64,000 nucleotides of DNA, taken from contig JAMPAI010000001.1 of the NCBI GenBank assembly GCA_023667315.1, positions 1-64,000 of the forward strand, read 5' to 3'. Shown piece after piece: positions 1 to 64,000 of the stretch. A program made the translations under genes and the position numbers. Within the stretch, counting starts at the first letter, position 1. The number at the start of each line of letters is the position of its first letter. The notes under the pieces are model-generated. The model saw only the letters and a list, made by a program, of their open reading frames with translations, was not told the DNA's origin and did not search any database. The stretch comes from Ruminococcus flavefaciens. GTDB lineage: Bacteria; Bacteroidota; Bacteroidia; Bacteroidales; P3.

Positions 1-30
1 AAACAAAAACAGTTAAACAGCCCCTAATGT

Positions 31-155
31 GTCAACCTTTTTCAGGGAAAGTCAACCTTCGGGGTTTTATGTCTGACTTTTTGCAGAAAATGCTCGTTTT
101 TATGTCTGACTTTTTGCAAAAAATCGATGATTATATATCTGACTTTTTGCAGAAA
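31..155. repeat. 33-bp-period direct repeats upstream of the AAA ATPase
   Basis: Three near-identical copies of TCTGACTTTTTGCA begin at 72, 105 and 138, exactly 33 bp apart, each followed by GAAA or AAAA. Just before them GTCAACCTT occurs at 31 and again at 51, a related but diverged 20-bp-period pair. Copy 3 ends about 9 bp before the -7 box of the downstream ATPase, so the array covers the region where a regulator would bind. The period is a multiple of three, so the array can also be read as a small open frame repeating Ser-Asp-Phe-Leu-Gln-Lys. I favour a cis-acting repeat, but the sequence does not settle it. Confidence 0.75.
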
Positions 156-159
156 CAGT

Positions 160-167
160 TATCTTTG
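160..167 (+). promoter_or_regulatory. -7 box of the ATPase gene
   Basis: TATCTTTG matches the Bacteroidetes -7 consensus TAnnTTTG and lies 20 nt before the ATG at 188. No TTTG is found at the usual 19-21 nt upstream; that space is occupied by repeat copy 3. Confidence 0.55.
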
Positions 168-187
168 CACAAGATATATAATGTCTT

Positions 188-1537
188 ATGCAAAGAATCT
201 ATTATTCGCGCCTTATAGATGCCTATCTGCTTGACTGGAAAAACGAGCCGGAGCACAAGCCGCTGCTGCTTCGTGGAGCCCGGCAGGTGGGAAAGTCTTC
301 TGCCGTCCGGCAACTCGGAAAGGCGTTCAAATATTTTGTGGAGGTTAATTTCGAGCGGGACAGGGAGATTATTCCGGCTTTTACGGGAAACCTTAAGCCG
401 CGAGAGATAGCTTCCCGCCTGTCGGCTTTTTACGGAATACCGGTCATACCGAACCAAACGCTTTTGTTTTTAGATGAAATCCAGGCTTGTCCGGAGGCGA
501 TACACAGCCTTTGGTTTTTTTACGAAGATTATCCGGAACTTCATGTGGTGGCGGCAGGTTCGCTGCTGGAATTCGCGTTGAAGAAAATAAGGTCGTTCGG
601 GGTGGGAAGGGTCCGTTCCCTCTTTATGTATCCGATGTCTTTCGATGAGTTTCTGCTTGCCACAGGACACGAGACCTGGCTGGAAGCCAAACGGGAAGCC
701 TCTCCGGAAAATCCCGTGTTCGCGGCCTTGCACGAAAAATTGGTGGAAAGTTTCCGTAACTATTTGATAGTGGGTGGTATGCCGGAATCGGTTCACCAAT
801 GGATAAAGACGGGAAACCTGTTGAGATGCAGGCAGGTTCAAGACGATATCATGTTGGCTTATGAAGATGATTTCTCTAAATACGAGGAAAAGGTTGATCC
901 TGTGTTGTTGCGGAAAACGCTTCGTAGCGTGGCCTTGCAGGTAGGATCTAAGTTCGTGTATGGCGAAGTGCATGGAGAGTATCGTACGCAGAAAGTAAAG
1001 GAGGCGTTGGAGTTGCTTAAGGATGCCGGACTGATAAAGCCGGTGATCCATACGGCGGCCAACGGTGTTCCGCTCGGTGCGGAAATCAACGAAAAGTTCG
1101 TTAAATATATTTTCTTGGACAGCGGATTGATGCTTCGCCTGTTGGGTTTGGAAAACACAGGGGAGGCATCGGATCTCTCCAGGCAGATTCTTGTGGGGAG
1201 TGCGACAGATATCGTGAATAAGGGCAATGTGGCGGAGATGACGGTGGGTTGGGAATTGCTTAAATACAATACGCCTGCCCAGCGGCACGATCTGTATTAT
1301 TGGCAGAACCTGAACAGAGGCGCACAGGCCGAGGTGGATTATGTTATCGTTCAGGATATGAAAGTGGTTCCCTTGGAGGTGAAGGCGGGTACCAAAGGTT
1401 CGATGAAAAGCATGTATCAGTTTATGAGGGATAAGGGACTTTCCTACGGAATAAGGACTTCTCTCGAGAATTTCGGTCGGTTGGAAAACGTGGATATCGT
1501 TCCCTTGTACGCTTTGTCCGGACTGTATCGTTCGTAA
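188..1537 (+). CDS. AAA ATPase with C-terminal DUF4143
   Basis: A 449-residue protein of the ATPase family widespread in Bacteroidetes and archaea. The Walker A motif GARQVGKSS lies at residues 30-38 and Walker B LLFLDEIQ at about 92-99. The C-terminal third carries the DUF4143 signature, in which AEVDYVI is followed by VPLEVKAG; this pattern resembles a PD-(D/E)xK nuclease core. The cellular role of the family is unknown, with proposals including defence or DNA-associated functions. The gene stands alone behind its own promoter and a repeat array, and is AT-richer than the peptidase gene that follows. The start is the first ATG after the -7 box, giving a normal family N-terminus before Walker A. 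Confidence 0.9.
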   Translation: MQRIYYSRLIDAYLLDWKNEPEHKPLLLRGARQVGKSSAVRQLGKAFKYFVEVNFERDREIIPAFTGNLKPREIASRLSAFYGIPVIPNQTLLFLDEIQACPEAIHSLWFFYEDYPELHVVAAGSLLEFALKKIRSFGVGRVRSLFMYPMSFDEFLLATGHETWLEAKREASPENPVFAALHEKLVESFRNYLIVGGMPESVHQWIKTGNLLRCRQVQDDIMLAYEDDFSKYEEKVDPVLLRKTLRSVALQVGSKFVYGEVHGEYRTQKVKEALELLKDAGLIKPVIHTAANGVPLGAEINEKFVKYIFLDSGLMLRLLGLENTGEASDLSRQILVGSATDIVNKGNVAEMTVGWELLKYNTPAQRHDLYYWQNLNRGAQAEVDYVIVQDMKVVPLEVKAGTKGSMKSMYQFMRDKGLSYGIRTSLENFGRLENVDIVPLYALSGLYRS

Positions 1538-1587
1538 ACACCCGGTGGGTGCAAACCAAAGCGGTGATGGCGCGCTGTATTTTTTAC

Positions 1588-1597
1588 TATATTCGCG
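1588..1597 (+). promoter_or_regulatory. Variant -7 box TATATTCGCG of the peptidase gene
   Basis: TATATTCG fits TAnnTTYG, a C-variant of the Bacteroidetes -7 box, and is followed by CG as at several other sites in this window. It lies 39 nt before the ATG at 1637. No clear -33 element was seen. Confidence 0.45.
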
Positions 1598-1636
1598 AAA
1601 GTTTAAAAACAGAAAATCTAAACCCCAAAAAATAAA

Positions 1637-2830
1637 ATGAAGAACCTTTTATTGACAATCGGCCTGGCTTTGGCGGTGGTTTTCTCCGCCCAGGCGCAGA
1701 AAGGTAAGAAAGACGACAAGAAAGCCGTCTATCAGTTTACCGAAGTAAAGAACATCGACAACACCTCCGTAAAGGACCAGAACCGTTCGGGCACCTGCTG
1801 GAGCTTCTCGGGAACCTCTTTCCTCGAATCGGAACTGCTCCGCATGGGCAAGGGCGAATTCGACCTTTCCGACATGTATCCCGTGTATAAGTGCTACCTG
1901 TTGAAGGGCGACAAATACGTTCGCCTGCACGGCAAGACCGAACTGGCCACCGGCGGTGCGAGCAACGACGTGGTGGACGTGCTGGAAGTCTTCGGCGTGG
2001 TTCCCGAAGAAGCCTTCCCCGGCCTCAACTACGGTGCCGATGCCCACGACCACAGCGAACTGGATGCCGTGCTCACCAACTTCCTTAAAGCCGTGGTAAG
2101 CGGCCGCAAGATCACCACTGCCTGGCAGCCCGCCTACAAGGCCATCCTGAACACCTACCTGGGCGACGAACCCGAAAAGTTCACCTACAACGGCAAGGAG
2201 TACACCCCCCGCAGTTTTGCCGACGAACTGGGACTGAAGGCCGAAGACTATGTGAAGTTCACCTCCTACACCCATCATCCTTTCTACACGATGTACGAAA
2301 TGGACGTGCCCGACAACTGGAATCACGGCATGGTTTACAACGTGCCCCTCGATGAATTCCAGCAGATCGTGGACGAAGCCGTGAACAACGGTTACTCCCT
2401 GGTTTGGGGCGGTGACGTGAGCGACCCCGGCTTCTCCTGGAAGAACGGCGTGGCCATCATGCCCGACATGGAGGCGGCCGACCTGAGCGGCACTGACCGC
2501 GACAAGTGGGAAACCCTCTCGCAGTCCGAAAAACGCAAGAGCGCCTACAGCTTCGAACGTATCGTTCCCGAAAAGAACATCACCCAGGAAGAACGTCAGA
2601 AGAACTACGACAACTGGAGCGCCACCGACGACCACGGCATGCACTTGGTAGGCATCGCCAAAGACCAGAACGGCAATATGTACTACAAGATCAAGAACTC
2701 CTGGAACGTGGACAACCCCTACAAAGGCTACCTCTACATGTCGGTGCCTTTCTTCCGCGCCAACACGCTCGACATCATGGTGCACAAAGACGCCGTTCCG
2801 GCCGCCATCAAAGCCAAATTGGGACTGTAA
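1637..2830 (+). CDS. Secreted C1B family cysteine aminopeptidase (PepC / bleomycin-hydrolase type)
   Basis: A 397-residue papain-like peptidase. It begins with a signal peptide (residues 1-20, ending in SAQA), so it acts in the periplasm or outside, unlike cytosolic PepC. The catalytic set is readable: oxyanion Gln48 and nucleophile Cys54 in DQNRSGTCWSF, His336 in DDHGMHLVG, and Asn354 in KIKNSWN. The long insertion between Cys and His is typical of the bleomycin hydrolase/PepC branch. It would release amino acids from peptides, which suits a proteolytic anaerobe whose window also encodes lysine fermentation. The gene is monocistronic, with its own -7 box and a strong terminator. The physiological substrate cannot be read from sequence. 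Confidence 0.9.
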   Translation: MKNLLLTIGLALAVVFSAQAQKGKKDDKKAVYQFTEVKNIDNTSVKDQNRSGTCWSFSGTSFLESELLRMGKGEFDLSDMYPVYKCYLLKGDKYVRLHGKTELATGGASNDVVDVLEVFGVVPEEAFPGLNYGADAHDHSELDAVLTNFLKAVVSGRKITTAWQPAYKAILNTYLGDEPEKFTYNGKEYTPRSFADELGLKAEDYVKFTSYTHHPFYTMYEMDVPDNWNHGMVYNVPLDEFQQIVDEAVNNGYSLVWGGDVSDPGFSWKNGVAIMPDMEAADLSGTDRDKWETLSQSEKRKSAYSFERIVPEKNITQEERQKNYDNWSATDDHGMHLVGIAKDQNGNMYYKIKNSWNVDNPYKGYLYMSVPFFRANTLDIMVHKDAVPAAIKAKLGL

Positions 2831-2853
2831 AAACGTTTAGTTGACTTTTGGCA

Positions 2854-2886
2854 AAAAGGCTGATTAGGAACTCTAATCAGCCTTTT
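2854..2886. terminator. Bidirectional intrinsic terminator
   Basis: A perfect 14-bp stem (AAAAGGCTGATTAG at 2854-2867 pairing with 2873-2886) with a 5-nt loop and T-rich ends on both strands. It lies between the convergent peptidase gene and the CxxCH beta-propeller gene ending at 2908, so it can serve both. Confidence 0.92.
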
Positions 2887-2907
2887 GTATTATCGGGGAA
2901 ACTATTT

Positions 2908-4665
2908 TTAATGCCCGCTCTCGCTGGCGGGTCGTGAAGCTTTTTTGTATTTATCCAAACCACAGACCTTGATTGTGACGCCCTCGCCATGGGCAACTTT
3001 AGCGGTTTCGTTCACATCGAATTGCGCCCGCTCCGTACTAAGGAAAGGAAACAAAAACGCCCGGAGATTACGTTCATAAAAATTCGTCGATTGTTGAGGT
3101 AGGATGAATGGTTTGGAAAAGGTTCCATCCAAAACATGCGATATGTATATTTCGGGAACACCGAAAGTTTCCCGATTGCTGGCAAAAACCATCCAACGAC
3201 CATTATGGGAAAAGGTATGGAATGTTTCGGAACCGTCGGTATTCAGTGCGTTGATGGGTTCGATACGGTATCCGCATTCCACGTCGGCGGGAATCAGACC
3301 TGAGGCGGTACTATCATTTAGACAGATCTTATACAAATCACCCATTACCTGAACGGAAAAAGTGGTTGTAGGCAAAGCACTGACGATTATATATTTTCCA
3401 TCCGGAGAAGCAAAAGGCATCGTTGCGCTTAAATTCATGTTTGAGAAGCGTGCCACCGTGCGTAGATTGGAAAATTCTCGTGTTTCGGGGTTAAAGTCTA
3501 TCTGCATAAGGTCGGCCCGTAACGCATTGTTCTGCTCGATTTGATCGTTGGGCCTTCTCAAATAAGAGGGTAAAAGTTTCATGTCTCTAAAGAAAAGCGA
3601 GTCATTGCTTGTCGTAGTGACCTGTTTTCGGGTGCGTTCCAAGGCAAGGCTTTCAGCAGAAGAACCTCGTACCGGTGTCCTGCAAAAGAATAAAGAGCGT
3701 CCGTCAACCGAAAAGCAGGGAAAGACATCATCGTATTCATCGGAGATGAGGTCTTCGCAAGAAAAAAGTTCTAAGGTTTTGGTGTCTAATATAACGATAT
3801 CACCCATTGTATCGACGGTTACAAGTCCTTTACGGCGTGGCGTGGAAAAATGCTTTGAATAGACTTGGTTTGTAGAGAAAGCGATAAAATCTCCGCCTGT
3901 ATGCCAAGAGGGATAAACGAGCCGGAGGCCGGGATAGGCATCCGGAATTTTCAATTTGGTTAGTTTGCCGTCTTTGGCAAGCAGCGTCCCCGTTAGAGTT
4001 CCGCGCAGGTGAACAAGAAAATTGTTGATGTTGTTCCCTTCGCAGGCGTGGCAATTCATGCAATTGCGATTCATCATGAAATTATCAAGGAGAGGTTTTG
4101 TCTCAAAATTTTCTAAGTTTTTTTGCTCTATAACGATATGATTGTAAGAGGCATCTTCGAAAATACTGGTACGGTAAATGATGTATGGGTCGATGGAATC
4201 ACCGGAGACAAACCAGACCCAAGGAGAAAACGATACCAAACTATCGGGTTTCTGTTTGGGATGAGCCGTAACGGAAACTTTGATGAATCCATCACGCGAT
4301 TTTCTCAGCAGTTCATGCCATTGTTCAATATGTTCGTTTGAGAAAGTTGTTGGCCAAGGAGCGAATCGTATAGAGTCAACCATATGCACGTTGTCGAAAA
4401 TTAAATCCGACATACTGTCTCCGAAAACGAAACCGGAAAAGCATACTTCGGCAATTTGCCAATTCGGATCTGCATGAGTGAACCCTAAGGGTGCGATATT
4501 GACGGGTAATACAATGCTGTCGGAATAGGCAGGAATGGAGGCCAATTGATGTTCGCTCACATGAACTTGTTTTTTGCGTTCCCGCTTGCCGGCCAGTCCA
4601 ACCAGCAGAATGCCGCAAAATAAGGCGAAAATCAGGAGAAAACGATAAAAAAGGCGGTTTGTCAT
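2908..4665 (-). CDS. CxxCH-containing TolB-like beta-propeller envelope protein, copy 2
   Basis: A 585-residue protein with an N-terminal membrane anchor or signal (residues 6-25, no lipobox Cys). Residues about 30-190 form a domain of unknown type, followed by a c-type heme motif C202-M-N-C-H206 and then PD40/TolB-like propeller blades (for example YPSWHTGGDFIAFS, DVFPCFSVDGRSLFF, MPFASPDGKYIIVS). It is a clear paralogue of the gene at 5835-7424: both share a VNIAPL/CNISPL segment, LLDNF or LFDNR just before CxxCH, and the same blade order. It is last in the minus-strand group, 13 nt after the gene at 4679. A covalently bound heme is inferred from the motif only. I do not recognise a named function. 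Confidence 0.8.
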   Translation of the reverse strand: MTNRLFYRFLLIFALFCGILLVGLAGKRERKKQVHVSEHQLASIPAYSDSIVLPVNIAPLGFTHADPNWQIAEVCFSGFVFGDSMSDLIFDNVHMVDSIRFAPWPTTFSNEHIEQWHELLRKSRDGFIKVSVTAHPKQKPDSLVSFSPWVWFVSGDSIDPYIIYRTSIFEDASYNHIVIEQKNLENFETKPLLDNFMMNRNCMNCHACEGNNINNFLVHLRGTLTGTLLAKDGKLTKLKIPDAYPGLRLVYPSWHTGGDFIAFSTNQVYSKHFSTPRRKGLVTVDTMGDIVILDTKTLELFSCEDLISDEYDDVFPCFSVDGRSLFFCRTPVRGSSAESLALERTRKQVTTTSNDSLFFRDMKLLPSYLRRPNDQIEQNNALRADLMQIDFNPETREFSNLRTVARFSNMNLSATMPFASPDGKYIIVSALPTTTFSVQVMGDLYKICLNDSTASGLIPADVECGYRIEPINALNTDGSETFHTFSHNGRWMVFASNRETFGVPEIYISHVLDGTFSKPFILPQQSTNFYERNLRAFLFPFLSTERAQFDVNETAKVAHGEGVTIKVCGLDKYKKASRPASESGH

Positions 4666-4678
4666 GGCTCCTTAGTTT

Positions 4679-5803
4679 TTAATAGGCGATGCCGTCCCAT
4701 ACAAAGTAGAACATATAGGTATCCCCGTGCTTTTTTTGCATCTCAGTTAAAGTCATTGCTCCATTTTGCAGAAGATAAAAATCGTTGAACCAACGCTCAA
4801 AACAGGCAATGACATTTGGTTCAATCCGTAGTTCTCCACTTCGCCATTGTAATAGATCTTCTCTGGAAGTGTTATTGGAGATCAAATAATTTTCTGAAAG
4901 CAAGAAAGCTTCCTGTACGTATGTTGGCAGGCGTTTTGCTCCTGATTCACGATAAGAATCTATGATAAAGGGCAATAAGTCCAATTGTTTGTAAAGCAAC
5001 TGCAACAAGGTAAAATAGTCTAGAAGACAAGCCGCTTGTTTGTCGTTTAGGTTCAAAGCTTCTTTTTCGGCGGCGTTGATTGGATAAAAAAGTTGAATCC
5101 AGGCATCGGTGGTATAAGGTTCGTGGGGCAGAAAATAAGGCAGGCTGTCCCAAGCCCAGAGAGCCTGTTTTCCTTCCTGCATTTTTTGATACCACCTTGT
5201 CTGTTCTTCTTCCGGCAAATAGGAGATGTACCGTCGGGCCAGACTAAGCCGACCGGTCTTTATGCATATTTGGGTCAATAGTCGGGCGGAAAACAAATCA
5301 AGACCGTTGCGGTCTGTGGCGCAGATCATGGTGGACAAGGCAGGGATATATAGTCCACATGCCATGGTTAGGCAACTATAAGGCTTTGCTATCTCTATGG
5401 CGGGAAAACCGAAAGGCAACATAAGCCCCATTTCAGGAATGTCGTGATAGGAAAGGAAATCTTCGTTGAGCTGGCCATTTGTCAGAAGCGCCCATTTTAG
5501 AATGGTGGCCATCTCCGCCCGTGCGGAGTCCGATTTTGAAGCTATCTGGAAATAATGCTCTGCAGAGGTACGGGCTGTCAAGGGGTCTTCATGCTCTAAC
5601 GCAAGCCGTGCGGATTGTATATGATTTGAGCGTGTTGACGTTGTATCCGCTGTGTCGATGGTGCATGTTTGGCGTAAAGATTTTGGATGTTGCCGTGTTG
5701 TCTGCTCTCTCTCTCTCTTTAGAAAATCAAAATCCTTTCCATGTAATTCGGAAACAGGTAAGTATATAAAAAGAAACAACACATACCAAAGGCACTTATT
5801 CAT
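4679..5803 (-). CDS. Secreted alpha-helical protein related to the DUF6057 C-terminal domain
   Basis: A 374-residue protein with a signal peptide (residues 1-22) and no further membrane segments. The body is helical and repeat-like. Its C-terminus contains PTYVQEAFLLSENY and later TLTEMQKKHGDTYMFYF, which align with PRHLQEALLASFDY and SFAELQRKWSHTYWFYD at the end of the protein encoded at 7426-9273. It therefore looks like a soluble version of that protein's extracytoplasmic part. It sits between two CxxCH propeller genes, completing the second copy of a two-gene module. A -7 box lies 7 nt before its ATG. Function unknown; the family name DUF6057 for the larger relative is from memory. Confidence 0.7.
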   Translation of the reverse strand: MNKCLWYVLFLFIYLPVSELHGKDFDFLKREREQTTRQHPKSLRQTCTIDTADTTSTRSNHIQSARLALEHEDPLTARTSAEHYFQIASKSDSARAEMATILKWALLTNGQLNEDFLSYHDIPEMGLMLPFGFPAIEIAKPYSCLTMACGLYIPALSTMICATDRNGLDLFSARLLTQICIKTGRLSLARRYISYLPEEEQTRWYQKMQEGKQALWAWDSLPYFLPHEPYTTDAWIQLFYPINAAEKEALNLNDKQAACLLDYFTLLQLLYKQLDLLPFIIDSYRESGAKRLPTYVQEAFLLSENYLISNNTSREDLLQWRSGELRIEPNVIACFERWFNDFYLLQNGAMTLTEMQKKHGDTYMFYFVWDGIAY

Positions 5804-5810
5804 TTCCTCG

Positions 5811-5818
5811 CAAAGTTA
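5811..5818 (-). promoter_or_regulatory. -7 box directly before the start codon at 5803
   Basis: On the minus strand TAACTTTG, a perfect TAnnTTTG match followed by CG, ends 7 nt before the ATG. Transcription would begin at or next to the start codon. The intervening CGAGGAA could instead act as a ribosome binding site for readthrough from the upstream gene. Confidence 0.5.
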
Positions 5819-5834
5819 AATTGTTGATGCCTCT

Positions 5835-7424
5835 TTAATTTATGGGGTTTGATGGCAATGGAGAAACAAAAATACGTTCACCATCTATCAGAACCGAATC
5901 CACTTCCTTTATCGGCATGGTCGAGATCTCCTTGGCCTTGGCCGCGCTGATGGCCGCCGGGGTCTTGGCGAATTCCGGCACATTATACGATTTCAAGAAG
6001 GTAAGGTAGAAAGCCGGGTCGCGTTGCGGCAGCAGGAAAGGCTTGCTGCTCACCCCGTTCGAATCCAAATAGGTAAAGTAGGGGCGGGAATAGAGGTTGT
6101 CTTCGCGCTTGCTGCTGAACATCAGCCATTTGCCGTTGCTGCTGAACGTATGGTAACTTTCGGTGAACGGGCTGTTTACGTGTTCCATCTTCTTCATCCA
6201 AAAGTTCTTGGAGGCTGGAATCCAATTGCTGTCTTTGGGCAGGGAGCCGGTCATGTCCACCAAGTACAGGTCGCTTTCGGGGTGCCGGATGGGAAACGTT
6301 CCGTGGTCGCTCAAGCAGAACACCAAAAACCGTCCGTCGGGCGTAAGGCGAGGAAAAGATGCCGTGCCTTTGGTGATGTTGAAGTCCACGACCGTATCGA
6401 TCCGGCCGAAAGTGTTCGTTTTTTCATCGAAAGCGATACGCACCAGGTTGTATTTTATCTTCTTGGAATAATCCACATCGTTTTCCAGGCTGTCGCGGGG
6501 AGGATTGGGGCTTTGGCAGAAGTAGAGGTACTTGCCGTCCCAACTCCAATAGGGGAATGTTTCCTCCACGGTGTCGGAAGATATGCGGCTGTCGGTAAAG
6601 ATCATATTGCGGTCGATGTCATAAACGATCATGTCGCCTATGGAATCGAACACTTCCGTGCGGCGAACAATATCCTTGCTGTGCACGAATGGGTAGGCGC
6701 TCGATGTGCCGAATGCAATCAGCCTTTTATTGGGATGCCAGGAAGGATAGACACCACCTTGCGGAAAGCGGTCCGATTTCATATCGATCCGTAAGACGGT
6801 ATCGTTCCTTATGATAAAAGTGCCCACACGGTTAAACCGCACGTGATAAACCAGATGGGAGCCGTCCGTTTGTGCAAAAGTATGACAGTTTACACAACCG
6901 TATTCCTGTAAACGGTTGTCGAAAAGAAGTCGTTGCGAAGCATCTTGTAAATTGTATTCTATGGTTTGAAGCAGGTTCGACATCTGATAACTCGGTTCGA
7001 TCAGACGGCAGGAAAAATAAAGGTCGATGCTGTCCTGAACATCCCAGTAAAAGCGAACGCTTGCATTATGTTGCAAGCTATTTCCCATCAACTGCAAATC
7101 CACCCAAAGACGACGGCCTGAGTTTTTTTGCAGACATTCATGCCATATTTTGGGGTTGAATTTAACGAAGTTCTTACCTTTTATTCTCAAGGTATCGCTT
7201 TCGGATCCCCAAACCTTTAATGAATAGCCGGAATAAGGAGGTAATACATAAAAATTGAGAGGGGAAATATTGCAGGGAATCGATACATTGGTATAGTCGG
7301 GATAAATAAAGGTATCTTTTGGGGAAAGCCTTTGCATTTGTGCCAAGTTGACTTGTTTGTGGCAAGCGGTAAACAATATCCCCGAAACCACCCATAAAAT
7401 GATATTGAATAATTTAGTTTTCAT
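5835..7424 (-). CDS. CxxCH-containing TolB-like beta-propeller lipoprotein, copy 1
   Basis: A 529-residue lipoprotein with lipobox LFTAC and lipidated Cys21. After a domain of unknown type (about 25-165) comes C177-V-N-C-H181, a c-type heme attachment motif, and then a propeller with blades such as YPSWHPNKRLIAFG, TFPYWSWDGKYLYF, FPRLTPDGRFLVF and TFSSNGKWLMFSS. It starts 1 nt from the end of the membrane protein gene at 7426, so the two are translationally linked. Base composition changes along the gene: the N-terminal half is AT-rich like its upstream neighbour, the C-terminal half GC-rich. No cytochrome maturation genes lie nearby. Heme binding and any redox role are inferred from the motif. 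Confidence 0.8.
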   Translation of the reverse strand: MKTKLFNIILWVVSGILFTACHKQVNLAQMQRLSPKDTFIYPDYTNVSIPCNISPLNFYVLPPYSGYSLKVWGSESDTLRIKGKNFVKFNPKIWHECLQKNSGRRLWVDLQLMGNSLQHNASVRFYWDVQDSIDLYFSCRLIEPSYQMSNLLQTIEYNLQDASQRLLFDNRLQEYGCVNCHTFAQTDGSHLVYHVRFNRVGTFIIRNDTVLRIDMKSDRFPQGGVYPSWHPNKRLIAFGTSSAYPFVHSKDIVRRTEVFDSIGDMIVYDIDRNMIFTDSRISSDTVEETFPYWSWDGKYLYFCQSPNPPRDSLENDVDYSKKIKYNLVRIAFDEKTNTFGRIDTVVDFNITKGTASFPRLTPDGRFLVFCLSDHGTFPIRHPESDLYLVDMTGSLPKDSNWIPASKNFWMKKMEHVNSPFTESYHTFSSNGKWLMFSSKREDNLYSRPYFTYLDSNGVSSKPFLLPQRDPAFYLTFLKSYNVPEFAKTPAAISAAKAKEISTMPIKEVDSVLIDGERIFVSPLPSNPIN

Positions 7425-7425
7425 G

Positions 7426-9273
7426 CTAATTTACAGATTGATGGTTGGTGGCTTCTGTATCAATGGTTTTTAAATAGCAGTCGTAAAACCAATACGTGTG
7501 ACTCCATTTTCGTTGCAGTTCGGCAAATGAAATGGTTCCGTTGGTGTAAGCCTGATTGTCGGCAATAAAATGCCAATAGTTGTTCCATACATCTTGACTT
7601 AAACCCTCTATACGTTGAGGATAAAGGTAACGGGAGGGTTTGTAATCGAAAGAAGCTAAAAGTGCCTCCTGAAGATGGCGTGGGGCGGTAAAAGTCCCAT
7701 CTTTGGGATAAAGATTTCTAATAGAGGGTATTTCGTTTCCAACAATTACATGAAGTTTGTTTAACAGACAAATACTCATCAGATATTCGTAAAGATAAGC
7801 GTTTTGCGGTTGCATTACAAATTCCTTTGAGGCATTGTTGTCTGGAAAATAAGATAATACAGTGTAATTCTTAGAGGGCAACATTTGTTTACCTCTTTTT
7901 ATGACAGAAAGTTCGTTGCGAAGGTCGGCATTTTTGTAGATGGCGGCTTGCGAACGATAGAAAAGAGATTTCTCCAAGAAATGAGTTAGTTTGAAAGCCG
8001 GCAGGGTATCGTCCACCATCAGACTGGTAACAATGGTGGCATTCAATACATTGGCGCTGATGCAATGGCAAGTGATCAGATCGTAATTCAGATGCAGGCT
8101 AGCACTGAAACAACCGACAAAGGTATAATAAGTAGGAAGTGAAAAACATTCGGGCCTGTTATTCATTGGAGTGGGAAATAACATCGGGAATGCCGGTTGT
8201 GGATAGGTAAACAAGCGATCGGTGGCTTTGCGGGTGGCAAGGAGAGCCAATTTGGTTTGAGTGTAAAACAAAAAGCGAGAGTTACCGGTAAAAAAAACGG
8301 ATTTCGACTCGTTTTCCCATTGAGAATCCAAAATGTGCAACGCTTCATCCCAGCAGTAAGCGCGAGAAAGCCTGTCTACTTTTTGGAAATTTTGCATAGG
8401 ATAGGAGGAGGCTAAGGTGAACCATATTCCACCTAAGATAAGAGGCAGACCGATAATCCAGTCAAACCTACCTTTTCCGGGATGATAAAAAGCCCATCCT
8501 AAAGAGAAGAAGGCGAGAACACCTATACACGCAAAAACAACCCATACGGGACGAAAATATCCGTAAGGAATAGCGTCGTACGGGGAAAAGGCTACGCCTC
8601 CAAATGTAAATAGATATTTAATATCCAAAAAGTTATATGGAGAAACCATCCATCTTTCCAAAAAATACCAAAGCAATGCGCTTCCGAATGTCGGTAGCCA
8701 AAGAAGGAAATTAAATTTCTTCTCTTCAGACTTTGTTCGAAAATAATCTATGCTTGCAAAGAACGGCAGCACCCAGGCCATGTATTCGCGCACCAGATAG
8801 GCCAATGCCGCCAACACGATAACCTGGCAGCCGTAGCGCAAGACGCGGTTTTTCCAATGCATCCACAATTGCGCGCCCAATACGGTAAGAAACACCACCA
8901 TCAACACTAGCAGGCCGAAATTAACCGTGGTGGGCAGCAACAGCGCCACCGTTACCAGGCCCGGCAGCAGGCGATGGTTGCCGTTCACCGTAAGGCAGCG
9001 GTTAAACAGCCAGGCGGTGAGCGTAAAGAGCAGCGCATACACGACGGCGCCCAACCAGGGGTAGTAGCTGAACTGAATCAGGAAGGTGTGCAGGTAGATC
9101 AGCGTTCCGAACGGCTCGTGGTCAAAGAAGTGCCAGTATTCGGAGGTAAAGCGGAAGAGCTGGTTCTTTTCCCAGAATTCCAGCACGTCGGGCATGGCGA
9201 AGGCGAAAAACGCCCACAGGCCGACCGCCAGCAGGGGGTAGATCCAAACCGCAGGTTTCTTTAGTGCTTGCAT
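7426..9273 (-). CDS. DUF6057-like polytopic membrane protein
   Basis: A 615-residue protein. Residues 1 to about 300 hold roughly ten hydrophobic segments; the remainder is a hydrophilic helical domain ending in the SFAELQRKWSHTYWFYD region shared with the gene at 4679. I place the start at the ATG at 9273 (MQALKKPAVW), not the upstream in-frame ATG at 9315, because 9315 lies inside the transcription terminator of the lysine operon and a -7 box falls between the two. Base composition breaks sharply inside the gene: by hand count 28% GC at 8701-8760 and 60% GC at 8761-8820. It heads the group that continues with the CxxCH propeller genes. Function unknown. Confidence 0.75.
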   Translation of the reverse strand: MQALKKPAVWIYPLLAVGLWAFFAFAMPDVLEFWEKNQLFRFTSEYWHFFDHEPFGTLIYLHTFLIQFSYYPWLGAVVYALLFTLTAWLFNRCLTVNGNHRLLPGLVTVALLLPTTVNFGLLVLMVVFLTVLGAQLWMHWKNRVLRYGCQVIVLAALAYLVREYMAWVLPFFASIDYFRTKSEEKKFNFLLWLPTFGSALLWYFLERWMVSPYNFLDIKYLFTFGGVAFSPYDAIPYGYFRPVWVVFACIGVLAFFSLGWAFYHPGKGRFDWIIGLPLILGGIWFTLASSYPMQNFQKVDRLSRAYCWDEALHILDSQWENESKSVFFTGNSRFLFYTQTKLALLATRKATDRLFTYPQPAFPMLFPTPMNNRPECFSLPTYYTFVGCFSASLHLNYDLITCHCISANVLNATIVTSLMVDDTLPAFKLTHFLEKSLFYRSQAAIYKNADLRNELSVIKRGKQMLPSKNYTVLSYFPDNNASKEFVMQPQNAYLYEYLMSICLLNKLHVIVGNEIPSIRNLYPKDGTFTAPRHLQEALLASFDYKPSRYLYPQRIEGLSQDVWNNYWHFIADNQAYTNGTISFAELQRKWSHTYWFYDCYLKTIDTEATNHQSVN

Positions 9274-9281
9274 AACAGAAC

Positions 9282-9289
9282 CAAAGGTA
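9282..9289 (-). promoter_or_regulatory. -7 box directly before the start codon at 9273
   Basis: TACCTTTG on the minus strand, 8 nt before the ATG and just past the T-tract of the lysine-operon terminator. It implies a separate, possibly leaderless transcript for the DUF6057-like gene. Confidence 0.5.
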
Positions 9290-9291
9290 CG

Positions 9292-9332
9292 AAAAAGCCC
9301 CGACAGAAAGACCATTCTTTCCGCCGGGGCTT
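9292..9332 (-). terminator. Intrinsic terminator after kamA
   Basis: On the minus strand AAGCCCCG (9332-9325) pairs with CGGGGCTT (9302-9295), an inner GAAAG/CTTTC stem extends the hairpin, and a T-run follows. It starts 24 nt past the kamA stop and separates the lysine operon from the next gene. Confidence 0.85.
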
Positions 9333-9355
9333 GGCAAAGGGGGGAAAACCGCAGG

Positions 9356-10714
9356 CTATTTCGCCTTCCTGGCGGTTTTCTTAGCCGTGGGTTTCGCAGC
9401 CTTCTCCGCCTTGGGCTGAACTTTTTTGGCCGCCGGCTTCGCGGCTGCTTTCTTAAGTTCGGCCTGACGTTTCTTGGAACGTTCGTGGCGCTCCAGCACA
9501 GCCGGTTCCAGCGAGATGCTCTTGCCGGGCAGGCTCAGCAATTGGCTTACGCCCTCGGTCTTGAGGTTCTTGCGGTCCAGTTCCTGCGAGGGACGGTTGT
9601 CGTAGTCCACCGGTTCGGTGTAGGTGGTGATGACCCCTTCGAAGTTGCGAAGTATGGCGCGGCCGCCGCCCAACGAGATCAGGTATTGCGGCATCACGGG
9701 AATCTTGCCGCCGCCACCGGGTGCGTCCACCACGAAGGTGGGCACGGCGAAGCCCGACACGTGGCCGCGCAGACCCTCGATAATCTCGATGCCCTTGCTT
9801 ACCGGCGTGCGGAAATGTTCCAGGCCCATCGAAAGGTCGCATTGGTAGATGTAGTAGGGGCGGACGCGGATCTTGACCAGTTCGCACACCAACTTCTTCA
9901 TCGTGCTCACCGCATCGTTCACACCGCGCAGCAACACGCTCTGGTTGCCCAAGGGGATACCGGCGTTGGCCAATCGGGCGCAGGCTTCCGAACTTTCCGC
10001 CGTGATTTCGTTGGGGTGGTTGAAGTGGGTGTTGAGCCAAACGGGATGATACTTGGAAAGCATCTTGACCAGTTCGGGCGTGATGCGCTGGGGGCAGACC
10101 ACCGGAACGCGGCTTCCGATGCGGATGATTTCCACATGCTTGATGGCGCGCAGACGCTGGATGATGTATTCCAACTTGGCGTCCGACACCAGAAGGGCAT
10201 CGCCGCCGGAGAGCAGCACATCGCGCACCTGCGGGGTGCGTTCAATGTATGCCAAGGCTTTTTCGATGCGTTCCTTGGGGCTTTCGCAGTCGTTCTGGCC
10301 GGCAAAACGGCGACGGGTGCAGTGGCGGCAGTACATCGAGCACTGGTCGGTAATCAGGAAAAGCACCCGGTCCGGATAACGGTGGGTGAGGCCCGGTGCG
10401 GGCGAATCCTCGTCTTCGTGCAATGGGTCAAGTAAATCGGCGGCCGACACATGGGTTTCGGCACCGGTGGGAATGGCCTGCTTGCGCACGGGATCGTTGG
10501 GATCCTTGGGGTCGATAAGGCTCAGGTAATACGGGGTGATGGCCATACGGAGCGTCTTGAGCGTTTTCTTGACGCCTGCTTCCTCGTCTTTGGTCAGCTT
10601 TACGTATTTCTTGAGGTCCTCGAGGGTCTCGATGCGGTTCTTTACCTGCCAGTGCCAATCGTTCCACTGCTCCTCGGTAACCCCCGGGAACATCTTTTTC
10701 TGTTTACTGTTCAT
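9356..10714 (-). CDS. kamA: L-lysine 2,3-aminomutase
   Basis: A radical-SAM, PLP-dependent enzyme that converts L-lysine to L-beta-lysine, the first step of lysine fermentation. The Fe-S cluster ligands are C125, C129 and C132 in CSMYCRHC. K337 in PGGGGKIPVMP is the PLP lysine, and D293 and D330 are at the positions known to hold the substrate amino group in the Clostridium subterminale enzyme; these three residue numbers coincide exactly with that reference as I remember it. The protein has 452 residues against about 416 for that enzyme. The excess is a C-terminal tail after about residue 405, made almost entirely of Lys and Ala with some Pro, Arg and Glu. It is the last gene of the operon. 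Confidence 0.95.
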   Translation of the reverse strand: MNSKQKKMFPGVTEEQWNDWHWQVKNRIETLEDLKKYVKLTKDEEAGVKKTLKTLRMAITPYYLSLIDPKDPNDPVRKQAIPTGAETHVSAADLLDPLHEDEDSPAPGLTHRYPDRVLFLITDQCSMYCRHCTRRRFAGQNDCESPKERIEKALAYIERTPQVRDVLLSGGDALLVSDAKLEYIIQRLRAIKHVEIIRIGSRVPVVCPQRITPELVKMLSKYHPVWLNTHFNHPNEITAESSEACARLANAGIPLGNQSVLLRGVNDAVSTMKKLVCELVKIRVRPYYIYQCDLSMGLEHFRTPVSKGIEIIEGLRGHVSGFAVPTFVVDAPGGGGKIPVMPQYLISLGGGRAILRNFEGVITTYTEPVDYDNRPSQELDRKNLKTEGVSQLLSLPGKSISLEPAVLERHERSKKRQAELKKAAAKPAAKKVQPKAEKAAKPTAKKTARKAK

Positions 10715-10767
10715 GGCTGTTCGTTTTAAAACAGGGACTGCCTTTATCAGACAGTCCCGACATTTTC

Positions 10768-10943
10768 AAAAGTGTTCAAAAGGCTTGCAGATGCGCCCTT
10801 TTCAACTATTCTTGTTAAAAGTGTTCAAAAGGGTTGCAGATGCGAGGCTCTGCCTGTCAAAAGACGAGGGAGCTTACTTCCGTAAGTGACCGAATCTTTT
10901 GCCAGGCAGGAACGAAGCAGATGCGCCCTTTTCAACACTTTTA
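10768..10943. repeat. Repeat-rich intergenic region with nested hairpin between kdd and kamA
   Basis: The 226-bp gap holds related repeats. AAAAGTGTTCAAAAGG occurs at 10768-10783 and again at 10817-10832, and in nearly inverted form near 10928-10943. GCAGATGCGCCCTTTTCAAC occurs at 10787-10806 and 10917-10936. Between them CTGCCTGTCAAAAGA (10850-10864) pairs with TCTTTTGCCAGGCAG (10895-10909) with one mismatch, enclosing a smaller CTTAC/GTAAG stem at 10873-10886. The rest of the operon is tightly spaced, so this may be a processing or attenuation site, or a small inserted repeat element. Confidence 0.75.
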
Positions 10944-11990
10944 GGCATACAACTCCGTGAAGATATCCCGCAACTCCTTGCACTCGCGCAACTCCTGCAA
11001 GGTGATTTCGGCATGTCCCTTGGTGTAGCCGTTGCCCACGATCATGGTAACGTCCTTGCCCACACCTTCGGCGCCCAGGGCAGCCTTGGTAAAGGAGGTG
11101 GCCATGGAGAAGAAGTAAACCACGCCGTCGTCTTTGGTGCAGAGGATGCTGGTCATTTCGGTGTTCTCGATGTTCACGTTGTTGATGCACACATCGCAGA
11201 GCTTGCCGTTGGTCAGCTTTTCGATTTCTTCGTAGATGGCCACGGGCTGGGTGGCGTCGGCGGCGAACACGTAGTCGCAGAAACCGAGCTTCTTCAGGCG
11301 TTCGGTGCTCTTGGGGCTGTGGCAGAGGCCGATTACCTTACCGGTAACGCCCGCACGCTTCTTGGCTTCGTAGCAGCAGAGCATGCCGCTCTTGCCGCCG
11401 GCACCGATAATGAGGACGGTATCGCCGGGTTTCACCAATTTGGCCGTCTGTGCCGGAGCACCGGCAACGTCCAAGGCCGAAAGGGCCAGGTTTTCGGGAA
11501 GGTCGGAAGGAATCTTGGCGTAGATGCCGCTTTCAAACAGGATGGCCTTGCCGTCGATGTCCACCTGGTCGATGTCGGGGCGGATATCCTTGATCTTGTC
11601 GATACGCAAGGGGGTCAAGGACAAAGAAACGAGGGTGGCGATCTTGTCGCCTTCCTTCAAATCGATTTTGCCTTTCAAGGCGTCGCCGATCTTTTCTACC
11701 GTACCCAGCAACATACCGCCCGAACCGGTAACGGGATTGCGGTGTTTGCCTTGTTTTTCCACGATGCCCATCATGATTTCGGCAATCTTCTTCTTGTCGC
11801 CGCCGGCCTGTTCCTCAATCTGGGTAAAGCTGGCCGAGTCGATATTCAGCGTCTGTACGTCGATAAGGATTTCGTTGTCGTACAGAACGTCCATGTTGTT
11901 GTCGATCTTATCGGCGGGTTGGGGAAGAACGCCTTTGGGGGAAATGACACGGTGGGTACCGTACTTGCTGCCTTTAGGTTGTGCACTCAT
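10941..11990 (-). CDS. kdd: L-erythro-3,5-diaminohexanoate dehydrogenase
   Basis: Third enzyme of lysine fermentation: NAD(P)-dependent oxidative deamination of 3,5-diaminohexanoate to 5-amino-3-oxohexanoate. The 349-residue protein has a medium-chain-dehydrogenase-like layout with a dinucleotide-binding motif VLIIGAGGKSGML in the middle. The conserved start MSAQPKGSKYGTHRVI is typical of the family. It sits between kce and kamA, as in other lysine fermenters. Its substrate would have to come from KamDE (lysine 5,6-aminomutase family), which is not encoded in this window. The stop codon lies at the edge of the repeat-rich gap before kamA. Confidence 0.93.
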   Translation of the reverse strand: MSAQPKGSKYGTHRVISPKGVLPQPADKIDNNMDVLYDNEILIDVQTLNIDSASFTQIEEQAGGDKKKIAEIMMGIVEKQGKHRNPVTGSGGMLLGTVEKIGDALKGKIDLKEGDKIATLVSLSLTPLRIDKIKDIRPDIDQVDIDGKAILFESGIYAKIPSDLPENLALSALDVAGAPAQTAKLVKPGDTVLIIGAGGKSGMLCCYEAKKRAGVTGKVIGLCHSPKSTERLKKLGFCDYVFAADATQPVAIYEEIEKLTNGKLCDVCINNVNIENTEMTSILCTKDDGVVYFFSMATSFTKAALGAEGVGKDVTMIVGNGYTKGHAEITLQELRECKELRDIFTELYA

Positions 11991-12053
11991 TGTAATCAGT
12001 TGTTTTAAAAGTTCTTGTATTGTTTATTTTGAACACGTTTGTGCTCGGTTGTC

Positions 12054-12890
12054 TTATTTCTTGCGGGCGGGAAGCGAAAGGATCCGGCGCGCTTCTTCGG
12101 GATTGGCGATTTCGCGGCCCAGTTCCCTGGCGATGCGCACCACCTTGGCCACCAATTCGCCGTTGCTCTTGGCCAATACGCCGCGTTCAAGGTAGAGGTT
12201 GTCCTCGAAGCCCACGCGCACGTTACCGCCCATGGCAATGGCCGGAGCCGCCAAAGTAAAGGCGTGGCGGCCGATGCCGGTGGCCGTCCAGGTAGAGCCT
12301 GCCGGAATGGCGTTCACCAGCCAGCAGAGGTTGGGCACCGTGGCGGGCGTACAGCCGGGAACTCCCAACACGAAGTTGAACTGCATCGGGTCGCCCGGCA
12401 CCTCGCCCTTGCGGGCCATGGTGAGGATGGTGTCCAGATGCCCCATTTCGAAGCATTCGTATTCGGGCTTGATGCCGCGTTCCAGCATACGCTTGCCGAA
12501 GGCACGCATCGTCGGCATCGTGTTGTCGAAAATTTCGTCGCCGAAGTTGCAGGTGCCGCAGTCGAGCGTGGCCATTTCGGGCTTGGGATCGGTGTCGGTG
12601 CTCTGCAGGCGTTCTTCGGGGGTCATACCCACCGCACCGCCCGTGCTGGGAATCAAGATCACGTCGGGACAAACCTTCAGGATCGCTTCTTCGCACTCTT
12701 GAAAACGTGCGCGGCTTTGGGTCGGCTTTCCGTTGTCTTCCCTCACGTGCAGGTGCACGATGACTGCGCCGGCATCCACCGCGCTCTTGGCCTCACGCAC
12801 GATTTCATCCACCGTGTAGGGAACCGCCGGGTTCTGTTCCTTGGTTACTTCGGCCCCGCAGATGGCGGCCGTGATAATCAGTTTTTCCAT
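12054..12890 (-). CDS. kce: 3-keto-5-aminohexanoate cleavage enzyme
   Basis: A 278-residue member of the BKACE family (DUF849). It condenses and cleaves 5-amino-3-oxohexanoate with acetyl-CoA to give L-3-aminobutyryl-CoA and acetoacetate. Zn-binding His46 and His48 stand in HLHVR, with the catalytic-site Glu14 in CGAEVT and a C-terminal acidic residue E229 in VGFEDN, matching the known Kce active site. It starts 9 nt after kal and is followed by kdd after 63 nt. The acetoacetate it forms is the expected acceptor for the CoA-transferase whose A subunit begins this operon. Confidence 0.95.
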   Translation of the reverse strand: MEKLIITAAICGAEVTKEQNPAVPYTVDEIVREAKSAVDAGAVIVHLHVREDNGKPTQSRARFQECEEAILKVCPDVILIPSTGGAVGMTPEERLQSTDTDPKPEMATLDCGTCNFGDEIFDNTMPTMRAFGKRMLERGIKPEYECFEMGHLDTILTMARKGEVPGDPMQFNFVLGVPGCTPATVPNLCWLVNAIPAGSTWTATGIGRHAFTLAAPAIAMGGNVRVGFEDNLYLERGVLAKSNGELVAKVVRIARELGREIANPEEARRILSLPARKK

Positions 12891-12899
12891 GACTTAGAA

Positions 12900-13295
12900 T
12901 TATTTGCGCTTGCACGCCTTGGGGGTTACACAAGTGCCGACGGCCTTGGCCACGATAACCGGCTCTTCGAGCACATCGGCCGCCGAAGCCGAAATGTCGG
13001 GACGGGTGGCGATCACCTTGCGCGCCACAAATTCCATCTTGCGGCTGGTGTTGCCCACTTTCACGATCGTCCCTTCGGCCTCAATGTAGTCGCCGGCATA
13101 GACGGGAGCCAGGAATTCAATGCTTTCGTAACCGGCAAAGAGACCCTCGTCGCCGTCAATCTGAATCAACAGTTCGGTGGCCACATCGCCGAAAAGGTGC
13201 ACCATATGGGCGCCGTCCACCAGGTTTCCACCGTAATGTGCGTCTTTGGCGCTCATGCGCAGGCGCAGGACCGATTTATAGACTTTTTCTTCCAT
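12900..13295 (-). CDS. kal: 3-aminobutyryl-CoA ammonia-lyase
   Basis: A 131-residue hotdog-fold protein that removes ammonia from L-3-aminobutyryl-CoA to give crotonyl-CoA. The family pattern is visible in [17 protein letters not shown] and [16 protein letters not shown] chose the ATG at 13295 (MEEKVYKS), 4 nt past the atoD stop, over one at 13322 that would overlap atoD by 23 nt. Position between a CoA-transferase subunit and kce supports the assignment; the hotdog fold alone would not distinguish it from a thioesterase. Confidence 0.9.
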
Positions 13296-13299
13296 GACT

Positions 13300-13944
13300 T
13301 TATTTGATAATGTATTTAACAAGAATAGAGGGCGTTATCACCGCTTCGGGTTCAATCTGGCCGGGTTCCACCATTTCATTGATTTCGGCAATCACCGTGT
13401 CGGCGGCCATGGCCATCATGGGGTTGAAGTTCTGCGAGGTGCCGCGATACACGAGGTTGCCCTCGCTGTCGCCCTTGCTGGCCCCGATCAGGGCGAAGTT
13501 TGCACGCAGGGGCTTTTCGAGCAGGTAATCCTTGCCGTCCACGTTGATCACCTGTTTGCCTTCGGCCACCACGGTGCCCAGGCCGGTGGCGGTGAGCACG
13601 CCGCCCAATCCCGCGCCGCCGCAGCGGATGCGTTCGGCCAGGCTGCCCTGCGGACAGAATTCCACCTTCAGTTCGCCCGCGTTCATCTGGTCCATCGTGT
13701 TCTGATTGGTGCCGATGTGCGATACGTAGAGTTTGGAAATCTGCTTGTTGGTGATGAGCTTACCCACGCCGCGGTCGATATAACCGGTGTCGTTGCTTAT
13801 AAGCGTAAGGTTTTTCTTGCCCGATGCGGCCAGGGCGTCGATGATGCGCAAGGGTGTTCCCACCGTAAGGAAGCCGCCCACCATAATGGTGTCGCCGTCC
13901 TTAATCATGTCAACGGCCTGTTGAACGCTGATGAACTTGTTCAT
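13300..13944 (-). CDS. atoD: Acetoacetate:butyrate/acetate CoA-transferase, subunit A
   Basis: A 214-residue class I CoA-transferase alpha subunit, with the glycine-rich [15 protein letters not shown] segment near the N-terminus and [19 protein letters not shown] in the middle. With its partner subunit B (AtoA) it would move CoA between butyryl-CoA and the acetoacetate made by Kce. No subunit B is present here: the next gene is kal, and pyrE lies divergently upstream. The catalytic Glu of these enzymes is carried by subunit B, so AtoD alone should be inactive. It is the first gene of the operon, behind a consensus -7 box at 13982-13989. Confidence 0.9.
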
Positions 13945-13981
13945 GGTATGTTGTGTTTATATTTCCTTGTAGCCAAACTCG

Positions 13982-13989
13982 CAAATTTA
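13982..13989 (-). promoter_or_regulatory. -7 box of the lysine-fermentation operon
   Basis: TAAATTTG on the minus strand followed by CG, 37 nt before the atoD ATG. It lies back to back with the pyrE promoter, making this a divergent control region. Confidence 0.6.
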
Positions 13990-14025
13990 ATGAATTTCGC
14001 ACAATTCCGATATCTTTAAAATCGC

Positions 14026-14033
14026 TACATTTG
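14026..14033 (+). promoter_or_regulatory. -7 box of pyrE
   Basis: TACATTTG, a consensus TAnnTTTG, followed by CA and lying 24 nt before the ATG at 14058. It excludes the earlier in-frame ATG at 13953. Confidence 0.65.
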
Positions 14034-14057
14034 CAGGCTCGCTTAAAAACATGCGTT

Positions 14058-14720
14058 ATGGTTGACTTAGCACAGGCCCAACGGCACGAATCAAGTTTGG
14101 AAACGGCTAAATTCCTTTTGCAGATAAGGGCCGTAAAACTGAACAACAACGAGCCTTTCATCTGGGCGTCGGGGCGCAGATCGCCCATTTATTGCGATAA
14201 CCGCATCACGCTTTCCTATCCGCACATCCGCACCTTTATCCGTCAGGAATTCGTAAAGATCATCGAGAACAAGATAGGTCCGGTCGATGCCATCGCCGGG
14301 GTCGCCACGGGCGGAATCCCGCAGGGCGCCTTGGTGGCGCAGGAACTGGGGCTGCCTTTCGTGTACGTGCGTTCCGAAGCCAAGAAACACGGCATGGGCA
14401 ACCAGATCGAGGGCGAGATCGAATCGGGCAAGTCGGTGGTGGTGGTCGAAGACCTGGTCTCCACAGGAAAGAGCAGCCTTCTGGCCGTGGACGCCCTGCG
14501 TGAGCACGGTTGCGACGTAAAGGGCATGGTGGCCGTGTTTACCTACGGTCTGGGCGTGGCCGAGAAGAATTTCGCCGACGCCAAGATGCCGCTCTACACG
14601 CTTACCAACTACAACGACCTGATTGAATGCGCCGTGCAGCTGGACATGCTGCCTGCCTCCGACCTGAAGTCGCTGCAGGAATGGCGCAAGGATCCAGAAG
14701 CCTGGTCGGACGCCCACTAA
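14058..14720 (+). CDS. pyrE: Orotate phosphoribosyltransferase
   Basis: A 220-residue enzyme of pyrimidine synthesis that joins orotate and PRPP to give OMP. The PRPP-binding motif VVVVEDLVSTGKSS is clear, as are IYCDNRITLSYP near the N-terminus and the IAGVATGGIPQGALVA loop. The ATG at 14058 is used because the -7 box lies between it and an earlier in-frame ATG. It is followed after 18 nt by an SRPBCC-domain gene and then rlmD, all on the plus strand, probably one transcript. Confidence 0.95.
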   Translation: MVDLAQAQRHESSLETAKFLLQIRAVKLNNNEPFIWASGRRSPIYCDNRITLSYPHIRTFIRQEFVKIIENKIGPVDAIAGVATGGIPQGALVAQELGLPFVYVRSEAKKHGMGNQIEGEIESGKSVVVVEDLVSTGKSSLLAVDALREHGCDVKGMVAVFTYGLGVAEKNFADAKMPLYTLTNYNDLIECAVQLDMLPASDLKSLQEWRKDPEAWSDAH

Positions 14721-14738
14721 TCCTACAAAAAGCATTCG

Positions 14739-15149
14739 ATGAAAGCCTCTTCTTCTACCTTGCAGATAGCCGGTTCCCCGGAAACGGCCTACCGCAAGAT
14801 CAGCAATTTTTCCGCCCTGGCGGAGATGATGCCCCCGCAAGTTCAGGATTTCAAGGCCACCGAAGATACCTGTTCGTTCAACGTGGGCGGCATGGCGCAG
14901 ATCAACATGCGCATCAGCCAAAAGGTGGAACCGAGCCTGGTGGTGATAAGCTCCGAAGACGGTTCCGCGTTTCCCTTTACGCTCGCCTTTCATTTCAGCC
15001 CTTGCGAGGGCGGTTTCGGTTCGGTGGTGGAAGCCGAAGTGAACGTGAACATGATTATGGCGGCCATGCTCAAGCCGCAGATGCAGAAGTTCGTGGACAC
15101 CCTGAACCAGCAGATAAAGACGTTTTGTGAGGCGCAGCCTCTCGGTTAA
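14739..15149 (+). CDS. SRPBCC (START-like) domain protein
   Basis: A 136-residue small single-domain protein. The N-terminus PETAYRKISNFSALAEMMP, a central beta-rich region and the final amphipathic helix LKPQMQKFVDTLNQQIK match the polyketide-cyclase/SRPBCC fold, which binds hydrophobic ligands. It has no signal peptide. I recall such proteins next to pyrE in other Bacteroidales. The ligand and function are unknown. Confidence 0.8.
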   Translation: MKASSSTLQIAGSPETAYRKISNFSALAEMMPPQVQDFKATEDTCSFNVGGMAQINMRISQKVEPSLVVISSEDGSAFPFTLAFHFSPCEGGFGSVVEAEVNVNMIMAAMLKPQMQKFVDTLNQQIKTFCEAQPLG

Positions 15150-15167
15150 ATTCAATCTTGCGGCGAT

Positions 15168-16634
15168 ATGGCACGCAGACACAAGAACGGGCCGAACCGG
15201 ATCATCGAGAACGTACGTATCGAGAAGGCGGCGGCCGAAGGCAATTCCTTGGCGCATATCGACGGCAAGGTTCTCTTTGTAAACTATACCGCGCCGGGCG
15301 ATCTGGCGGATGTGGAGGTGATCCGCACCAAGTCGGGCTATATGCAGGGACGGGTGCTGGCCTTGCAGGAGGCAGGTCCCATGCGCTGCGAGCCGTTTTG
15401 CAGCCATTTTGGGCTGTGTGGCGGCTGCAAGTGGCAGCACCTGCAGTACCAGGAGCAGCTCCGGCAGAAACAGGCGCAGGTGCGCGACCATCTGGAACGC
15501 ATCGGCAAGGTGGAACTTCCCCAGGGTCTGCCCATTATCGGGGTTGAAGATGTGGAACAGAACCCCTCCTACCGCAACAAACTCGAATTCACCTTCTCCA
15601 CCAAACGCTGGCTCACCGACAGCGAGGTCTCGCAAGGCGAGGAACTCGACCAACACGGGCGCGAGGGTTTAGGCTTCCACTTGGCGGGCAAGTTCGACAA
15701 GGTGCTCGACCTGCAGCGTTGCTTCCTGCAACCCGAACCCAGCAATCAGATACGTCTTTTCGTAAAGCGCACCGCCCAGGAATTGGGCTTGGATTTCTAC
15801 GATATCCGCAACAAAAGCGGCTATATGCGCAACGTCATGCTGCGCAACACCCTCGACGGCGATTTTATGGTGGTGGTGATTATAGGCGGGGAACCCGACG
15901 CGGCCTTCAACACGCTCATGCAGCGCCTGCAGGAGGCGTTCCCCTGCATCAAGAGCCTGATGTATGCGGTAAACACCAAGGTGAACGACAGCATGGCCGA
16001 CCTTGACATCCGGCTTTTCAGCGGCGAGGCCTGGCTCACCATGACCATGCCGGCCTACCGGGAGGGTGCCCCCGACCTGAAGTTCCGCGTGGGGCCCAAG
16101 TCGTTCTATCAGACCAATACCCGGCAGGCGGCGCGGCTGTACCGTCTGGCGGCCGATTTCGCCGACATCCAGCCTGGCCAGACCGTCTATGACCTCTACA
16201 CCGGCACCGGCACCATCGCCAATTACGTGGCGGGCATGGCGGCCAAGGTAATCGGCATCGAATATGTGGAGGATGCGGTAAAGGACGCGCGCGTGAACTC
16301 TCAGCTCAACGGCATTTCCAACACAAGTTTCTTTGCCGGCGACATGGCCAAGGTCTTTTCCCGTCAGTTTGTGGAAGAGCACGGCGTTCCCGACGTCATC
16401 ATCACCGACCCCCCGCGCGAGGGTATGCACGAGAACGTTACCGACTGCCTGTTGGATGACACCCTTTTCGGCAGGAATCCCGTGAGGCTGGTCTATGTAA
16501 GCTGCAATTCAGCGACCCAGGCGCGCGACCTGCAGCGCCTTTCTTCCAAATACAGGGTGTTGAACCACCGTGCGGTGGATATGTTTCCGTTTACGGATCA
16601 TGTAGAGAGCGTGGTATTATTGGAGCGACTATAG
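15168..16634 (+). CDS. rlmD: 23S rRNA (uracil-C5)-methyltransferase, RlmD/RumA type
   Basis: A 488-residue SAM-dependent RNA methyltransferase. An N-terminal TRAM-like region precedes a [4Fe-4S] ligand cluster C78-x5-C84-x2-C87, with a later Cys in LDLQRCFLQ as probable fourth ligand. The SAM motif is VYDLYTGTGTIANYVAG, the catalytic region has ITDPPREGMH, and the nucleophile Cys stands in YVSCNSATQARDL. In Bacteroidetes this family may modify U1939 or U747, and the sequence alone does not fix the target base. The TAG stop overlaps the first base of a short dispersed repeat. Confidence 0.92.
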   Translation: MARRHKNGPNRIIENVRIEKAAAEGNSLAHIDGKVLFVNYTAPGDLADVEVIRTKSGYMQGRVLALQEAGPMRCEPFCSHFGLCGGCKWQHLQYQEQLRQKQAQVRDHLERIGKVELPQGLPIIGVEDVEQNPSYRNKLEFTFSTKRWLTDSEVSQGEELDQHGREGLGFHLAGKFDKVLDLQRCFLQPEPSNQIRLFVKRTAQELGLDFYDIRNKSGYMRNVMLRNTLDGDFMVVVIIGGEPDAAFNTLMQRLQEAFPCIKSLMYAVNTKVNDSMADLDIRLFSGEAWLTMTMPAYREGAPDLKFRVGPKSFYQTNTRQAARLYRLAADFADIQPGQTVYDLYTGTGTIANYVAGMAAKVIGIEYVEDAVKDARVNSQLNGISNTSFFAGDMAKVFSRQFVEEHGVPDVIITDPPREGMHENVTDCLLDDTLFGRNPVRLVYVSCNSATQARDLQRLSSKYRVLNHRAVDMFPFTDHVESVVLLERL

Positions 16635-16659
16635 CATCTCATCCCTTAAAATGCGGCAC
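16634..16659. repeat. Dispersed 25-26 bp repeat, copy 1
   Basis: The family reads GCATCTCAT, YCCTTAAAAT, then GCGGCA. Copy 1 begins at the last base of the rlmD stop codon. Other copies are at 18551-18576, 18609-18631 and, diverged, 50196-50220. Confidence 0.8.
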
Positions 16660-16687
16660 GCATTGTTTAGAGAATTTGATTTTCTGT

Positions 16688-16718
16688 TTTGTAAAAGTAA
16701 ACTATTTAGTTAACTTTG
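16688..16718 (+). promoter_or_regulatory. Full promoter and operator of the HigBA-type locus
   Basis: TTTG at 16688 and TAACTTTG at 16711-16718 are separated by 19 nt, a full match to the Bacteroidetes promoter. An imperfect palindrome at 16697-16714 (AACTA-TT-TAGTT core, 8-bp arms with one mismatch) overlaps the -7 box and is a good candidate site for autorepression by the antitoxin. Confidence 0.8.
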
Positions 16719-16735
16719 TGCGTCGAGGAACGAAT

Positions 16736-17086
16736 ATGGCAAGTAGAACAATCAAATTTTACAAACAATATTTTAACGAGTTTTGGTCTTCGCAAAACTC
16801 TCGGGTTAAGAAAAAAATAGCGCAAACCCTCGTTTGGTTACAGGAGGTGGATAGGTTGCCGGTGTCGATTCTTCGCAGTATTGAAGGCGTCAAAGGATTG
16901 TTTGAAATACGATTGGAGGTTGGAAGAAATATCTTTCGGATATTTTGTTGCTTTGATAAGGGAAACATTGTGGTTTTGTTCAACGCCTTTCAAAAGAAAA
17001 CGCAAAAGACGCCTCAAAACGAAATAGCTAAGGCAGCAAAGTTGATGAACGAATATTTTGATACAAAAGAAGATGAAAACAAATAA
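16736..17086 (+). CDS. RelE/ParE-superfamily toxin, HigB (Gp49-like) type
   Basis: A 116-residue toxin-like protein with the family pattern LPVSILRSIEGVKGLFEIR, then FRIFCCFDKGNIVVLFNAFQKKTQKTP. Members cleave mRNA on the ribosome. The start ATG at 16736 is 17 nt after the -7 box. The end overlaps the XRE antitoxin gene by 14 nt, giving the toxin-first order of HigBA. The pair is AT-rich against its GC-rich neighbours rlmD and the serine hydrolase, which suggests acquisition. Confidence 0.88.
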   Translation: MASRTIKFYKQYFNEFWSSQNSRVKKKIAQTLVWLQEVDRLPVSILRSIEGVKGLFEIRLEVGRNIFRIFCCFDKGNIVVLFNAFQKKTQKTPQNEIAKAAKLMNEYFDTKEDENK

Positions 17087-17384
17087 AAAGGACAGATTGG
17101 GGTTGTGCTCGAGCCTCAATGAACTACTTGACGTTGAATATGGCGTTAAGGGAACACCGGGACGCGAAAAATTTGATGAAGAAACACGTGCGTTTTGTCT
17201 TGCACAAACCTTGAAAGAGGAACGTCATCGGGCAGGGCTTACTCAAGAAGAACTTGCTGAAAAAATCGGTACAAAAAAGACATACATTTCTCGTTTGGAA
17301 AACGGGAAAGCGGATGTGCAGTTGAGTACGCTCTTTCGCATCTTTGAAGGTCTTGGAAGACAAGTTAATCTAACGATAAGTTAA
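17073..17384 (+). CDS. XRE-family antitoxin, HigA type
   Basis: A 103-residue protein with a C-terminal helix-turn-helix: LKEERHRAGLTQEELAEKIG, then TYISRLENGKADVQLSTLFRIFEGL. It should neutralise the preceding toxin and repress the shared promoter by binding the palindrome at 16697-16714. The ATG at 17073 lies within the toxin gene, so translation is coupled; another ATG at 17058 is possible. The stop is only 6 nt before a serine hydrolase gene, so that gene is likely co-transcribed. Confidence 0.9.
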   Translation: MKTNKKDRLGLCSSLNELLDVEYGVKGTPGREKFDEETRAFCLAQTLKEERHRAGLTQEELAEKIGTKKTYISRLENGKADVQLSTLFRIFEGLGRQVNLTIS

Positions 17385-17390
17385 CAAGTC

Positions 17391-18566
17391 GTGAAACCGA
17401 AAAAAGTCATTCTGTTGGCGGTGTTGCTGGCGGTGGCCGGATGTGTGGCGGTGCTGGTGTTGCCGGGCAATTACTATGTGCGCCGGGCCCTGGTGCATAC
17501 CTATCCCAAGATCGACCAGTATCCCATTTTCGAGAACCGCGTGGTAAGGGCCGGCAATCCCGTGCCGCTGGAATTCGCGTCGGGCGTTTCCGGATGCAGG
17601 ATCGACAGCGCCTTCGAGGCCGATTTTGCCCGCTACGGAACCGTGGCCTTTTTAGTGATGAGAAACGGCCGGGTGGAACTGGAGCAGTATTGGGAAGACT
17701 ATGGCGAGAAATCGCACAGCAACTCGTTCTCGATGGCCAAAAGCATCGTTTCGCTGCTGATAGGCTGTGCCATTGCCGACGGCTGTATCGAGAGCGTGGA
17801 CCAGCCCGTTTCCGACTTCCTGCCCGAATGGGGTTCATTCAACGGCAGGCCGCTCCTTATCAGAGACCTGCTTACGATGAGCGCCGGTGTAAAGTGGGAC
17901 GAAAGCTCCACCTCGCTTTTCTCCACCACCACCGAGGCCTACTACGGCAAGGATCTGTGGGGCTTGGCCAGGCGCGAGGTGTTGGTGGCCACGCCCGGCG
18001 AGTACTTCAACTACCAGAGTGGCGTTACGCAGATTCTGGCCTTCCTGCTTAAGAAGGCCACCGGCAGGAACATTGCCGACTATGCCTCCGAGAAGATCTG
18101 GACACCCATCGAAGCCGAGGAAGACGCCCTGTGGAGCCTCGACCGCAAGGACGGTATGGAAAAGGCCTACTGCTGCTTTAACAGCAACGCCCGCGACTTT
18201 GCCCGCCTCGGCCAGTTAGTGCTGCAGAACGGTTATTGGTATTCGAAGAACGGCCGCGTAAGCGTGGTCGATTCCGCCTACGTGGCGCAGGCCACCTCGC
18301 CCGCCACCTATCTCAAGGCCGTGCTGCCTAACGGCACGGAAGCCCCCTGCACGATGTACGGCTACCAGTTCTGGCTCATGAACTACAAGGGGCACGAGGT
18401 AAAGTATTTCCGAGGCATATTGGGGCAATACATCATGGTGATTCCCGACCTGGACATGGTGGTGGTCCGCCTGGGGCATAAACGCGCTTCGGAATATAAT
18501 GCGGAGTGGGATTACCCCGTGGACATGGATGTGTGGTTGAAAGCCGCGTTGCATCTCATTCCTTAA
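17391..18566 (+). CDS. Beta-lactamase-fold serine hydrolase (class C-like)
   Basis: A 391-residue protein with an N-terminal membrane anchor or signal (residues 5-25). The class C/esterase active site is visible as S114-M-A-K117, followed by the Tyr motif in YFNYQSG. The family includes penicillin-binding esterases and peptidases; the substrate is unknown and true beta-lactamase activity should not be assumed. Translation starts at a GTG (17391), 6 nt after the antitoxin gene. Its stop codon lies inside copy 2 of the dispersed repeat, so the repeat supplies the C-terminal HLIP and the TAA. Confidence 0.85.
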   Translation: MKPKKVILLAVLLAVAGCVAVLVLPGNYYVRRALVHTYPKIDQYPIFENRVVRAGNPVPLEFASGVSGCRIDSAFEADFARYGTVAFLVMRNGRVELEQYWEDYGEKSHSNSFSMAKSIVSLLIGCAIADGCIESVDQPVSDFLPEWGSFNGRPLLIRDLLTMSAGVKWDESSTSLFSTTTEAYYGKDLWGLARREVLVATPGEYFNYQSGVTQILAFLLKKATGRNIADYASEKIWTPIEAEEDALWSLDRKDGMEKAYCCFNSNARDFARLGQLVLQNGYWYSKNGRVSVVDSAYVAQATSPATYLKAVLPNGTEAPCTMYGYQFWLMNYKGHEVKYFRGILGQYIMVIPDLDMVVVRLGHKRASEYNAEWDYPVDMDVWLKAALHLIP

Positions 18567-18631
18567 AATGCGGCACTTGGATTGGATTTAAGGGCGAGCT
18601 GCTGCCTTGCATCTCATCTTAGAATGCGGCA
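18551..18631. repeat. Dispersed 25-26 bp repeat, copies 2 and 3
   Basis: Copy 2 (18551-18576) matches copy 1 with one substitution and contains the serine hydrolase stop codon. Copy 3 (18609-18631) is two bases shorter in the middle. They occupy most of the 94-bp gap between this gene and the convergent AsmA gene, where no ordinary terminator is evident. Confidence 0.8.
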
Positions 18632-18660
18632 TTTTCGGGTGTTTCCAGGCGGGCTGAGCT

Positions 18661-21600
18661 TTAGTAGCCGGTTGTGGCCGTGTCGCTTGCGGCGATCGTG
18701 TCGCCCTCGGCGGCCACAGGCACGATGGGGAAGTCCACGCGGCGTATCACGCGGCGTTCGCGGTTCATCCAGCCCTCGAACTGGTTCACGATCTGCTGCC
18801 CTAAGTTAAGGCGCGCGCTGTCCACCTTGCGGATTTCGGCCGGCGTGAAGGAGTTCTTGTAGAGCGCCTTGCCGATGCCGAACTTCATCTTGTCGGGCGT
18901 CCCCTTGATGTTGATGCCCAGTTTGAACGGCACGGGCGACTTGAGCACCGAGATATGGTAGTTGAAGTTCATGTCCAGGTCTTGTCGGCCGCCCACGCCC
19001 ACCTTGTAGCGGTCTATCTCCACGATAAACGGATATACGGTAACCTCGCCGTCCTGCAGGGTGATGACCGCCGAGATGCTGTCGATGAGGTTCTTTTCCT
19101 TGTTCTTGAACATCAGCATCTTGGATATTTCGGCAAAGGTCTCGCCGTCCATCAGCACCAGGTTCTCGCCGTGCAGGCGAACCGCGCCCGTAAGCGCGGG
19201 CAGGATGATGTTCATGCCCGTGTCGATCTGGGTGGAGACGGTGGTTTCCAGATCCACCTTGCCTTCGAACGAACGCAGCATGGGCAGGGCGGAATCTAAG
19301 GCGGGAACAGACTTTACAAGCTGTTCGATGTAGATGTCCTTGATGTGCAGGTCGCAGCCGGCATCCGCCTTCTCGGGCGTGGGGGTGGCATAGACCATGG
19401 TGAGCTTCATGTCGGCGCCCAGGGCCTTCATGTCCAGTTTCTTGAGGTTCACGGCACGGTTGCGCACTTCCACATTGCCCAGGATGCTGTCGAACACCAT
19501 ACGGTCATACACGATGCGGCGGGCGTTCAGGGCTAGTTTCAGGTCCACGTTGTCGGGCACCAGGAACAGCGGCATCGACTGCAGCGAATCGTAGCTCTCG
19601 ATGTTTTCCACATCGTCCATGGCGTCCTCGCGCGCCTCCTCCTCTGCCGACATATTCTCGATGTCGTACGAGCTGTCCACAGGTGTGGCTAAGGCGTTCA
19701 GCAACTGGTTGCAGTCCAGCATTTTGGAACGTATCGTAAGGTCGGCCACCAGTTTGTCCCGGCCCTTGTAGAAACGCCAGAGCTTCTCCACGTCCCCTTT
19801 CAGGCTCAGGTGGGAGTTGCCGATGCGCACGGTGGCGCGGTTCAGGTGGATGTTGTCGCCGTCCAGCGAGCCCTTGAGCCGGTTGAAACGGATCGGGGAA
19901 CCGAATTCGGGCAGCACGAATACCGCACGGCGCATGTCCACGCTGGCCTTGGGACGCCAGAGGGTGTCGCGGAAACGGGTCAGGTCGAGGTGCACGGTAG
20001 CCTTGCGCAGCCGGGCCTTGGCGGCGCCGGAGCGGGCCACGAGGGTGTCGGTCTCGAAGTCGAAGTTCACAAAGGCCGTGCGGGGATTCTCGGGCAGCGG
20101 CTTGATGGAGGCCTTGGCCTCGGTGCGCACGTTATATAGCAGGATCGTGTCGAACAGTTTGGCGTACATCTTCTTTACCTTGATGTCGGCCCCGATGCGG
20201 ATGATGTGCGTGGTGGCGGTGTCCTTGGGCGGAACGGTGACGGCGCGCACCCGCAGGGTATCCAGGTATGCCTTGACGGTCGGGCCTTTCCAATGGATCC
20301 TGTTGATGGTGAGGCTGGCGCCAAGGTAGCGGTCGCCCTTGAACTTCAGGGAGGCGTCGGTGTTGGCGTAGAAGTTCTCGTTGGTGTCGTTAAAGAACAC
20401 GCCGTCCATGTCGATGTGGCCGTTGAACACCATCTTGGCGTAGTTCTTCTGCTTCACGTCCGCCAGGCGCACGTTCCCCTTGAGGTCGATGTTCACCTTG
20501 CCGCCCATATCGACCCCCTTCTGGAAGGGTATTATCTTCTTGAGCGTGTTCATGTCGAGGTCGGTGGTGGTGGTCAGCGTGGCCTTGGGGTCGGTAAGCA
20601 GGTTGTCCACGCGGCAGCTGGCGAACACGTCCACATCCATGGCCTTGAGGCGGAAGATCTTCAGGTCGGCGTACGATGCCTTCTTCTTGCCCAGATCCAC
20701 GAAGGCGTCGAAATGGGCGGTAAGCGTGTCGATGCCGTAGGGCATGCCCGCATAGTGGGCCGAACCGTTGGTAACCTTAAGCTTGAGCGTGGCCTCGGGC
20801 ATCTTGCCGTTGCCATACACGCCCGTGAGCCGGCAGCCCATCTCCACCTTGCCTTCGGCGTCGAAATCGGTCTTCTTGACCACGCTTTCGGGAATCATGC
20901 TCAAGACATCCTTGAGCGAGGGCGTGCGCATGCCGAAGCCCAGGTCCATCGACACCTCGCGGGTCAGCGTATCGTACATGAAGTCGCCCTTGGCGCCGAA
21001 ACCTATGTCGTTGAGCTTTATCTTGGCGCCCTGCAGATGATACACGCAGGAGTCTGAATTGATGCTGATGCCCGTCTTGATGCCCAGCGAAACCTTGTTG
21101 ACCAGCAGCTGGTTGTTCTGCCAGAAGAGGATGTTGTCGTTCTCGAACGCCAGCTTCACGCTCGACTTGTGCTTGCCCAGACGAAGCCTGGCCTTCAGGT
21201 CGGCGTTCTCGATACGGGCGTAGATGTCGTTGGCGCGGTCGTCGAAGCAGATGTTGGCGTGGCTCAGGCGCAGCGACTTGATGCCGATGCCCTTGATCGG
21301 CGCTTCCGAGGCGGTGTCTTCCGCCTGAACCGTATCGGAGGAGGGGGCCACCAGGTCGTAGTTGGCGATGCCGTCCTTGCTGCGGAACACATACACGTTG
21401 GCCGAGTCGATGAGCAGTTCGCGCACGGCAAGGCGTTTCTTGTTGAGGTAGGCCCCGATGTTCACGTTTACGCGGCACCTGGCAAACGAAATCAGGGTGT
21501 CGGTCTTGTCGAAGCAGCTGTCTTTAAGCGCCTTGGAAACCAAGAGACCGTCGTTCACTTCCAGTTCCACCCTCGGATAGGAGGAGAAGAACGTAAGTTC

Positions 21601-21801
21601 CACGCTGCCGATATGCACTTCGGCGTTCAACTGTTCGTTGGCTATCTTCTCCACCAGGGGCGTTACCTTGGCGGGGGTAAAGATAAAGTTGATGACAATC
21701 GCCAACGCCAGCGTGATGAGCGCCACCAGCGAAAGGAGGCTGATCCAGGTGATTCGGAGTGCTTTCCGCCAGCGGGGAAGCGGTTTCTTGGTTTTTTTCA
21801 T
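18661..21801 (-). CDS. Large AsmA-family envelope protein
   Basis: A 1046-residue protein with one N-terminal membrane helix (about 16-42), followed by the AsmA N-terminal signature (TPLVEKIANEQLNAEVHIGSV). The rest is long and beta-strand-rich, as in AsmA/YhdP/TamB-type proteins that bridge the periplasm and are linked to phospholipid transport and outer-membrane homeostasis. The C-terminal GINIKGTPDKMKFGIGK region is also typical. It starts 5 nt after rpoN and ends facing the serine hydrolase gene. The specific role in this organism is unknown. Confidence 0.88.
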   Translation of the reverse strand: MKKTKKPLPRWRKALRITWISLLSLVALITLALAIVINFIFTPAKVTPLVEKIANEQLNAEVHIGSVELTFFSSYPRVELEVNDGLLVSKALKDSCFDKTDTLISFARCRVNVNIGAYLNKKRLAVRELLIDSANVYVFRSKDGIANYDLVAPSSDTVQAEDTASEAPIKGIGIKSLRLSHANICFDDRANDIYARIENADLKARLRLGKHKSSVKLAFENDNILFWQNNQLLVNKVSLGIKTGISINSDSCVYHLQGAKIKLNDIGFGAKGDFMYDTLTREVSMDLGFGMRTPSLKDVLSMIPESVVKKTDFDAEGKVEMGCRLTGVYGNGKMPEATLKLKVTNGSAHYAGMPYGIDTLTAHFDAFVDLGKKKASYADLKIFRLKAMDVDVFASCRVDNLLTDPKATLTTTTDLDMNTLKKIIPFQKGVDMGGKVNIDLKGNVRLADVKQKNYAKMVFNGHIDMDGVFFNDTNENFYANTDASLKFKGDRYLGASLTINRIHWKGPTVKAYLDTLRVRAVTVPPKDTATTHIIRIGADIKVKKMYAKLFDTILLYNVRTEAKASIKPLPENPRTAFVNFDFETDTLVARSGAAKARLRKATVHLDLTRFRDTLWRPKASVDMRRAVFVLPEFGSPIRFNRLKGSLDGDNIHLNRATVRIGNSHLSLKGDVEKLWRFYKGRDKLVADLTIRSKMLDCNQLLNALATPVDSSYDIENMSAEEEAREDAMDDVENIESYDSLQSMPLFLVPDNVDLKLALNARRIVYDRMVFDSILGNVEVRNRAVNLKKLDMKALGADMKLTMVYATPTPEKADAGCDLHIKDIYIEQLVKSVPALDSALPMLRSFEGKVDLETTVSTQIDTGMNIILPALTGAVRLHGENLVLMDGETFAEISKMLMFKNKEKNLIDSISAVITLQDGEVTVYPFIVEIDRYKVGVGGRQDLDMNFNYHISVLKSPVPFKLGINIKGTPDKMKFGIGKALYKNSFTPAEIRKVDSARLNLGQQIVNQFEGWMNRERRVIRRVDFPIVPVAAEGDTIAASDTATTGY

Positions 21802-21806
21802 GTCTT

Positions 21807-23372
21807 TTATATCTGTTTTCTAAGTCGGGTCACTTGAAATCCCAGGCCTTCCCGGTATTTGGCCACGGTGCGGCGCGCCACGTTGAAGCCTTGTTCATTG
21901 AGGCGCTCGGTAAGCACGTCGTCCGTCAGGGGATTGGTCTTGTCTTCGTTCTCGATAAGCCGTTTCAGGCTGTCCTTTATCTGGGTCGTGGAAATCTCCT
22001 CGCCCTCGCCGTTCTCGATCGACTGCGAGAAGAACCTCTTTACCAGGAACATGCCGAAATGGGTCTGTATGTATTTGTTGTTGATGACCCGCGATACGGT
22101 GGACACATCCATCTTGATGATGCCGGCGATGTCCTTGAGCCGCATGGGTTTCAACCGGGAAATGTCGCCTTCCAGGAAATAGTCGTGCTGGAAATCCACG
22201 ATGGCCTGCATCGTGTTGAGCATCGTGTTGCGCCGCTGCTGAATCATTTCCATGAACCAGCGCGCCGAGTCTATCTTCTGCTTTACGAAAAAGGCCGCCT
22301 CCCTGGTCTGTTCGGCCTGGCGGGAGGTGTTGGCGGGCCGGTTCTGTTCCCGCTCGTATTTGAGCAGCATTTCCTCGTAGGCGGGGCTTACGCGCAGGCC
22401 CGGCTCGTTGCGGGCGTTGATGCTCAGGAGCAGCTTTCCGTTGTCGTTTACCAGGTAGAAATCGGGAATCACGGCCACCGCGCCGTTTTCCGCGCCCTCT
22501 CCGCCGCCCCGGCCGGGTTTGGGGTCGAGGGTCTTGATGAGGTCGATGGCTTCCCGGAGGTCTTCCTCGCTTACCTTGAGCCGTTCGGCCATGCGCCCGT
22601 ACTGGCGTTTCACGAAGGCGTCGAAACACTTTTCGAGGATGCCTTGGGCGGTCTTGAGCACGAACAGCGAGCCTAAGTCGGCCTGCTTTTCCCGGGCCTC
22701 CTCGGTTTTGTTGCGCAGCTGGATCAGCAGGCATTCGCGCAGGTCGCGCCCGCCTATGCCGGAGGGTTCCAGATGCTGGATGCGTTGCAGTACCTCTTCC
22801 ACCTCTTGGTTGCTTACCGTCAGGTTGAAGGAAAACGCCAGGTCGTTCACCATCGCCTCCACCGAACGCTGCAGATAGCCGTCTTGGTCGAGGTTGCCGA
22901 TAATGATCTCGCCTATCTTGCGCTGGGTCTCGGTAAGGGGCAGCATCCCCAGTTCGTCGGTAAGCTGTTCCTGAAAGCCTTGCCGGAAGCGTACGGGCGC
23001 CTGATAGTCGTCGCCGGGGTCGCGGTAGTTGTTCGATTTAAGCTTGTAGGCGTAGTCATCGCGGTCGGGGTTCACGTACCCGTTCACGTCGAAGTCGTGC
23101 GTCTCCCCGCCCTGGTCGAGGCGGGAGTCGGAGGCGCTGTCGTCATCGTTGAAATGCCCCTCGTCCGAGGGTTCCTCCAGCCTGTTGAGGGAAATCTCCC
23201 CGTTGTTCCGGGAGGGGTCTTCCTCCAGGGCGGGATTGCCCTGCAGTTCTTCCTTTACGCGCTGTTCCAGCCCCATGGTGGTAATCTGCATAAGCTTCAT
23301 CAGCTGCAATTGCTGCGGCGAGAGCTTCTGCATAAGTTTCTGCGAAAGGTTCTGGTTCAGTTTAAGCGCCAT
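21807..23372 (-). CDS. rpoN: RNA polymerase sigma-54 factor
   Basis: A 521-residue sigma factor. Region I is the Gln/Leu-rich N-terminus (SQKLMQKLSPQQLQLMKLMQ), followed by an acidic region II. The core-binding and HTH domains lead to the RpoN box ARRTVAKYRE near the C-terminus, which reads the -24 element. Sigma-54 needs an AAA+ enhancer-binding activator; none is in this window. It is translated between the polymerase/ligase-like gene and AsmA on the same strand, with gaps of 25 and 5 nt. Confidence 0.97.
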   Translation of the reverse strand: MALKLNQNLSQKLMQKLSPQQLQLMKLMQITTMGLEQRVKEELQGNPALEEDPSRNNGEISLNRLEEPSDEGHFNDDDSASDSRLDQGGETHDFDVNGYVNPDRDDYAYKLKSNNYRDPGDDYQAPVRFRQGFQEQLTDELGMLPLTETQRKIGEIIIGNLDQDGYLQRSVEAMVNDLAFSFNLTVSNQEVEEVLQRIQHLEPSGIGGRDLRECLLIQLRNKTEEAREKQADLGSLFVLKTAQGILEKCFDAFVKRQYGRMAERLKVSEEDLREAIDLIKTLDPKPGRGGGEGAENGAVAVIPDFYLVNDNGKLLLSINARNEPGLRVSPAYEEMLLKYEREQNRPANTSRQAEQTREAAFFVKQKIDSARWFMEMIQQRRNTMLNTMQAIVDFQHDYFLEGDISRLKPMRLKDIAGIIKMDVSTVSRVINNKYIQTHFGMFLVKRFFSQSIENGEGEEISTTQIKDSLKRLIENEDKTNPLTDDVLTERLNEQGFNVARRTVAKYREGLGFQVTRLRKQI

Positions 23373-23397
23373 GGCGAGCCTGTTTTCGGGGCAAGTT

Positions 23398-26055
23398 TCA
23401 ATTCGCTAATTTACGAATATCGCGGCTTGTTCCGCAAGCCTTCTGCCGGTTATAGTAACTTACCATCAGGAAACAGTACGGCAGGAGGGTGTAGAACAAG
23501 GTCGGGCTTATAAACAGAATGTCGATACAGCAGAAAACGAACAAACCCAGCAGCCAGATCCACGCCCACAGCCGATGGTTTTTCCACACCAACCGGATCG
23601 CCTGGACCCAAAAGCCAAGAAACACCAGTAAGCCTATAATTCCGTTTGAAACGATTATAAACAGGAACTGGTTGTGTGGATGTTCGTACTGTATCGGATA
23701 GTTAGGGTATCGGAAAACAAAACGTTCTTGATACTCTTTTTTGACACCGGCGCCAAAGCCGAGAAACGGCTTTTCCTTCGCCATTTTGATGGCTGTGCCC
23801 CAGCAATAGATACGGGGAAGAAGCGAACCGTCGTTGACTTTCTCCTGTTTGTGTTCCTTTACGTCTTCGAACACGTGCAAGGTGTTTGTAAAACGGCCCA
23901 AGATACCCACGCCAAAAAAATATAGACCTATCGTGCAGGCTACAACAAGACAAGTGCCCACGCTGCAAACTATTTTCCATCGTTTTTGCCGGAAGGCGAG
24001 AACAAGCAGCAGCAACAGGTTTACGACAAACAGGAACTGTCCGGTTTTGGAATTGGAGGTAATCAATGCCGCGGCAAAAAGCAACATGGCACAATCGGCC
24101 AGACATTTTTTTAGACGGGAGTTGAGAAACGGATTCTGTTTAACGCGTGCTATAAAAACCAAGACAAAGGCAAGGTTGAGAATCAAGGCTTCTGTGGTGG
24201 TGTGCAAAATGGGGCGGATGTTGGCCCACGAGACATAAACGGCTTGGTTGGACAAAAATTCGTTTATCACGAACAACAGTCCGCTTCCTGCATAGGTGTG
24301 GTCGGTGTCGATGTAATAAAGTTTCAGGAAGGGATAAAGGATATCGAAAACATATACCATTTGTATGGCTTTTGCCACAACAAGCAATACACATCCTGCC
24401 ACGAAACAGGAAACAAACAGATTAATCCGTTTGGTGGAGAAAAACCGGGGGGTCATCCCAAAAAAGATAAAGGGAATCAGAAAAATGGAAATCTGACGAA
24501 AACAACAGATTACTGCAAAATCCGGAAAAGAAGAATACGAAACGGAAAACCAAGACAACACATAAAGCCCCAACAGGAATAGGCAGGGTTTGAGGAAACG
24601 GAAATCGACGGCGCGCCGCGGAAGCATCAGCGCGAAAGCGAACGCAATACCTGCACAGACGCCTAAAAAATAGGAAGGCAGCCGGAGCGGCAGCCAAAAC
24701 AGGGAAACAAGCAATGCTAAAGAAACGGTTTGCAGGATGGCCAGGATACGTCGGGGCCATCGTAAGTAAAAACGCTTGAAAGGAGGTATCTTGTGGCGGT
24801 TTTCCCATAAAAGGCAACCGCCGTAAAGTATAAGGAGAAAGCATGGGAGGGTGATGAAAGTAAGGGCGGAGGGGTAGAAATCGAACCATCCCATCAGCAG
24901 ACATGCCTGAATCCAACCTAAAAAGACAAGCAAAAACGTGTGGCGGCTTTTTCGTGCAAAGGCAAGTAGGAAATAAACCAAACAGGAGAGCACAAACACA
25001 TAGCCGATGGCATGTCCTGTTCCGAGATAAACATACAGGAAACCGAAAAACGTACGCACGTTTGAACCGGCATCGTTCGTGGTGATCTGTACATATTGGT
25101 CGTTGATATTGGTAATGTAATCCTTGTCGCCGAACACCTTGCAGATATTGACAAACGGTGCGTAAACAGGAGAGGCATCCCTATGTTCGAGTGTGTTCTG
25201 CGCCAGGTCTTCACTTAATCCGTAAACACCCGCCGCCAGATAGGTTACGGCATGTTTCCCGATAAACGAGGAAACCTCTGCCTGATAGGTTGGCTGCTTC
25301 ACTCTGGATTCAGGGATACCCTTGTCGGCGACTGCCAGATACAAGGTCAGCCAATAAGTGGCGAAAAAGAAGGAAAAGCCCACGAATAACGACACAAGAA
25401 CCACCTTGATTCCGAACTTGGTTTTGCCCGTAAGCAGTCGTAACAGAAGTCCTCCCGCCATAGGAATCAGGAACCAGCATTTAGCGAGATACAGCAGGGC
25501 TATCGCGAAAAAGCCGAGTACATACAGCCAAAACCGTTTATGTTTGTTGTCGGCGGCAAATATCCACCAGATATCCAACCCCATCAATAGGGTAAAAAGA
25601 TGTCCGAAAAAACCATGGCTTGCCCAAGCAGTGGCAAAGGTTTCTCCGCCCGGAATTAAATTCTTGCCCAACCAAAGGTAAAAGAACCTAAAGGCAAAAA
25701 GAATGAGGATACCCCAAGTAACATATTCCAAAATGCGGAGTATCAATGGAGAGATGGTGAATCTGTCAGGATGTTCCGTATGGTTTCCTTTAATGTCCGT
25801 CCGGTTTTGCCGCAGACCCAGCACGCAACTCGGAATAAAGAACACCGCCAGACCAACGATCCATACCCAAACGCTCGGATAGTAGAAAGGCACGAAGCCC
25901 ATGTGGCCATCGATAAACAGGCAAACGGTCAATATCGCGGCATAGGGAACCGAAAGGCAGTTAAGGGGGGTAAACCACGTTTTCCAAAGCCTTTTTTCGG
26001 CAAACGCCAACAAAAAAACCTCTAAATAAAGCAGAATGATCGGAAGAAAATTCAT
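23398..26055 (-). CDS. Fusion of polymerase-like and O-antigen-ligase-like membrane domains
   Basis: An 885-residue polytopic protein, about twice the normal size of a Wzy or WaaL protein. Residues 1 to about 420 resemble the neighbour encoded at 26052-27320 (shared WKTWFTPLN or WRTLYTPLN, FYYPS and the same spacing of hydrophobic segments). The remainder has the O-antigen ligase/polymerase pattern, with SNSKTGQFLF, then RIYCWGTAIKMAKEKPFLGFGAG and YEHPHNQFL, whose His is typical of the Wzy_C/WaaL periplasmic loop. It overlaps the upstream gene by 4 nt. It is AT-rich, as expected of surface-glycan loci. The ligase-versus-polymerase role of each half is inferred. Confidence 0.78.
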   Translation of the reverse strand: MNFLPIILLYLEVFLLAFAEKRLWKTWFTPLNCLSVPYAAILTVCLFIDGHMGFVPFYYPSVWVWIVGLAVFFIPSCVLGLRQNRTDIKGNHTEHPDRFTISPLILRILEYVTWGILILFAFRFFYLWLGKNLIPGGETFATAWASHGFFGHLFTLLMGLDIWWIFAADNKHKRFWLYVLGFFAIALLYLAKCWFLIPMAGGLLLRLLTGKTKFGIKVVLVSLFVGFSFFFATYWLTLYLAVADKGIPESRVKQPTYQAEVSSFIGKHAVTYLAAGVYGLSEDLAQNTLEHRDASPVYAPFVNICKVFGDKDYITNINDQYVQITTNDAGSNVRTFFGFLYVYLGTGHAIGYVFVLSCLVYFLLAFARKSRHTFLLVFLGWIQACLLMGWFDFYPSALTFITLPCFLLILYGGCLLWENRHKIPPFKRFYLRWPRRILAILQTVSLALLVSLFWLPLRLPSYFLGVCAGIAFAFALMLPRRAVDFRFLKPCLFLLGLYVLSWFSVSYSSFPDFAVICCFRQISIFLIPFIFFGMTPRFFSTKRINLFVSCFVAGCVLLVVAKAIQMVYVFDILYPFLKLYYIDTDHTYAGSGLLFVINEFLSNQAVYVSWANIRPILHTTTEALILNLAFVLVFIARVKQNPFLNSRLKKCLADCAMLLFAAALITSNSKTGQFLFVVNLLLLLVLAFRQKRWKIVCSVGTCLVVACTIGLYFFGVGILGRFTNTLHVFEDVKEHKQEKVNDGSLLPRIYCWGTAIKMAKEKPFLGFGAGVKKEYQERFVFRYPNYPIQYEHPHNQFLFIIVSNGIIGLLVFLGFWVQAIRLVWKNHRLWAWIWLLGLFVFCCIDILFISPTLFYTLLPYCFLMVSYYNRQKACGTSRDIRKLAN

Positions 26056-27320
26056 GTTGTCGTTTTATCGGTGGTTATCAAGAAACGTTGAAAGGCGCTT
26101 ATCGTCAGAATCCAGAAGGGTATCTCAAAAACGGTCAGCAAACAAAACAGGAACTCGAACCATCCCATGAACAGAACCGCGCAAAGCCAGGCATACAGAA
26201 GGGTGGGGCAAACGGTGCCATATCTGCGGAAAAAAAAGAATACAGTTTGACTTAAAAAACCGAACAGCAGGATGCAGAAGGCAAATCCGGCAGGGCGTGT
26301 AAACACGAAGACCGTACCGAAAAAACCGCGCACGTTGGTAAGGTTAATGCCCGAATACATGTATTCCGGATTGACACCCGATATAAGCGGTTTTCCGGTA
26401 AGGAAGTACCAACAATTGTAAAAGGGTGCGAAGATATATTGCAGGTTGGGTTCCTCCAAAACACCCTGTTGCATATCGATACTCAAGCCGAGCGTGCCGG
26501 AAGTGATGTAATGCACGAACAAACCGGAAATGGATTGAAGCTGGGCTCTCAGGGTGACGGCTTCCGAAAACAGCCTGTTCCCGGTCAGGTAAATCATCAG
26601 GTAACTGGCAAAAAACACAAAGACGGCAGCGCCCCCTACCCACAGCAGGTGTCGGAATCTCGGCTTTAACCTTTCGGTTATCAGCAAGGCGAAAAAAACG
26701 GTTAAAAGGGGCAGTATGATCCAACTCTTTACCTGATATACGAATAAAAAGAACAACAGGAACGCGGAAACCATCCATGTGGGCCACTTTCGGTTTTCGA
26801 ACAGAAGCATGATCATCAAGGCAGTACCCAGCAGCAACAGATGTCCCGCCCACCCTTTTCCGACAAACAGGTTTCCGAAAGCCTCGTTTCCGACCATGCC
26901 CTTTCCCTGCATCAGCAAGACCACCAAACGGAAACCAAGCATGATGATTATAAGTACGGCGAGAACGATTTTAAACAGATAAGCCTTATTGTTTCGGGAA
27001 TATGAATTTTTGTTTAAGAACAGGAACCTTTCCTGGTTTATCTCCGGTTTATTCCTGTGCGTCGAACGTCTTTCATACAGAAAGAACAACCAGCCGGGAA
27101 CGGCGAACAGCGGCAGGCCGATAATCCAGGGAATCAGGCTCGGATAGTAGAACTCGGCCAGACCCAGGCGACCCGATAGAATCAAGGTGATGCCCAACAC
27201 CACCGCATAGGGCAACATCAGGAAATTGAGCGGAGTGTAAAGGGTTCGCCACATCTTTTTCTCGATACGGAAAAGCAACAGCACTTCGGCAAGCAACACG
27301 AGAAACAGGAATGCGTTCAT
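26052..27320 (-). CDS. Oligosaccharide repeat-unit polymerase-like membrane protein
   Basis: A 422-residue protein with about ten hydrophobic segments. It resembles the N-terminal half of the following 885-residue protein, suggesting gene duplication followed by fusion. Similar proteins are annotated as Wzy-type O-antigen polymerases, although the sequence lacks a motif that would fix the function. It lies after a glycosyltransferase and a flippase on the same strand, so a role in assembling a surface polysaccharide is the simplest reading. Confidence 0.7.
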   Translation of the reverse strand: MNAFLFLVLLAEVLLLFRIEKKMWRTLYTPLNFLMLPYAVVLGITLILSGRLGLAEFYYPSLIPWIIGLPLFAVPGWLFFLYERRSTHRNKPEINQERFLFLNKNSYSRNNKAYLFKIVLAVLIIIMLGFRLVVLLMQGKGMVGNEAFGNLFVGKGWAGHLLLLGTALMIMLLFENRKWPTWMVSAFLLFFLFVYQVKSWIILPLLTVFFALLITERLKPRFRHLLWVGGAAVFVFFASYLMIYLTGNRLFSEAVTLRAQLQSISGLFVHYITSGTLGLSIDMQQGVLEEPNLQYIFAPFYNCWYFLTGKPLISGVNPEYMYSGINLTNVRGFFGTVFVFTRPAGFAFCILLFGFLSQTVFFFFRRYGTVCPTLLYAWLCAVLFMGWFEFLFCLLTVFEIPFWILTISAFQRFLITTDKTTT

Positions 27321-27416
27321 GCCAGAGAGGATTTAAGGCAAGGGTACTCCATCCCTTTGAGTATATGTTCGGAATATCTTATTATCAAAATTTTCTGCCC
27401 TTTCATGGATTTTCGG

Positions 27417-28487
27417 TTAATCGAGGTAAGACAAAAAATCTTGTCGGGAAACGCCTTCCATTTTCTGGGTTTGGCGCGCCAGTTCGAAAGTTGATTTTAC
27501 AGACTGTTTGAAGTCTGCCCCCACACGGAAAAAAATATGTATGATATAAGGAAAATACAGTATTTTCCATAGAGCATATTTCAGTGGATTTTTCCAGTGT
27601 TGGCGAACATCGATAAAGCGGCACGAATAGTGCAGGTAAGTGAGTTTTACTTTCTTTTGGCTATTGCGCGAGGAACCGAGTTTGTGGTAAACAACCGAAC
27701 TTGGCACACAGGCCATTTTTCGACCTTCTTTCTGCATCCGCAGCGAAAAATCGAAATCTTCCTCACCAAAGAAGAAACGGTTGGTAAGCAGATCTGTATC
27801 ATCGGTGGGGGAAAGGGGTATCTGTGCGTATCGTTTTGATTTTTCGCGCAGCCATGCATCGGGATGTCCCAACAGCTCTCTTTTGACAAAAAGGGCGCAG
27901 CCGGTAATTAAATTGATATCTATTAAGCCGCGCCGCCAGTGACGGGATTTCTCGAATTCCGCCACGTTCCTTTCGCCGTAGATATATTTCCGCAGGCCGA
28001 AAAACATTCTCCCGCCGCAATTCCAGATACGGTCGGACGGTTCGGCGTAGCGTATCTGCGGGGTGAGCGCCACGTATTGCGGATGGGCGGCGGCGAAATC
28101 CTCCAGTCTTGCCAAAAAATCGGGTTCCACCAAGGTGTCGTTGTTCAGCAGCAGGTAATGGCTCGGTTTCCCGCCCTCTTCCGTAAGGGATTCCACCAAG
28201 GCGATGCCCAGGTTATTTCCCTTGGCGAAGCCGTAGTTGTCTTTGAGCGCATAGACCAGCCCCTGCCCCGCCTTCAGGGTGAGGGAGGGTTTCCCGCCTT
28301 CGTTTACGAGCGTGAAATCCCGCCCCTGCCGCTGCAGGTAGCCGGTGATCTCGCGGACCGAATCGTTCGTGGAGCCGTTGTCCACCACGACCCACACGAA
28401 ATCTTGCCTCGTGCAGGCAAAGAGCGACTCCAGACACCCAATGGTGTCCTGAAATCCGTTCCAGTTAAGTACGATGATGGCCGTCAT
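27417..28487 (-). CDS. Family 2 glycosyltransferase (rhamnosyltransferase-like)
   Basis: A 356-residue GT-A enzyme beginning directly with the fold core TAIIVLNWNGFQDTIGCLESL. VVDNGSTNDS follows, then LLLNNDTLVEPDFL with the metal/nucleotide-binding Asp, and FFGEEDFDFSLRMQKEGRKM as the acceptor-side ED motif. It is cytoplasmic or membrane-associated and would add a sugar to a lipid-linked glycan. The first half is GC-rich while the C-terminal half is AT-rich like the downstream polymerase genes. Confidence 0.88.
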   Translation of the reverse strand: MTAIIVLNWNGFQDTIGCLESLFACTRQDFVWVVVDNGSTNDSVREITGYLQRQGRDFTLVNEGGKPSLTLKAGQGLVYALKDNYGFAKGNNLGIALVESLTEEGGKPSHYLLLNNDTLVEPDFLARLEDFAAAHPQYVALTPQIRYAEPSDRIWNCGGRMFFGLRKYIYGERNVAEFEKSRHWRRGLIDINLITGCALFVKRELLGHPDAWLREKSKRYAQIPLSPTDDTDLLTNRFFFGEEDFDFSLRMQKEGRKMACVPSSVVYHKLGSSRNSQKKVKLTYLHYSCRFIDVRQHWKNPLKYALWKILYFPYIIHIFFRVGADFKQSVKSTFELARQTQKMEGVSRQDFLSYLD

Positions 28488-28543
28488 AACAACTCACGTC
28501 TCTAAAAAAGGGCGTAAATATACGGCTTTTGGAGCTAAAAATC

Positions 28544-29797
28544 TCAACGCAGGCGGTACAGGCCGAGCAGACAGGCGCAGAAGAGCACGGTTTCGGAAAG
28601 CGTCATGGCCCACGCGCCGGCGGCCTCGCCCAGGAAAGGGGCCGAGCAGAGCACCCAGATCACGCTGGTGATGCCGGCTATCAGCACGCTCCGCAGGAAA
28701 CGTCCGGACTGGTTGAGGTTCACCAGGCCCACGATGCCGAGGATATAGTTCATGCCACCGAAAAACAGCACGGGGCTCATGATCCTGAGCAGGCGGGACG
28801 CCTCCGCGAATTCGCTCCCGCAGAGCAGCTGCACCAGGAAGTCCGAACAGAAAAACACCGCCGCCATGGCCACCAACAGAATGCAGGCCATGTAAAGCGA
28901 TATTTTCTTGAGCTTGAGCAGGTTCTCGCGGTTTGTCTTTCCGGCGAAATCGTGCCCCAGATAGGGGAACAAGGCCTGCGAAACGGGAGAGACCACGCTT
29001 TGGAGACCCGTCACCACCTTTTCGGCGGCCGTGTAAAGGCCCAGGGCGGCGTCGCCCACAAAGAAGCGCAGGATAAAGATATTCGACTTGCGGTAGAGGG
29101 TCATGCCCAAGGTGGAGCCGAAAATGGCGGCGCCGGCGGAAAACTGGGTCTTCATGTCCGCCCAAGAGGGCATACGCAGCCGCATGCCGAACTGTTTGCG
29201 CGCGATCAGCAGGCTCGCCGATCCGCCCGCCATATAGCCCAGGCCGTCTAAGAGCGGCAGGAAAACGTAATGTTCCGGCCTTTTTACCGTAAGGAAGACC
29301 AGCAGCAGGAAAATGCCTTTCCCGAACACGTTCACGAGTGTGAGGTAGCGCATCTTCTCCATGCCCTGGAACAGCCACACGGCGGTAAAGGTGTTGCCTA
29401 AAACCAGGGTGAGCCCGCCCAGGAACATGAGCCGGTGCGTGGACGTGGGCAGGATAAGGGGCGAGAGGGCGAAGAAGAAGGCCGAGGCCGCAACGAACAG
29501 CAGCAGCCGGCAGCCCAGCACGGCATTGTAAATGCGGTTCAGGTAGGCGGCGTCCCCGCGGTGCTGCGCCACCTCTTTCGTTACCGAAAAGTCGAAGCCG
29601 TAGTTGTTGAAAACCAGCACGTACTGCACCAGGATGTAGATGAAGCCATACAGCCCGTAGTTGGCCGGCCCCACCACGCGCAGCACGTAAGGCATGGCGA
29701 CAATGGGAATCAGCACCACCAGGGCGTTGAGCACGGAAAGCGACAAAAAACTCTCCAATAGGGATTTATGGTTCCGTATCTTTTCTTTCAACGACAT
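28544..29797 (-). CDS. Polysaccharide flippase (Wzx / MATE-like)
   Basis: A 417-residue membrane protein with about 12 hydrophobic segments and the family pattern VLIPIVAMPYVLRVVGPANYGLYGF near the N-terminus. It would move lipid-linked oligosaccharides across the inner membrane. It is the first gene of the glycan group on the minus strand, has its own -7 box at 29819-29826 and is divergent from sufB. Confidence 0.9.
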   Translation of the reverse strand: MSLKEKIRNHKSLLESFLSLSVLNALVVLIPIVAMPYVLRVVGPANYGLYGFIYILVQYVLVFNNYGFDFSVTKEVAQHRGDAAYLNRIYNAVLGCRLLLFVAASAFFFALSPLILPTSTHRLMFLGGLTLVLGNTFTAVWLFQGMEKMRYLTLVNVFGKGIFLLLVFLTVKRPEHYVFLPLLDGLGYMAGGSASLLIARKQFGMRLRMPSWADMKTQFSAGAAIFGSTLGMTLYRKSNIFILRFFVGDAALGLYTAAEKVVTGLQSVVSPVSQALFPYLGHDFAGKTNRENLLKLKKISLYMACILLVAMAAVFFCSDFLVQLLCGSEFAEASRLLRIMSPVLFFGGMNYILGIVGLVNLNQSGRFLRSVLIAGITSVIWVLCSAPFLGEAAGAWAMTLSETVLFCACLLGLYRLR

Positions 29798-29818
29798 GAG
29801 GCAGCGGCTTCAAGACTT

Positions 29819-29846
29819 CAAAAATACGCACGTTTTTGTAACTTCG
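29819..29846. promoter_or_regulatory. Divergent -7 boxes for the flippase and sufB
   Basis: On the minus strand TATTTTTG (29826-29819) lies 21 nt before the flippase ATG. On the plus strand TAACTTCG (29839-29846), followed by CG, lies 24 nt before the sufB GTG. The boxes are 12 bp apart, so the two promoters may interfere. Confidence 0.5.
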
Positions 29847-29870
29847 CGCACTTAAATTCAGGCAAGCAGC

Positions 29871-31322
29871 GTGAAAAAGCAGAAAGAACAAGACGAGATC
29901 TTAAAGGACATCACCCAAAGCGACTACGAATGGGGCTTCGAGACTCAGGTGGATACGCACGCCCTGGAGAAAGGCCTTTCGGAAGACATCGTACGCCGCA
30001 TTTCCCAACTCAAGGGCGAGCCGGAATATATGCTGGAGTTCCGCCTGAGGGCTTTCGAACAGTGGAAGAAAATGGGCGAGCCGCACTGGGGACATTTCGA
30101 CTACGCGCCCATCGACTACCAGGACATCATCTACTACGCCGCCCCGCAGGCCAAGGAAAACAACCCGCTGGCGGGCGTGGATCCGGAACTGCTGGAGACC
30201 TTCAAGAAACTGGGCATCGAGCTCGACGAGAAGAAGGAACTGCCCAAGGTGGCGGTGGACGCCATCATGGACTCGGTGTCGGTAAAGACCATGTATTCGG
30301 AAGAACTGGCCAGGCAGGGCATCATCTTCTGCTCCATCAGCGAGGCCATAAAGAACCATCCCGACCTGATCAAGGAATACCTGGGCTCAGTGGTGCCCTC
30401 GGGCGACAACTACTTCACCGCCCTCAATTCGGCCGTGTTCAGCGACGGCAGTTTCGTCTATATCCCAAAGGGCGTGCGCTGCCCCATGGAGCTTTCCTCG
30501 TACTTCCGCATCAACGCCAAGGAAAGCGGGCAGTTCGAGCGCACCCTCATCATCGCCGACGAAGGCGCCTACGTAAGCTACATGGAGGGCTGCACCGCCC
30601 CCCAGCGCGACAAGAACCAGCTGCACGCGGCCGTGGTGGAGATCGTGGTGCTCAAAGACGCCGAGGTAAAGTATTCCACGGTGCAGAACTGGTACCCGGG
30701 CGACAAGGAAGGCAAAGGCGGCATCTACAATTTCGTGACCAAGCGCGGCATCTGCAAGGGTTCGCGTGCCAAGCTGTCGTGGACGCAGGTGGAGACCGGC
30801 AGCGCCATCACCTGGAAATACCCTTCCATCATCCTCAAGGGCGACCACAGCACGGGCGAGTTCTATTCGGTGGCGGTTACCAACAACCACCAGCAGGCCG
30901 ACACGGGCACCAAGATGATCCATATCGGGCAGAACACCTCCAGCACCATCGTGTCCAAGGGTGTCTCGGCCGGCGAGAGCCAGAACTCCTACCGGGGACT
31001 GGTGAAGATCATGCCGGCGGCCTCCGGGGCGCGCAACTTCTCGCGCTGCGACTCGCTCCTGATGGGCAACCGCTGCGGGGCCCACACCTGGCCCGACGTG
31101 CAGTGCCAGAACCAGAGCGCCGTGGTGGAGCACGAGGCCACCACATCCAAGATCTCGGAAGAGAAACTGTTCTATTGCCGCCAGCGCGGGCTTTCCGAAG
31201 AAGACGCGGTGAGCCTGATCGTGAACGGATATGCCAAGGACGTATTGGAACAGCTGCCTATGGAATTTGCCGCCGAAGCGCAGAAGCTGCTGAGCGTGAG
31301 CCTGGAAGGCAGCGTAGGTTAA
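29871..31322 (+). CDS. sufB: Fe-S cluster assembly scaffold protein SufB
   Basis: A 483-residue core scaffold subunit of the SUF machinery; with SufC and SufD it builds and passes on Fe-S clusters. Recognisable parts are [20 protein letters not shown] at the N-terminus, the central beta-helix, and the conserved [16 protein letters not shown] region with its cysteines. It starts with GTG at 29871, the first codon fitting the family N-terminus after the -7 box. The sufBCD genes are in order with gaps of 18 and 12 nt; no sufS, sufE or sufU follows. The radical-SAM and ferredoxin-type enzymes in this window depend on such clusters. Confidence 0.96.
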
Positions 31323-31340
31323 ACCCGAAAAATTTAAGCC

Positions 31341-32099
31341 ATGTTACTCGAAATTAAGAATTTGCAAGCCTCCATCAACGGAAAGCAGATATTGAAGGGC
31401 GTGAACCTGAACGTGAACCGGGGGGAAATCCACGCCATCATGGGGCCCAACGGCAACGGAAAGAGCACGCTCGCCTCGGTGATCGCCGGCAAGGAGATGT
31501 TCAAGGTGGACGGAGGCGAGATCAACTATAAGGGCAAGAACCTGTTCGACCTCAACGTGGAGGAACGCGCCTGCGAGGGCATTTTCCTCGGATTCCAGTA
31601 TCCGGTGGAGATTCCCGGGGTCAGCATCACCTCCTTTATGCGGGCGGCGGTGAACCAGCAGCGAAAGTACAAGGGGCTTGACCCGATGGACACCTTCGCC
31701 TTCATGAAGTACATGGAAGAAAAGCAGGCGCTGGTGGGCATGACCGACAAACTGGCCAACCGCAGCGTGAACGAAGGCTTTTCGGGCGGGGAGAAAAAGA
31801 AGAACGAGATCTTCCAGATGGCCATGCTGCAACCCGAACTGGCCATTCTCGACGAAACCGACTCGGGTCTGGACATCGACGCCCTGCGCATCGTGGCCGG
31901 CGGGGTCAACAAGCTGGCCAACAAAGACAACGCCATCGTGGTGATTACCCACTACCAGCGGTTGCTCGACTATATCGTGCCCGATTTCGTGCACGTGCTG
32001 GCCGACGGCAGGATCGTGAAGACGGGCAACAAGGAACTGGCCAAGGAACTCGAGGAAAAAGGCTACGACTGGCTCAAGGACCACGTTACGGACAAATAA
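31341..32099 (+). CDS. sufC: Fe-S assembly ATPase SufC
   Basis: A 252-residue ABC-type ATPase that drives SufBCD. Walker A is GPNGNGKST at residues 35-43, the signature is FSGGEKKKNEI, and Walker B is LAILDETDSGLDID. These are the SufC-specific forms, in which the signature Lys run differs from transporters. The protein is soluble and has no membrane partner gene. It lies between sufB and sufD. Confidence 0.97.
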   Translation: MLLEIKNLQASINGKQILKGVNLNVNRGEIHAIMGPNGNGKSTLASVIAGKEMFKVDGGEINYKGKNLFDLNVEERACEGIFLGFQYPVEIPGVSITSFMRAAVNQQRKYKGLDPMDTFAFMKYMEEKQALVGMTDKLANRSVNEGFSGGEKKKNEIFQMAMLQPELAILDETDSGLDIDALRIVAGGVNKLANKDNAIVVITHYQRLLDYIVPDFVHVLADGRIVKTGNKELAKELEEKGYDWLKDHVTDK

Positions 32100-32111
32100 G
32101 CGGAACAGATC

Positions 32112-33485
32112 ATGCAGAACACAAAGGAAATGCTGGAACAGTGGGTCAAGACGGCCAAAAGCCTCGTTCCCGCGGGGCGCGGGATGTTTGCCCGGCATAT
32201 CTCGCTTTGGAACGAACTGGCGGAAGATTCTTTCCTGCAACGGCAGCTGCCGCGTTCCGCCGAGGGTCTGCCGCAGGACTTCAGCTGCGACATCAAGGGG
32301 CTGGACACCCACCGCGTAACCGTATGCAACGGCTTCGTGGCGGGCCCGGCGGGCAAGAACCTGCTCTATCCCGAAAAAGACGCCGTCTTGGGCGGGGAAG
32401 CCTGCGTATGCCGCCTGGGCGACCTCTCGCTGAGCGGGAACGCCAGATTGCAGTCGTTCTTTAAGGAAAACAACGCGGAACTGGTATCCGAAAGCGGCAA
32501 GATACGCCGCACGGCCGATTTCGCGCAGGGCGGCCCCGATGCCGACACCGAACGTCAGGCGGGCTTGAACCGCGCCCTTCCGCACGACACCCTGGTGGTC
32601 TATCTGCCCGCAGGCTGCCGTCTGGACAAGCCCCTGCAGCTCGTGAACCTCTGCTTGGGGAGCGAGCCGCTTTTTGTGCAGCCCCACTGCCTGGTTGTGC
32701 TGGAAAAAGGCGCCTCGCTGAGCCTGGTGCACTGCACCGACAGCCATCCGCAGGCCGACATCCTGGCCAACGCCCTTACCGAAATCCATATAGAAGAAGG
32801 CGCGGAACTCGAATACATACAGATGCAGAACGTGGGCGACCGCTGCAAGATCTTCCACCTGATACGCGCCGATTTGCAAGGGGATTCCAAATTGAACCTG
32901 CACCGCATCACCCTCAACGGCGGCCTTACGCAGAACAACACCGAGATAAACCTGCTGGAACCCGGGGCGCATGCCGAGGTGTTCGGGCTCTACCTGCAGG
33001 ACAGGTATCAGAAGGTGGACAACCGGGTCAGGATAAACCATGTCGCGCCCCGCACCTACAGCCGCGAGCTGTTCAAGGGCGTGATGGACGATTCGGCGCA
33101 GGCATACTTCCAGGGGCATGTTTTCGTAAGCCCCGTGGCCCAGCAGACCGAAGCCTACCAGTCGTGCCGTAACCTTCTGGTGTCGCCCAAGGCGCAGGCC
33201 TACGCCAAGCCGTACCTGGAAATCTACGCCGACGACGTGCAGTGCAACCACGGCGTCACGGTGGGTCAGTTAGATGAAGACGCGCTGTTCTACATGCGCT
33301 GCCGCGGCATTTCGGCCGAATCGGCGCGCCGCCTGCTCATGCGTGCCTACGCCGACGAGATCCTGAAGGAAATAAGCGTGGAAGAACTGCGGCTGTGGCT
33401 CGTCTCGCTGGTAAAGAAACGCTTCAGCGGCCAGCTGCAGGCCTGTCAGGACTGCGTGCTTTCCTGCACCGGCGGCGAGTGTTAG
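32112..33485 (+). CDS. sufD: Fe-S assembly protein SufD
   Basis: A 457-residue SufB paralogue that completes the SufBC2D complex and helps iron acquisition. The C-terminal SufBD region contains LEIYADDVQCNHGVTVGQLD, with the conserved His, and FYMRCRGISAESARRLLMRAY. The N-terminal third is variable, as is usual. It ends 24 nt from the convergent outer-membrane gene at 33509; I saw no clear hairpin in the gap. Confidence 0.95.
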   Translation: MQNTKEMLEQWVKTAKSLVPAGRGMFARHISLWNELAEDSFLQRQLPRSAEGLPQDFSCDIKGLDTHRVTVCNGFVAGPAGKNLLYPEKDAVLGGEACVCRLGDLSLSGNARLQSFFKENNAELVSESGKIRRTADFAQGGPDADTERQAGLNRALPHDTLVVYLPAGCRLDKPLQLVNLCLGSEPLFVQPHCLVVLEKGASLSLVHCTDSHPQADILANALTEIHIEEGAELEYIQMQNVGDRCKIFHLIRADLQGDSKLNLHRITLNGGLTQNNTEINLLEPGAHAEVFGLYLQDRYQKVDNRVRINHVAPRTYSRELFKGVMDDSAQAYFQGHVFVSPVAQQTEAYQSCRNLLVSPKAQAYAKPYLEIYADDVQCNHGVTVGQLDEDALFYMRCRGISAESARRLLMRAYADEILKEISVEELRLWLVSLVKKRFSGQLQACQDCVLSCTGGEC

Positions 33486-33508
33486 CCTGGTAATCTTTAT
33501 TTGAAATC

Positions 33509-36500
33509 TTAGAAATCCGTGCTCAGCGAGAAGTAGAACACCGGCTTCTTGTGCACCAGGCCGTTTTCCACGCCCCAGGCCAGGTCGCCGCGCAGGAAAT
33601 AGCCCAACACCTGCATGCGCAGGCCGAAGCCGAAGCCGCCTACGATCGGGTTCGCGTCCTTGTCGAGCACTACGGTGAGCTTGCCGTCCTCGATGGTCTT
33701 CTTGTAGAACAGGTTGTCTTTCGACCAGGGGTTCCATCCGCTCCAGGCGCTGCCTATGTCGCCGAAGAAGATAAGCTGCAGGTGCCGCAGGAACGACGAC
33801 TGCACCGGCCGGGGCGAGAGCACCTGCATGAACGGAAAGCGTATCTCGCTGTTGATTACCGCGAAGGTGTTGCCGTTGCGTATGTTCTGGTGGAACCCCC
33901 GCATATTGGTAGCCAGGGTCTGGTAGGCGTAGTTCTGGTTGGGGTCGGTTTCCACGTCGCGGTTGAATTTGGCGCCCACCCAGCCATCCACGCCGCCCAT
34001 GTAATAGCACAGTTTCTGCTGGCCGAACGAGGTGGAGAAGGCGATGCGGTTCGCCCAGATAAGGTTCTTGTACAGCCGACGGTAATCCCGGAAATCCACC
34101 CCGAATACGAACAGGTTCTGATGGTTGTTCAGCACTCCCTGGTAGTATTCCAGCCACACCTTTCCGCGCGTTCCGAAATAGATGTTCTGCGTGATGAAAC
34201 GGCTGTGGTCATAGACCCATTCCCCCTTGAGGCCCACCCGCATCTCGCGCCGGGTCTTGGCGGTGAGGCTCAGGTAGTCGATGGCCTGGTAGATGGTGCG
34301 GTCGTAGCGCCCGAACACCGTGCCCCGCAGCGAGGACACGGGCGAGAGCGGGTACTTGGCGATGTAGTACGCGTCGTAGGTGTTCTGCTTGTAGGGATAG
34401 TAGGTGTTGTCGTTGAGGTTCGACATGTGCAGCACCAGCTGGTGCCCCAGGCGGCGTTCCAGATACTCGTAGCTGAATAGGTATTCGGTGCTGGAGAAGT
34501 CGAGCGAGAAGGCGAAGCCCCCGATCAGGCGGTGGTTCTCCATGAGGTCCGAGATCGAGATCTGCGTGAACCCGCTGGCGGCGGCGTTCAGGTAAAGCGG
34601 CGTCTGGCTGTTGGTGAAGGCCTGGTAGCAGGCGTTCAGGTAGTTGAACCCCAACTGGGCCGTGGAGGAGTTTACCGAATATTCCACCTCGTACATATGC
34701 TGCTTGGGCGGAATCTTGGGATAGGCCGAAGCCGTGTCATCCTCGCGTATGGAGGCCATCAGCGCCGCCAGGGCTGCCGAATCCGAAAGCGGAACCCAGG
34801 CCGCTTCGCCTTTTTCCACGCCCAAAACCTTGCGGTAGGCGGCCTCGGCCTGCGCCAGGGCAGGATTGTCTGCAAGCACCGCCGAATCGCCCGGCAGGAG
34901 GCTTAGAAAGCGTGCCGAATCGCCCGCCTTACCCCGACCCGAATCCACGGCCAGCAGTCCGGCCCGTTGCAGCAGCCACAGGTCGTAGGCGGTAAGCGGC
35001 GGGTTGTCCTGCGGCCCGGCGTTGCGCAGCGAGAACACGCGCTTCTGGCTGGCCTGCAGCAGCCGTGCCGCCTCGCCGTCCTTCTGTTCCTCGGCCGCGC
35101 GCCTTAGGCTGTCCTGGTAGGCGATGCGCGCCGCCTTCCTGCGTTCCTTCTCCCACAGGGCCGCCTTGAACCTGGAGGGCGTGGCCGGCGCGTTCTCCAC
35201 CTGGTCGGGCAGCAGGTTGCCGGCCTGCCCCTCGCTCAGCGTGTAGAATCCCTTGCGGTTGGGCTTGCGCTGTACCCGCGCGTATTCGCCCCGCCGTTCC
35301 GACAGGCCGAAGTGCTCCAGCCCCGGCTCGAAATCGGTAACGATGCCGCTGTTAAAGGTGTTGCGGTAGTGTATGGCGGTGTCGATGTGCGAGATCGTCT
35401 TGCCCAGCTGCCCCAAGGCCAGGTTGGTCTGCCCGTACAGGTTGCTGGTAAAGACAAGCTGCCCGTTTTGGCGCACCTGCGGCAGGCGCAGCAACGTGCG
35501 CGCGTCTTCGTCCGTCATGGCGAACAGCCGTTCGCCGCCCTCCTTCAGGTCGTAGGCAAAGAGGTTGGTTCCGTTGGCGAACGAGGGCGCCACCTCGAAC
35601 TTCTCGCCCTTCTTTATGCTGTCGTTCGGCCGGTTCGACGAAAACACCAGCAGGTCGGTGCCCGGCACGAAAACCGGGTCGTAGTCGTCGTACAGGTCGT
35701 AGGTGAGCCGTTGCCGCGTGCCCGCCCCCAGGCGGAACAGGTAGATGTCGGGATAACCGTTGTTGGTGGCGCCCAGGGCGATGCTGCGTCCGTCGGGCGA
35801 GAACGAGAAGGAGTTCACCTTGTCGAACATGTCTAAGTAATAGCGCATCGTGTTGCGCTTGACCGCCCGGTACTTGAAATTCCCCTTCTTGTTGCGCTCT
35901 ATGTCATACACAATCAGCGTGGTGCGCCCTTTCTCTTCGGTCATTATGCCCAGCCTGTTCCCGTCGGGATGGAAGCACAGCAGCGGGAACGAGTAGTCGG
36001 GATTGTCGTTGATGGCCGCCCCGGTGCGGTAAATGCAGTGGCGGCGCGCGCCCTGCGAGGATTGCAGGTACGCCTTGGCGCGCCCCAGGTTGTTCGACAC
36101 GAAGGCCGCCTCCTTGCCCCCGTCGTTCAGCACGAAACGCTGGTACACGCGGTCGGGCTGGCCCGTGCGCGGCACCTTGACTTCGGGAACCGCGCTGTCG
36201 GCGTGGGAAACGCCCGAATACAGCTTAAGGTAGAATTCTCTCCACTGGTTCATCACCTCCTTGAACGAGGCGTTGAAGGCCACGCTGAACGTCTTGTTGA
36301 GCCTCTTCTCGCGCGAGACCACGCGGATGCAGCGCGTAACGGCATCCGCCCCGAAGGTCTGTTCGATGAAGTACCAGAACGAGTGTCCGGCAAATTCGGC
36401 TTCCTCGCCCTCCAGCCCCCAGAAATACCTGAAGTCCTTCTGCCTTACGGAGGCCGCCATACGCTCGTCCAGTTCCTCGTCCCAGCCGCGCCCCAGGTAG

Positions 36501-37087
36501 GAGGCCAGCCCCGAGGAGAACCAGCGCGGCAGGTCCATCACATACGAATTGCGGTACTGCGCGCCCACCTTGGCGCCCGTAATGGCCTGCGACACCAGCA
36601 TCTCGGCCATGCCCCGGCGTATCTGCCGCTCGAAATCGAGGTAGTCGCCCTCGAAATAAAGGAATACCTTGTTGTCCAGGAAACGCGTAACGCCGCCCTT
36701 GTTGGCGTTCGATTCGGAAGCCTCGTCCAGATAGCCTATGTTGCTCTGCTTAAGGTCGGTAAGGCGGTTGAACACGATGAACCGCAGCCCCGCCGCGGCC
36801 TGCACGCCCGCCTTTTCCTCCATCTCGTGCAGGTGGTTCTGCACGTAGTTGGCCGTGTAGAGGGCCAGGTTCTTGCCCTGGTTGGTAAAATAGACGTCAA
36901 AGCCGTCGAAACGGTAGTACATCCAGATGAACCTGTCGTACTGCACCCGCTTGCGGCCGAAACTCTGCTCGCTGCCCGTGTAGAACTGGGCGAACGAAAA
37001 CGGGCAGAGGAACAATAAAAAAACGGCAAAAAAAGCCTTCCGCCACCCTTGCGGGCAAACATCCGAGCCTTTCTTGCCGTTTTCCAT
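33509..37087 (-). CDS. Outer-membrane protein: peptidase-MA-like, TolB-like propeller and C-terminal beta-barrel
   Basis: A 1192-residue exported protein with a signal peptide ending near SFAQ. Three parts can be seen. Residues about 35-300 resemble the peptidase-MA fold, with DLPRWFSSGLASYLGRGWDE as the usual xWFxEGLAxY region, but the HExxH position reads GMAEMLV, so it is probably inactive. Residues about 300-650 are PD40/TolB-like blades (SFSPDGRSIALG). The last about 400 residues alternate aromatic strands and end in FYFSLSTDF, a BamA-type barrel ending in Phe. Function unknown; it may be an outer-membrane insertase-like or surface-assembly protein. It is followed after about 50 nt of compact sequence by sufD on the other strand. 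Confidence 0.8.
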   Translation of the reverse strand: MENGKKGSDVCPQGWRKAFFAVFLLFLCPFSFAQFYTGSEQSFGRKRVQYDRFIWMYYRFDGFDVYFTNQGKNLALYTANYVQNHLHEMEEKAGVQAAAGLRFIVFNRLTDLKQSNIGYLDEASESNANKGGVTRFLDNKVFLYFEGDYLDFERQIRRGMAEMLVSQAITGAKVGAQYRNSYVMDLPRWFSSGLASYLGRGWDEELDERMAASVRQKDFRYFWGLEGEEAEFAGHSFWYFIEQTFGADAVTRCIRVVSREKRLNKTFSVAFNASFKEVMNQWREFYLKLYSGVSHADSAVPEVKVPRTGQPDRVYQRFVLNDGGKEAAFVSNNLGRAKAYLQSSQGARRHCIYRTGAAINDNPDYSFPLLCFHPDGNRLGIMTEEKGRTTLIVYDIERNKKGNFKYRAVKRNTMRYYLDMFDKVNSFSFSPDGRSIALGATNNGYPDIYLFRLGAGTRQRLTYDLYDDYDPVFVPGTDLLVFSSNRPNDSIKKGEKFEVAPSFANGTNLFAYDLKEGGERLFAMTDEDARTLLRLPQVRQNGQLVFTSNLYGQTNLALGQLGKTISHIDTAIHYRNTFNSGIVTDFEPGLEHFGLSERRGEYARVQRKPNRKGFYTLSEGQAGNLLPDQVENAPATPSRFKAALWEKERRKAARIAYQDSLRRAAEEQKDGEAARLLQASQKRVFSLRNAGPQDNPPLTAYDLWLLQRAGLLAVDSGRGKAGDSARFLSLLPGDSAVLADNPALAQAEAAYRKVLGVEKGEAAWVPLSDSAALAALMASIREDDTASAYPKIPPKQHMYEVEYSVNSSTAQLGFNYLNACYQAFTNSQTPLYLNAAASGFTQISISDLMENHRLIGGFAFSLDFSSTEYLFSYEYLERRLGHQLVLHMSNLNDNTYYPYKQNTYDAYYIAKYPLSPVSSLRGTVFGRYDRTIYQAIDYLSLTAKTRREMRVGLKGEWVYDHSRFITQNIYFGTRGKVWLEYYQGVLNNHQNLFVFGVDFRDYRRLYKNLIWANRIAFSTSFGQQKLCYYMGGVDGWVGAKFNRDVETDPNQNYAYQTLATNMRGFHQNIRNGNTFAVINSEIRFPFMQVLSPRPVQSSFLRHLQLIFFGDIGSAWSGWNPWSKDNLFYKKTIEDGKLTVVLDKDANPIVGGFGFGLRMQVLGYFLRGDLAWGVENGLVHKKPVFYFSLSTDF

Positions 37088-37100
37088 TAAAGAAGGAAGC

Positions 37101-38732
37101 TTACAGTTGAGGGCCGGCGGCCACCAGGCGCTTGCCTTCTTCGGTATCGGTAAAGTTCTCGAAATTCTTGATGAACTTCGCGCCCAGCTCGCGGGCGGCC
37201 TTGTCCCAATCGGCAGGATTTGCCCAGAGGTTGCGCGGGTTCAGGATCTTGGCGTCCACCCCGTTCACCGCCTTGGGTACGGCCAGGTTGAATACCGGGA
37301 TTTTCTCGGTTTCGGCCTTGTCTAAGGAGCCGTCGAGAATGGCGTTGATGATGGCGCGTGTGGAGGGGATGTCGATACGCCTGCCCACTCCGTAGGGGCC
37401 TCCGATCCAGCCGGTGTTCACCAGGTAGGCGGTGGAGCCGTGCTGTTTCATCTTCTTGACCAGCTCGCGGGCATACACCGTGGGGTGCAGCAGCAGGAAG
37501 GCCGCGCCGAAGCAGGACGAGAAGGTGGGGGTGGGTTCCTTGATGCCGCGTTCGGTACCGGCCACCTTGGCGGTGTAGCCGCTCAGGAACTGGTACTGGG
37601 TCTGGTCGGGGTCAAGGCGCGAAACGGGAGGCAGCACGCCGAAGGCGTCGGCGGTAAGGAAGATCACCTTAGAGGGATGACCGCCCTTGGAAACCGGCTT
37701 CACGATATTGTTGATGTGGTAGATGGGATACGAAACGCGGGTGTTTTCGGTCTTGGATGCGTCGTCGTAGTCGATCTTGCCCGTCTTGGGGTCGAACACC
37801 ACGTTTTCCAGAAGCGCGTCGCGCTTGATGGCGCCGAAGATGTCGGGTTCGTTTTCCTTGGAGAGGTGGATGCACTTGGCGTAGCAGCCGCCCTCGAAGT
37901 TGAACACGCCTTCGTCGTCCCAGCCGTGTTCGTCGTCGCCGATAAGCTGACGCTTGGGGTCGGTCGAAAGGGTGGTCTTGCCCGTGCCCGAAAGGCCGAA
38001 GAAGATGGCCGTGTCGCCGTCCTTGCCCATGTTGGCCGAGCAGTGCATGGCCGCCATGCCCTTGAGGGGCAGGAAGTAGTTCATCACCGAGAAGAAACCC
38101 TTCTTCATTTCGCCCCCGTACCAGGTGCCGCCGATAACGGCCCTTCTCTCATCGAGGTTAAAGGCCACATAGACCTCGCTGTTCATGCCTTCGGCCTTGT
38201 AGTCGGGGTAGGTGGTCTTGCAGGCGTTGAGCATCACAAAGTCGGGCTTGAAGTTCTTGAGATCCTCTTCGGTGGGGCGGATAAACATGTTCTTGGCGAA
38301 GTGAGCCTGCCAGGCCACTTCCGTAACGATACGGATGCACAGGCGGCTGTTGGGGTTGGCGCCCACGTAACCGTCCTGCACGTACAGTTTCTTGTTCGAC
38401 AGTTCCTTGCCGGAGTTGTCGTAGAGTTTCTTCCACAGTTCGGGCGAGATGGGCTTGTTGTCGGAACCCTTGCGGCCTTCCTGCGCCCACCACACGTTCT
38501 TTTCCGAAGCCGGGTTGCGCACGATGTATTTGTCTTTGGGCGAACGGCCGGTAAAGATGCCGGTATCCACCGTCATGGCGCCGGTTTCGGTAAGGTAGCA
38601 GCGGTCGAATCCTTCCAGACCGGGAGCGGATTCATGTTTGAAAAGCTCCTCGTAAGGCAGGTTGTAGAAAATTTCCTTGGTGCCGGCAATGCCGTAGCTT
38701 TCCAGGTCTTTTAACAATTGTTGCTTTTCCAT
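37101..38732 (-). CDS. pckA: Phosphoenolpyruvate carboxykinase (ATP)
   Basis: A 543-residue enzyme interconverting oxaloacetate and phosphoenolpyruvate with CO2 and ATP/ADP. The kinase-1a P-loop is [12 protein letters not shown], followed by the metal-binding [21 protein letters not shown]. The substrate-binding end [23 protein letters not shown] is intact. In anaerobic Bacteroidetes it usually runs in the carboxylating direction, making ATP and oxaloacetate on the way to succinate. It stands between the outer-membrane gene at 33509 and a Gate-domain transporter, with a -7-like box at 38804-38811. Confidence 0.97.
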
Positions 38733-38791
38733 GTCTGTATTTGTTTTTGCGTTTTCTGTTTTTTACCTGTTCGCCGCGCACGGCGTCCGGG

Positions 38792-39940
38792 CTAAAAAAC
38801 AAGCGAAAATAATAAATAAAACAGATGGGCGGAAATCCCCGCGCAGAGACCGCCTATGGTGTGCGCACCGATGGCCTTGGGAACCAGGTTGCGGTAGCCG
38901 AGCGAGTCGAGCATGGCCGAGTGGGTGGAGAGGTAGCCGCTCCAGCACATGCCCATGGCGGTGAACACGGCGATGACGTTGTTGTCGATGAACCCCTGGG
39001 CAATGAAGGTGGGAACCAGACCCAAGGCCGCGCCCACCGCACCCAAGGCCGTGATGGGGAAGGCGATGAGTTCGGGATGCTGGAAGCCGAAGAGCCATTC
39101 GAACAAAAAGTTAACCTTTCCCGCCAGCCAGGGTAAGAGGGGTACGCCTTCGTAGGCCGCGCCCGTATAGGTGCCGCCCGCGCCGGTGCTGAAGGTAATC
39201 ATCACCACCACCGTCGAGATCACGATGACCCCCGGAATGATGGCAAGGCCTAACTGGACGCCGTCCTTGCCGCCGTCCAGAATCGCGTTGAGGCCGCGGA
39301 TGAACACGCCGCCCTCGCTCTTGAACGAGATTTTTTCCTTGTCGCCGCCCACGGCTTCCTCTTCCTTGTATTGCGGATAGGCCTTGATGATGGCCCGCTG
39401 CATGAGGCGGGTGGAGACGATGCTGCCCACGATGGCGCCCAGGAGCCCGATCACGGCTCCCGTACCGTATCCCTTGCCCACCATAAAGGCGATGACCACC
39501 AGCCCCATGCCGAAGGCCGTGCCGAAATTGGTGAGCGAAATCAATTGATACTTCTTGAAATAGCTGCTGAAGTTCTTGTCGTGCGCCAGGGATATGATGG
39601 CGGGATTGTCGCTGAGAAAGGTGAGCACCGCGCCCAAGGCCGCCACTCCGGGAAGGTTGAAGAGGGGCTTCATAAGGGGGCGGAGGATGTTCTCGAGCAG
39701 GCGGACCACGCCGAATTCGGTGAGCAGGCGGCCCAGCGCACCGGTAAGCACGGTGATGCCCATAAGGTAGAAGCAGGTGTTGAGCAGTAGGTCGTGCGCC
39801 GTCTTCATCATGGTGTTGAGCATGTTGGGCGTGCCCATGCGGCGCGCCAGAAGGCCGAACGCCAGAAAGAAAATGGCCAGGAACACCAATGCTTCGATGG
39901 TGCGCCTTGTGGTAAACTTCAGTTCTTTATATTTTTTCAT
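38792..39940 (-). CDS. Nucleoside-recognition (Gate) domain membrane protein, CD0519/CD1768-like
   Basis: A 382-residue protein with about nine hydrophobic segments. Two Gate-like halves can be seen: TGALGRLLTEFG with FLSDNPAIISLAHDKNF in the first, and IIPGVIVISTVVVMITF with THSAMLDSLGYR in the second. The pattern fits the CD0519/CD1768 family of membrane proteins, whose transported solute is not established as far as I know. A -7-like TAACTTCG box overlaps the stop codon of the upstream porin gene, suggesting separate expression. Confidence 0.8.
   Translation of the reverse strand: MKKYKELKFTTRRTIEALVFLAIFFLAFGLLARRMGTPNMLNTMMKTAHDLLLNTCFYLMGITVLTGALGRLLTEFGVVRLLENILRPLMKPLFNLPGVAALGAVLTFLSDNPAIISLAHDKNFSSYFKKYQLISLTNFGTAFGMGLVVIAFMVGKGYGTGAVIGLLGAIVGSIVSTRLMQRAIIKAYPQYKEEEAVGGDKEKISFKSEGGVFIRGLNAILDGGKDGVQLGLAIIPGVIVISTVVVMITFSTGAGGTYTGAAYEGVPLLPWLAGKVNFLFEWLFGFQHPELIAFPITALGAVGAALGLVPTFIAQGFIDNNVIAVFTAMGMCWSGYLSTHSAMLDSLGYRNLVPKAIGAHTIGGLCAGISAHLFYLLFSLVF
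38804..38811 (-). promoter_or_regulatory. Possible -7 box of pckA
   Basis: TATTTTCG on the minus strand followed by C, inside the 3' end of the upstream transporter gene and 71 nt before the pckA ATG. Confidence 0.35.
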
Positions 39941-39968
39941 GACGGAATTTTTCGCGATGGATGAATGC

Positions 39969-39976
39969 CGAAGTTA
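39969..39976 (-). promoter_or_regulatory. Possible -7 box of the Gate-domain gene
   Basis: TAACTTCG on the minus strand overlapping the porin stop codon, 28 nt before the ATG at 39940. No -33 element was seen. Confidence 0.35.
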
Positions 39977-41059
39977 TTTTCTGTCAAAGGCCCGCAGGAG
40001 CCAGGTAAAGCCCAGGGCCACGGTGTGGCTCTTGAAGTCGTCCGCGCGGTTGTTGGTGGCCCAGTAGGCATGCAGGCGGATGTCCTTGCTCTTCTTGAGG
40101 GGAAAGAATTCAGCCCCCGCGCCTATGTAGCCCGATTCACCCCCGATGCCGAGAGCCAGCGGCCCCACCAGGATGTCGTCGTTGCCGGTCTTGTTGTAGT
40201 CGAAGCCGCCCTTCACGAAGATGTTCGCGCGGTTCTTGATGTTGAAGATCAGGTTGCCGATAATCGAGAAGTCGCCGAAGAAACTGCCCTGCCCTAAGTA
40301 ATAGCGGTTCACGTAGTCGAGTTCCACCGCCAGGAACGGGGCGATGTTGAAGCGGTTGCCCAGGGCGATGTAGTTCACGAACTTGCCCTTGGCGTAGTTC
40401 ATCATGTTCACCGACCAGATGGAGCGGTAAAAGCCGTAGTTTCCGTACCAGGCTACGTTGTAGGCGTACATGTTCTGGAAGGGCTTCTCGCGGGAGGTGA
40501 AGGGCGAGTTGGTGATCTGCGCCACGATCGTGTTGCGGCCGTCGTTGGTGGTGTATTGCCCCGACACGCCCAAGGCGTAGCAGGTGATGTTCTCGTTGGC
40601 GCCCGACCAGAAATACACGTCGATGGGGGCGTAGTCGTATTCAAAGCCGCCTATGTAGACCATCTGCTTACCGGCCGAAACGCGCCAGTTGGGCGTGATG
40701 TCGTAGTCGAGGTACGCCCAGTCCACGGCATCGAAAAAGGAGGAGAAGGAGGTTACGCGGTTAAAGCGGTAGCGGAAGTGATAGGAGAATTGGTCGTTGA
40801 TGTTTCCGTTGAGCATGAAGTTGATGTACTGCCCCGAGAAAGCCGACTTGTAAGCCACGGAATCGCCCATGTCGGTGAGGTGGTTTTCCCAGTCCACCCG
40901 CACGTTGAAGTGTATGGAGATGGGTTGTTTCTTGGGGGCTGCCGGTTCAGCCTCCCGTTCCTGGACGGCATCCCCGCCTTCCCGTTCCTGCGCATGTGCA
41001 GGAGCCGCGAAGGCCATTGCAAGACATACCGCCAAAAGAAGCCGTGAACCGTATTTCAT
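39974..41059 (-). CDS. OprO/P-like outer-membrane porin
   Basis: A 361-residue protein with a signal peptide ending AHAQ (MKYGSRLLLAVCLAMAFAA...). After a short Glu/Pro linker it is made of alternating beta strands, for example WAYLDYDITPNWRVSAGKQM, which matches the phosphate-selective porin O/P pattern, and it ends in a strand FTWLLRAFDRK. It probably forms a diffusion pore; the solute is unknown. I chose the ATG at 41059 because an earlier in-frame ATG at 41089 gives a poorer signal peptide and a -7 box lies between them. Confidence 0.8.
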   Translation of the reverse strand: MKYGSRLLLAVCLAMAFAAPAHAQEREGGDAVQEREAEPAAPKKQPISIHFNVRVDWENHLTDMGDSVAYKSAFSGQYINFMLNGNINDQFSYHFRYRFNRVTSFSSFFDAVDWAYLDYDITPNWRVSAGKQMVYIGGFEYDYAPIDVYFWSGANENITCYALGVSGQYTTNDGRNTIVAQITNSPFTSREKPFQNMYAYNVAWYGNYGFYRSIWSVNMMNYAKGKFVNYIALGNRFNIAPFLAVELDYVNRYYLGQGSFFGDFSIIGNLIFNIKNRANIFVKGGFDYNKTGNDDILVGPLALGIGGESGYIGAGAEFFPLKKSKDIRLHAYWATNNRADDFKSHTVALGFTWLLRAFDRK

Positions 41060-41065
41060 AGAGTC

Positions 41066-41075
41066 CGCGAAGGTA
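41066..41075 (-). promoter_or_regulatory. -7 box TACCTTCGCG directly before the porin start
   Basis: The minus strand reads TACCTTCG followed by CG; its last G is 8 nt before the ATG at 41059. A transcript started here would be leaderless or nearly so. Confidence 0.5.
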
Positions 41076-41095
41076 TCCCGAAAAAACATGACGCG

Positions 41096-42037
41096 CTATT
41101 TGATGTTTTCAAAACCGTTTCCGAACACGCCCAAGGCATTGGTAACGCTCATAAAGGCGTTGGGGTCTATGTCCTTGATGCGTTTCATGAGCGGCTGCAG
41201 CTCGTACTTGCGCACCACCACCAGCAGCACGCGGGTTTCCTTCTTGCTGTAGTAGCCCTCGGCGTTCAAGAGCGTAACGCCCCGGTTCTTCTCGTTCGAG
41301 ATCATGTCGGCGATGGCCTCGTACTGCCTGGAGTTTATCAGCAGCTGAACGCTCGAGCGGCTTCCCAGCACCAACAGGTCGATGGTGTAGGAGGTGACCC
41401 CCATCGTGACGAAGCCGTAGAGCACCACGCGTATGGAATCGACCACGCTGTGTCCGTTAAAGTAGTGGAACACGATAAAGGACGACGATATGATGAAGAT
41501 GTCGCACCACAGGATCACGCGGCCCGGGCCCACGTTGCGGAATTTGGACACGATGAGCGCCACGATGTCGGTGCCGCCGGTGCTGCCGCCATAGTTGAAG
41601 GCCGTTCCGATCGAGATTCCGATGAGCACGCCGCCCAGGATGGCCGAAAACAGCTTGTCATCGGCCAGGATGGGGGTGCGGATGATGCCCGTCCACAGCG
41701 AGATGAAGAGCGAAAGCCCCACAATGGCCCAGATGGTCTTGAACCCGAAGCCCTTGCCGAGAATCTTGATGCCGATAAGCAGCAGCACGGCGTTGATGAC
41801 GAACGCGCTCGCCGCCACCGGAATGGTCTTGCCCGTGGCGTAGAAAAGCAGGGTGGAGATACCGTTCACGCCCCCGCTCACGATTTCGGAATTGATGATG
41901 AACGTAACCAGCCCCAGGGCATACAGGCAGAGGCTGAGCGTGATCATGACGTAGCTCTTTACCTCGCGGCGCAGCAGCTTGGGGTCGGTGGGAATGCTTT
42001 TCTTAACGTAAGCGACGGCTTTTCCAAAGATATTCAT
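41096..42037 (-). CDS. YitT family membrane protein (DUF161 + DUF2179)
   Basis: A 313-residue protein with about five membrane segments containing the YitT patterns GGVNGISTLLFYATGK and NYGGSTGGTDIVALIVSKF. A cytoplasmic C-terminal DUF2179 domain follows (NEKNRGVTLLNAEGYYSKKETRVLLVVVRK, here read in two pieces). The family is common and of unknown transport function. It begins 14 nt after the DUF4834 gene, likely in one transcript. Confidence 0.9.
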   Translation of the reverse strand: MNIFGKAVAYVKKSIPTDPKLLRREVKSYVMITLSLCLYALGLVTFIINSEIVSGGVNGISTLLFYATGKTIPVAASAFVINAVLLLIGIKILGKGFGFKTIWAIVGLSLFISLWTGIIRTPILADDKLFSAILGGVLIGISIGTAFNYGGSTGGTDIVALIVSKFRNVGPGRVILWCDIFIISSSFIVFHYFNGHSVVDSIRVVLYGFVTMGVTSYTIDLLVLGSRSSVQLLINSRQYEAIADMISNEKNRGVTLLNAEGYYSKKETRVLLVVVRKYELQPLMKRIKDIDPNAFMSVTNALGVFGNGFENIK

Positions 42038-42051
42038 GGTGAACAGATGCT

Positions 42052-42333
42052 TTATTCGTTGTCGGGTTTCTCCGGTGCCTCCGGGTCGTCCAGCTCCTCG
42101 TATTCCACATATTCGGAATCGGGAACGTTGTTGCCGGGGCGTATGTCTTTCATTTCCTGCCGGGGAGGCACGTAGTCGATGCTTACCGAGCCTTCGGGCT
42201 TACGCTTGGGTTCTTCAGGCCTTTGCCGGCCGAAAAGGCCGGAGAAAGGAAAGAAGATCCCGCCGATCAGCCGCAGGAAGAAGCCCGCGAGCAGGAGGAT
42301 GCCCAGCACCAGAAAAAGCAGGAACGCAATCAT
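42052..42333 (-). CDS. DUF4834 family small membrane protein
   Basis: A 93-residue protein with one N-terminal membrane segment (residues 1-30, very Leu/Phe-rich) and an acidic, charged tail rich in Glu, Asp and Pro. Length and layout fit DUF4834, a small Bacteroidetes-specific family of unknown function. It lies between rpmH and the YitT gene on the same strand. Confidence 0.7.
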   Translation of the reverse strand: MIAFLLFLVLGILLLAGFFLRLIGGIFFPFSGLFGRQRPEEPKRKPEGSVSIDYVPPRQEMKDIRPGNNVPDSEYVEYEELDDPEAPEKPDNE

Positions 42334-42424
42334 GTGTATCGGTTTCTTTCAAAAAAAAATTCTGCCCTTCCCTTAAGCGGAACGAACAGAATTCTTAACA
42401 AAAACGAGCCGTGAGGTCGTTTTA

Positions 42425-42571
42425 CTATCTCTCATCGGAAACAGTTAAACGAACGCGTCCCTTAGCCCGACGGGCGGCCAATACACGACGACCGTTGGCG
42501 GTGGACATTCTTTCGCGAAATCCGTGTTTGTTGACACGCTTGCGGCGGTGGGGTTGAAAAGTACGTTTCAT
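42425..42571 (-). CDS. rpmH: 50S ribosomal protein L34
   Basis: A 48-residue, strongly basic protein, beginning [18 protein letters not shown] and continuing [19 protein letters not shown], an unmistakable L34. The C-terminus has a short extension (VRLTVSDER) beyond the core. It has its own promoter about 100 nt upstream. The usual bacterial neighbour rnpA does not follow here; DUF4834 does. Confidence 0.97.
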
Positions 42572-42668
42572 TTCTATCGCTTATTACTGTTATACAAAAC
42601 TGAAAACCTGCATTTTATCGCTTCACAAACCCCTTCGGGAGAGCCTGTTCCACGGCAAAAACAGAGGG

Positions 42669-42698
42669 CAAAGGTACAAAAATTCGCAGATAAACAAA
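42669..42698 (-). promoter_or_regulatory. Promoter of rpmH
   Basis: On the minus strand TTTG (42698-42695) is followed after 18 nt by TACCTTTG (42676-42669), close to the Bacteroidetes consensus. It predicts a leader of about 90 nt before the rpmH ATG, long for this window. The rest of the gap 42572-42853 holds this leader and the nifJ terminator. Confidence 0.6.
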
Positions 42699-42801
42699 AG
42701 TCCGCAACGGAGAATGCTTTCCAGTTTCCATTCCATACCTGCGCACTCGCCCGAAAATGCATCATCGACAGCGCGCCTCGGCACAAATCACCTTATAACG
42801 A

Positions 42802-42831
42802 AAAAAGCCGAAGCTCACGCTTCGGCTTTTT
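42802..42831. terminator. Intrinsic terminator after nifJ
   Basis: A perfect 13-bp stem (AAAAAGCCGAAGC pairing with GCTTCGGCTTTTT) and TCAC loop, with a T-run on the minus strand, 22 nt past the nifJ stop codon. The stem ends are A/T-rich on both sides, so it could work in either direction. Confidence 0.93.
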
Positions 42832-42853
42832 CTATTGCAATCCGTGAAACGGA

Positions 42854-46408
<3,555 letters not shown>

Positions 46409-46451
46409 GATTATAAGGTTTATGCTTTTGTTTTTCTGCGGTACAAACGCG

Positions 46452-46459
46452 CAAAGGTA
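46452..46459 (-). promoter_or_regulatory. -7 box of nifJ
   Basis: TACCTTTG on the minus strand followed by CGCG, 43 nt before the ATG at 46408. It lies between that ATG and the longer in-frame start, supporting the shorter protein. Confidence 0.55.
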
Positions 46460-46523
46460 CATTTTTACAGCCAATTTTGAAACAGGAAACAAGCTTGAAC
46501 CTTTTCGTCTATCCGAACTGGAA

Positions 46524-46555
46524 TTTGTATATACGGTATATATGAATTAACTTTG
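46524..46555 (+). promoter_or_regulatory. Full promoter with perfect palindromic operator, RHH/RelE locus
   Basis: TTTG (46524-46527) and TAACTTTG (46548-46555) are separated by 20 nt, a full Bacteroidetes promoter. Between them TATATAC at 46528-46534 and GTATATA at 46536-46542 form a perfect 7-bp inverted repeat around one G. This is a strong candidate binding site for the ribbon-helix-helix antitoxin. Confidence 0.82.
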
Positions 46556-46573
46556 CGGAAATATCGAAACGTT

Positions 46574-46849
46574 ATGAATACCGCAGTAACTTCTCAAAGC
46601 CAACCCACGCACCGTAAGTTAATCGATATCAGGGAAGATGTGTTCCGTGCGTTGACCATAAAGGCGGCGGCAACGGGCATCAACCTTAAGAAATATATCG
46701 AACAGTTGTTGATTAAGGAGGCTTCCGAAATGGAGGATGCCGAGTTGTACCGCTACCTCGTATCGACCCGTCCTGAAGGCAAGGAGATGGTGGACGGGCA
46801 GGAAAAAGAAGATTTTATGCACCGTCACGGTCTTGGAAAATACAGGTAG
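46574..46849 (+). CDS. Ribbon-helix-helix antitoxin
   Basis: A 91-residue protein. The segment RKLIDIREDVFRALTIKAAA followed by GINLKKYIEQLLIKEA has the strand-helix-helix layout of RHH (MetJ/Arc) DNA-binding proteins, which bind as dimers to palindromes such as the one at 46528-46542. The charged C-terminus (KEMVDGQEKEDFMHRHGL) would wrap the toxin. The ATG at 46574 is 18 nt after the -7 box and is preferred over 46553, which lies inside that box. Confidence 0.82.
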   Translation: MNTAVTSQSQPTHRKLIDIREDVFRALTIKAAATGINLKKYIEQLLIKEASEMEDAELYRYLVSTRPEGKEMVDGQEKEDFMHRHGLGKYR

Positions 46850-46855
46850 GAATAA

Positions 46856-47158
46856 ATGAGGGTTGAATTTTCCAAAGAGTTTGTGAAGGCACTCGATAAA
46901 TTGTCGGGTAAGAGACACAAGTCTGTAGTGGATGCCGTCAATCAGGTTTTTGACGCAACGACTATCGATGAAATCGCCAACTGCAAGAAAATAGAAAGTC
47001 TCAGGAATGTTTACCGTATTCGTATCGGGGCACAGCGGGCTTTCTTTGCACTCCATATCCATGTTGATGGAGACATTGTAAGGTTTGAATATTTGTTCTC
47101 CAGAGGAGAGGCCTACGGCAAGAAGAATATGGAAAAACTCAAAAACAGAGACAGATGA
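46856..47158 (+). CDS. RelE/ParE-superfamily toxin
   Basis: A 100-residue toxin-like protein starting MRVEFSKEFVKALDKLSGKR, with the core VYRIRIGAQRAFFALHIHVDGDIVRFEYLFSRGEAY. The helix-then-beta-sheet plan and the Arg in YRIRIG fit RelE/ParE ribonuclease or gyrase toxins; which of the two cannot be told. It follows the antitoxin after 6 nt and overlaps tatD by 4 nt (ATGA), so tatD is translationally coupled to a toxin gene. The pair is AT-richer than tatD. Confidence 0.85.
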   Translation: MRVEFSKEFVKALDKLSGKRHKSVVDAVNQVFDATTIDEIANCKKIESLRNVYRIRIGAQRAFFALHIHVDGDIVRFEYLFSRGEAYGKKNMEKLKNRDR

Positions 47159-47952
47159 ACTGGATCGACACACATACGCATACCTATGAACCGGCCGAAG
47201 GGCAGGAGGCGGCTTCGGTCTTGGTGGAACGGGCGCTGGAAGCCGGCGTCTTCAAGCAGATTATGGGCGGGGTGGACCTTCATTCGGTGGAACCAATCCT
47301 GGAACTTTGCCGCGCCTATCCCGACGCAGTCTATCCCACCATCGGGCTGCATCCCACCGAAGTGCGCGAAGACTACAAACAGAATCTGGATATTCTTTAC
47401 CGGCACCTTTCGTCCGATGCGGGAACCAAAACCGACGGAAATCCGCATTATGTGGCCGTGGGCGAGATCGGCATCGACCTCTACCAGGACAAGACCTATT
47501 TCCGCGAACAGCAGGACGCCTTCCGGATCCAACTCCGCTGGGCCAAGGACCTGAACCTGCCCGTGGTGCTGCATGTGCGCAACGCCTTCGAGGAAGCCTG
47601 GCATATCCTCAAGGAGGCGCAGGACGGCGGCCTGCACGGCGTGTTCCACTGCTACAGCGGCAGCGTGGAGCAGAGCGCGCGGGTGCTCGACCTGGGCTTC
47701 CTGTTCGGCATCGGTGGCGTGCTTACCTTTAAGAACGCCGGATTGCCCGAGGTGGTGAAGAACGTGCCCTTGTCGAGCCTCGTACTGGAAACCGACGCCC
47801 CCTGGCTCGCCCCCGTGCCCTACCGCGGCAAGCCCAACGAAAGTGCATACATCCCCATCATCGGTCATAAACTGGCCGAAATCCTCGGCAAGACCCCGCA
47901 GGAAATAGCCCAAGCCACCACCGCCAACGCCTGCGGTTTGTTCGGATTGTAG
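47155..47952 (+). CDS. tatD: TatD family metal-dependent DNase
   Basis: A 265-residue TIM-barrel hydrolase. The metal ligands are visible in IDTHTHTYEP at the N-terminus, VGEIGIDLYQD with the conserved Glu, LHVRNAFEEAW, HCYSGSVEQ and ETDAPWLAPVPYRGKPNE. TatD proteins are 3'-5' exonucleases acting on DNA or RNA in repair and turnover. Its ATG is contained in the ATGA overlap with the toxin gene. A promoter for trpS begins right at its stop codon. Confidence 0.93.
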   Translation: MNWIDTHTHTYEPAEGQEAASVLVERALEAGVFKQIMGGVDLHSVEPILELCRAYPDAVYPTIGLHPTEVREDYKQNLDILYRHLSSDAGTKTDGNPHYVAVGEIGIDLYQDKTYFREQQDAFRIQLRWAKDLNLPVVLHVRNAFEEAWHILKEAQDGGLHGVFHCYSGSVEQSARVLDLGFLFGIGGVLTFKNAGLPEVVKNVPLSSLVLETDAPWLAPVPYRGKPNESAYIPIIGHKLAEILGKTPQEIAQATTANACGLFGL

Positions 47953-47962
47953 TAAATTCGCG
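47953..47962 (+). promoter_or_regulatory. -7 box TAAATTCGCG of trpS
   Basis: TAAATTCG followed by CG, immediately after the tatD stop and 43 nt before the trpS ATG. No -33 element at the expected spacing. Confidence 0.45.
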
Positions 47963-48003
47963 AACCGTGCCGGAGCGTCGGCGCGCAAAGAGGAGAAACA
48001 TCT

Positions 48004-48996
48004 ATGGAAAAGAAGATTGTCGTTAGCGGCATACGGCCCACGGGCGATTTGCATCTGGGCAACTATTTCGGCGCCCTGCAGAACTTTATCCGCATGCAGG
48101 ACGAGTACAACTGCTTTTACTTTATCGCCGACTACCACAGCCTTACCACCCATCCGCATCCGGAACATCTGGGGCGGAACGTGAAGAACATACTGGCGTC
48201 CTACATCGCCTGCGGCATCGACCCCGAGAAGGTGGCCATCTACGCCCAGAGCGATTTCCCCGAACTGTGCGAGTTCTATATGTTTCTGAACATGAACGCC
48301 TACCTGGGCGAGCTGGAACGCTGCACCTCGTTCAAGGACAAGGTGCGACAGAACCCCGACAACGTGAACGCGGGCCTGCTTACCTATCCCACGCTGATGG
48401 CGGCCGACATTCTCGTGCACAGGGCCGATTTCGTGCCGGTGGGCAAGGATCAGGAGCAGCATCTGGAAATGACGCGGGTGTTCGCCCAGCGCTTCAACCA
48501 CATGTACGGCGTGGAATATTTCGGGCAGCCGCAGGCGTTCAACTTCGGCAACAACCTGGTGAAGGTGCCCGGCTTAGACGGCAGCGGCAAGATGGGTAAG
48601 AGCGAGAGCGGCAACAACGCCCTTTTCCTTACCGACGAAGACGAGGTGATCCGCAAGAAGATCATGCGCGCCACCACCGACAGCGGCCCCACCCAACAGA
48701 ATCAGGAGAAGCCGGAAGTGATCGCCAACCTGTTCCAGTTGGTGAAGATTCTTTGTTCGCAGGAAGTGTATGACTTCTACGACAAGGCCTACAACGAATG
48801 CGCCATCCGCTACGGCGACCTCAAGAAACAGCTGGCCGAGGATGCGGTGAAATTCGTGGCGCCCTTGCGCGAAAAAATCAAGGAAATACTGGCCGACGAC
48901 GCCTATCTGGAAAAGGTGCGCAAGACAGGGGGAGAGAAGGCGAGGGAAAGCGGCATCAAGACCATACGGGACGTGCGGAAAATCATCGGTTATTAA
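48004..48996 (+). CDS. trpS: Tryptophanyl-tRNA synthetase
   Basis: A 330-residue class I synthetase that charges tRNA-Trp. The HIGH motif appears as H17-L-G-N20 in RPTGDLHLGNYFG, and the KMSKS loop as KMGKS at about residues 196-200 in DGSGKMGKSESGN, a variant usual in this group. The AHRADFVPVGKDQEQHLEM-like segment (here LVHRADFVPVGKDQEQH) completes the active site. The last base of its TAA stop is the first base of the hflX ATG. Confidence 0.97.
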   Translation: MEKKIVVSGIRPTGDLHLGNYFGALQNFIRMQDEYNCFYFIADYHSLTTHPHPEHLGRNVKNILASYIACGIDPEKVAIYAQSDFPELCEFYMFLNMNAYLGELERCTSFKDKVRQNPDNVNAGLLTYPTLMAADILVHRADFVPVGKDQEQHLEMTRVFAQRFNHMYGVEYFGQPQAFNFGNNLVKVPGLDGSGKMGKSESGNNALFLTDEDEVIRKKIMRATTDSGPTQQNQEKPEVIANLFQLVKILCSQEVYDFYDKAYNECAIRYGDLKKQLAEDAVKFVAPLREKIKEILADDAYLEKVRKTGGEKARESGIKTIRDVRKIIGY

Positions 48997-50213
48997 TGGC
49001 TTACATCGAAACCAAGAAGATACAGGAACGTGCTGTGCTGGTGGGCATCGCCACGGGCGGCACAAGCGTGGAGAAGGAAACGGAATACCTTAAGGAACTC
49101 TCCTTTCTGGTGGATACCGCCGGGGCAAAGACCGAGCATGTGTTCATGCAGCGGCTCGACCTGCCCAACGGCAAGTTCTATATCGGTTCGGGCAAGCTGG
49201 CGGAGGTAAAGACCTATGTGGAGGCCGAAAAGATAGATATGGTGGTGTTCGACGACGAGTTGAGCCCCGCCCAGTCGCGCAACCTCGAGAAGGAACTCAA
49301 ATGCAAGGTGCTGGACCGCACCACGCTGATTCTCGACATATTCGCCAAACATGCCCGCACCGCACACGCCCGCACGCAGGTGGAACTGGCGCAGTACCAG
49401 TACCTGCTGCCGCGCCTTACCGGTATGTGGACGCACCTCAGCAAGCAACGCGGCGGGGTGGGGATGCGCGGTCCCGGCGAAAAGGAAATAGAGACCGACC
49501 GCCGCGTGATTCACGACAAGATAACGCTGCTCAAGAACAAATTGGCCGAAATCGACAAGCAGAAGGTGCTCCAGCGCAAGAACCGGGTCAGCATGGTGCG
49601 CGTGGCCCTGGTGGGCTATACGAATGTGGGAAAATCCACCATCATGAACCTGATCGGCAAGTCGGAAGTGCTGGCCGAGAACAAGCTGTTCGCCACGCTC
49701 GACACAACGGTGCGCAAGGTGGTGATCGGAAACCTGCCTTTTTTGCTGTCCGACACGGTGGGCTTTATTCGCAAGCTGCCGCACAGTCTGGTGGAATCGT
49801 TCAAATCGACCTTGGACGAGGTGCGCGAGAGCGATATCCTGCTGCATGTGGTGGACGTGTCGCATCCCGAATTCGAAGAGCAGATGGAAATCGTGCGCCA
49901 GACCCTGGCCGAAATCGGCGCCGCCGACAAGAAGACCATCGTGGTGTTCAACAAGATGGATGCCTATACCTACGAGGCCAAGGATCCCGACGATCTAAGC
50001 CCCGTAACCAAGCGCAACTATTCGTTGGACGACTTGCAGAAGATGTGGTACGCCAAAGACAACGCGCCCTGCATTTTCCTCTCCGCCGTAAAGAAAAACA
50101 ACGTGGATGCGTTCAAGCAGATGTTGTACGAGGAAATAAAACGAGTACATCTTACAAGGTATCCTTACGATAAGTTATTGTACGCAGATTATACGGAATC
50201 TCAGTCCGTATAA
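48996..50213 (+). CDS. hflX: GTPase HflX
   Basis: A 405-residue ribosome-associated GTPase that rescues or splits stalled ribosomes. The N-terminal HflX domain has FYIGSGKLAEVKTYVE and FDDELSPAQSRNLEKEL. The linker region shows GPGEKEIETDRR, and the G domain has G1 VGYTNVGKST, G3 DTVGFIRKLPH and G4 NKMD. It overlaps trpS by 1 nt. The last codons (TESQSV) and the stop fall within a diverged copy of the dispersed repeat. Confidence 0.96.
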   Translation: MAYIETKKIQERAVLVGIATGGTSVEKETEYLKELSFLVDTAGAKTEHVFMQRLDLPNGKFYIGSGKLAEVKTYVEAEKIDMVVFDDELSPAQSRNLEKELKCKVLDRTTLILDIFAKHARTAHARTQVELAQYQYLLPRLTGMWTHLSKQRGGVGMRGPGEKEIETDRRVIHDKITLLKNKLAEIDKQKVLQRKNRVSMVRVALVGYTNVGKSTIMNLIGKSEVLAENKLFATLDTTVRKVVIGNLPFLLSDTVGFIRKLPHSLVESFKSTLDEVRESDILLHVVDVSHPEFEEQMEIVRQTLAEIGAADKKTIVVFNKMDAYTYEAKDPDDLSPVTKRNYSLDDLQKMWYAKDNAPCIFLSAVKKNNVDAFKQMLYEEIKRVHLTRYPYDKLLYADYTESQSV

Positions 50214-50220
50214 TGCGACA
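50196..50220. repeat. Dispersed 25-bp repeat, copy 4 (diverged)
   Basis: Differs from copy 2 (18551-18575) at 5 of 25 positions with no gap. It contains the hflX stop codon, in a different register from that used in copy 2. Confidence 0.6.
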
Positions 50221-50235
50221 TTCGCTATGGCGCGT

Positions 50236-51177
50236 TTATTGTCGGGAAACTATTTGGTTCAATTTTTCTTCTAACGGCAGGTTTCCGTCTATCCAGTTTA
50301 TGCGGCAGCCTTCCCTTTCCATTTTGCGGAACCAGGTTCGCTGGCGTTTGGCGAACTGGCAGATGGAGAAATAGAGTTCGCGCTCCATCCGTTCGCGTTC
50401 CATCTGTCCGGTGATATACAGTGTAAGGTATTTGTATTCAAGGCCGTAATAGGTAAGCTGTTCGGGTTTGAGGCCGCTGTCCAACAGGGCTTTCACCTCC
50501 TCTGTCATGCCGTTTTCGAGGCGTTCCCGCAATCGGATTCTTATGCGTTCCCTCAGGACTTCGGGCTCGAAGCGGATGCCGAATACCTTGGGCTCGGGAA
50601 TGATGCGTTCCGGGGCGGGGTTCGTTTTCTCGAACTCGGCGATCTCGAGCGCGCGCAGGCAGCGTTCCCGCGTTTCGGTGTCGGTATGGTTGTGCAAGGG
50701 GCCGTAGGAGGCCAGAAGTCGCGCCAGTTCCTCATCGCTCTTGTTCTGCAACGATGTGCGCAGGGCGGTGTTGCAAGGCACCTCGCGGAAACGTTTCCTG
50801 CCCAGGGCCGCCGCCAGGTAAAGCCCGCTGCCGCCGCAGAGCACGGGTGTTTTCTTGCGGGCGCAGATGTCGGCGTAGGCCGCGTCGAAGGCCTGCTGGT
50901 AGCGGAAAAGGTTGTATTCCTCGCCGGCCTCGGCCACGTCGATCAAATGGTAGGGAATGTCCGTTTTCGAACCATCAAGGTTTGTCAGGCTGTATTCGTT
51001 CAAGTCCTTGCCCGAACCGATGTCCATGCCGCGGTACACCTGCCGGGAGTCGGCGCTCAGTATCTCGCCGTCCAGCCGTTGGGCAAGGTTCACCGCCAGA
51101 CTTGTCTTTCCGCTCGCCGTAGGCCCCAGAATAACCCAAAGGGGTGTTAGTCCGTCTGTCGTGAAAACGTTCCGCAT
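50236..51177 (-). CDS. miaA: tRNA dimethylallyltransferase
   Basis: A 313-residue enzyme that adds dimethylallyl to A37 of tRNAs reading UNN codons. The P-loop GPTASGKT is at residues 18-25, followed by the catalytic-region DSRQVYRGMDIGSGK and IPYHLIDV, and then GGSGLYLAAAL. The start at 51177 (MRNVFTTDGLTPLWV) matches family length and lies 6 nt after a -7 box; an in-frame extension to 51351 would run into the TonB receptor gene. Confidence 0.96.
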   Translation of the reverse strand: MRNVFTTDGLTPLWVILGPTASGKTSLAVNLAQRLDGEILSADSRQVYRGMDIGSGKDLNEYSLTNLDGSKTDIPYHLIDVAEAGEEYNLFRYQQAFDAAYADICARKKTPVLCGGSGLYLAAALGRKRFREVPCNTALRTSLQNKSDEELARLLASYGPLHNHTDTETRERCLRALEIAEFEKTNPAPERIIPEPKVFGIRFEPEVLRERIRIRLRERLENGMTEEVKALLDSGLKPEQLTYYGLEYKYLTLYITGQMERERMERELYFSICQFAKRQRTWFRKMEREGCRINWIDGNLPLEEKLNQIVSRQ

Positions 51178-51181
51178 AGAA

Positions 51182-51191
51182 CGCGAAATTA
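51182..51191 (-). promoter_or_regulatory. -7 box TAATTTCGCG directly before the miaA start
   Basis: TAATTTCG on the minus strand followed by CG, its last G 6 nt before the ATG. Suggests a leaderless or near-leaderless miaA transcript. Confidence 0.5.
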
Positions 51192-51224
51192 AGTTTTCTT
51201 GGCGACAAACGGACTTGCCTTCCG

Positions 51225-53348
51225 CTATAATTTCAACTTTACGCCGCCCTTTACCCAGATGCCGGCCTGGGGTATGTTGCCCAGATCGCAGTACTTTTGG
51301 TTGAACAGATTGGAGGCCGTCACGAAGATCTCGTAGCGCGGGCGGTTCCAATACAGCCGCAGGTTGCAGAGCAGGTAGGGCTTGTAGCGGGTTTCCTGCG
51401 ATGCCTCATTCAGGTAGGTGCCGGCGCGGTCGTTCACGATGAATTCCCAGCTGGCGCCCAAGGAGGAGTAGATGCCGTGGTCTATCGTCAGGCTCAGGTG
51501 ATGGCGCAGGTAGTCGGTGGCATAGAGCGAATGGTTCTTGCCGGTCTGCTTGCCCACGAAAAGGTAGGCGTAGTCCACACCGACCTTGCGCAGGTAGGGG
51601 ATGCCGGGCATATAGGAGAAACCGGCCTCCGCGCCCACGGTCTGCAGGTGGGTGAGGTTGCTCGCCACATAGGTTTCCTGCCCGCTCTGCCGCACCCAGT
51701 CGATGATGCGGAAGCCGTAGCGGTAGAACACGCCCATGCGTGCCCGGAAGGCACCGTGCTGCCAGCGCAGGTCTGTCTCGGCGGTAACGGCCTGTTCGGG
51801 CTTGAGATGGCGGTTGCCCTGCTGGGTGGCGGAGGTGTAGTAGAGGTCGGTGAAGGTGGGCAGGCGGTAGGCGTGGTTCACGAACAAGCTCCACGTCCAG
51901 TCGCTATGCCAGCGGTAGCTTGCCGAGGCGCCGCCGAACAAGGAGACACCGAAATCGGGGCTGCCGTTCAGCAGCAGTCCGGCGGCGGCCTTCCACTTGC
52001 GGTTCTCCGACTGGTAGTTGTGCTGGATAAAGCCGTTGGCCACCTGCCGAAGCCCGCTTTTGGTGTAGAAGGCGTTCTTTTCGAAAGGCACGCGCTTGCC
52101 GGGCGATTCGCCCGCTTCCACTTCCGGCAGTGTCTCGCCCAGGTTGTTGCTGAAGATATGCTCGTAGCGGTAGTTGATGCCGAACATCGTGGTTCCGCCC
52201 CTTTTCCAGGCGTAGGCGGCGGTGGCGCCGACGCCCACCACGTCGCTGCGGTGAAAGTTGGAACCCGTGTACCATTCGGGGGCTTTGTCGGGGTGGCGGA
52301 AAAGGTCGTAGCGGTCGTGGTTCTGCCGCCAGTAGGCACGGGCTTCCACGCGCCAGCTTCTCCAGGCCTTGGTGTATTGCAGGATGGCGAGGAAGGTCTT
52401 GGTTTTTTCGAACTGTTCCCTGTAGCGCGCCGAATAGAAGCTTTGGGCGCCGAATTGCTTGTCCACGAAACCGAGGCTCAGCCTGAGCGTGCCGAAGCGC
52501 TCGGGCTTGTTGCAGCCGGCGCGCACCAAGGCCTGCGTGATGCGGAAATCGGTGTTGTCGGTATAGCCTTGCGAGGCGCTGTGCCCGGCGTCGGCCGCCA
52601 CGCTCCAGCCTTTCCTGCTGTATTGGGCGTGGCCTTCGGCCTGGTAGTAGCCGTACATGCCGCCCGATGCCGACAGGTCGAGGTAGGTGCTTCCCAAGGG
52701 GGTGGGGATGAAGTTCACCGCACCCGAGAAGGGTGCCAGGCCGTAGCTCCACGCGCACGCGCCCTGATAGGCCTCGATGCGATGGATGGCCGCCATAGGC
52801 AGGGGCAGGTTCAGCACATGATGCCCCGTCTGGGGGTCGGAAAGGTCGATGCCGTCCAGGAGTACGGCGCATTGGTCGAAGGTGCCGCCCCGCATCTGCA
52901 GGTCGGCCTGCACGTTTTCGGAACCCCGGCTGCGGATGTCCACGCCGGGCAGGGTGCGCAAAAGGTCTTGCAGGTTCTGCACCCCCGCCTGCCGTATATC
53001 CTGAACCGACAGCGCGGAGAGCCTCTGCATCATGGGCGGAAGCGGACAGGGTTTCTCCCCCTGCACGCTTACCTGCTCCAGCTGCACGACGGGCATCGTG
53101 TCGGGAAGCAGGGCGCTTTCCGCCGTACCGGACTGGCTTTCTTCCTCCGCCATGGCGAAAGAGCCGCCCGCGCCGATGTTTTCCTGTGCGGAAAGGGTCT
53201 GCGCTTTCAAATTCAGGATAGAACAGCAGGCAAGCGACAGGACCCCGATGCTTACGCAGGTCTTGCGCGACACAAAGATCGCGTACCCGCAGCGGCTCCA
53301 CCGTTTAAAACGCAGGGAAGCCTTAGGTGTTCGTCTTGTTTCTTGCAT
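51225..53348 (-). CDS. TonB-dependent outer-membrane receptor (BtuB-like)
   Basis: A 707-residue receptor. The plug domain follows an N-terminal region, with DLLRTLPGVDIRSRG and QMRGGTFDQCAVLLDGIDLSDPQTG. The barrel has aromatic strands and a C-terminal NLFNQKYCDLGNIPQAGIWVKGGVKL, normal for the superfamily. Before the signal core stands RFKRWSRCGYAIFVSRK, an N-terminal Arg/Trp motif I recall from many Bacteroidetes receptors of this type. There is no SusD partner or ABC transporter nearby, so the ligand is open; resemblance to vitamin B12 receptors is only general. It lies between a glycosyltransferase gene and miaA. Confidence 0.9.
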   Translation of the reverse strand: MQETRRTPKASLRFKRWSRCGYAIFVSRKTCVSIGVLSLACCSILNLKAQTLSAQENIGAGGSFAMAEEESQSGTAESALLPDTMPVVQLEQVSVQGEKPCPLPPMMQRLSALSVQDIRQAGVQNLQDLLRTLPGVDIRSRGSENVQADLQMRGGTFDQCAVLLDGIDLSDPQTGHHVLNLPLPMAAIHRIEAYQGACAWSYGLAPFSGAVNFIPTPLGSTYLDLSASGGMYGYYQAEGHAQYSRKGWSVAADAGHSASQGYTDNTDFRITQALVRAGCNKPERFGTLRLSLGFVDKQFGAQSFYSARYREQFEKTKTFLAILQYTKAWRSWRVEARAYWRQNHDRYDLFRHPDKAPEWYTGSNFHRSDVVGVGATAAYAWKRGGTTMFGINYRYEHIFSNNLGETLPEVEAGESPGKRVPFEKNAFYTKSGLRQVANGFIQHNYQSENRKWKAAAGLLLNGSPDFGVSLFGGASASYRWHSDWTWSLFVNHAYRLPTFTDLYYTSATQQGNRHLKPEQAVTAETDLRWQHGAFRARMGVFYRYGFRIIDWVRQSGQETYVASNLTHLQTVGAEAGFSYMPGIPYLRKVGVDYAYLFVGKQTGKNHSLYATDYLRHHLSLTIDHGIYSSLGASWEFIVNDRAGTYLNEASQETRYKPYLLCNLRLYWNRPRYEIFVTASNLFNQKYCDLGNIPQAGIWVKGGVKLKL

Positions 53349-53393
53349 GGTTCTGAAATTGAAGATTTGATTTATGATGATTAAAGATGGTTA

Positions 53394-54659
53394 TCACCAG
53401 GCCGGTAAGACGGGCTGTCCGCGCTGCAGCGAGCGCTCGCACAGGAAAAGGTACTCGCGCAGGGCTTTCCAGTCTTGCAGCCGTAAGTCCGATAGCGAGC
53501 GGACCTCAGGGTTGCCGCATATCTCGGCCACGCTGCCTTCGTGCAGGCCCACCGCCTCTAAGTTGCGGCATAATGCGCACAGGTTCCGCCAGTCCTGTAT
53601 GTCGTCCTGCGCATAGTTCGCCTTTAAAAACTGCAGGCTGCGCAGGGCGTCGAATTTTTCCTTGCAGGCGTGGATGAATTGCGCCTGCTTGCCGCCGCAG
53701 TTCTGTTTCAAGGGCTTCCACCAGTCCTTGCCGAAGGCTTCTTCCCAGAAATCCAGGGTTTGGCTTGACCTGCCGCTTTCGAACAGTTGGGTCAGCGCGC
53801 TGTAGGCCTCTTTCATGCGTCCGAACAAGGCCATGGGATAAATGGGATAGGATACCCAGCCTTTTTCCATACCCTTCTGCAGGGCCGGGCCGGTGCCGAA
53901 AAACACGCGCTCGCTCAGGCGCGGGGAAGGATGGCTCACCGAATCGCTATGCACGATCAGGGCGCCCGTCTTGGCCAGTTTCTGTAGGAAGTAGAAGTCT
54001 TCGCCGCTCTTGAAGGGCGAGATGCCGCCTATCTTGCGGTAGGCTTTCATGCGGCAGGCCATCGAGGAGCCCACGGCGGTAAAGGCGTAGGGATGCGCGG
54101 TCAAGCGCATGTTGAGCGCGTAGGAACGCATATACACCTCGTAATGCAGTATGGCGGCCTGCTGTGCCTGCGGCAGGCCGTTCCCCTCGGCCTCGGCAAG
54201 GAAATGGTAGTAGGGATTGGCCAAGGCCACGGCATCGGGATAGGCGTCAAATTGTTTCTGAATGTCTTGCAGGTAACCGGGCGGATAGAGCGTGTCGGCA
54301 TCGGCGCACACCAGGATGTCGGTGTCGGCGGCCTCTTGCGCCACGAAATCCATGGCGGTCTTGCGCGCCCAGCCCACGCCGAAATGCTTGCCTTGCCAGG
54401 CCATCGGTTCGCTGAAGCGGTCGATAAGCTCCAGACGGAACGCAAAACGGCCTTCCGCTTTCATCTGCTGCAAACGCGCGTAAACCTCTTGATTGACGCG
54501 GCAGGTCTGCAAATGCTGCGGAAGACCGTCGGTATGATAGGCCTGCGGTTGGTTGATGCACACGCAGACCGTATGGGGAAGCAGGCTTTGCCGGTTCAGA
54601 TCCAGGAGACGGGCGGGTAAATCCGGCTCGTTCATGGCCGGCAAAGCAATGTAAATCAT
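53394..54659 (-). CDS. Family 2 (GT-A) glycosyltransferase
   Basis: A 421-residue protein starting MIYIALPAMNEPDLPARLLDL, with the GT2 core, ADTDILVCADADTLYPPGYL (a DxD metal site) and GSSMACRMKAYRKIGGISPF, followed by GEDFYFLQKL as acceptor-side motif. The C-terminal about 120 residues are specific. There are no membrane helices. It begins 6 nt from the end of the M6 protease gene on the same strand and precedes the TonB receptor gene. The sugar and acceptor are unknown. Confidence 0.85.
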   Translation of the reverse strand: MIYIALPAMNEPDLPARLLDLNRQSLLPHTVCVCINQPQAYHTDGLPQHLQTCRVNQEVYARLQQMKAEGRFAFRLELIDRFSEPMAWQGKHFGVGWARKTAMDFVAQEAADTDILVCADADTLYPPGYLQDIQKQFDAYPDAVALANPYYHFLAEAEGNGLPQAQQAAILHYEVYMRSYALNMRLTAHPYAFTAVGSSMACRMKAYRKIGGISPFKSGEDFYFLQKLAKTGALIVHSDSVSHPSPRLSERVFFGTGPALQKGMEKGWVSYPIYPMALFGRMKEAYSALTQLFESGRSSQTLDFWEEAFGKDWWKPLKQNCGGKQAQFIHACKEKFDALRSLQFLKANYAQDDIQDWRNLCALCRNLEAVGLHEGSVAEICGNPEVRSLSDLRLQDWKALREYLFLCERSLQRGQPVLPAW

Positions 54660-54665
54660 TTTGTA

Positions 54666-57121
54666 TTAACGAACGATTACCCTTTTGGAAACGCTTGCCC
54701 GGGAGGTGCGGATGCGCAGGATATAGGAGCCGCTCCTGTCGAGCCGCATTTCGTGCAGGCCGTCCCGCAGGCTTTGTTTCTCAAGCAGAGCACCGTTGAT
54801 GGAGAACACCGAGACCTCGGCCGTTTCGGGAAGTTCGATATAAAAATGGCCGTCGTTGGGGTTGGGATACACCTTGATACCGGCTTGTTCTTCGCTTTCG
54901 TTGGCCACATTCGGGTCGTCATCGTCACCGCTACCGCTTCTAATCGTGTATTTGGCCGTTACAATCCGGGAGTCCTGCATTTCTTCCTTGATGGCCACCG
55001 CCTTGATCGTTACGGCCTTGGTGATGGAGATGTAATCCGTGTATTCATTGCTTTCGGGCGTGGGTTCGCTGCCGTCTGTGGTATAGAAGATGGTGGCTCC
55101 CTCCGTGGCGCAGCTTATCCTGACTTTCCTCCCTTGGGGCACCGCGCCCGACTGGGGGTCAAATACGGGGTCTGCCACCCGCTCGGTAATGGGGTCGTTG
55201 CCTTTAATCGTAAAGGTGGCGGTGGCGACAGCCGAGTTTTCCCAGCCTTCCTTTACGGCAAAAGCCTTAAGTGTTACCTGCCTCGTTGTTACGATGGGAG
55301 AGGAATACACGGTGCTTTTAACGGTGGGTTCACTGCCGTCTTGGGTGTAGTAAATGGTGGCGCCGGGAGTGGAGGAAGTTATGGTTACCCGTGTGCCTTC
55401 CGTTACCGCGCCGCCGTTGGGATTGAACATAGGCGTTCTTACCGGAACCGGATCATCGCTGGTGCGTACATTGCCTAAGTTATCGCGAATCGTGATGCTT
55501 TTATCGATAAATACAAAGGATACGCCGCCCTCTTCCATCTCGGCTATCTCGGTAATGGGCTTGTTTGTTTTCTGCCCCGAATGAGAGGTGGATGCCGGTG
55601 CGGTTTGATCGGTAAAGGAAGTCTTGTTGGAACTGCCGGGGAATGGCGTTCCGCTGCCCATAGATGAATTAGACTCCTTGCCGCCGTTGGCTTGTTTGAT
55701 ATAGAAACCACGGTCGGAAGCCTTACAGTTGATGCAGTTGTATTCCCAAGCCGAGACGGTGTATCCGTCGTAGTTCAGCTCCACATTCTCGTTCACGGCG
55801 AAAATCAGCATGCCGTGGCCGGGAATGTATTCATCCCACTTGCTTTCCTCGCCCCGGTAATCCAGCACGAAGTATTCGCCTTCTACCGGCGTGTTGTAAT
55901 AGAAGGCTGTGGTGGCTTCTTCGGCCGGATAAAGTTTCACCTTGCAGGCTTCGGTCAGTTCCACCGGATCCAGCCAGCCCATCTGGATGCGCGACCAGGC
56001 GTTATGCAGGGGAGGGGTGCGGCTGTCGTTGTTGTAGGAGCCGCCCGCCATTACGTCGAATTCGTCCGGATCAACGGCAGAGCCATTGTCCGTATCGTCG
56101 GAGTCGTACAGGTCGGGCAAACCGAAAACATGGCTCAACTCGTGCACCGGCGTGCCGATGCAGTCCCAGTCTCCGTCGTACGACAATTCCGCCGAACAGG
56201 AGTACACGTCTAAATACGTGCCGTTCAGATCCACCGGGGTTTCCACATTCCACATATGCGACCAGATGGCGTCGTCGTCCCCGGAAGTCTCTTCGCCCTT
56301 GCCGGGAAAGATGATATGCACCCCGTCTAAGTAACCGTCACCGTCGAAGTCGTATTTACTGAAATCCACTCCGGAGGCAAGCGCCAGACGGCAGGCTTCT
56401 TCGGCCATTTCCTGCGGGTGTTCGTCTTCATCGTAATAAGGGTCGTTTCCGCCGTAATATGCCCTGTTCTTCGAGAGCGTTATCGGTCCGATCACATCGG
56501 CCTCAAAACGGAAAAGCCCACGGCTGTTGTCCAAGAAATAATCGAGAAAGGAGCCCGTGCAGCCGTTCTCGGTGTAGTTGCGGGTGTTTATCAGTTTTTC
56601 GTAGTTTGCCTTGGGCGTGCTCATCTTCCTGTCGGCGAAGTTGATCAGGATGATGGGCGCGCGGCGGACCACCGGCTCGGTAAGGCCCTTGCGGTTCTTC
56701 ATCGCCTTGGCCAGCGGGCTGTTGGCCAGGGTGCGTGCCGGGTCGTTGGCAAAGGCCACCGGCCCTCTGGCACGCATCGTAGACCGCTGTTGCGGGGAAT
56801 ACCGCAACTGCTTGGGCGTTTTCTTCAACAGTTTCTTTTCCTGACGGGTGCGCTGGTCCATGTCGTGCGCCTTTACTTTCGAGGCCACCATGTTACCGTC
56901 TTTGTCCGTCACGGCATAGTAAAACTGTTTTTCCACCTTCACAGAAGGCTGTAGCCGTCTAAGGTCTCGTACCATTTGGTGCTTTCGTCGCCTTTAAGGT
57001 AAACGGTGATGGTGGTGCCGTCGGCCTGTTCCACGGTAATCGGTTTCTTGATGGCCGGAACCGCCAGCAACATGCTGAGGGTGGTAAAAAACGCCAGGAT
57101 AAAAACAAAAGCCCTTTTCAT
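54666..57121 (-). pseudogene. Frameshifted M6-family metalloprotease with T9SS sorting domain
   Basis: Read 5' to 3' on the minus strand. A signal peptide (MKRAFVFILAFFTTLSMLL, start 57121) and the M6 N-terminal region TVYLKGDESTKWYETLDGYSLL are followed by TGA at 56941-56939. The rest of the protein continues in another frame from VEKQFYYAVTDKDGNMVAS, consistent with one missing base. The downstream part is intact: zinc motif HELSH at 56144-56130, two chitobiase/hexosaminidase-type C-terminal domains (GATIYYTQDGSEPT and GATIFYTTDGSEPT) and a Por/T9SS type A sorting domain (VYPNPNDGHFYIELP to the end). Family members are secreted proteases. A sequencing error is possible, in which case the gene is functional. 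Translation from the ATG at 56975 would lack a signal. Confidence 0.85.
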
Positions 57122-57155
57122 AACGCCGGTTTTTTTGGAATGGTGATTAAACGGA

Positions 57156-57163
57156 CAAAAATA
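57156..57163 (-). promoter_or_regulatory. -7 box of the M6 protease gene
   Basis: TATTTTTG on the minus strand, 2 bp from the ksgA stop codon and 34 nt before the ATG at 57121. No -33 element at the normal spacing. Confidence 0.45.
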
Positions 57164-57164
57164 A

Positions 57165-58094
57165 TTATTTTTCAAAACACTGTGTAAGTGATATATAATC
57201 CTGAACGCTCAGTTCCTCGGCGCGTTTGCCCAGAAGTTGCTGCGGGAGCGCCGAAAGCGGCAGGTTCTGTTCTTCGGCAAACGACTGCAGGGCGTTGCGC
57301 AGGGTCTTGCGCCTTTGGTTGAACGCGCGCTTTACGATGCCGGTAAAGCGTTTCTCATCGCAGCCCAGGCGTTCGGTGTCGTTGCGGGTGAGCCGTATCA
57401 CGCAGGAGCGCACCTGCGGGGGCGGCGTAAACTCGAAGGGTTCCACCGTAAAGAGGTATTCGGTGTTGTAGAAGGCCTGCAGCAGCACGCTCAGAATGCC
57501 GTAGGCCTTGCTGCCGGGCTTGGCGCAGACCCGTTCGCCCACTTCCTTCTGGAACATGCCCGACACCAACGGGATCCGCTCCTTGTTGTCCAGCGCGCGA
57601 AACAGGATCTGGCTGGAGATGTTGTAGGGAAAGTTGCCGGTAAGCACGAATTCCTGCGGCTTTCCGGTCGTGTCCGGAAAGAGTCTGTCTAAGTCCATCT
57701 TGAGGAAATCGGCGGGAATAAGGCGGCCGTTGTCGGTCTGTTGCGGAAAATGCCGCGCCAGATACACCACCGATTCGGCGTCCAGTTCCACCAGCGAAAC
57801 ATTCAGCGAAGGGTCTTCCCAAAGGCATTGGCTCAGCACGCCCATGCCGGGGCCTATCTCGAGCACGTTGAGCGATGTCGGGTCAAGGGAAGAAAACTCG
57901 GAGGCATCGCGGCTCAGCGCGCCGGCCTCCAGGCCGTCCAGGCTGCCGTCGGGCATCAGTTTCGGAACATAATGCGCGTGCACGCAGCGGGCAATCACGC
58001 GCGCCATGTCGGTGTTGTTGAGGAAGTGCTGGCCCAGGTTCTTCTTGGCGCGCACCTCGGTGGGGCGGGATTTTCGGGTATGGCTGGATTTCAT
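57165..58094 (-). CDS. ksgA: 16S rRNA dimethyladenosine transferase
   Basis: A 309-residue enzyme that dimethylates A1518 and A1519 of 16S rRNA late in small-subunit assembly. N19-L-G-Q-H-F-L25 binds SAM at the N-terminus, followed by the motif VLEIGPGMGVLSQ, the catalytic NFPYNIS and the C-terminal NQRRKTLRNAL. There is an insert of about 20 residues after the first helix (DGSLDGLEAGALSRDASEF). It follows the TPR gene after 39 nt. Confidence 0.96.
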   Translation of the reverse strand: MKSSHTRKSRPTEVRAKKNLGQHFLNNTDMARVIARCVHAHYVPKLMPDGSLDGLEAGALSRDASEFSSLDPTSLNVLEIGPGMGVLSQCLWEDPSLNVSLVELDAESVVYLARHFPQQTDNGRLIPADFLKMDLDRLFPDTTGKPQEFVLTGNFPYNISSQILFRALDNKERIPLVSGMFQKEVGERVCAKPGSKAYGILSVLLQAFYNTEYLFTVEPFEFTPPPQVRSCVIRLTRNDTERLGCDEKRFTGIVKRAFNQRRKTLRNALQSFAEEQNLPLSALPQQLLGKRAEELSVQDYISLTQCFEK

Positions 58095-58133
58095 TTTCGT
58101 GTTTGTTTGAATGGTTTCCCAAGCCTTGGCGGG

Positions 58134-60023
58134 CTATCGGTCGCCGCGCAGTTCGCGGTAGCGCTGCCGCGCCAGGGGCGCCAGCGAGGAGGACTTGAAG
58201 TCCAGGAACAGCCGTTGGTAGAGTTCCATGGCCTGCGCGGTGTCCCCTTGTTCCCTGTGGATTTCGGCCGCCTCGAAGAGCGCGTCGTCGGCCAGCAGGT
58301 CGTCATCGGGATAGTCGTATACCTTCTGCAGGTATTCCAGCGCACGGTCGGTCGAGTCCATGGCCAGGAAGATATGCGCCTTGCGGTAATATACCTCATC
58401 GAAGAGCGCGCCCTCCAGGGGCATCTGCAGCACCTCGTCCAGGAGTTCCAGCGCGGGTTCGTACAGGTGGCGGAACACCAGGAAATCGGATCTGGCCACC
58501 AGAGTCAGGCCATCGTAGGCGCTGTCGGGATTCATGTTCTCGCGTATCAGCAGCGAGAGTTCCATGGCATCGTTGGCAATCAGCTTGGCCGTGGCCGCGC
58601 GCAGCACGTCCAGCTGGCTCTTGGCCCATTCGAACTCGCCGATGTAGTACGAAAGCCGCGCGTTCTGCAGCTTGGCGTAAAAGCCGATGGGATCCTGCTT
58701 AAAGTCTTTCTCCACCTGGCCGTAAAGCAGTGTGGCGTCCCACACCTTGTTGTAGTACAGTAAGATATCGGCCAAATCTATTTTAAGCTGCGCCTTTTGC
58801 TGCGAAGAGAAGCGCCCCGTGTTCAAGGCCTTTTCCACCCACCTCTGCGCGCTGTCTTTTTCGTTGAGGTAATAGGCGTGTATCTTGGCCAGGTTGCGGT
58901 ACATGCCGAAAGTCTCCGGGTCGCGCCCCAGTTCGCCCAGCAGCTTTTGGTAGGACTGCTTGAGCTCGCGCGCCTTGTCGAGGTCCTTGCCGCCCTGCGC
59001 CTCCAGTTGGGCGAAGTAGAGGTTCAGCAGCTCGATGCGCGCGTTGCGTGTGTTCTGCGGCGAGATACGCAGGCTGGGGTCGCCCGCGGCCTGCAGAAAG
59101 GCCTCGTATTGGGCGGAGGCTTCTTCGAAGCGGTCGTTCTTGGCCACCGTGCGGATGGCTTCCAGCCATTTGGCGCCCCCGTCGGCAAAGCGGCGGCTGT
59201 AGGCGCGGGCCTGCAGGAGGGCGGTTTCAAAGTCTTTTTCCTGCAACAGCACCCATATCAGCAGGTCTTGGGTCAGGGGATTGTCGGCCTGTTGCTGTAT
59301 CTTGCGCACCAAGGCGCGCTTTATCGTTTCGGCCCGCTTCCTGTGGCTCCCGTCCTCGCCCGCCAAGAGTCCCTGCAGGCGGGCATACACCTTGGCCGAT
59401 TCCGAAGGATCCTGCGACATCAGCAGCAGGTATTCGTCCAGCATCGGCTCGATTTGCCCGCTCTGGCGGTACAGTTCGGCCAAAGACTCGGCATAGAGCG
59501 CGTAACAGGGCAGGTTGTCGGGCGAACCGCATTCGATAAGGCGCGCCTTCTGATACACGGCCACCGCCACGTCGTGGCGTCCGGTCTGCTGCACGATGGC
59601 CTGCGTAAGTTCCTTGGGCGAGAGGCCGCCGTCGATAAACTCGTTTTTCTGCAAAATCTCGTTAAAGACCGCCTCGGCCTTCTTGTTCTGCCCGGCCTTG
59701 ATGAAATTGGCGGCCAGATCCACGCGGAGCACGGCAGGATGGGGCGCCGAACGCATCTGTTTGCGGATAATCTTCTCGGCCTGTGCGTATTGATCCAGTT
59801 CCTGCAGGCATTTTACGTATTCGCGGTAAACGAAGGTCTGCGGATCTTCCTTGTAGAGTTCCTCATAGAGGGAGAGCGCCTTGTCGCGCTCGCCGTTTTC
59901 CATAAAGCGGCCGGCCAGTTGCAGGCGGTTCTGCAGGCTGCCTTTTTCCTGCGCGCAAACGGGGGAGAACCCCGCCAAAACGCAACCGAACAGGCAGAGG
60001 GCAAGCCACTTCATGAATCGCAT
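58134..60023 (-). CDS. Exported tetratricopeptide-repeat protein
   Basis: A 629-residue protein with a signal peptide (MRFMKWLALCLFGCVLAGF, ending VCAQ) and helical repeats over the whole length, e.g. GERDKALSLYEELYKEDPQ, DRALEYLQKVYDYPDDD and GDTAQAMELYQRLFLDFK. TPR proteins of this kind serve as periplasmic scaffolds. The start at 60023 is 2 nt past the serS stop; an ATG at 60014 in the same frame is nearly equal. Partner unknown. The C-terminal repeats resemble YbgF/BamD-like tandem TPRs. Confidence 0.85.
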   Translation of the reverse strand: MRFMKWLALCLFGCVLAGFSPVCAQEKGSLQNRLQLAGRFMENGERDKALSLYEELYKEDPQTFVYREYVKCLQELDQYAQAEKIIRKQMRSAPHPAVLRVDLAANFIKAGQNKKAEAVFNEILQKNEFIDGGLSPKELTQAIVQQTGRHDVAVAVYQKARLIECGSPDNLPCYALYAESLAELYRQSGQIEPMLDEYLLLMSQDPSESAKVYARLQGLLAGEDGSHRKRAETIKRALVRKIQQQADNPLTQDLLIWVLLQEKDFETALLQARAYSRRFADGGAKWLEAIRTVAKNDRFEEASAQYEAFLQAAGDPSLRISPQNTRNARIELLNLYFAQLEAQGGKDLDKARELKQSYQKLLGELGRDPETFGMYRNLAKIHAYYLNEKDSAQRWVEKALNTGRFSSQQKAQLKIDLADILLYYNKVWDATLLYGQVEKDFKQDPIGFYAKLQNARLSYYIGEFEWAKSQLDVLRAATAKLIANDAMELSLLIRENMNPDSAYDGLTLVARSDFLVFRHLYEPALELLDEVLQMPLEGALFDEVYYRKAHIFLAMDSTDRALEYLQKVYDYPDDDLLADDALFEAAEIHREQGDTAQAMELYQRLFLDFKSSSLAPLARQRYRELRGDR

Positions 60024-60025
60024 GC

Positions 60026-61300
60026 TTAGTTGAGGATGTCGAAACCGGTGTAGGGCTGCAAGGCCTTGGGAATGCGGATGCCTTGTTCCGTCTGATGGTT
60101 TTCCAAGAGGGCGGCCACCACGCGGGGCAGGGCGATGGCGCTGCCGTTGAGCGTGTGCAGCAGCACGGTCTTGCCGTCGGCGTTCTTGTAGCGCAGGTGC
60201 AGGCGGTTGGCCTGGTAGGTCTCGAAATTCGATACCGAGCTCACTTCCAGCCAGCGTTTCTGGGCGGCGCTGAACACCTCGAAGTCGAAAGTGAGGGCGG
60301 AGGTAAAGCTGATGTCGCCCCCGCAGAGCCGCAATACGCGGTAGGTAAGTTCCAGTTCTTCCAGCAACCCGCCCACATGCTTGCACATGTCTTCCAAGGC
60401 GGCGTAGGAGTTCTCGGGCTTCTCGATGCGCACGATCTCCACCTTGTCGAACTGGTGCAGGCGGTTGAGGCCGCGCACGTCCTTGCCGTAGGAGCCGGCC
60501 TCGCGCCTAAAGCAGGCCGAATAGGCGCAGTTCTTTACGGGAAGGTCTTTTTCCTGCAGCAGGCAGTCGCGGTAGAGGTTGGTGACGGGCACTTCGGCGG
60601 TGGGAATCATGTAGTAGTTGTCCAGGCCCACGTGATACATCTGGGCGTCTTTGTCGGGAAGCTGGCCGGTGCCGTAGCCGGAGGCCTCGTTGATCATCAG
60701 GGGCGGTTCGATTTCCAGGTAACCGGCGGAAGTGGCGCGGTCGAGGAAGAAGTTTATCAGGGCCCGTTGCAGACGGGCGCCCTTGCCCTTGTACACGGGG
60801 AATCCGGCGCCGGTAATCTTGTTGCCGAGCTCGAAGTCGATGATGTCGTACTTGGAGGCCAGTTCCCAGTGGGGAAGCGCATTCTGGGGCAGATGGTCTA
60901 TCTCGCCCACCTGGCGTTCCACCACGTTGTCTTCGGCCGTGCGGCCTTCGGGCACGCTGGCGTGGGGCGTGTTGGGGATGCTGTAGAGGATAGTCTGTAT
61001 TTCCCTGTCGTAGTCGGCCACCTTGGCCGTAAGTTCCTTGTTGGTTTCCTTATATTGGGCCGTCTTTTCCTTCAGGGCGTCGGCCTCGGCCTTCATGCCC
61101 TGCGCGAAAAGCTTGCCGATTTCCTTGGATCCCTTGTTGATTTCCTGCAACACGGCTTCCAGTTCCTGCTGGGCGGAACGGCGTGCCGAATCCAGTTCCA
61201 GCAGCCTTTCAATCTGTTCCTTGGCAGGCGCGTAGTGTTTCTTGGTGAGCGCCGCGATCACTTCCTGCGGATTCTGACGGATAACTTGCAACTGTAACAT
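60026..61300 (-). CDS. serS: Seryl-tRNA synthetase
   Basis: A 424-residue class II synthetase. The N-terminal long coiled coil (residues about 25-105) binds the tRNA-Ser extra arm. Motif 2 is FRREAGSYGKDVRGLNRLHQF, here split by the usual loop, and motif 3 is NGSAIALPRVVAALLENHQ. It starts at 61300 (MLQLQVIRQNP) and is followed closely by the TPR gene. A -7 box at 61323-61330 lies in the end of the upstream gene, so it may be expressed separately from it. Confidence 0.97.
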   Translation of the reverse strand: MLQLQVIRQNPQEVIAALTKKHYAPAKEQIERLLELDSARRSAQQELEAVLQEINKGSKEIGKLFAQGMKAEADALKEKTAQYKETNKELTAKVADYDREIQTILYSIPNTPHASVPEGRTAEDNVVERQVGEIDHLPQNALPHWELASKYDIIDFELGNKITGAGFPVYKGKGARLQRALINFFLDRATSAGYLEIEPPLMINEASGYGTGQLPDKDAQMYHVGLDNYYMIPTAEVPVTNLYRDCLLQEKDLPVKNCAYSACFRREAGSYGKDVRGLNRLHQFDKVEIVRIEKPENSYAALEDMCKHVGGLLEELELTYRVLRLCGGDISFTSALTFDFEVFSAAQKRWLEVSSVSNFETYQANRLHLRYKNADGKTVLLHTLNGSAIALPRVVAALLENHQTEQGIRIPKALQPYTGFDILN

Positions 61301-61313
61301 AATAAATCTCCTT

Positions 61314-61922
61314 TTAAGCGCGCGAAGTTACTATTTTTACCCATTCGGCCACGAATCCGGCCGTTTTTTCCACGCCCGAGAGCGAGGTGTCTATGCTCAG
61401 GTGGTAGGAGGAGGCCTTGCCCCATTCCTTGTTGGTGTAGAAATTGTAGTAGGACGAGCGTATCTTGTCTGTCTTTTCGATGATCTGAACCGCTTCTTCC
61501 TCGCTCACCTCCATCGAACGGCAGATCCTCTGTACCCGGAAATCCTTGGGTGCGTGAACGAAGATGTTGAGGCAGGCCGGATCCTCGCGCAGGATGTAGT
61601 CGGTGCAGCGCCCCACGAACACGCAGTTGCTTTCTTTGGCCAGGCGCTGCACGGTATGGTACTGAATTTCGAACAGGTTGTCGTTGTTCAGGCCGTTGAA
61701 GCCCGAATCCCCGAAAAACGGAAAGCGCGAGTACCACACCTTCTGCGGCTTTTCGTCCGCTTTCTCGAAGCAGTCCTTGCAGATGCCGCTGTCTTTGGAC
61801 GCCTCGTGTATCAGTTCCTTGTCGTAGAATTTCAGGTCGAGGAGCCGCGCCAGATGCTGCGCCAGGTCACGGCCTCCGGAACCCATTTCACGCCCTATGG
61901 TCAAAATCAGTCGTCTTTCCAT
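61314..61922 (-). CDS. Cytidylate-kinase-like family protein
   Basis: A 202-residue P-loop protein with ILTIGREMGSGGRDLAQHLA at the N-terminus, then LKFYDKELIHEAS, and CVFVGRCTDYILRE, the pattern of the Cytidylate_kin2 family. These are common in gut anaerobes; the substrate has not been fixed by sequence and differs from the essential Cmk. It is located between a secreted protein gene and serS. It also contains the CxxC pair ICKDC, unusual enough to note. Confidence 0.85.
   Translation of the reverse strand: MERRLILTIGREMGSGGRDLAQHLARLLDLKFYDKELIHEASKDSGICKDCFEKADEKPQKVWYSRFPFFGDSGFNGLNNDNLFEIQYHTVQRLAKESNCVFVGRCTDYILREDPACLNIFVHAPKDFRVQRICRSMEVSEEEAVQIIEKTDKIRSSYYNFYTNKEWGKASSYHLSIDTSLSGVEKTAGFVAEWVKIVTSRA
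61321..61330 (-). promoter_or_regulatory. -7 box TAACTTCGCG of serS
   Basis: TAACTTCG on the minus strand followed by CG, within the last codons of the kinase-like gene and 22 nt before the serS ATG. Confidence 0.45.
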
Positions 61923-61954
61923 TTCTCGCTTGTTTTTCGGATTGTTCTTCGATG

Positions 61955-63223
61955 TTATTTCAACTGACGGATCAGCATGCCCGGATAGAACGGGCCGCCG
62001 GTAAGGGTCTTGAACGTGGTGGCCGTCAGTTCCGAACCCGCCGCCTGTTCCTCGGCCGCCATAAAGCGGTTGTCCCAGATCTGTTTCTTTTCCGGGGCGA
62101 CGGTTCCTATGCGGCGATAGATCGTTTTTCCGTCTTTCTCCACCTGCTGCAGGACCTCGAATTTGGTGGCGGCCGTCAAGCCTTCCTTCATGCCGATTTT
62201 CGCGATGACCTTGCCGTCTTTCACCTCCATGACGGGTGTCTTCACCTTAAACGCCTCGTACTTCTGCTGCAGGCCCACAATGGCTTTGTCCAGGCCGCGG
62301 GCGCAGACCTTGGTGATCACGTCTTCGGGCGTGTTAACCCCCTTGAGCACCGTTTTCTCGCTCTTTACATCGTAATATCCGATATAGCGCAACCCGAACA
62401 GCGGGCTTTGGTCGAACATCCGGCGGCGGGCCGCACGTTCTTCTTCGGGCGTGTTCTTGTCCACCCAGTAATCGGAATAGAATACGTCGGCTATCGAATC
62501 GTTCCAGTCCAGTTGGAGCAGGTGCGTGCGCACCTTTACGGTGAAACCGCCTAAGTTGTCGGCAATCACGGCGCCTAGAAAGGCGAGGGATGCCAGACCG
62601 TCGCCCACGGCGGCCCCTTCGCTGGAACCGGAAGCGGCACTGGCGGCGTTGGCGGCCGCCCCGATGATGCTCAGGATAAGGCTGGCGGTCTTGGCCTGTT
62701 TTTCCTTATCCACATATACGATATCGTTTACGATAACGAAGGTGTTGCCGATCAACTGTTCGCCCGCGTCCGAGAGCAGCGACAGCCCCCGCTTGCTCAT
62801 CCTGGCCTGCTGCACGTCCATTTCGGAGGCGTTGTAATTGCCGCGCCGGGCAATCAGGTTCACGTCGAAATTGCCTTCCGCGTCGCGGTCGAACCACTTG
62901 GCCACCAGACGTCGGGCCACATGGTTCACTTCACAGAAACGCGCGATCGCTTCCGGAGCGACCTGCTTGGTGCCCGAAGCCGAGATACGGCGCACGTTCA
63001 TGTTGTGGTCTTCGTATTTGTCGGCCGGCGGCAACGAAAGGTAAACGTAATCTATCTGCTTGGAATACTTGGCGTCCGGATGAGCCAACAGGAGCGAATA
63101 GAGCGAACTGCGCTTGTATTGCGTTTCTCCGTCCTGTTGCAGGCGGCCCTGTGCGAAGGCAAAGGACACGGAAGCCCAGGACAGCATGGCCAAAACGGCG
63201 ATATGGGATATTTTTCTTTTCAT
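61955..63223 (-). CDS. Secreted protein of unknown function with Gly/Ala-rich hydrophobic segment
   Basis: A 422-residue protein with a signal peptide ending FAFAQ. I do not recognise the family. Its middle has a 40-residue Ala/Gly/Leu segment (SLILSIIGAAANAASAASG and GDGLASLAFLGAVIADNLGG) of the kind that inserts in membranes as a helical hairpin. On either side it is hydrophilic, with TKFEVLQQVEKDGKTIYRRIG near the C-terminus. A -7 box lies 5 nt before the ATG. The next gene upstream on the same strand, 30 nt away, also encodes a secreted protein, and the two may act together. Confidence 0.75.
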   Translation of the reverse strand: MKRKISHIAVLAMLSWASVSFAFAQGRLQQDGETQYKRSSLYSLLLAHPDAKYSKQIDYVYLSLPPADKYEDHNMNVRRISASGTKQVAPEAIARFCEVNHVARRLVAKWFDRDAEGNFDVNLIARRGNYNASEMDVQQARMSKRGLSLLSDAGEQLIGNTFVIVNDIVYVDKEKQAKTASLILSIIGAAANAASAASGSSEGAAVGDGLASLAFLGAVIADNLGGFTVKVRTHLLQLDWNDSIADVFYSDYWVDKNTPEEERAARRRMFDQSPLFGLRYIGYYDVKSEKTVLKGVNTPEDVITKVCARGLDKAIVGLQQKYEAFKVKTPVMEVKDGKVIAKIGMKEGLTAATKFEVLQQVEKDGKTIYRRIGTVAPEKKQIWDNRFMAAEEQAAGSELTATTFKTLTGGPFYPGMLIRQLK

Positions 63224-63228
63224 CTTTT

Positions 63229-63236
63229 CAAAATTA
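63229..63236 (-). promoter_or_regulatory. -7 box directly before the start codon at 63223
   Basis: TAATTTTG on the minus strand, its last G 5 nt before the ATG; lies in the 30-nt gap after the upstream secreted-protein gene. Confidence 0.4.
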
Positions 63237-63253
63237 AGAAGTACGGAAACGGA

Positions 63254-63919
63254 TTAGAAACCCCAGAGCTCTTCGGGTTGAATGGTGTCGGTTATCCTGA
63301 ATTCGTTGGCCTTGCCCACGATATAGGCCGAAGAAAGCTCTTCTTCCGTATCGCAGAAACGGGTCACCGGAAAACCGCTCGGATCCATCAGCGCGTATTT
63401 GCCGCCCTTATAGACGATCATCATCGGCAACAGCACCGAACCCCATTCCGAATGATTGGTGTAGAGAAAGGCTATCTGGTCGTAAACCGGCATCACCACG
63501 ATGTTTCCGCCGGTGGTGAGCAGTCCGAACCGGTCCTCGCGTTTAAGCAAGTGGAGCCCGAACAAAGACGGTAGATATACCGCATCGCCCGACTTAAGGT
63601 TCTTGCCCTGCATCTTTAGCTTGCCCGACTGGCTTTTCAAGGCATCGGCATGGCGTTTCTCGGAGGCGAAGACCACGGCGAACGAGGAATCCTTCACGGC
63701 CTGCGGATCATCCACGATCAGATGTTCCTTTACAAAATTCTCCACACCGTTTTTCACCACGTCCGACAACCACCAGGGTTCTATCTTCTGTCCCCAGAAA
63801 TGAATCGGGATCTGTTTCTCAAGGGTGATGCACGACACCTGCGCCTGTGTCCGTATGCCTGAAAGGAGAAAAGCGAGCGCACACACGGCAACCGCTTTTC
63901 GATAAAAGATATTTCTCAT
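63254..63919 (-). CDS. Secreted protein of unknown function (WG-repeat-like elements)
   Basis: A 221-residue protein with a signal peptide (residues 1-27, ending RTQAQ). It contains beta-strand units such as DRFGLLTTGGNIVVMPVYDQIAFL and KYALMDPSGFPVT, which look like WG/KWG repeats, a family often found in secreted bacterial proteins, but the match is weak. It is the first of two adjacent genes for secreted proteins. Function unknown. Confidence 0.7.
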   Translation of the reverse strand: MRNIFYRKAVAVCALAFLLSGIRTQAQVSCITLEKQIPIHFWGQKIEPWWLSDVVKNGVENFVKEHLIVDDPQAVKDSSFAVVFASEKRHADALKSQSGKLKMQGKNLKSGDAVYLPSLFGLHLLKREDRFGLLTTGGNIVVMPVYDQIAFLYTNHSEWGSVLLPMMIVYKGGKYALMDPSGFPVTRFCDTEEELSSAYIVGKANEFRITDTIQPEELWGF

Positions 63920-63956
63920 TCCGATATTCGATGTTTCGTTTTTTAGATTAAGGTAA

Positions 63957-63988
63957 ACGGAGCGGAAAGGCAGAACAATCCGCTCCGT
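63957..63988. other. Inverted repeat at the window end, possible terminator
   Basis: ACGGAGCGGA at 63957-63966 pairs perfectly with TCCGCTCCGT at 63979-63988, leaving a 12-nt loop. On the minus strand it is followed by TTTACCTTAAT, a weak T-tract, so it could end transcription from a gene beyond the window. The tract is poor, so other roles remain open. Confidence 0.5.
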
Positions 63989-64000
63989 CGGTAGTTTGCC

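Follow-up and report, generated by a model that had tools for sequence, protein, structure and literature searches.

Gene organization at the window locus

The window (the whole 64,000-nucleotide stretch of DNA analysed) carries a run of four genes, all on the minus strand, in the order DUF6057, propeller, partner and propeller (Table 1), with the propeller 1 ORF starting 1 nt after the DUF6057 ORF. A preliminary description had placed four ORFs at these positions and read them as a duplicated two-gene module, and this reading is borne out by the presence of two paralogous pairs. The two propellers are 24% identical (BLASTP E 1e-45), and their CxxCH motifs, described as lying at the same place, do align, with C177/C180/H181 matching C202/C205/H206. 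The two partners share a C-terminal domain, as had been proposed (BLASTP E 3e-6; hhalign probability 97, E 1e-10, residues 88-369). Simple hydropathy predicts 6 membrane segments in the larger partner rather than the roughly ten originally suggested. The suggestion that one copy lost its membrane part stands; the nearest relative of partner 2 (L071, 5361-7040) retains 6 predicted membrane segments. The contig of the window holds two extra modules, one near 113-117 kb and the other near 142-145 kb.

Table 1. Positions of the genes and motifs of the four-gene run
Feature	Position	Strand	Basis or remark
DUF6057 membrane protein	7426..9315	-	PF19529 E 6e-49; alternative start 9273; hydropathy
Propeller 1: lipoprotein-like signal (Cys21), N-terminal part, CVNCH, PD40 blades	5835..7424	-	
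CVNCH motif, propeller 1 residues 177-181	6882..6896	-	conserved in 92/92
Partner 2: signal peptide (by eye) and DUF6057 C-terminal domain only	4679..5803	-	
Propeller 2, without canonical lipobox (by eye)	2908..4665	-	PD40, BLASTP
CMNCH motif, propeller 2 residues 202-206	4048..4062	-	alignment with propeller 1

Conserved features of the propeller and DUF6057 families

The propeller alignment comprises 90 of 99 ORFs together with the 2 from the window, 8 having been excluded by length and 1 at a contig end. Conservation of CxxCH among homologues, which the preliminary description had singled out as a check on its reading, is complete: each of the 92 proteins has exactly one CxxCH, always in the form CxNCH, which was not among the search patterns that retrieved the propellers. 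Seven distant relatives without a DUF6057 neighbour also carry CxNCH (7/7), and both cysteines and the histidine are invariant in all 99 near and distant members. TPRs scoring above Pfam's cut-off lie behind the propeller in 4 of the 7 distant relatives. His425 (propeller 1 numbering) is the sole other histidine retained in the distant relatives; one of the search patterns contained it, which means that its conservation in near relatives was in part selected for by the search. The lipobox column is Cys in 87/92 aligned propellers, and a separate lipobox-like rule is positive in 79/92. Export to the periplasm or envelope, usually with a lipid anchor, is therefore predicted for the propellers, as expected of c-type cytochromes.

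The window propellers contain PD40 repeats (Pfam search, E 5e-12 and 4e-15), as do the TolB/PD40 propellers, and the TolB model picks up 91/92 aligned propellers at E up to 0.1, with 3e-14 as the best value. Membership in TolB was rejected, the window proteins scoring 17 and 19.9 bits against the TIGR02800 cut-off of 343.15; TolB is not known to have a CxxCH. Hydrazine synthase alpha and beta-gamma likewise combine a propeller with a c-type haem motif. Membership in the alpha family was also rejected, PF18582 not being among the matches of the four window proteins (E up to 1), and a comparison with solved sequences (E up to 10) gave 44 matches, none of which bears the name hydrazine synthase. 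Among the 25 of 35 families listed, none is a cytochrome domain above cut-off in the 20 propellers scanned by sequence, 1 of which matches Cytochrom_C at E 0.1.

The larger window partner scores above the curated cut-off of PF19529 (167.8 bits against 29.8). The smaller retains the C-terminal domain only, and a Pfam search with it (E up to 1) gave no matches. All 74 aligned partners (73 of 95 matches plus that of the window) match PF19529. The family layout is about 6 predicted membrane segments followed by a soluble C-terminal domain, with hydropathy placing 5-8 segments in 71/74 aligned members. No membrane histidine is conserved among the aligned members, and matches of the soluble domain to TPRs are weak (E above 0.01, 2/74 members for any one TPR model), so a likeness between this domain and the TPRs that follow the distant propellers is tentative. 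A search for a solved relative found none, the best match being a photosystem subunit at E 0.01, and a glycosyltransferase-like (GT-C) reading, raised from the topology, was dropped. DUF6057 has no described function, and no mention of it was found in the literature searched.

Pairing and genomic associations of the module

The occurrence of the module is wider than the single window of the preliminary description, with at least 582 module-related stretches among species genomes. The pairing of propeller and DUF6057 across genomes, the second check then put forward, was evident in the best 80 of these 582 stretches, hereafter the named loci: a same-strand DUF6057 gene adjoins 93 of 99 propeller ORFs, with a median gap of 3 nt. 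In an order-wide sample of 148 Bacteroidales genomes, those with a strong propeller and those with DUF6057 are the identical 15, a count that omits 24 of 39 genomes having weak matches only (best E above 1e-26; including G065 and G147). The weak matches of G065 and G147 include a distant-type propeller. Propeller and partner distances are correlated (r=0.83, 79 pairs), a value reached by 0 of 2000 within-locus partner shuffles. The partners co-vary as cognate pairs, and such co-variation would be expected without contact too if the linked genes duplicate jointly.

The haem-attachment gene CcsA is present in 54/55 module genomes (15/15 in the first sample, 39/40 in the further one) and in 108/133 module-free genomes; 106 of these 108 score above the family cut-off, G059 and G145 having weak matches only. 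From the further module genomes, 4 of 57 were excluded (G065, G147, G338 and G398; E above 1e-60). Comparison of 52/53 module with 108/133 module-free genomes gives Fisher p=0.002, and 15/15 against 108/133 alone gives p=0.08; since CcsA is common anyway, its association with the module is modest. Both CcsA and ResB are absent from one module genome, G215 (99% complete, 240 contigs). In the assembly of the window, CcsBA adjoins a protein of the di-haem oxidoreductase family (DHOR) with two CxxCH motifs. The co-occurrence with CcsA moderately strengthens the prediction that the propeller carries haem c.

A chorismatase-like gene (counted at E up to 1e-20) is also associated with the module, a new finding beyond the two genes originally described: it is present in 53/55 module genomes and in 12/173 module-free genomes. 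The first sample gave 15/15 module against 8/133 module-free genomes (among the 8, the match is in two pieces in G053 and partial in G018), and replication gave 38/40 against 4/40, the 40 new module-free genomes being taken by consecutive handle numbers. The two module genomes lacking it are G158 and G352. The gene sometimes immediately adjoins a propeller gene. In at least 16 module genomes a propeller or DUF6057 gene is no further than 10 kb from it, and the same holds for CcsA in at least 16 genomes, of which 15 have the module; these counts are lower bounds because the coordinates (64 for chorismatase, 23 for the module and 20 for CcsA) were picked by eye from longer lists. In G057 the neighbouring propeller is of the distant type. 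A hydrazine-synthase-like pair adjoins the chorismatase-like gene in L182, the locus in which domains were searched, and in L185. DHOR, which is above cut-off in 17/148 genomes (6/15 module and 11/133 others), was rejected as a hidden cause of the chorismatase link, as all 9 module genomes without DHOR have the chorismatase-like gene.

The chorismatase-like profile aligns to 5ag3 (E 3e-38; title pteridine-dependent dioxygenase), which we take to be Hyg5, and to FkbO 4bps. The single member searched for PF21168 matches it above cut-off. The four members compared with FkbO/Hyg5/XanB2, including that of the window organism, all fall short of the NCBI cut-off of 325, at 41-93 bits. A Cys and a Glu seven residues apart are invariant in 10/10 aligned members, the same spacing as that of Cys-318 and Glu-325 of Nat-Hyg5 given in an excerpt of PMC7170507.

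Possible function of the module

We infer the haem, the complex, the membrane side, the redox role and the substrate from these observations, and give an even chance to an exported haem-c propeller working in the periplasm with its cognate DUF6057 soluble domain, in a redox step that would need hydroxybenzoate. The preliminary description had proposed an envelope complex with a redox or sensing role, of which the redox role is the one favoured here. One haem c would be attached covalently to CxNCH by the CcsBA (System II) machinery, with His425 the most probable candidate for a second haem ligand or for an active-site residue. The exported, usually lipid-anchored propeller is predicted to act on the periplasmic side together with the soluble C-terminal domain of a cognate DUF6057 protein, which would anchor it at the inner membrane; the periplasmic side is suggested by the signal peptide of partner 2 (by eye) and by the TPR-fused relatives. 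The complex would most likely carry out an envelope redox step that depends on chorismate-derived hydroxybenzoate, provided by the cytosolic chorismatase-like enzyme. A soluble version may have arisen at the second window pair, whose propeller would have lost its lipobox and whose partner its membrane part.

It seems unlikely to us that CxNCH is instead a haem-free metal site or thiol switch in a scaffold propeller, with the CcsA co-occurrence arising from shared lifestyles. Such a site would fit with the lack of a cytochrome c fold recognised by sequence around the motif, with the 108/133 module-free genomes that have CcsA and with the module genome that lacks both CcsA and ResB, but the histidine is invariant together with both cysteines (99/99) and a disulphide would not need it, CcsA is present in 54/55 module genomes, and at least 16 genomes have the chorismatase-like gene no more than 10 kb from CcsA. 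Also doubtful is a structural or sensory role for the haem-c propeller in loci for glycan uptake (SusC/SusD), in which the haem would report redox state or stabilise the fold and DUF6057 would relay or anchor. Three loci (L074, L105 and L111) have the same-strand run SusC-SusD-lipoprotein-DUF4369-DUF6057-propeller, and glycoside hydrolases (GH3, GH97, GH43 and GH2) are among the representative neighbours. In 26/80 loci a SusC-type or SusD-type ORF, from clusters whose representatives match TonB-receptor plug and SusD models, is no more than about 6 kb away; this is a raw count, and the proximity stays a lead. Against this role, Bacteroidales genomes are rich in SusC/SusD; 54 of the 80 mapped loci are without either, and the chorismatase-like link is left unexplained by a part in glycan uptake.

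That link could also be accommodated if the module served to export or assemble a chorismatase-derived lipid or pigment of the aryl-polyene type, with the propeller as an accessory outer-membrane lipoprotein, a proposal we consider very improbable. It would account for the skew of the chorismatase-like gene towards module genomes (53/55 against 12/173), and XanB2-type chorismatases supply the xanthomonadin and ubiquinone pathways (excerpt of PMC3949708). Weighing slightly against it, no polyene gene was noticed by eye beside the chorismatase-like gene in the assembly of the window (L175).

The redox reading of the haem-c propeller can be extended, as a speculative possibility, to a new Bacteroidales envelope system in which chorismatase-made hydroxybenzoate would be the electron carrier or substrate for the propeller docked on the DUF6057 soluble domain, and in which related haem-c systems of that order, the hydrazine-synthase-like and imelysin/di-haem clusters, would share the enzyme. 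Gut and environmental Bacteroidales commonly have the module, often in multiple copies, and neither partner has an assigned function. If haem c is carried, the propellers would rank among the more widespread cytochromes in these anaerobes, and the link with the chorismatase-like gene suggests a small molecule and a pathway that can be tested for both of these function-less families at once.

Gene run in the window and conservation of its motif and gene pairing in Bacteroidales

The two propellers of the window, which lie in a four-gene run, are paralogous (24% identity, E 1e-45), as the preliminary description had claimed, and each contains one CxNCH motif at the same position (C177/C180/H181 in propeller 1). 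The small partner, for which no Pfam match was found, corresponds by alignment to the soluble domain at the C-terminus of DUF6057 proteins. ORF starts and signal peptides were assigned by eye or by simple rules. The window also holds a lysine fermentation cluster, in which lysine 2,3-aminomutase, diaminohexanoate dehydrogenase, KCE and KAL score above the NCBI cut-offs and are followed by a CoA-transferase subunit. An exported ORF of the window, which we take to resemble a C1-type cysteine peptidase, gave no match in NCBIfam.

Features of the window and of related loci
Feature	Location	Coordinates	Strand	Remarks
DUF6057 membrane protein	window	9315-7426	minus	PF19529 match, E 6e-49
Propeller 1	window	7424-5835	minus	1 nt after DUF6057 ORF; PD40 repeats
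Small partner (partner 2)	window	5803-4679	minus	31 nt after propeller 1
Propeller 2	window	4665-2908	minus	13 nt after small partner; PD40 repeats
Lysine fermentation cluster	window	9356-13944	minus	
Exported ORF	window	1637-2830		
Two further modules	window's own contig	~113-117 kb; ~142-145 kb		
CcsBA	L170 (contig C11, window's own assembly)	8543-10696		
CcsBA with two-CxxCH protein and imelysin	L170	8543-13812		
Hydrazine-synthase-like cluster	L182	3935-14296		CcsBA, Dak subunits, DeoC-type aldolase; chorismatase-like gene adjoining
Hydrazine-synthase-like cluster	L185	5790-18217		as in L182
Chorismatase-like paralogues	L181	4061-7736		

Conservation of the motif and co-occurrence of the two genes, on which the preliminary description had staked its case, were both borne out. 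CxNCH is present in 92/92 aligned propellers (the window's two and 90 relatives) as the sole CxxCH of each, and the patterns used to fetch these relatives covered other regions. In an order-wide sample of 148 genomes, the 15 with a strong propeller match (E below 1e-60) are exactly the 15 with a DUF6057 match above the cut-off. The 80 named loci, which are the best 80 of 582 relatives, contain 99 propeller ORFs, 93 of which are adjoined by a same-strand DUF6057 ORF at a median gap of 3 nt. All genomes compared are assemblies of varying completeness. The six propellers lacking a paired DUF6057 ORF are those of L100 and L127, both ORFs starting at a contig end; those of L109 and L116, which are shortened ORFs, with the DUF6057 gene of L116 split; that of L129, where the closest DUF6057 ORFs are on the opposite strand; and that of L121, where a SusD-type ORF lies upstream instead. 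Propeller distances correlate with partner distances (r=0.83; 79 pairs, four from the window's assembly), and 0 of 2000 partner shuffles within loci or genomes, confined to the 12 that hold several modules, reached this value (mean 0.75, maximum 0.82). This shows that the propeller and its DUF6057 partner are passed on as a unit, from which physical contact does not follow by itself.

Anatomy of the propeller and its partner

The propeller is typically an exported lipoprotein, with cysteine at the lipobox column in 87/92 aligned members; by eye, propeller 2 of the window has no canonical lipobox. Five to eight predicted membrane segments precede a soluble domain in 71/74 DUF6057 members, and TPR models match these proteins weakly, each in at most 2 of the 74. 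The small window partner consists of a signal peptide (by eye) and the soluble domain only, an arrangement suggesting that this domain is extracytoplasmic. The nearest relative of this partner keeps a membrane part of six segments, so the loss of the membrane part from one copy, proposed earlier, stands as a derived state.

Seven distant relatives are propellers of the same kind with a single C(G/A)NCH, and CxNCH is invariant over the 92 near and 7 distant members. His425 is the sole other histidine kept in both groups (89/92 near, 7/7 distant), with the caveat for the near group that it lay inside one search pattern; H194 and R196 are kept among near propellers only. The 8-18 kb of sequence retrieved around the distant relatives yielded no DUF6057 ORF, and in 4/7 of these proteins TPRs lie C-terminal of the propeller, above Pfam's cut-off. 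The fused helical-repeat domain and the separate DUF6057 partner would be compatible with one working arrangement. Long single-C(G/A)NCH propellers with C-terminal TPRs occur in L159, L161, L162 and L164; we know of no role described for this wider family.

Association with a chorismatase-like gene

A chorismatase-like ORF is present in 8/80 module loci, directly downstream of the propeller in six, and also in two distant-type loci; the representative tested contains PF21168 and PF01042. Over 148 genomes (E up to 1e-20) the gene is found in 15/15 module genomes versus 8/133 others (Fisher p=4e-15), and in a second, separate set in 38/40 module versus 4/40 module-free genomes. The module genomes without it are G352, whose only propeller match is in two pieces, and G158, whose match is not fragmentary in this way. 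The association persists in families mixing both kinds of genome (e.g. f3, f8, f15, f26, f34, f58, f83, f98 and f102), and shared descent alone therefore does not account for it; exceptions occur in f38 and f39, where G136 carries the gene but no module and G158 the reverse. DHOR, considered as a cause of the link, does not account for it and was rejected. In at least 16 genomes no more than 10 kb separates the gene from a propeller or DUF6057 gene, and in at least 16 the same holds for its distance from CcsA. The genetic association of propeller, DUF6057 and chorismatase-like genes is directly observed.

The encoded proteins align with solved chorismatases. A Cys and a Glu are invariant in them and stand seven residues apart, the same spacing as in Nat-Hyg5, whose Glu-325 is given in excerpts of PMC7170507 as the counterpart of the essential Glu-334 of Hyg5. 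Chorismatase activity is not assured, because scores fall below NCBI's cut-off in 4/4 proteins tested, that of the window's organism among them.

Proposed haem attachment and function of the module

CcsA (PF01578) was found in 52/53 module genomes versus 108/133 module-free genomes of the first sample (Fisher p=0.002), in 15/15 versus 108/133 within the first sample alone (p=0.08), and in 54/55 module genomes over both samples. The one exception, G215, is missing ResB too, which three congeners carry, so that an assembly gap is possible. CcsBA in the window's own assembly adjoins an imelysin (PF09375, E 3e-38) and a protein with two CxxCH motifs located at a DHOR match, apparently another c-type cytochrome locus, and the organism therefore appears able to make c-type cytochromes. 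An alternative is that CxNCH forms a non-haem site.

The chorismatase-like gene also occurs in two other types of Bacteroidales haem-c cluster. One comprises imelysin, DHOR, a CxxCH lipoprotein and CcsBA (annotated in L179); the other a hydrazine-synthase-like alpha and beta-gamma pair, CcsBA, Dak and aldolase (annotated in L182, where the alpha-like protein matches PF18582, E 2e-37). In L181, within an imelysin/DHOR-type cluster, two chorismatase-like paralogues bracket two other genes, one regulator-like and one small. Beta-gamma hydrazine-synthase homologues are reported in Bacteroidota in excerpts of PMC12758564, in the main text of which 'chorismat' does not occur. The module could alternatively be part of a pigment or lipid pathway; XanB2-type enzymes, according to excerpts of PMC3949708, tie chorismate to ubiquinone and xanthomonadins. 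It could also serve glycan-uptake loci, SusC- or SusD-type ORFs lying near 26/80 loci as a raw count.

No mention of DUF6057 or PF19529 was found in the literature covered, which takes in a minority of subscription papers and bioRxiv preprints, and among papers on chorismatases with heme or cytochrome c and on PD40/CXXCH propellers in Bacteroidota, judged by titles and abstract beginnings, none was recognised as describing the combination. We infer the haem, the complex, the reaction and the product of the module from these genomic patterns. The best-supported reading is that a haem-c propeller acts with the DUF6057 soluble domain in the periplasm, in a redox process that would need a chorismate-derived hydroxybenzoate.
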